Of a DNA stretch of 17,572 bases, positions 1-17,572 are shown piece by piece. The notes under the pieces are model-generated. The model did no database searches. It was not told where the DNA came from and saw nothing but the letters and a program-made list of their open reading frames with translations. Position numbers and translations under genes: made by a program. The DNA is from Spirochaetaceae bacterium (GTDB lineage: Bacteria; Spirochaetota; Spirochaetia; Treponematales; Breznakiellaceae), in NCBI GenBank assembly GCA_031279895.1, contig JAITHR010000077.1, positions 1 through 17,572 on the forward strand, in the 5' to 3' direction. Within the stretch, counting starts at the first letter, position 1. Each line of letters begins with the position of its first letter.

Positions 1-1263
1 CCCCGGGCCTGTAGGCTCCACGAGACCTTCATGCCCGCGCCCAAAACCGACAAGCCCCTGCGGTTCGCCCAGTTTCTAAGCGCGAAAATCGTCAACGGGT
101 GGATTGAAGAGGCGGCGCAGCTGGGGGACAACCGGATTGTCCGGCTCCGCATCCGCGCCGGCGGGACCTGTTTCCTCCTCTATATACGGCTGTGGTCGAA
201 CGCGGCGAACGTGGTGCTGACCGACCCGGCGGGCGGGGTGCTGGACGCCATGCGCCGGCTCCCCAAGCGCGGGGAGATAACCGGCGGAACCTACGCGCCG
301 GAAGCGGCTTTCGGCGCGGAAGCCTCGGCGCGGGAGTGGGAGGTTCGGGACCTTCCGGGAACCGGCTCCTTTAACGAGAAAGTCGACGCATGGTACGCCG
401 AACACGGCCACGCCTTGTCCCTTGAGCGCCTGCGGGAAGAGGCGCGGAGGACCTTCGAGGGCAGCATAGGCCGGATTGCCGCGTCCCTTGAGCGTCTGCG
501 CGGCAAGGAGGCGGAGTACGCGGCGGCGGGACGGCTTAAGGAATACGGCGATATTATCCTGGCCCACCAGGGGGACATAGGCCCCGGGGACCGGTGGCTT
601 GAGGCGGCGGATTTCTATGCCGAAGGCCGGACCACGCGCATACCTCTGGAACCCCGCAAAACGCCCGCTGCCCAGGCCGAGGCGTACTACGCGCAGTACC
701 GGAAGGCGAAAAGCGGGCTTGCCGAGATTCGGGAGGAGATTGCCGCCGGAGAAGCGGAGGTCGCGGCGCTTGAGGCTGACCTTGCGCGCCTCCTCGGTGA
801 GGAGAACCCGCTCGTGCTGCGCCGGCTGCTTAAAAAAGGCGGCAGAGCCGGAGACGCGCCGCAGCGGGAGGCTGAAAAGAAGAAGCGTCCGGGGCTTTCT
901 TTTTACCGGAACGACTGGGTTATTCTGGTGGGACGGGACGCATCCGAAAACGACGCGCTCCTCCGCCGGCACGTCAAGGGGAACGACCTCTGGCTCCACG
1001 TGCGGGACTACGCCGGCTCCTACGTGTTTATCAAACAGCGCGCCGGCAAGAGCGTCCCGCTTGAGATACTTCTTGACGCGGGCAACCTGGCGCTTTTTTA
1101 CTCGAAGGCGCGGAACAACGGGGAGGCCGACCTTTTCTACACTCCGGTCAAATACCTCCGTCGGGTCAAAGACGGGCCGCCGGGCCTCGTGATACCCACG
1201 CAGGAGAAAAACCTGCATATCAAAGCGGACCCCAAACGCCTCAAAGCCCTTGCCGGAACCTAG
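1..1263 (+). CDS. NFACT-family ribosome quality-control protein (RqcH/FbpA/Tae2-like), 5' end missing
   Basis: Members of this family bind the obstructed large ribosomal subunit; bacterial RqcH recruits tRNA-Ala to add alanine tails to stalled chains. The reading frame is open to base 1. The codons before the ATG at 31 (PRACRLHETF) match the NFACT-N strand that precedes the KPLRFAQFL segment, so the true start lies upstream of the window and the ATG at 31 is internal. Visible order: the rest of NFACT-N (to about base 330), a helix-hairpin-helix and coiled-coil middle rich in E, A, R and L (about 400-830), then a classic NFACT-R (DUF814) domain from about 890, with GRDASEND, DLWLHVRDYAGSYVFIK and the C-terminal VKYLRRVK segment. 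The position that is usually an Asp-Arg pair in NFACT-N reads Asn-Arg here (GDNRI, bases 124-138). The stop is four bases before the 21-bp array. The family assignment is secure; activity in alanine tailing is not. Confidence 0.93.
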   Translation, partial: PRACRLHETFMPAPKTDKPLRFAQFLSAKIVNGWIEEAAQLGDNRIVRLRIRAGGTCFLLYIRLWSNAANVVLTDPAGGVLDAMRRLPKRGEITGGTYAPEAAFGAEASAREWEVRDLPGTGSFNEKVDAWYAEHGHALSLERLREEARRTFEGSIGRIAASLERLRGKEAEYAAAGRLKEYGDIILAHQGDIGPGDRWLEAADFYAEGRTTRIPLEPRKTPAAQAEAYYAQYRKAKSGLAEIREEIAAGEAEVAALEADLARLLGEENPLVLRRLLKKGGRAGDAPQREAEKKKRPGLSFYRNDWVILVGRDASENDALLRRHVKGNDLWLHVRDYAGSYVFIKQRAGKSVPLEILLDAGNLALFYSKARNNGEADLFYTPVKYLRRVKDGPPGLVIPTQEKNLHIKADPKRLKALAGT

Positions 1264-1267
1264 GAAG

Positions 1268-1897
1268 CGCCGCACCTCCCAAGCCACGCGCCGCACCTCC
1301 CGAACTCCGCGCCATACCTCCCGAACCACGCGCCGCACCTCCCGAACCACGCGCCGCACCTCCCGAACTCCGCGCCATACCCCTCAAACTCCGCGCCATA
1401 CCCCTCAAACTCCGCGCCGCACCTCCGTGGCAAAGGGGCGCACCTCCGTCGTAAAGGGGCGCACCTCCGTCGTAAAGGGGCGCACCTCCGTGGCAAAGGG
1501 GCGCACCTCCGTCGTAAAGGGGCGCACCTCCCGAACCACGCGCCGCACCTCCCGAACCACGCGCCATACCCCTCAAACTCCGCGGTTTAGACTTAAGTCT
1601 GAAGTCAAAAACATTGATGTTCTGAGGCAAAACATTGATGTTCTGAGGCAAAACATTGATGTTCTGAGGCAAAACATTGATGTTTCAGGGCAAAACATTG
1701 ATGTTCTGAGGCAAAACATTAATGTTCTGGGGCAAAACATTGATGTTCTGAGGCAAAACATTGATGTTTAGAGGCAAAACATTGATGTTCTGAGGCAAAA
1801 CATTGATGTTTAGAGGCAAAACATTGATGTTCTGAGGCAAAACATTGATGTTCTGAGGCAAAACATTGATGTTTAGAGGCAAAACATTGATGTTTAG
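1268..1897. repeat. Array 1: thirty contiguous 21-bp units in two sequence families
   Basis: Starting four bases after the stop at 1263, the sequence can be cut into 30 units of exactly 21 bp (starts 1268 + 21n). Units 1-15 (1268-1582) are GC-rich. They begin CGCCGCACC, CGCCATACC or GGGCGCACC and end GAACCACG, AAACTCCG or GTCGTAAAG, with no clear dyad. Unit 16 (1583-1603) holds the perfect 12-bp palindrome AGACTTAAGTCT (1589-1600). Units 17-30 (1604-1897) carry AACATTGATGTT, or the perfect palindrome AACATTAATGTT in the unit at 1709, joined by a CTGAGGCAA, TAGAGGCAA or similar linker. The register does not slip across the family changes. Several frames on both strands stay open because 21 is a multiple of three, but I see no ribosome binding site and no recognisable protein. 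Confidence 0.95.
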
Positions 1898-2023
1898 AGG
1901 CGGCGCATAGTAAGCGGAATACGCCGGATGTGAGCCGCGGCGCGGGAAGCTTTTGGAACAGCCGGAGGCTGCGGGGGAGGCGGCTGGTCATAATGAGAGA
2001 AATAGGATATACCTCTAATAAAT
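1898..2023. other. Gap between array 1 and the helicase gene, with a dispersed mini-hairpin
   Basis: After the last array unit the sequence holds one copy of the dispersed hairpin CAGCC-GGA-GGCTG (1959-1971), preceded by TTTTGGAA. It is followed by a GGCTGGT stretch at 1982-1988, also seen before the gene at 6733 and near 13694. The AT-rich segment 1989-2023 leads into the helicase start and contains TCATAAT, a possible -10 element without a convincing -35. No gene is visible. Confidence 0.6.
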
Positions 2024-3829
2024 ATGGAATTTACGGAATTAAACCTACACCCCGACCTCCAACGGGGCATCGCGGACGCGGAATACCATACCTGTATGCC
2101 GGTACAGGAACAGGTCCTCGTTAACGCTTTTGGAGGCCAGGACCTCTATGTCCAATCCCAAACCGGAACCGGTAAAACCGCCGCGTTCCTGATCGTTATC
2201 CTGCAACGCCTCCTTACCGAGCCGATTCTCGCGGGGAAAAAAGCGATCATCATGGTCCCGACCCGCGAACTGGCGGTACAGGTCGAAGAAGAGGCCAGGG
2301 TCCTGGGAAAGTATCTGCCTTTTAAAGCGGGCAGTTTTTACGGAGGGGTCAGCTATACCCAGCAGCACCAGACCCTCAGAGACAACGCGCAGATCCTGGT
2401 GGGAACCCCGGGGCGGGTACTCGACCTTAACCAGTCCGGGCACATGAACCTCATGGACATCGCGTTTCTGGTGCTGGACGAGGCCGACCGTATGTTCGAC
2501 ATGGGCTTCTACCCCGATTTACGCAAGCTTATCAAAGTGGTCCCCCCTGCGGACCGGCGCCAAACCATGCTGTTCAGCGCCACCTTGAACGCCTGGGTCA
2601 AGAACCTGGCATGGGAATACACCAAAGCCCCGCTGGAAATCGAAATCGCGCCGGAGACCGTTACGGTTGACGAGGTTGACCAGCGTCTGTACCACGTACA
2701 GGCGCGGGACAAGATGAAAATACTCCTGGGTATCCTTAAAAAGGAAAACCCCGAAAGCGCCATCATCTTTTGCAACACCAAGCGGTATACGGAAATCGTG
2801 GCCAAACGCCTCGCGCTCAACGGCTACGCCTGCGAGTTTATCATCGGTGACCTCCCCCAGTCCAGGCGCCTCAAAATCATCGAGGGCATCAAGGCCGGCG
2901 AGGTGCGCTACCTCGTGGCCACCGACGTGGCGGCGCGGGGCCTTGATATTGCGGGGCTTGCGCTGGTGGTAAACTACGATGTTCCCAACGAAACGGAGAA
3001 TTACGTGCACCGCATCGGGAGGACCGCACGGGCGGGCAAAACCGGCAAAGCCGTTACGCTGGCCAGCGAACTTGACGTCTACGAGCTGCCTGCGATTGAG
3101 AAGTATATCGGCAAGAAAATCACCGCCGAGGTAGCCGACGAAACGCTCTACGCGCCGGACCGGAGCGAAGGGGCGCGGGCGCAGCCGGTCGCGGAACACG
3201 GCGGGCGCGGGGACCCGCCGAAAGACGAGCAGCGCCCGTCCCGCCGGGGCAGGCGCGGCGGGAGACGGCGGCGGGCGCGGGAGTACGGCAGACCCCCGTT
3301 TTCCGATTCGCGGCGGTTCTTTGAAAAAGAGCGCCCCGCAGGGAGCGACGGGAAAGGGGATGCCCGGAAGAGCGCCCAAAGAAACGCGCCGGTCCGCAGG
3401 CGGCGGCACGAAATCGGCGACGAAGACATCTCCCACCTCTCGTTTGACGAGCGGATGCTGTATTACAAGCGGAAGTACGGGAACCGCAAACCCCCGGCCA
3501 GGGCCAGAACCGTTTCCGCGCCTTCCGTCGCATCCGTTTCACCCCCGAATTCCGCTTCGGAAGAGCGGGGAAATCAGGAACCCTGGAAGCGCCGCGAGCG
3601 GACGCGCCCCGCTCCCGCGGGACCGGAGAAAAGCCGTGCGCCGGATCGGGAGCGGAGCGGGCAGCCGGATTCAAAGAACGCGCCTTCGGCCCGCAAAAGC
3701 ACGGAACACAAAGGTATCCTTGCCCGTATCCTCGATTTCTTTCGAAAACCGGGGGCCGAAAAAGATACGAAAGATACAAAAGCCGGAACGGATAAAACGG
3801 ATAAAAAAAATAAAAAGGATAACACGTGA
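2024..3829 (+). CDS. DEAD-box ATP-dependent RNA helicase with long basic C-terminal tail
   Basis: An ATP-dependent RNA-unwinding enzyme of the RhlE/CsdA type, acting in the cytoplasm on structured RNA in ribosome assembly or mRNA turnover. All helicase motifs are present in order: Q motif (F3, Q28), motif I SQTGTGKT (45-52), PTRELAVQ (79-86), TPGRVLDL (128-135), DEAD (152-155), SAT (185-187), IIFCNTK (247-253), ATDVAARGLDI (299-309) and HRIGRTARAG (329-338). From about residue 375 a tail of some 225 residues follows, rich in R, G, K, P and S. It has an RRGRRGGRRRR patch and ends in Lys-Asp low complexity; such tails usually bind RNA. The ATG at 2024 is chosen because the Q motif starts at residue 3. 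Its Shine-Dalgarno is poor: AGGA at 2004-2007 is 16 bases away. The stop overlaps the next start by four bases (GTGA). The paralogue identity (RhlB, RhlE or CsdA) is not resolved. Confidence 0.95.
   Translation: MEFTELNLHPDLQRGIADAEYHTCMPVQEQVLVNAFGGQDLYVQSQTGTGKTAAFLIVILQRLLTEPILAGKKAIIMVPTRELAVQVEEEARVLGKYLPFKAGSFYGGVSYTQQHQTLRDNAQILVGTPGRVLDLNQSGHMNLMDIAFLVLDEADRMFDMGFYPDLRKLIKVVPPADRRQTMLFSATLNAWVKNLAWEYTKAPLEIEIAPETVTVDEVDQRLYHVQARDKMKILLGILKKENPESAIIFCNTKRYTEIVAKRLALNGYACEFIIGDLPQSRRLKIIEGIKAGEVRYLVATDVAARGLDIAGLALVVNYDVPNETENYVHRIGRTARAGKTGKAVTLASELDVYELPAIEKYIGKKITAEVADETLYAPDRSEGARAQPVAEHGGRGDPPKDEQRPSRRGRRGGRRRRAREYGRPPFSDSRRFFEKERPAGSDGKGDARKSAQRNAPVRRRRHEIGDEDISHLSFDERMLYYKRKYGNRKPPARARTVSAPSVASVSPPNSASEERGNQEPWKRRERTRPAPAGPEKSRAPDRERSGQPDSKNAPSARKSTEHKGILARILDFFRKPGAEKDTKDTKAGTDKTDKKNKKDNT
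3815..3819 (+). promoter_or_regulatory. Ribosome binding site for the ABC-F gene
   Basis: AAGGA lies six bases upstream of the GTG at 3826. It supports that GTG as the start even though it overlaps the helicase stop codon. Confidence 0.7.
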
Positions 3830-5448
3830 TAACCATTACCGATGTGAGTCTCAGGTACGGGGAGCGCACCCTGTTTAAGGACGTGAACCTCAAATTCACC
3901 GCCGGCAACTGCTACGGGATTATCGGCGCCAACGGCGCGGGCAAATCCACGCTCCTCAAAATTATCGCGGGAGAGGCGGAACACGGGCGGGGTACGATTT
4001 CCGTGGGCACCGGCGAGCGGATAGCGGTTCTGCGGCAGGACCACTTTGCCTTCGAGGAGTTTCCGGTGCTTGAAACCGTGATTATGGGGCATCCCAAACT
4101 CTACGCGGTGCAGAAAGAGCGGGAGGCGATTTACGCCAAAGAGGATTTCTCCGAGGCCGACGGAATTCGGGTGAGCGAGCTGGAGGGGGACTTCGCGGAG
4201 CTGGGCGGCTGGGAGGCGGAGTCCCAGGCCGGCCAGATACTTTCCGGCCTGGGGCTTGAGGAGGCGGATCAGGGCAAACGCATGGCGGACATCGACGAGT
4301 CCAGGAAGGTGCGGGTTCTGCTGGCCCAGGCCCTGTTCGGCAGTCCCGATATTCTCCTCCTTGACGAGCCGACAAACGGCCTTGACCTTGAGTCTATCGC
4401 GTGGCTTGAGGACTTTCTCATGGACTTTCCCAACACCGTGATTGTCGTGTCCCACGACCGGCATTTTCTCAACGCGGTATGCACCCATATCTGCGATATT
4501 GATTTCGGGAAAATCACCGCCTATTCGGGCAACTACGATTTCTGGTACCAGATGAGCCAGATACTCCAGCGTCAGGCGCGGGATCAGCTCAAAAAGCGGG
4601 AGGAGAAGTCGCGGGAGCTTAAAGAGTTTATCCAGCGTTTCGCGTCAAACGCCGCGAAGAGCCGGCAGGCCACGAGCCGCAAGAAGGTGCTGGAGAAGCT
4701 TGACCTTGAGAGCATCACCGTAACCAGCCGGAAGTTCCCCTATGTGGGCTTCAAACCGGAGCGGGAGATTGGGAACAACGTGCTGCGGATAGAGGGGCTG
4801 GGTTCCGAAGACGGCGCCCTGTCCGATTTCAGCCTCACGGTGAACAAGGGGGACAAAATCGCGTTTGTGGGCGTCGAACATCAGGCGAAGTCCGCGCTCT
4901 TCGACCTTATCGCCGGTGAAAAAAAGGCGGCTTCCGGCGGATACGCCTGGGGGCAGACCGTCGGTTTCTCGTATTTTCCCAAAGAGAACGCCCCGTGGTT
5001 TACCGGCGGCCTCTCGATTGTCGAGTGGCTCAGGCAGTATTCGCCGGATCAGGACGAGACGTATGTGCGGAGTTTTCTGGGGCGGATGCTTTTTTCCGGC
5101 GACGAGGCGCTTAAGCCGGTACACGTGCTTTCCGGCGGGGAAAAGGTGCGGTGTATGCTTGCGCGGATGATGCTTTCCGGCGCGAACGCGCTCATCCTCG
5201 ACGAGCCCACGAACCACCTTGACCTTGAGGCCATTACCGCGCTGAACGACGGGCTTGCGGCGTTTAAGGGGGTGGTGCTGTTCAACGCCCACGACCACCA
5301 GTTTGTCAATTCCGTGGCGAACCGGATTGTGGAGATCCTGCCGCACGGCCTTATTGACCGGATGATGCCTTTTGACGAGTACCTTGCAGACGAATCGGTA
5401 CGCGCCCTCCGCGCCGAAGCGTACCACCACACCCGCCTCCGCATCTAA
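3826..5448 (+). CDS. ABC-F family ATPase, YbiT-type
   Basis: A cytosolic twin-ATPase protein that binds the ribosome; no membrane segments. NBD1 has Walker A GANGAGKS (34-41), Walker B LLLDEPTNGLD and an SHDRHF switch. Its signature is DIDESRKVRVLLAQALF instead of LSGGQ, as in E. coli YbiT, where this motif is also degenerate. The interdomain linker carries FASNAAKSRQATSR, a strong YbiT hallmark. NBD2 has an intact LSGGEKVR signature and LILDEPTNHLDLE. Its Walker A reads GVEHQAKS, lacking the usual second and third glycines, and the switch reads AHDH. Related Gram-positive proteins have an AK[ST] form of this loop as I recall, so this may be a subfamily trait rather than damage. Starts at GTG inside the helicase stop (GTGA), so translation is probably coupled. 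The exact role at the ribosome is unknown. Confidence 0.93.
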   Translation: MITITDVSLRYGERTLFKDVNLKFTAGNCYGIIGANGAGKSTLLKIIAGEAEHGRGTISVGTGERIAVLRQDHFAFEEFPVLETVIMGHPKLYAVQKEREAIYAKEDFSEADGIRVSELEGDFAELGGWEAESQAGQILSGLGLEEADQGKRMADIDESRKVRVLLAQALFGSPDILLLDEPTNGLDLESIAWLEDFLMDFPNTVIVVSHDRHFLNAVCTHICDIDFGKITAYSGNYDFWYQMSQILQRQARDQLKKREEKSRELKEFIQRFASNAAKSRQATSRKKVLEKLDLESITVTSRKFPYVGFKPEREIGNNVLRIEGLGSEDGALSDFSLTVNKGDKIAFVGVEHQAKSALFDLIAGEKKAASGGYAWGQTVGFSYFPKENAPWFTGGLSIVEWLRQYSPDQDETYVRSFLGRMLFSGDEALKPVHVLSGGEKVRCMLARMMLSGANALILDEPTNHLDLEAITALNDGLAAFKGVVLFNAHDHQFVNSVANRIVEILPHGLIDRMMPFDEYLADESVRALRAEAYHHTRLRI

Positions 5449-5455
5449 CCCGCCT

Positions 5456-5476
5456 CCGCCCGCCGGCGGCGGGCGG
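5456..5476 (+). terminator. Strong GC hairpin just after the ABC-F stop
   Basis: CCGCCCGCC (5456-5464), a GGC loop and GGCGGGCGG (5468-5476) form a perfect 9-bp stem eight bases after the stop codon. There is no T-run, so it may stabilise the 3' end or assist Rho-dependent termination rather than act as an intrinsic terminator. Confidence 0.45.
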
Positions 5477-5481
5477 CACAG

Positions 5482-5604
5482 CATGGCCGCTTGTTGCTTC
5501 AAAGTAGTGCAACACCCTGTCCGGTGAGCGGGCTGGCACAGCCCAGGCGCGGCTACGCTCTCGCGCCGTCTCCGGCGGTTCGGGAGCCGTGCGTTGTTGT
5601 GCGC
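5482..5604 (+). repeat. Left inverted arm flanking array 2
   Basis: This 123-bp segment reappears inverted at 6539-6661. The outer 44 bases match at 39 positions, sharing TTCAAAGTAGTGCAACACC. Further shared blocks are GGCGCGGCTACGCT (5546-5559) and GCGTTGTTGTGCGC (5591-5604) in the same order and nearly the same spacing. Within the arm, TGTTGC (5492-5497) and GCAACA (5509-5514) form a small stem, and CCGTC-TCC-GGCGG (5566-5578) is one of the dispersed mini-hairpins. Confidence 0.85.
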
Positions 5605-5606
5605 CG

Positions 5607-5619
5607 CAGCCTCCGGCTG
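5607..5619. repeat. Dispersed mini-hairpin CAGCC-TCC-GGCTG
   Basis: A 5-bp stem with a three-base loop, the reverse-orientation form of the hairpin at 1959-1971, followed by TTTCAGACGG. The stretch from 5620 to 5690 between it and array 2 shows only a CAGCCTCCCCGC segment (5649-5660), which recurs inverted near 6526-6536. Confidence 0.7.
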
Positions 5620-5889
5620 TTTCAGACGGTTTTCCGGCTACTTTAGACAGCCTCCCCGCCAATACGCGCCGGATTCCCGCCATGACAAACGGACGTCCGA
5701 ATGAAGTATTCGGGAGGCCGAATGAAGTATTCGGGAGGCCGAATGAAGTATTCGGGAGGCCGAATGAAGTATTCGGGAGGCCGAATGACTCATTCGGGAG
5801 GCCGTCCAAGTCATTCGGACGTCCGGCCAACGTAAACGTGCGCAAGTCCGTCGTATACGTGCGCAAGTCCAACATAAACTTGCGCACGG

Positions 5890-5963
5890 ACGCAATGGGG
5901 AGCGGGGGTTCTCTGTTGGCGTGAGAACCTCCGCCGGCATTGGTACGCGGGAATGGGTTGTTC
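5890..5963. repeat. Duplicated spacer segment, copy 1 (copy 2 at 6184-6257)
   Basis: About 68 of 74 bases are identical between 5890-5963 and 6184-6257, offset by 294 bp. The segment starts ACGCAATGGGGAGCGGG, contains the GTTCTC hairpin, and ends in the first core of the next block. In the forward heptad frame it ends each block with a TGA and provides a TTG that could restart the frame. Confidence 0.85.
5908..5928. repeat. Hairpin in the first core-free stretch of array 2
   Basis: GTTCTC (5908-5913), a nine-base loop and GAGAAC (5923-5928) pair perfectly, with one more G-C pair outside. The same hairpin occurs at 6202-6222 in the second copy. Its centre is off the 21-bp lattice, so it belongs to the duplicated spacer rather than to the repeat series. 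Confidence 0.6.
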
Positions 5964-6538
5964 CTGGTCAGAAATGAGTCATTCCTGGTCAGAAATGAAG
6001 TATTCCTGGTCAGAAATGAAGTATTCGGGAGGCCGAATGAAGTATTCGGACGACCCGCCAACATAAACTTGCGCAAGTCCGTCATAAACTTGCGCAAGTC
6101 CAACGTAAACTTGCGTCAATCCGTCGTAAACTTGCGTCAATCTGTCGTATACGTGCGCAAGTCCATGACAGACGGGCGCACTGACGCAATGGGGAGCGGG
6201 AGTTCTCTGTTGGCGTGAGAACCGCCTGCGGCATTGGTACGCCGGAATGGTTTGTTCCCGTTCAAGAATGAGTCATTCCTGGTCAGAAATGAAGTATTCC
6301 TGGTCAGAAATGAAGTATTCCTGGTCAGAAATGAAGTATTCCTGGTCAGAAATGAGTCATTCCTGGTCAGAAATGAGTCATTCCTGGTCAGAAATGAGTC
6401 ATTCCTGGTCAAGAATGGGTTGGGAATAGTCATGGCCGCGTTGGAAACATTCGTCTGCGCCCTGGAAACGAATGTTTTCAAGTTGGAAACGAATGTTTTT
6501 GCGCCGGAGACGGTCGTGGCCACTGCGGGGAGGCTGTT

Positions 6539-6661
6539 GCGCACAACAACGCGGCGCTTGCAAACCGCGACCGGCTGCGCGAAGCGTAGCCGCGCCTCAA
6601 CAGCAACCAGCGAAGTAACCGGACGAGGTGTTGCACTACTTTGAAATAACAGGCGGCCATG
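6539..6661 (-). repeat. Right inverted arm flanking array 2
   Basis: Inverted partner of 5482-5604 and of equal length. The TGTTGC stem is damaged on this side: 6629-6634 faces ATAACA at 6646-6651. A piece of the same sequence (GGACAGGGTGTTGCAC and neighbours) is found alone at 9017-9047 in this orientation, again just upstream of a gene. Confidence 0.85.
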
Positions 6662-6668
6662 TTTAAAA

Positions 6669-6681
6669 CCGTCGGAGACGG
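6669..6681. repeat. Dispersed mini-hairpin CCGTC-GGA-GACGG
   Basis: Follows TTTAAAA, directly outside the right arm, and is itself followed by GGAGGCCGCCGGAGGCTGGT. It is the same element as 13569-13581 and, inverted, 17251-17263. Confidence 0.7.
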
Positions 6682-6722
6682 CGGAGGCCGCCGGAGGCTG
6701 GTAAGAAAATAAGAGAAATGAT

Positions 6723-6737
6723 ACCATAGGGTATGGT
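6723..6737 (+). promoter_or_regulatory. Inverted repeat containing the start codon of the dehydrogenase gene
   Basis: ACCATA (6723-6728), GGG, TATGGT (6732-6737) is a perfect 6-bp inverted repeat with the ATG at 6733-6735 inside its right arm. In RNA it could hide the start codon; in DNA it could be a small operator. No clear Shine-Dalgarno precedes the ATG. Confidence 0.45.
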
Positions 6738-8118
6738 GAATGAAAATGATGCGGCACCGGGCCTTTCCCTTGAGGACTGTCTTCGGGCCGCCAGTGAAAC
6801 CGCGCTGTGCGTTGTGAAGGACGGCGCGCTCAAAGAGACCCCCGCGGCGCTGCGGGAGTATTTCGGCGCGTCTCCGGTCTGCTGCCTTGTGGCCGGGCCC
6901 CGTACCTACGAGGCGGCGGGGAAACTCCTTCAAAAGGAACTTGAACGCGCCGGCTTTGCGGTAAAGTCCTTTGTGTTCCCCCCGGGAATACACGCGGATT
7001 ACGCCCATGTGAAGACCGCGCTGGATTTTTTCTCCGGCGTATCGGATGCGGGAAATCCGGTGCCGATTGCGGTCGGGAGCGGCACCGTAAACGACGTGGT
7101 GAAACGGGCCGCCTTTGAACGGGGTCTTCCCTACCTCTGCGTACCCACCGCCGCGTCGGTTGACGGGTACACCTCGGCAGGCGCGGCGCTTCTCTTTGAA
7201 GGCTTCAAGCAGACCCTCGCGTGTAGCGCGCCGCGGGCCGTGGTGGCGGATACCGCCGTGCTTGGCGCGTCTCCGGCGTACCTTTCCTCTTCGGGCTTCG
7301 GGGATTTGGCCGGGAAAATCACCGCGGGAACCGACTGGATTATCGCGGAAAAGGCCGGGGAGTTCGGGGCGCCCGGGGCGGAGCCTGTTGACCGGAAAGC
7401 CTGGGCCATGACCCAAACCCCCCTTATGGACGCGCTTGGCCGCTCGGTTGACGCGGCAAAGGGGGACGCGGGCGCGGTGGAGGCACTGTTCGGCGCGCTG
7501 GCGGTTACGGGCTTCGCCATGCAGTACCACAAGAACTCCCGACCGGTGTCCGGCTCGGAACACTCGTTTAGTCATGTCTGGGAGATGGACGGCCTTTCAA
7601 CGGAACACGGGGCGCCGGTAACCCACGGCCACAAGGTAACGATAGGCACGCTTTTGACCGCCGCGTTTACCGAGGTCTTTTTTGCGGATCCCGAAGGGCC
7701 GCCGCCGGCGCCCGCCTGTTTTGTCCGACCGGACCTTGCGGCGCGGGAGGAAGAGGCGTCCCGGGCGTTTTCCCGTTCTCCGGCGCGTGGCGCGGTGCTG
7801 AAGACGGTGCGGGAAAAGTTTATGGGCCCCGAGACGGCGCGGCGGGTAAACGCCGGATTTCTGGACAACTGGCGCGAAATCCGGCAGGCGGTTCTCGGAA
7901 GGCTCCCTCCCTACGCGGAACTGCGGGAATTACTGGGCCGGGCGGCCTGCCCCCTCACGCCGGAAGCCGTCAACCTGAGCCGGTCCGCGGCCATTGCCGC
8001 CGCACGGCGGGCGCAGATGATACGGAACAAGTACGGCGTCCTTGACGCGGCCTGGGATTTGGGCTGTTTTGAAACGGTGCTTGCCCGCATAGAAGACTCG
8101 GAGCGGTATGCGCGGTGA
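6733..8118 (+). CDS. sn-glycerol-1-phosphate dehydrogenase-like enzyme (AraM/EgsA family)
   Basis: A cytosolic NAD(P)- and metal-dependent dehydrogenase of the iron-containing alcohol dehydrogenase superfamily. AraM and EgsA reduce dihydroxyacetone phosphate to sn-glycerol-1-phosphate. Motifs in order: nucleotide-binding GSGTVND (115-121), PTAASVDGYTSAGA (138-151), GFGDLAGKITAGTDW (188-202), SGSEHSFSH (273-281) and THGHKV (297-302). The likely metal ligands are D191, H277 and H298. About 130 residues follow the core and end in an alpha-helical domain. At 461 residues it is longer than the roughly 400 of B. subtilis AraM as I recall. The start at ATG 6733 lacks a good Shine-Dalgarno and lies inside an inverted repeat. 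The next gene overlaps by four bases (GTGA). The substrate is inferred from family only; another polyol phosphate is possible. Confidence 0.85.
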   Translation: MVNENDAAPGLSLEDCLRAASETALCVVKDGALKETPAALREYFGASPVCCLVAGPRTYEAAGKLLQKELERAGFAVKSFVFPPGIHADYAHVKTALDFFSGVSDAGNPVPIAVGSGTVNDVVKRAAFERGLPYLCVPTAASVDGYTSAGAALLFEGFKQTLACSAPRAVVADTAVLGASPAYLSSSGFGDLAGKITAGTDWIIAEKAGEFGAPGAEPVDRKAWAMTQTPLMDALGRSVDAAKGDAGAVEALFGALAVTGFAMQYHKNSRPVSGSEHSFSHVWEMDGLSTEHGAPVTHGHKVTIGTLLTAAFTEVFFADPEGPPPAPACFVRPDLAAREEEASRAFSRSPARGAVLKTVREKFMGPETARRVNAGFLDNWREIRQAVLGRLPPYAELRELLGRAACPLTPEAVNLSRSAAIAAARRAQMIRNKYGVLDAAWDLGCFETVLARIEDSERYAR

Positions 8119-8876
8119 GTCCGCCGGAATATGCGGGGGAACCGCCTGCGGCACTCACGCCTTTTACGGTGGAAGACCGCCCGTCCTATCTTGTGGTGTA
8201 TAAGCCGCCCCTCATGCACACGGTTCCCTTGAAACAGCAGTATTTCTCCCAAGACAACACGGTAAAGACCCGAAGAACCCTCCTCGACTGGTGCGCGGCG
8301 GGGTATCCGCAGGTTCTGGCGGCGCGGGGCGCCCATGAGTGGGAAGGCGGGATGGTACACCGCCTGGACTACGAGACCGCGGGGCTGACCCTTGCGGCAA
8401 AGACGCAGAAGGCGCTCGATACTTTCCGCGCCCAGCAGGAGCTGGGGCTTTTTATCAAAACCTATCGCGCCGTGTGCCGGAACGCGCCGCCACTCAAAGG
8501 GTTTCCGCCGGCGCCGGCTTTTACCGGTGCGCCGTGCGTCATCGCAAGCCCTTTCCGGCCTTTCGGCCCGGGGGGAAAGGCGGTGCGCCCGGCGCTTCGT
8601 GCGGAGCGCGGGAATATAGCCTGGGATCAGGGAAAGCCCTACCGCACGAAGGTCATTAAGGCGCTATCCTGCCGGGACGTGACCGTTTTTACGGTTCAGA
8701 TAGCCCGCGGGTTCCGGCACCAGATTCGCTGCCACCTGGCGTGGCTTGGGTTTCCGATCCTCAACGACCTTTTGTACGGCGGCGTGCGGCGCGGCTCCTT
8801 TCTGGGCCTTACCGCAGTATCCCTCTCATTCTTTGACCCCCGTTTCCCGCAGCCGCGTACCGCGCCCCGCCCCTAA
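8115..8876 (+). CDS. RluA-family RNA pseudouridine synthase
   Basis: Converts uridine to pseudouridine in rRNA or tRNA in the cytoplasm. The catalytic motif is HRLD (82-85) in GGMVHRLDYETAGL, with D85 as the expected nucleophile. KTYRA and the C-terminal RGFRHQIRCHLAWLGFPILND and YGG segments are typical of the RluA fold. There is no N-terminal S4 domain, as in the short RluA/TruC-like members. Starts at GTG 8115 overlapping the upstream stop; GGAG at 8100-8103 is 11 bases away. A 15-base string, GAACCGCCTGCGGCA (8139-8153), in the first codons is identical to 6219-6233 in array 2. A dispersed repeat may therefore have contributed to the variable N-terminus. The stop TAA (8874-8876) lies in the repeat CTAAGCAGTCTTCGCCCG. 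The target RNA cannot be told. Confidence 0.9.
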   Translation: MSPPEYAGEPPAALTPFTVEDRPSYLVVYKPPLMHTVPLKQQYFSQDNTVKTRRTLLDWCAAGYPQVLAARGAHEWEGGMVHRLDYETAGLTLAAKTQKALDTFRAQQELGLFIKTYRAVCRNAPPLKGFPPAPAFTGAPCVIASPFRPFGPGGKAVRPALRAERGNIAWDQGKPYRTKVIKALSCRDVTVFTVQIARGFRHQIRCHLAWLGFPILNDLLYGGVRRGSFLGLTAVSLSFFDPRFPQPRTAPRP

Positions 8877-9121
8877 GCAGTCTTCGCCCGCTTTGCCGCA
8901 CTTCACAAGACGCTTATGGAACCGCCGGAGGCGGCCTGCTTTGCCGCGCTTCGCATGACGCTTATGTGCCGCCGCCGCCGGCGGGCCGCGCCTAAGTAGT
9001 ATCAAGCCCATTCAACGGACAGGGTGTTGCACCATTCGGAAGCAACAGTGCTGAAACAGCCAGAGGCTGGCGGGAATGGGGGGTTGACCTAGCTTGTATT
9101 GACACTTATTATAATTTTATT
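8877..9121. other. Intergenic block of dispersed repeats before the 9122 operon
   Basis: The first part (8873-8934) matches 13627-13688: CTAAGCAGTCTTCGCCCG, then CAAGACGCTT, then a mini-hairpin, here CCGCC-GGA-GGCGG at 8922-8934. Within it, 8890-8918 and 8938-8966 are a 48-bp-spaced duplication identical at 26 of 29 bases. At 9017-9047 lies a lone copy of the array 2 arm sequence, with its stem TGTTGC (9025-9030) and GCAACA (9042-9047) intact. Another mini-hairpin, CAGCC-AGA-GGCTG, is at 9057-9069. A promoter follows. No gene is visible. Confidence 0.75.
9084..9112 (+). promoter_or_regulatory. Sigma-70-type promoter for the 9122 operon
   Basis: TTGACC (9084-9089), a 17-base spacer and TATTAT (9107-9112); TATAAT at 9110-9115 is an alternative with a 20-base spacer. 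This AT-rich stretch stands out in a GC-rich background. It is so close to the ATG at 9122 that the transcript would have almost no leader. Confidence 0.5.
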
Positions 9122-10870
9122 ATGACAGAAAACGGGACTTTTTCTCGGCTGGTATCTGAAATGAGTTTAGAAGAAAGAAATCATCTCCTGGAACGGCTTA
9201 CAGTCCAATCCAATATCTCAAACGACCCTTTGTACGAAGATAAGGGCGACAACCTTCCGGCTATGGACGTTGCGGAGCAGTTCGCAAACCTCCCGTGGTA
9301 TCAGCACCTGCGTTTTTTTATCATGAGCCTTTTTAAGACCATAAGCCAGGTAAAACTTTTTGAAGAAAGCCAGATACATAAACTGGGCAAACACATCCTC
9401 ACCACCGCGCCGGGGGTCTTCGATTATAAACGGAACCTCCTCCTCCCGCTGTTTTACGATACGCTGGTGGAAATGCGGGACGGGGCGCGCTTTTTCTACA
9501 GCGCCCTCGACACGAGCATCAATCGGGACAAGGGGGCGTTTTATGCGTTTCTCGGTTCCCTTGAAATGAACGAGATACACGAGCGCCTCCAGACCCAGAC
9601 CAACCCCCACGTAATCGCCAAACGGTTCCCGGATTTCAAAGAGGCGGACCTGCGAAAAACAGCGTTTCACGAGATGAACGAGGCCATTAACGAGATTACC
9701 CAGGAACAGCGGGCGGTGATGTACGAACACGCCCGCTCCCTTGAGTGCCTCAAAAACCTCGCCTCCTTCCGCTACGAGCGGGTGCTTCTGAGTTTTACGT
9801 TCGATCCGCTTCTCCAGGGCCACACCAGTCCGGCGCACGTTATGCTTGAGTCCCTCGAAAACCTCAACAACATTCTGGTTTCCTTTCGGGATCCCCCGAG
9901 TATGCCCCTTATCGAGTCGCTTTTCGTGTTTATCCTCCATGAAAAGATGGAAGACGACGACGAATCCGGGATGGATATGGAGATGCGGGACCTCCTCGGC
10001 AAAGCGGAGAACGCCCTTATCGCCATCCGCACTTTCAACAAGGAGATACCCCTGACTGTTATTCTCCGGTGCGCCGGCAGGAACCTCGGCCTTAACACCA
10101 GGCCCATTACCGGCGGTGAGGACTGGTTCGTGGTGTACCACGATTACTGGCGGGAGCGTATCGAGCAGCAGCTTTCGGAGTTTCGGAGTATGCGCCGGCA
10201 GCAGGGCCTTATGGATTCGCTTAAGTCCTTTTTCAACGGCAAGGACATGAAACACATGGAGCACGTGTACAGCGAGGAAAACCCCGACGGCCTTCCCATT
10301 AACGGCACGTTCAGCCTCTCGTTCCTCCTCACGTTTTATTCGATCGTGTTTATCAATAATATCAATAACGGGCTGCGGAACATTCTTATTGACGGGAAGT
10401 TCGCACGGCGGGAAAACCGCACGGTGTTCACCGAGAACTATAACAACCTGATTAAACTGGAAGACGATATTAAACAGCTCGACACCCAGCTTAGCGGGGC
10501 CGGGGATTACGGAAAGCGCTACGCCCTCGCGCTGTCCGAAAACTCCCTCCAGTCCCGCCGCCGGAAGATACAAGTGGTGCTTGACGACGCCACCGACGAG
10601 GCGGAGGAACTTATAAGCCGCACCAAAACCTCGATAGAGGGGCTTATTACCATGCTCACCGCCATTATTACCAAAGACAGCAACGGAGAATACACCACGC
10701 TTATCAATATGTCCCGCTTCATGGCAAAAGACGAAACCACGGACATTGCCACCACGGTTACGGTAAAGGGCATGACCTTTCTTACTACCATGCGCGACGT
10801 TATCCAGAAGTTCCAGCAAACCCTCTCCATACTGGAAGATATAACGGTGCTGGACCTGGACAGCCAGTAA
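9122..10870 (+). CDS. Conserved spirochaete-type protein of unknown function (possibly DUF5312)
   Basis: A 582-residue soluble protein. No signal peptide, no clear membrane helix (a weak hydrophobic stretch FLLTFYSIVFI lies near residue 400) and no enzyme motif that I recognise. It is rich in acidic and long helical segments: helices around PLFYDTLVEMRDGARFFYSALD, a DDDESGMDMEMRD acidic patch near residue 280, and a C-terminal coiled-coil-like part. It resembles the family I recall as DUF5312, described from spirochaetes; I could not verify this. The ATG at 9122 follows the promoter by about ten bases and has no Shine-Dalgarno, suggesting leaderless translation. M14 (9161) is the next in-frame Met and has no better site. 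The stop overlaps the next start (TAATG), so it leads an operon with the PgeF-like and ArgS genes. No function is proposed. Confidence 0.75.
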   Translation: MTENGTFSRLVSEMSLEERNHLLERLTVQSNISNDPLYEDKGDNLPAMDVAEQFANLPWYQHLRFFIMSLFKTISQVKLFEESQIHKLGKHILTTAPGVFDYKRNLLLPLFYDTLVEMRDGARFFYSALDTSINRDKGAFYAFLGSLEMNEIHERLQTQTNPHVIAKRFPDFKEADLRKTAFHEMNEAINEITQEQRAVMYEHARSLECLKNLASFRYERVLLSFTFDPLLQGHTSPAHVMLESLENLNNILVSFRDPPSMPLIESLFVFILHEKMEDDDESGMDMEMRDLLGKAENALIAIRTFNKEIPLTVILRCAGRNLGLNTRPITGGEDWFVVYHDYWRERIEQQLSEFRSMRRQQGLMDSLKSFFNGKDMKHMEHVYSEENPDGLPINGTFSLSFLLTFYSIVFINNINNGLRNILIDGKFARRENRTVFTENYNNLIKLEDDIKQLDTQLSGAGDYGKRYALALSENSLQSRRRKIQVVLDDATDEAEELISRTKTSIEGLITMLTAIITKDSNGEYTTLINMSRFMAKDETTDIATTVTVKGMTFLTTMRDVIQKFQQTLSILEDITVLDLDSQ

Positions 10871-11661
10871 TGCCCGCCCCGCCTTATACCGTCTACCCGT
10901 TCCGCCTCTCTTTTACCGGAAACGCCGCGTACTTTCCCTTTATTATGGATAACGCGCCCCTTCCGGCCTTCGCCGCGCTCTCGTGCCGCGATGCCGGCAC
11001 AACCGAAAAAGCAGATGTCCCGGGGGCGCGGGCGCAATTCTGCCGGAGCCTGGGGCTTGACCCGTCGCGGGTCTTTTCGTGCGTACAGGTTCACGGACAA
11101 GAAGTGCGGGTCGCGGAGCGGAACGTGCCGGAGGCCGAGGGGGACGGCATCGTAACGGACGACCCTGCCGCGATCCTTTCGGTTACTGTGGCGGACTGCC
11201 TTCCGGTGTTTCTCCATGACCCGAAGCGGGGCGTTTTCGCCCTGGTCCACTCCGGCTGGAGAGGCACCGGCATAAGTCTTCGGGCTCTTGCGCGTATGCG
11301 GGAGATCTGGCACACCCGCCCGGAAGAGACGGCGGCCATACTGGGGCCCTGCGTCAGGGAGTGCTGCTACGAGGTCCCGGAAGGGCGGGCGCGGGACTTC
11401 GCGGCGCGGTTCGGCGGGGAAGGCGGAGCCTATCCACTGGGACCCGTGGCGCGGGAGGAGGCGGGACTCTGGTCCATGGACCTCCAGGCCGCCAACGCCC
11501 GCCTCCTCGTACACGCCGGGATACGGAATATCGCGGTATGCGAGGACTGCACCGCTTGCGACCAGCGGCTCGGGTCGTTCCGGCGCGAAGGGGAGCGGTA
11601 TACCCGTATGTTCGCCCTCTGTCCGGTCCCGATGCCGCCGGCAAAAAAAACATCTTTATAA
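10870..11661 (+). CDS. pgeF: PgeF/YfiH-type multicopper-like (laccase-domain) peptidoglycan editing protein
   Basis: E. coli PgeF (YfiH) removes wrongly incorporated L-Ser from UDP-MurNAc precursors; other members were reported as polyphenol oxidases or purine nucleoside enzymes. Cytosolic, 263 residues, the usual size. The family's conserved residues are visible: H75 in QVHGQ, C110 in VADCLPV, H127 in VHSGWRGT, then ILGPCVRECCYEV and a C-terminal CEDCTAC plus SFRREG segment. It starts at ATG 10870, sharing one base with the preceding TAA (TAATG), so translation is likely coupled. ArgS follows after 15 bases. The fold and family are firm; which of the reported activities applies is not, so the symbol is tentative. 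Confidence 0.88.
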   Translation: MPAPPYTVYPFRLSFTGNAAYFPFIMDNAPLPAFAALSCRDAGTTEKADVPGARAQFCRSLGLDPSRVFSCVQVHGQEVRVAERNVPEAEGDGIVTDDPAAILSVTVADCLPVFLHDPKRGVFALVHSGWRGTGISLRALARMREIWHTRPEETAAILGPCVRECCYEVPEGRARDFAARFGGEGGAYPLGPVAREEAGLWSMDLQAANARLLVHAGIRNIAVCEDCTACDQRLGSFRREGERYTRMFALCPVPMPPAKKTSL

Positions 11662-11664
11662 GCC

Positions 11665-11669
11665 GAGGA
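11665..11669 (+). promoter_or_regulatory. Ribosome binding site for argS
   Basis: GAGGA lies seven bases before the ATG at 11677 and fixes that start. Confidence 0.75.
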
Positions 11670-11676
11670 ATACCCT

Positions 11677-13434
11677 ATGAGTTCGTTTGATTTCAAGCGC
11701 TTTTGGAAAGAAAAAATCGCCGCGGCGGTTACAACCCTCTCTTCCCGCGGGGGAAGCGGGGACGCGGGAGCCGTTGACCCTGATGCGGTGGTTCTGGAAA
11801 TCCCGCCGGACCCCGCGTTCGGGGATCTGGGGTTTCCCATGTTCGCCTTTGCCAAGACGCTTAAAAAAGCGCCGGCGCGTATTGCCGGGGAAGTGGCCGC
11901 AGCGATATGCGGTACGGCACACGGAGATGCCCGTGCGGAAGGCCCCTATGTCAACGTGCACCTTGACCGCGCCGCCTTTGCCGCGGACATCCTTGCGGCG
12001 ATATTCGATACGACGCGGCCCTTCGGGCGTCCCGAAACCCTGCGCGGCTCCCGTATTATGGTCGAATTCTCAAGCCCAAACACCAACAAGCCCCTCCACT
12101 TGGGCCACCTGCGGAACGACGTGTTAGGCGAGAGCGTGTCCCGCATCCTCCGCGCCTGCGGCGCCGAAGTGCGTAAGGTCTGTATCATAAACGATCGGGG
12201 CGTCCATATCTGCAAGTCCATGCTTGCCTACCGCGCCTTCGGGGAGGGGAAGACCCCGGAAGAGGTCGGCGTGAAAAGCGATCATTTCGTCGGCGCGTGG
12301 TACGTGCGCTTCAACGCGCTCGCAAAGGAAAACCCCGGCGCCGAAGCCGATGCCCTGTCCATGCTCCGCCTGTGGGAACAGGGGGACGCGGACGTAACGG
12401 CGCTTTGGGAAAAGATGAACAGATGGGCCGTGGACGGCATGAAAGAGACGTACCTGCGCACCGGCATATCGTTCGACCGGTACTATTTCGAGAGCGAGAC
12501 GTACCTTCGGGGCAAAGCGGAGATACTCAAAGGGCTGGACGCGGGGCTGTTCTATCGGGAATCCGACGGCGCGGTCTGGGCTGACCTGAGATCCGAGGGG
12601 CTTGATAAGAAAGTGCTGCTCCGCAATGACGGCACGTCCCTCTATATTACCCAGGACATCGGCACCGCCATCCTGCGCCATCAGGACTGGCGGTTTGACC
12701 GGCTGGTATTTGTGGTGGGATCCGAGCAGCAGTACTACTTCAAAGCGCTCTTCGCCATTCTTGAAAAACTGGGTTTCCCCTGGGCGAAATCCCTTTTCCA
12801 TCTCTCTTACGGCATGGTATACCTTCCCGACGGGCGGATGAAAAGCCGCGAGGGTACGGTCGTGGACGCCGACGACCTTCTCGACCGGCTTCGGGATATG
12901 GCAAAACGGGAGATACGGGAAAAGGAGCGGGAAGAGGCGGTCCGCGACCTTGAGGAGACGTCCGAAAAGATAGGGCTTGGGGCGCTCCATTACTACCTCC
13001 TCCACGCCTCTCCCGCACGGGATATGCTCTTTAACCCCCAGGAGTCCCTCTCGTTTAACGGGAATACGGGTCCGTACCTGCAATATATGGGCGCCCGCCT
13101 CTCGTCCCTTCTCCGTAGGCAAAAAGAAGCGTGTCCGAAAGGCGCGGTATGTCCCGCGCTGCTCCGCACGGAATCCGAGTGGGAGCTTGTAAAGCGCCTT
13201 GCCGAGTACCCGCCGGTTATCGCGGAGGCTGCGGCTCGCATAGACCCGTCCCTTGTGGCGGGCTACCTTTACGAGCTTTCCAAATCTTTCAGCCGCTTTT
13301 ACCATGAATGTCCTATGTTGAACGCCGAAACCGAGGACCTTGCCGCGACCCGTCTCCACCTTGCCCGCGCCGCGCTTTTCGTGTTAAAAGACGCGCTCGA
13401 CCTTATCTGCATCCCCTTTCTCGAAACCATGTAA
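11677..13434 (+). CDS. argS: Arginyl-tRNA synthetase
   Basis: Charges tRNA-Arg with arginine using ATP in the cytoplasm; a class Ia synthetase. It has 585 residues, within the usual 550-600. An N-terminal Add-1 type domain precedes the catalytic core. The HIGH motif is HLGH (141-144) in SSPNTNKPLHLGHLRND. Arginine-pocket and catalytic segments include DRGVHICKSMLAY and YITQDIGTAI. The KMSKS site is the divergent MKSREGTVV form (from residue 388) usual in ArgS. The C-terminal DALR anticodon-binding domain contains LSFNGNTGPYLQYMGAR and ends in LDLICIPFLETM. It is the last gene of the 9122 operon, with a hairpin plus TTTT 13 bases after the stop. Nothing appears truncated. Confidence 0.97.
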   Translation: MSSFDFKRFWKEKIAAAVTTLSSRGGSGDAGAVDPDAVVLEIPPDPAFGDLGFPMFAFAKTLKKAPARIAGEVAAAICGTAHGDARAEGPYVNVHLDRAAFAADILAAIFDTTRPFGRPETLRGSRIMVEFSSPNTNKPLHLGHLRNDVLGESVSRILRACGAEVRKVCIINDRGVHICKSMLAYRAFGEGKTPEEVGVKSDHFVGAWYVRFNALAKENPGAEADALSMLRLWEQGDADVTALWEKMNRWAVDGMKETYLRTGISFDRYYFESETYLRGKAEILKGLDAGLFYRESDGAVWADLRSEGLDKKVLLRNDGTSLYITQDIGTAILRHQDWRFDRLVFVVGSEQQYYFKALFAILEKLGFPWAKSLFHLSYGMVYLPDGRMKSREGTVVDADDLLDRLRDMAKREIREKEREEAVRDLEETSEKIGLGALHYYLLHASPARDMLFNPQESLSFNGNTGPYLQYMGARLSSLLRRQKEACPKGAVCPALLRTESEWELVKRLAEYPPVIAEAAARIDPSLVAGYLYELSKSFSRFYHECPMLNAETEDLAATRLHLARAALFVLKDALDLICIPFLETM

Positions 13435-13446
13435 CCCGCCGGCGGC

Positions 13447-13463
13447 CAGCCTCCGGCTGTTTT
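13447..13463 (+). terminator. Possible weak terminator after argS
   Basis: CAGCC-TCC-GGCTG (13447-13459) followed by TTTT. It is also a copy of the dispersed mini-hairpin in the reverse orientation, so termination may be one use of that element. Confidence 0.4.
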
Positions 13464-13468
13464 AAACG

Positions 13469-13536
13469 GCTTCCGGCGCCGCGGCTCACACCACGACTGT
13501 CTGCTTAGAGGCGCGGCGCCGGAAGCAGACCGTCGT
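13469..13536. repeat. Two overlapping, competing inverted repeats
   Basis: Stem A pairs GCTTCCGGCGCCGCG (13469-13483) with CGCGGCGCCGGAAGC (13512-13526), 15 of 15. Stem B pairs ACGACTGTCTGCTT (13493-13506) with AAGCAGACCGTCGT (13523-13536), 13 of 14. The left arm of B lies in the loop of A and the right arms share AAGC (13523-13526), so both cannot form fully at once. Part of this segment (GCCGCGGCTCACACC) recurs at 17280-17294. Confidence 0.7.
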
Positions 13537-13568
13537 TACTTGAGGCTCGTGGCAAGAAGCTTATGAAA

Positions 13569-13688
13569 CCGTCGGAGACGGCCCGCCAGCGGCGGGAGGC
13601 CCATAAGCGCGGCCCGCATCGCGCCCCTAAGCAGTCTTCGCCCGCTTTGAGCCGCTCTGCAAGACGCTTTTGAAACAGCCGGAGGCTG
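13569..13688. repeat. Dispersed repeat segment with two mini-hairpins
   Basis: CCGTC-GGA-GACGG (13569-13581) is followed by a CTAAGCAGTCTTCGCCCG segment (13627-13644) matching the one that ends the RluA gene. CAAGACGCTT and CAGCC-GGA-GGCTG (13676-13688) follow. The order hairpin, GGAGGCTGGT, AT-rich stretch, gene start resembles the DNA before 2024 and 6733. Confidence 0.7.
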
Positions 13689-13713
13689 CGGAGGCTGGTC
13701 GGAGGCGGCAGGT

Positions 13714-13724
13714 TATACTATACT
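13714..13724 (+). promoter_or_regulatory. Candidate -10 region of the transporter operon
   Basis: Two overlapping TATACT hexamers (13714-13719 and 13719-13724) in an AT-rich island. No good -35 hexamer lies 16-18 bases upstream, so the promoter may need an activator or the assignment may be wrong. It leaves a leader of about 135 bases. Confidence 0.35.
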
Positions 13725-13744
13725 TAAAGGCAAGAGAGCACGCG

Positions 13745-13763
13745 GCGGGCAATGAATGCCCGC
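13745..13763 (+). promoter_or_regulatory. Inverted repeat with AATGAAT loop in the transporter leader
   Basis: GCGGGC (13745-13750), AATGAAT, GCCCGC (13758-13763). A shorter relative, CGC-AATGAAT-GCG, is at 13808-13820, sixty bases downstream. The same loop with different paired flanks suggests a repeated operator or RNA signal upstream of the binding-protein gene. Confidence 0.4.
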
Positions 13764-13850
13764 GTTTAGAAGAGGCTCCCTACAAAAAACCATCTATGCA
13801 AAACGTGCGCAATGAATGCGACGCGATACGGCCTGAAGGTACAGCACACA

Positions 13851-13856
13851 GAGGAG
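13851..13856 (+). promoter_or_regulatory. Ribosome binding site for the binding-protein gene
   Basis: GAGGAG, seven bases before the ATG at 13864, is the best Shine-Dalgarno in the window and fixes the start. Confidence 0.8.
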
Positions 13857-13863
13857 TAACACC

Positions 13864-15411
13864 ATGAAGAAAACAGGAATCTGCGTCGCGGCGCTCTGCG
13901 CCCTGACCGCAGCGGCCTACCCAAGCCCCAAAGCGCAAAAACGCGCCGCGGCGCAACCGGCGCAGGAACTGGTCATAGGGGACCAGTTTGACCTGCGGCA
14001 TATCGACCCCGCCCAAGGGATGCTCGACGATACCCAGATTTTAGTGTATAACGGCCTTGTGGAGATGGATTCCCAGTTCAGACAGGCGCCGGCACTGGCG
14101 GAGTCATGGACTATGAGCGAAGACGGGATGGTCTGGACGTTTCATCTGCGCAAAAACGTGACGTTTCACGACGGAACCCCCTGGAACGCCGAAGCCGCCC
14201 TTGCCAACTTCAAGCGCCTTGACGGATACCCCGGCCTGAGCGACACGGAGCGGGTCGAAACCCCGGATCCCTATACGCTCGTGTTCCAGATGAAACATCC
14301 CACCTATACCCTAAGCTCCAACCTTGCGCGTACCGCCCTGAGCATGGTAAGCCCGCAGGTCATCCAGAGCGACGGCAGTATCACGAAGCCCGTCGGGTCC
14401 GGGCCGTATAAACTGACGAAATGGGAGCGGGATCGGGAGTTTGTCTTTGAGGCATACGACGGATTCTGGGGAGGCCCGCCGCATATACGGAAAATCACCT
14501 TTAAGGTCATTACGGACCCCCAGGCCAGAGCGTCGGCGCTGGAGGCCGGGGAGATCGACATGATGAGCGGCTACCAGTCCCTGCCGGCGGTTAAACGCCT
14601 TGCCGCGGACCCGCGCTTCCAGATTATCAAAACCGTACAGAACACGTCAGGCGCGCTTTTTTATAACCTGAGCCGCCCGCCTCTTGATAATAAAGCGGTG
14701 CGCCGGGCCATTGGACACGCCCTTGATCTCAATACTATGGTGGCGAACCTGCTTCCGGGGCTTGCGTCCCCGCCTTCCGGCTTCTTTTCCCCGGCCTACG
14801 GGGATCTGGTTAATCCGCAGGTGAAAAATCCCTCCTACGACCTGTCCCGCGCCAAGGCGCTCCTTGAAGAGAACGGCTGGACAAGCGGGCCCGGGGGCGT
14901 GCGCGTGCGGGGTTCCCAGCCCTTGCGCCTCACGCTCACCTACGGGGCCGCGAACGCGGAGCACGCGCTCCTTGCCCAAGCAATACAGGACGCGCTGCGG
15001 GCGGCGGGGGTTGACCTTGCCCTTAATCCGGTGGAGGCCGCGGCCCTCGACGATCTTGAAGAGGCCAAGAACTATGACATGATCCTCACGGACCAGTCCT
15101 TTATTCCCACTGACGACCCGTCTTTCCATTACCGGCGGGGATACTGGCACTCCGAGAGCTACTACAAGGTATATACGTCAGAGCCGCTCGACCGTCTCAT
15201 TAACGAACTTGAGATCACGATGGATCGGGAAAAGCGGCGGGCGCTGCACTGGGACATCCAGCGGGAAATCATGGACAACGCGCCGGTATTGATCGTGTAC
15301 CACCGGAACAGCCTCCGGCTTGCCAAAAAGAATATCCGTAACTTCTCTATTTCTTCCGGTTGCTGGCATATTAACCGTGCGCTGAAAGACGCGGTAATCG
15401 ACGCGCCGTAA
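13864..15411 (+). CDS. ABC transporter substrate-binding protein, peptide/nickel family (SBP type 5)
   Basis: The exported solute receptor of a DppA/OppA/NikA-type importer. The N-terminus MKKTGICVAALCALTAAAY is a short signal peptide. C6 and C12 are not in a clear lipobox, so the mature protein may be free in the periplasm, although spirochaete lipoboxes are loose. Family segments in order: LVYNGLVEMD, PALAESWTMSEDGMVWTFHL, NVTFHDGTPWNAEAA, GSGPYKLTKWERD, GFWGGPPHIRKITFKVI, RRAIGHALDL, and ALLEENGW. The length of 515 residues is normal. It has a strong Shine-Dalgarno and a ~135-base leader. A hairpin separates it from the permease genes. Peptides, nickel chelates or opines are all possible ligands; nothing in the sequence decides. 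Confidence 0.92.
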   Translation: MKKTGICVAALCALTAAAYPSPKAQKRAAAQPAQELVIGDQFDLRHIDPAQGMLDDTQILVYNGLVEMDSQFRQAPALAESWTMSEDGMVWTFHLRKNVTFHDGTPWNAEAALANFKRLDGYPGLSDTERVETPDPYTLVFQMKHPTYTLSSNLARTALSMVSPQVIQSDGSITKPVGSGPYKLTKWERDREFVFEAYDGFWGGPPHIRKITFKVITDPQARASALEAGEIDMMSGYQSLPAVKRLAADPRFQIIKTVQNTSGALFYNLSRPPLDNKAVRRAIGHALDLNTMVANLLPGLASPPSGFFSPAYGDLVNPQVKNPSYDLSRAKALLEENGWTSGPGGVRVRGSQPLRLTLTYGAANAEHALLAQAIQDALRAAGVDLALNPVEAAALDDLEEAKNYDMILTDQSFIPTDDPSFHYRRGYWHSESYYKVYTSEPLDRLINELEITMDREKRRALHWDIQREIMDNAPVLIVYHRNSLRLAKKNIRNFSISSGCWHINRALKDAVIDAP

Positions 15412-15415
15412 CGCG

Positions 15416-15434
15416 GGGCGCTGCGGAAGCGCCC
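15416..15434 (+). terminator. Hairpin between binding-protein and permease genes
   Basis: GGGCGCT (15416-15422), loop GCGGA, AGCGCCC (15428-15434): a perfect 7-bp stem four bases after the stop and without a T-run. Such hairpins often protect the receptor mRNA and lower read-through, giving more receptor than permease. Confidence 0.55.
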
Positions 15435-15477
15435 GCCCGCAGGCCGCGCCTTCCGCTGTTCCTCGAAGATTATAAAA

Positions 15478-16419
15478 ATGAGAAAACTGCTTGTCCGACG
15501 CCTGCTTCACTTTTTCCCCACCCTCTTCGGCGTTACGGCGCTCGTCTTTTTCCTCATGCGGGCAGCGCCCGGGGACGGGGCCTATCTCCGGCTGCGCGAA
15601 CTGGGGCTGGACCCTTCGGCGGAAGCGGTGGCGGCCATTCGGGAACAACTGGGGCTTAACCGGCCCCTGGCTGCCCAGTACCTCGCGTGGCTTAAGGACG
15701 TCTTCCGCCTCAATCTGGGAACCTCCCTTACAACCGGCGAGCCGGTGCGGACCGCTCTGGCCCGCCATTTCCGCTGGACACTCCGCCTTACCGCGCCGGT
15801 CATACCGGCGATACTCCTCGCCGCGTTCCCCCTGGCCCTCGCGTCCGCGCTGAACCGCCGGTTTGACCGTGCGGCGCGGGCGGTTCTTCTGGTGGTGATG
15901 TCGGTTCCCTCGTTTTGTCTGGGCCTGCTTCTCATATTCCTTTTCAGTGTCCGGCTCCGGTGGCTCCCCTCTTTCGGCGCCGGCACGAAGGCGCATCTGG
16001 CGCTTCCGGTGCTGACCCTCTCCGCAGGCGCCGCGGCCTATTACGCCCGCTTCATACGCGCCGTGCTTCTTGAGGAGTTCTCCAAAGAATACGTCCGGGC
16101 GGCGCGGGCACGTGGGGTGCGGCAACGGGACATACTCCGCGCCGTGCTGAAAAACGCGCTGATACCCATAACGACCTCCTTCGGCATGAGTTTCGCGACC
16201 CTTCTGGGCGGATCGGCGGTGGTGGAGAAGGTCTTTAGCTGGCCCGGGGTGGGAAAATACTTTATCGACGCGGTGCTGCGCCGCGATTATCCCGTGGTGC
16301 AGGGCTGTGCGCTTCTTTTCGCGGTGGTTTTCGTTTCGGCGAACCTTACGGCTGATATAGCCTGCCTGTTCCTCGACCCCCGCGCCCGCCTGAGAGAACG
16401 GAGCCGGACTCGTGCTTAG
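15478..16419 (+). CDS. ABC transporter permease, DppB/NikB type
   Basis: An inner-membrane subunit of the importer whose receptor is encoded just upstream. 313 residues. The N-terminal helix VRRLLHFFPTLFGVTALVFFLMR leads into the usual ...APGD segment. The family's R/Q-rich stretch IREQLGLNRPLAAQYLAWL, ending near residue 78, and LNLGTSLTTGEPV follow. Helices include VIPAILLAAFPLALASAL and AVLLVVMSVPSFCLGLLLIF. The cytoplasmic EAA loop (KEYVRAARARGVRQRDIL, then KNALIP) contacts the ATPase. The C-terminus has FSWPGVGKYFIDAVLRRDYP. The Shine-Dalgarno is weak (GAAG), so expression may be lower than the receptor's. It overlaps the next gene by eight bases. Confidence 0.94.
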   Translation: MRKLLVRRLLHFFPTLFGVTALVFFLMRAAPGDGAYLRLRELGLDPSAEAVAAIREQLGLNRPLAAQYLAWLKDVFRLNLGTSLTTGEPVRTALARHFRWTLRLTAPVIPAILLAAFPLALASALNRRFDRAARAVLLVVMSVPSFCLGLLLIFLFSVRLRWLPSFGAGTKAHLALPVLTLSAGAAAYYARFIRAVLLEEFSKEYVRAARARGVRQRDILRAVLKNALIPITTSFGMSFATLLGGSAVVEKVFSWPGVGKYFIDAVLRRDYPVVQGCALLFAVVFVSANLTADIACLFLDPRARLRERSRTRA

Positions 16420-17239
16420 AACCCTGAGAACCGCACTCCGCAACCCGCTCTTTATCACCGGACTGGTTCTGGCGCTTTTTTTTACTACAGTAGCGCTCTT
16501 CGGGCGCTTTGCCGCGCCGCACGACCCTCTTGAGACGAACATCGGGAACGCCCTGGCCCCGCCGAGTGCCGCGTACCCCTTGGGAACGGATGATCTGGGG
16601 CGGTGCATCCTCTCCCGCGTTATCACAGGCTGCGGGACCACGCTGGGAAGCGCCGCGCTGGTTGAAGGGGTGATTATCGTTACCGGACTGGTTATCGGAT
16701 CCGGCGCGGGGTTTTTCGGCGGGGTTTTCGACCGGCTGGCCCTAACGGTTATCGACATCCTCCTCTCGTTCCCAAGCATCATCCTCGCGCTGGTCATCGC
16801 GGCGCTCCTCGGCCCCGGACTTCCGAACCTCATGGCCGCTATGATGGCGGTGTACTGGGTCGAGCCGGCGCGCATCGCCCGCAGCGTGGCCAAAACCCTG
16901 CGGGAAAAAGAGTTCGTCGCCGCGTCCCGCCTTTCGGGAAGCGGGGAGTGGCGGGTGCTTTTCCTCCACGTCCTCCCCCATACGGCGCCGCACCTGGCGG
17001 TATTCGGCGCACTCCACATCGGCTCGGTTATTACCGGCATCTCTTCCCTGTCGTTTATCGGGCTTGGCGTGCGTCCGCCCGCTCCCGAATGGGGCGCGAT
17101 CCTGAACGAAGCGCGTTCATATATGCAGGTCAACCCTTTGGCGCTACTTCTGACCGTTACCGGCATCATCCTTTCAATCGGGTGTTTCCAACTCATAGGC
17201 GAAGCCCTCCGGGACGCCCTCAACCCCCGCCGTCTCTAA
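16412..17239 (+). CDS. ABC transporter permease, DppC/NikC type
   Basis: The second membrane subunit of the importer. 275 residues, the usual length. It has an N-terminal helix (LFITGLVLALFFTTVALFG), the family's FAAPHDPLETNIGNALAPPS and HPLGTDDLGR-like PLGTDDLGRCILSRVI, helices around VIDILLSFPSIILALVIAALLG, and an EAA loop KEFVAASRLSGSGEWRVLFLHVLP. It ends SFIGLGVRPPAPEWGAILNEAR and a last helix. It starts at GTG 16412 with GGAG (16400-16403) eight bases ahead and overlaps the previous gene. The stop TAA (17237-17239) lies in another copy of the CTAAGCAG repeat. No ATPase gene follows, although DppD/DppF-type ATPases usually would. Confidence 0.94.
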   Translation: MLRTLRTALRNPLFITGLVLALFFTTVALFGRFAAPHDPLETNIGNALAPPSAAYPLGTDDLGRCILSRVITGCGTTLGSAALVEGVIIVTGLVIGSGAGFFGGVFDRLALTVIDILLSFPSIILALVIAALLGPGLPNLMAAMMAVYWVEPARIARSVAKTLREKEFVAASRLSGSGEWRVLFLHVLPHTAPHLAVFGALHIGSVITGISSLSFIGLGVRPPAPEWGAILNEARSYMQVNPLALLLTVTGIILSIGCFQLIGEALRDALNPRRL

Positions 17240-17323
17240 GCAGCCTCCGCCCGTCTCCGACGGTTTCATAAGCGTCATGTGCCGCGGCTCACACCCAGCC
17301 TGTCCGCTTCAGGGCGCTCCGCT
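17240..17323. other. Short repeat-filled gap between convergent genes
   Basis: It holds the mini-hairpin CCGTC-TCC-GACGG (17251-17263), then TTCATAAGCGTCATGTGCC (also near 8958 in inverted form), and GCCGCGGCTCACACC (17280-17294), shared with 13479-13493 together with the bases that follow. No convincing terminator with a T-run is seen for either gene. Confidence 0.6.
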
Positions 17324-17572
17324 TCACTTATGTAAGTTCGCCGCCGTCTCTCTCACGGCATTGATTAGGGCTACGAAAAGCCGCAGCTGTTTGGTATTAT
17401 TGACCAGTGCCGCCCATAATCGTAATTGTTCCGCCAGAAAACGGGATACGATAATGATAAAAAACCCGATGAGCGGGCCAATGAGTATGGTCAGTACGCC
17501 GAACTGCATAAAATCCAGCCCGATGAGCCTGAACAACCCATTGATGTCATCACCAAGAAAAATAGACGCGAA
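17324..17572 (-). CDS. 3' part of a small membrane protein gene (possibly DUF4282-like)
   Basis: The frame is open to the window edge, so at least 82 residues are encoded and the true start lies beyond 17572; the TTG at 17536 is internal. The fragment begins FASIFLGDDINGLF. A hydrophobic segment (FGVLTILIGPLIGFFIIIV) is followed by SRFLAEQLRLWAALVNN and a basic C-terminus. The order hydrophobic helix, short loop, then an amphipathic R/E-containing helix resembles the small membrane family DUF4282, but the match is by eye only. It is the only gene on this strand and converges on the transporter operon. Confidence 0.55.
   Translation of the reverse strand, partial: FASIFLGDDINGLFRLIGLDFMQFGVLTILIGPLIGFFIIIVSRFLAEQLRLWAALVNNTKQLRLFVALINAVRETAANLHK

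Follow-up and report, generated by a model that had tools for sequence, protein, structure and literature searches.

A 21-bp intergenic satellite of a spirochaete with a shared dyad register and a degenerate YRNNNYR frame

The DNA analysed here (the window, 17,572 nucleotides) is contig C123 of a Spirochaetaceae assembly (G000) of 1.88 Mb in 292 contigs, with a completeness of 74.68. It carries two arrays of 21-bp repeats (Table 1), the second of which lies between a gene for a two-domain ABC ATPase, presumably of the ABC-F type, and an Fe-ADH_2 family gene, which we take to encode a glycerol-1-phosphate dehydrogenase-like protein; both genes are on the plus strand. An imperfect inverted repeat with arms of about 130 bp encloses this array and matches many sites of the genome, on many contigs and in both orientations. 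With the array element and its flanks as query, at least 193 matches were obtained in the genome itself (best 40 of 533 candidates scored), and searches of phage and plasmid collections gave no match. The Fe-ADH protein of the window led to ten named loci, all in Treponema or Spirochaetaceae assemblies, which we read as relatives of termite-gut origin. Among these ten, the next gene, of the RluA type, is still adjacent to the Fe-ADH gene only in L046 (relative G005), whose contig begins within an array.

Table 1. Genes, repeats and unit blocks of the window
Feature	Position	Strand	Remarks
First 21-bp array	1267..1901		Blocks on different offsets, without a common lattice
Two-domain ABC ATPase gene	3826..5448	+	Domains ABC_tran, ABC_tran_Xtn; upstream of second array
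Imperfect inverted repeat around array, left arm	5482..5614	+	Dispersed repeat of the genome
21-bp lattice, YRNNNYR box on integer dyad axis	5506..6556		45/50 consecutive rows
Array as first reported	5691..6503		Inverted repeats mostly on one 10.5-bp lattice
CCGAATGAAGTATTCGGGAGG unit block	5697..5818		TRF; integer axes 5705, 5726, 5747, 5768, 5789
CGTAAACGTGCGCAAGTCCGT-type unit block	5831..5886		TRF; core on half-integer axis
Non-repeated 63-bp stretch (3 x 21), register kept	5884..5946		Stem-loop centred at 5918, 3 bp off lattice
AATGAGTCATTCCTGGTCAGA-type and CCGAATGAAGTATTCGG unit block	5952..6047		Axes 5957-6041
Block with ACTTGCGCAAGT cores	6064..6164		Cores at 6072.5 and 6093.5
Non-repeated stretch, second copy	6178..6245		Part of a 207-nt direct repeat, 294 bp apart, 87% identical
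AATGAGTCATTCCTGGTCAGA / AATGAAGTATTC unit block	6246..6418		Axes 6251-6419
TGGAAACGAATGTTTTCA-type units	6430..6503		Cores at 6471.5 and 6492.5
Imperfect inverted repeat around array, right arm	6529..6661	-	Same inverted repeat as 5482..5614
Fe-ADH_2 family gene	6733..8118	+	Downstream of second array

The original prediction placed the centres of the palindromic cores of the second array on one 21-bp lattice, and this is exact: the series 5705 + 21n covers the centres at 5705-5789, 5957-6041 and 6251-6419. Cores of other sequence indeed lie 10.5 bp off it, namely ACTTGCGCAAGT (6072.5 and 6093.5), AAACGAATGTTT (6471.5 and 6492.5) and GGACGTCC (5694.5 and 5820.5). The limits of 5691 and 6503 first given for the array enclose sequence on the lattice but are too narrow, the lattice spanning about 5506-6556. 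An unguided scan of 5674-6513 for inverted repeats (arm at least 5, loop at most 9) placed 24 of 28 on the 10.5-bp lattice, and a gene control of 840 bp gave 12 inverted repeats, none on that phase. The four off the lattice lie at 5812, 5887.5, 5918 and 6212. A GGTTCTC...GAGAACC stem-loop occupies 5907-5929 and has a copy centred at 6212, both 3 bp off the lattice in the non-repeated stretch. The common-axis dyad score of the array also stood out from shuffled units as anticipated (0.482, compared with 0.333 ± 0.020 and a maximum of 0.399 in 200 shuffled-unit controls).

We agree that a tandem palindrome has two dyad axes per period. Repeats inside one block therefore count only once, and the independent question is whether different blocks agree in phase. 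The sample for this question comprised 48 sequences of the same genome (the window, 20 contigs taken by matches, 20 by number and 7 match loci), in which TRF reported 126 period-21 blocks without overlap. A unique dyad axis, with a perfect run of at least 5, could be assigned to 53 of these, and the other 73 were left out. Sixteen pairs of neighbours lay within 300 bp of each other, and 15 of them joined unrelated units (fewer than 14 of 21 positions identical in any rotation or strand). The phase difference was 0 in 13 of the 15 pairs, where 1 in 21 was expected, and 3 bp in the remaining two; some block transitions recur in paralogous arrays, and by our count about eight of those among the 13 of 15 are distinct. 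The sixteenth pair, of related units 225 bp apart (L064), was off phase by 7, which counts against a shared phase.

Written in rows of 21 bp, the array follows a degenerate rule, Y R NNN Y R, whose middle N falls on the integer axis, with one such box every 21 bp. Between 5674 and 6503, 36 of 39 points carry the box, and of the 50 rows that make up 5506-6556, 45 do, with a background of 5.8% per position; the box also occurs in sequence that TRF leaves unreported as a repeat, such as 5611-5694. Among 42 distinct rows, the four Y-R columns belong to one class in 95%, 88%, 100% and 98%, and the other columns in 50-69%, with the exception of column 19 (83% R). The cores had been called unrelated; their sequences do differ, but the relation is not wholly absent, as YRNNNYR is common to them. 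Differences between units concentrate on the 3-bp triplet inside a block, and the arms differ between blocks.

The same box recurs in other arrays of the genome, at 38/39 and 28/28 points in L057, 37/37 in L066, 38/42 in L072, 22/22 in L073, 21/21 in L069, 20/20 in L070 and 17/18 in L067. It is weaker or absent in L060 (26/48), L064 (30/47 and 19/37), L056 (1863-3853, 30/95), L057 (960-1275, 6/15), L059 (5314-5522, 3/10) and L127 (7926-8115, 1/9). In a shuffled-unit control, each unit family was shuffled separately and the best offset retaken each time, over 500 shuffles. The 50 rows of the window held 45 boxes, compared with 12.0 ± 3.6 and a maximum of 26 in the shuffles. A first run on 15 hand-picked arrays out of 58 had 11 that beat all 500 shuffles, and the control was then run on all 58 arrays and on six more from relatives, giving 45 arrays of this genome and 19 of relatives. 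Of the former, 21 have one or two unit families and say little in such a control; 19 of the 24 with at least three families beat all 500 shuffles. Shuffled units, the comparison that the original prediction had proposed against itself, thus fail to reproduce the agreement. The five that did not beat the control are L056:1863-3853, L057:960-1275, L059:5314-5522, L064:750-1536 and the first array of the window.

That first array lies between the NFACT and DEAD-box helicase genes and is built of three types of unit at different offsets, in part lacking palindromes. Its box is present at 19 of 29 points, and 29 of 500 shuffles reached this value. With no single common lattice, the first array counts against a general lattice rule.

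Unit families also share a motif in register, with an information of 4.44 versus 1.99 ± 0.50 (17 families) and, in other sets, of 4.70 versus 2.98 ± 0.77 (12 families, P 0.04) and 6.34 versus 3.65 ± 0.78 (9 families). The autocorrelation of YRNNNYR at lag 21 was 1.62 and fell to 1.25 after masking of tandem repeats. We rejected it as specific evidence, because lag-21 peaks also appear for seven control R/Y motifs (1.32-1.65), as expected of tandem copies, which repeat any motif.

We then considered the arms around the axis. Over 26 unit families (28 loci of this genome and 10 of relatives), the longest palindromes summed to 122 versus 94.6 ± 4.1; the whole-unit dyad score per family showed little gain (5.80 versus 5.26). 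In a pooled set of 38 row families, drawn from the window and 15 further lattices of this genome at offsets preset by the box, the full box was present in 29, a count that is partly built in by this choice of offsets. At distances of 4, 6 and 7 bp from the axis, partner columns showed Watson-Crick covariation above that of shuffles in these 38 families, and columns 2 and 3 bp from the axis showed no covariation beyond shuffles (P 0.27 and P 0.17, respectively). Two layers can therefore be distinguished in the units: the Y-R frame is fixed in its order, and the arms are mirror-complementary but free in sequence. Most multi-family arrays of this genome combine such a constant frame with free arms.

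Substitutions were counted by joining distinct unit variants in minimum spanning trees and comparing the Y-R columns with the others. The ratio of transitions to transversions in a first set was 22:0 in the Y-R columns versus 44:40 elsewhere (P 6e-6); a second set, from four further seeds of which two overlap, gave 18:1 versus 32:41 (P 3e-5), and both together 40:1 versus 76:81 (P 4e-10). When the offset was slid, the true one was the best of 21 in the first set and also with both sets added; in the second set alone, offset +1 beat it (25:2 versus 25:40, P 8e-7), which counts against the frame. Relatives G005 and G010 offered too few changes for such tests. Unit length is nearly invariant, with 377 of 378 tandem steps at exactly 21 bp and one at 20 bp, compared with 842 substitutions, in blocks whose preselection by TRF as period 21 favours constant length. 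Paralogues that share at least 85% identity differ by 3 indels per 553 mismatches on the lattice, compared with 40 per 420 in the flanks. This set replaced a gapped comparison of whole elements (488 gaps not of 21n), which we discarded as confounded by the forced alignment of different unit families.

Period-21 repeats are abundant in this genome. On 20 of its contigs taken by number, repeats of exactly this period make up 2,716 of 112,195 bases (2.4%) and occur on 11; multiples of 21, three 105-bp repeats of another kind included, make up 3.19% and occur on 12. In 60 stretches from 26 relatives (714 kb; 52 stretches arbitrary, 8 from previously met contigs), multiples of 21 account for 0.26%, and among periods of 15 to 30, the value 21 occurs most often (14 of 41 TRF rows). 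Several arrays, including those at L057, L061, L063 and L117, end at contig ends; the assembly therefore probably breaks in arrays, and array length is undercounted.

Drift of the cores off the lattice in relatives had also been named as evidence against the prediction, and here the outcome is mixed. The box is kept at most points in arrays of G005 (23/23 and 17/17), G010 (14/14) and G017 (8/8), which came via sequence matches to the window, and of G015 (12/12), which came from an arbitrary contig. It is lacking in 21-bp arrays of G001 (2/9 in L103, 3/17 in L104), G003 (2/6, 2/5) and G013 (2/10, 1/8); a further G001 array, L153, has it at 7/7, unlike L103 and L104. Most of the box-bearing arrays of relatives consist of a single family and do not rise above the shuffled-unit control. 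None of the 19 beat all 500 shuffles, 15 of them being uninformative with a single unit family; among the four with three families, the observed value was reached by 1 of 500 shuffles in G017 (L102), by 31 in G008 (L165) and by 469 and 500 in two arrays of G013. Given these outcomes of the control, the YRNNNYR rule can be taken as firm in the majority of the multi-family arrays that this genome carries, and other genomes give no more than a hint of it. In L103 of G001 (13762-15708), an open frame of 649 codons, in which a methyltransferase-like NPPY motif was seen by eye, has the 21-bp array (13802-13986) at its start, in frame.

Other periods occur as well. Locus L139 (8198-9137) of G008, which belongs to a related genus, carries palindromes of the type GATCAG-NNN-CTGATC, a similar design with a free triplet at the axis, and of the 36 intervals between palindromes in G008, 18 measure 22 bp, 11 measure 23 bp and 7 have other values. 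In G013 (L144, 8887-9235), a 23/24-bp array contains a GTGTG...CACAC palindrome. The design of a palindrome plus a free triplet may thus be wider than the number 21, and because G008 has it at 22-23 bp, helical phase as such is unproved.

These arrays resemble several known systems in part. REP/BIME and Correia-type elements are intergenic, dispersed, palindromic and flanked by inverted repeats, and the arrays share these features; those elements are sequence families, whereas the arrays have largely free sequence at fixed spacing. A single-copy Y1 transposase gene, as in REP/RAYT systems, is present: the one PF01797 match of the genome (G000:C185:7571-7867, L152) marks a RAYT candidate, and short dispersed palindromes such as CAGCCTCCGGCTG occur in the same genome. 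Plasmid iterons are direct repeats of about 21 bp in helical register, with one sequence and one Rep protein, at an origin; the arrays resemble them in repeat length and register but lie at many sites with many sequences. CRISPR arrays have identical repeats and unique spacers of 25-40 bp; in these arrays, differences within blocks fall on the 3-bp triplet, long spacers are absent and the arms differ between blocks.

Prokaryotic satellites are defined as at least four tandem repeats of 10-200 nt, in a non-coding family found at many sites of a genome (PMC6749651). The arrays fit this definition on both counts: the period-21 TRF rows of the window include 5.1, 6.9, 7.6 and 14.0 copies, with other rows shorter, and the family is non-coding by codon tests and present on 11 of 20 contigs. 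The same source (Subirana and Messeguer 2019) describes non-coding satellite families of Leptospira interrogans, which, like these arrays, are tandem and non-coding and occupy many dispersed loci in a spirochaete. The Leptospira families listed there have units of more than 30 nt, compared with 21 bp here, and the part of that paper available to us does not describe one exact period across different unit sequences, a dyad phase or a purine/pyrimidine frame, as found here (PMC6749651).

Fis sites, according to the available part of PMC4784862, are diverse and read by shape, with Y-R at ±(3-4) in about 80% of half-sites and contacts over 21 bp. The arrays resemble them in diversity of sequence, dyad symmetry, flanking Y-R steps and the length of 21 bp; they differ in having Y-R steps at ±(2-3) instead of ±(3-4) and in forming an unbroken tandem of sites (PMC4784862). 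Moreover, G or C is not fixed at ±7 of a 15-bp core (column 3, C16 G11 A9 T6; column 17, G17 C9 A9 T7; 42 distinct rows), and the centre is not A/T-rich, columns 9-11 holding all four bases (column 10, C13 G14 A8 T7). No stand-alone Fis was found in the genome, the three HTH_8 matches lying in open frames of 440, 504 and 511 aa, and with an assembly about 75% complete, a Fis gene may have been missed. The genome has one gene of the HU type. The resemblance to Fis sites is a likeness, not membership. A literature search by title or abstract, with most subscription journals outside its range, gave no description of these arrays among the matches listed, and the accessible part of PMC13067680 holds nothing relevant to them.

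Several explanations have to be weighed against these observations. A protein of seven-residue repeats (21 bp being 7 codons), in one frame and open on both strands, was already disfavoured and is very improbable. Rare indels would agree with it, as would the mostly open state of the frame that puts the axis at codon position 3 (418 aa from stop to stop in L066; 836 aa in L070, mostly outside the array), a G+C content by codon position of 0.52/0.40/0.63, in the same order as in genes (0.64/0.44/0.74), and variation that is lowest at codon position 2 in two out of three sets of paralogues (0.081/0.028/0.097, 0.071/0.012/0.059 and 0.167/0.141/0.120 for 10, 5 and 18 distinct sequences). However, purifying selection at the codon level was not found: changes are flat over codon positions (34/36/36), 33 of 106 are synonymous at a random expectation of 0.29-0.31, and these paralogues of the non-repeated parts show no excess at the third position over the first. 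Two conserved Y-R columns fall on third codon positions, TGA stands in frame in four of five copies of the non-repeated 63-bp stretch (two of the five within the window), the L066 frame has no protein relative at E <= 0.001, and none of seven ORFs over the arrays of the window has a Pfam match above the cut-off. The spacing of 22-23 bp in G008 is likewise incompatible with coding. On the codon tests, the in-frame TGA and the absence of protein relatives, we rejected a heptad-repeat protein.

An array of hairpins or cruciforms, in which each unit folds into a short stem and a loop with the free triplet and acts as single-stranded DNA or RNA, is unlikely. The partner covariation at 4, 6 and 7 bp would suit it, and six of seven hand-chosen stretches, when folded as DNA, surpass almost every dinucleotide shuffle (z -2.5 to -13.7; 0-3 of 200 as good). 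The seventh shows no such excess (z -1.1, 32/200), nor does the lattice stretch 5596-5694 (z +0.7), and Rfam gave no match in the window at the gathering score. Pairing of the Y-R columns is no better than their composition allows, so that order is kept there and not pairing; we therefore rejected an RNA or DNA hairpin as the sole common cause. An anticodon-like loop, with the free triplet in a 7-nt loop, does not fit the pattern. Least probable of all is that YRNNNYR serves a mobile element as a symmetric target or as a joint for recombination, with units added or swapped there. The variable triplet lies at the axis, mixed border units often join near it by eye and the genome has one Y1 transposase gene, but joins inside cores were also seen by eye and neither an element boundary nor a target duplication was demonstrated. 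The main rival is a selfish or neutral satellite without function, derived from one 21-bp palindromic ancestor, in which slippage and exchange keep the period and template switching at hairpins keeps the arms complementary; we regard it as a serious possibility, if one that we would sooner doubt than accept. According to the available part of PMC8794818, hairpins reportedly arise and persist through template switching. The in-register motif common to unit families is what descent would give, paired arm columns change less than unpaired ones (83 changes in 110 paired versus 36 in 30 unpaired columns), and array density is high in this genome and low in most of the sampled relatives. Neutral descent leaves unexplained, however, the absence of transversions from the Y-R columns and of indels beside indel-rich flanks, and compensatory double changes are rare (2 in 71 edges). 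Symmetric templated double changes were rejected, as 5 of 40 doubles were mirrored and none of these was compensatory.

In our reading, the second array is a non-coding satellite of 21-bp units whose register is maintained at the level of the DNA itself. Since length changes and transversions in the Y-R columns are rare, selection probably acts on the frame as DNA, and we consider a constraint on it at the DNA level likely. The original prediction was of selection on helical phase and dyad symmetry rather than on sequence. Dyad symmetry and register are indeed under tighter constraint than the sequence of the arms; "rather than a sequence" was too strong, given the degenerate rule YRNNNYR, and helical phase as the selected quantity is unproved.

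For satellite DNA held in register in this way, the following origin may be proposed. Tandem units would arise and turn over by slippage or unequal exchange, which would leave blocks of near-identical units. Across the blocks of most multi-family arrays of this genome, a Y-R step on each side of the free triplet, a dyad axis every 21 bp and mirror-complementary free arms stay constant. On the reading that we favour, each frame would be a dyad site read by shape by a hypothetical homodimeric DNA-binding protein and, with one site per two helical turns, a run of units would form a regular binding lattice between genes. A dimer that reads shape by way of flexible Y-R steps would depend on order, symmetry and spacing and on hardly anything more; Fis is the known model of such a protein. 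As the cause of the DNA-level constraint, such a protein lattice, with a dimer as the candidate, is possible at somewhat less than an even chance. No binding protein for the lattice was identified, and complementary arms peculiar to each family would be unexpected for a single sequence-specific dimer; both points count against a protein lattice.

Tentatively, and with more doubt than conviction, we suggest that these arrays represent a class of satellites defined by geometry and not by sequence, an unbroken lattice of dyad sites with selected Y-R steps and spacing, which might serve as a scaffold for a putative protein that reads shape and, in this lineage of spirochaetes, coats or phases the DNA between genes. 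Even as selfish DNA, the arrays would be a heavy satellite load for the genome (2,716 of 112,195 bases at period exactly 21 in the contig sample). If the suggestion is true, bacterial intergenic arrays can be functional without any revealing sequence motif or alignment, because purine/pyrimidine order, symmetry and spacing are what is conserved. Selection on helical phase would become testable within one genome, with many multi-family arrays and a measurable deficit of indels and transversions, and the arrays would point to an unknown chromosome-organising or element-borne protein.
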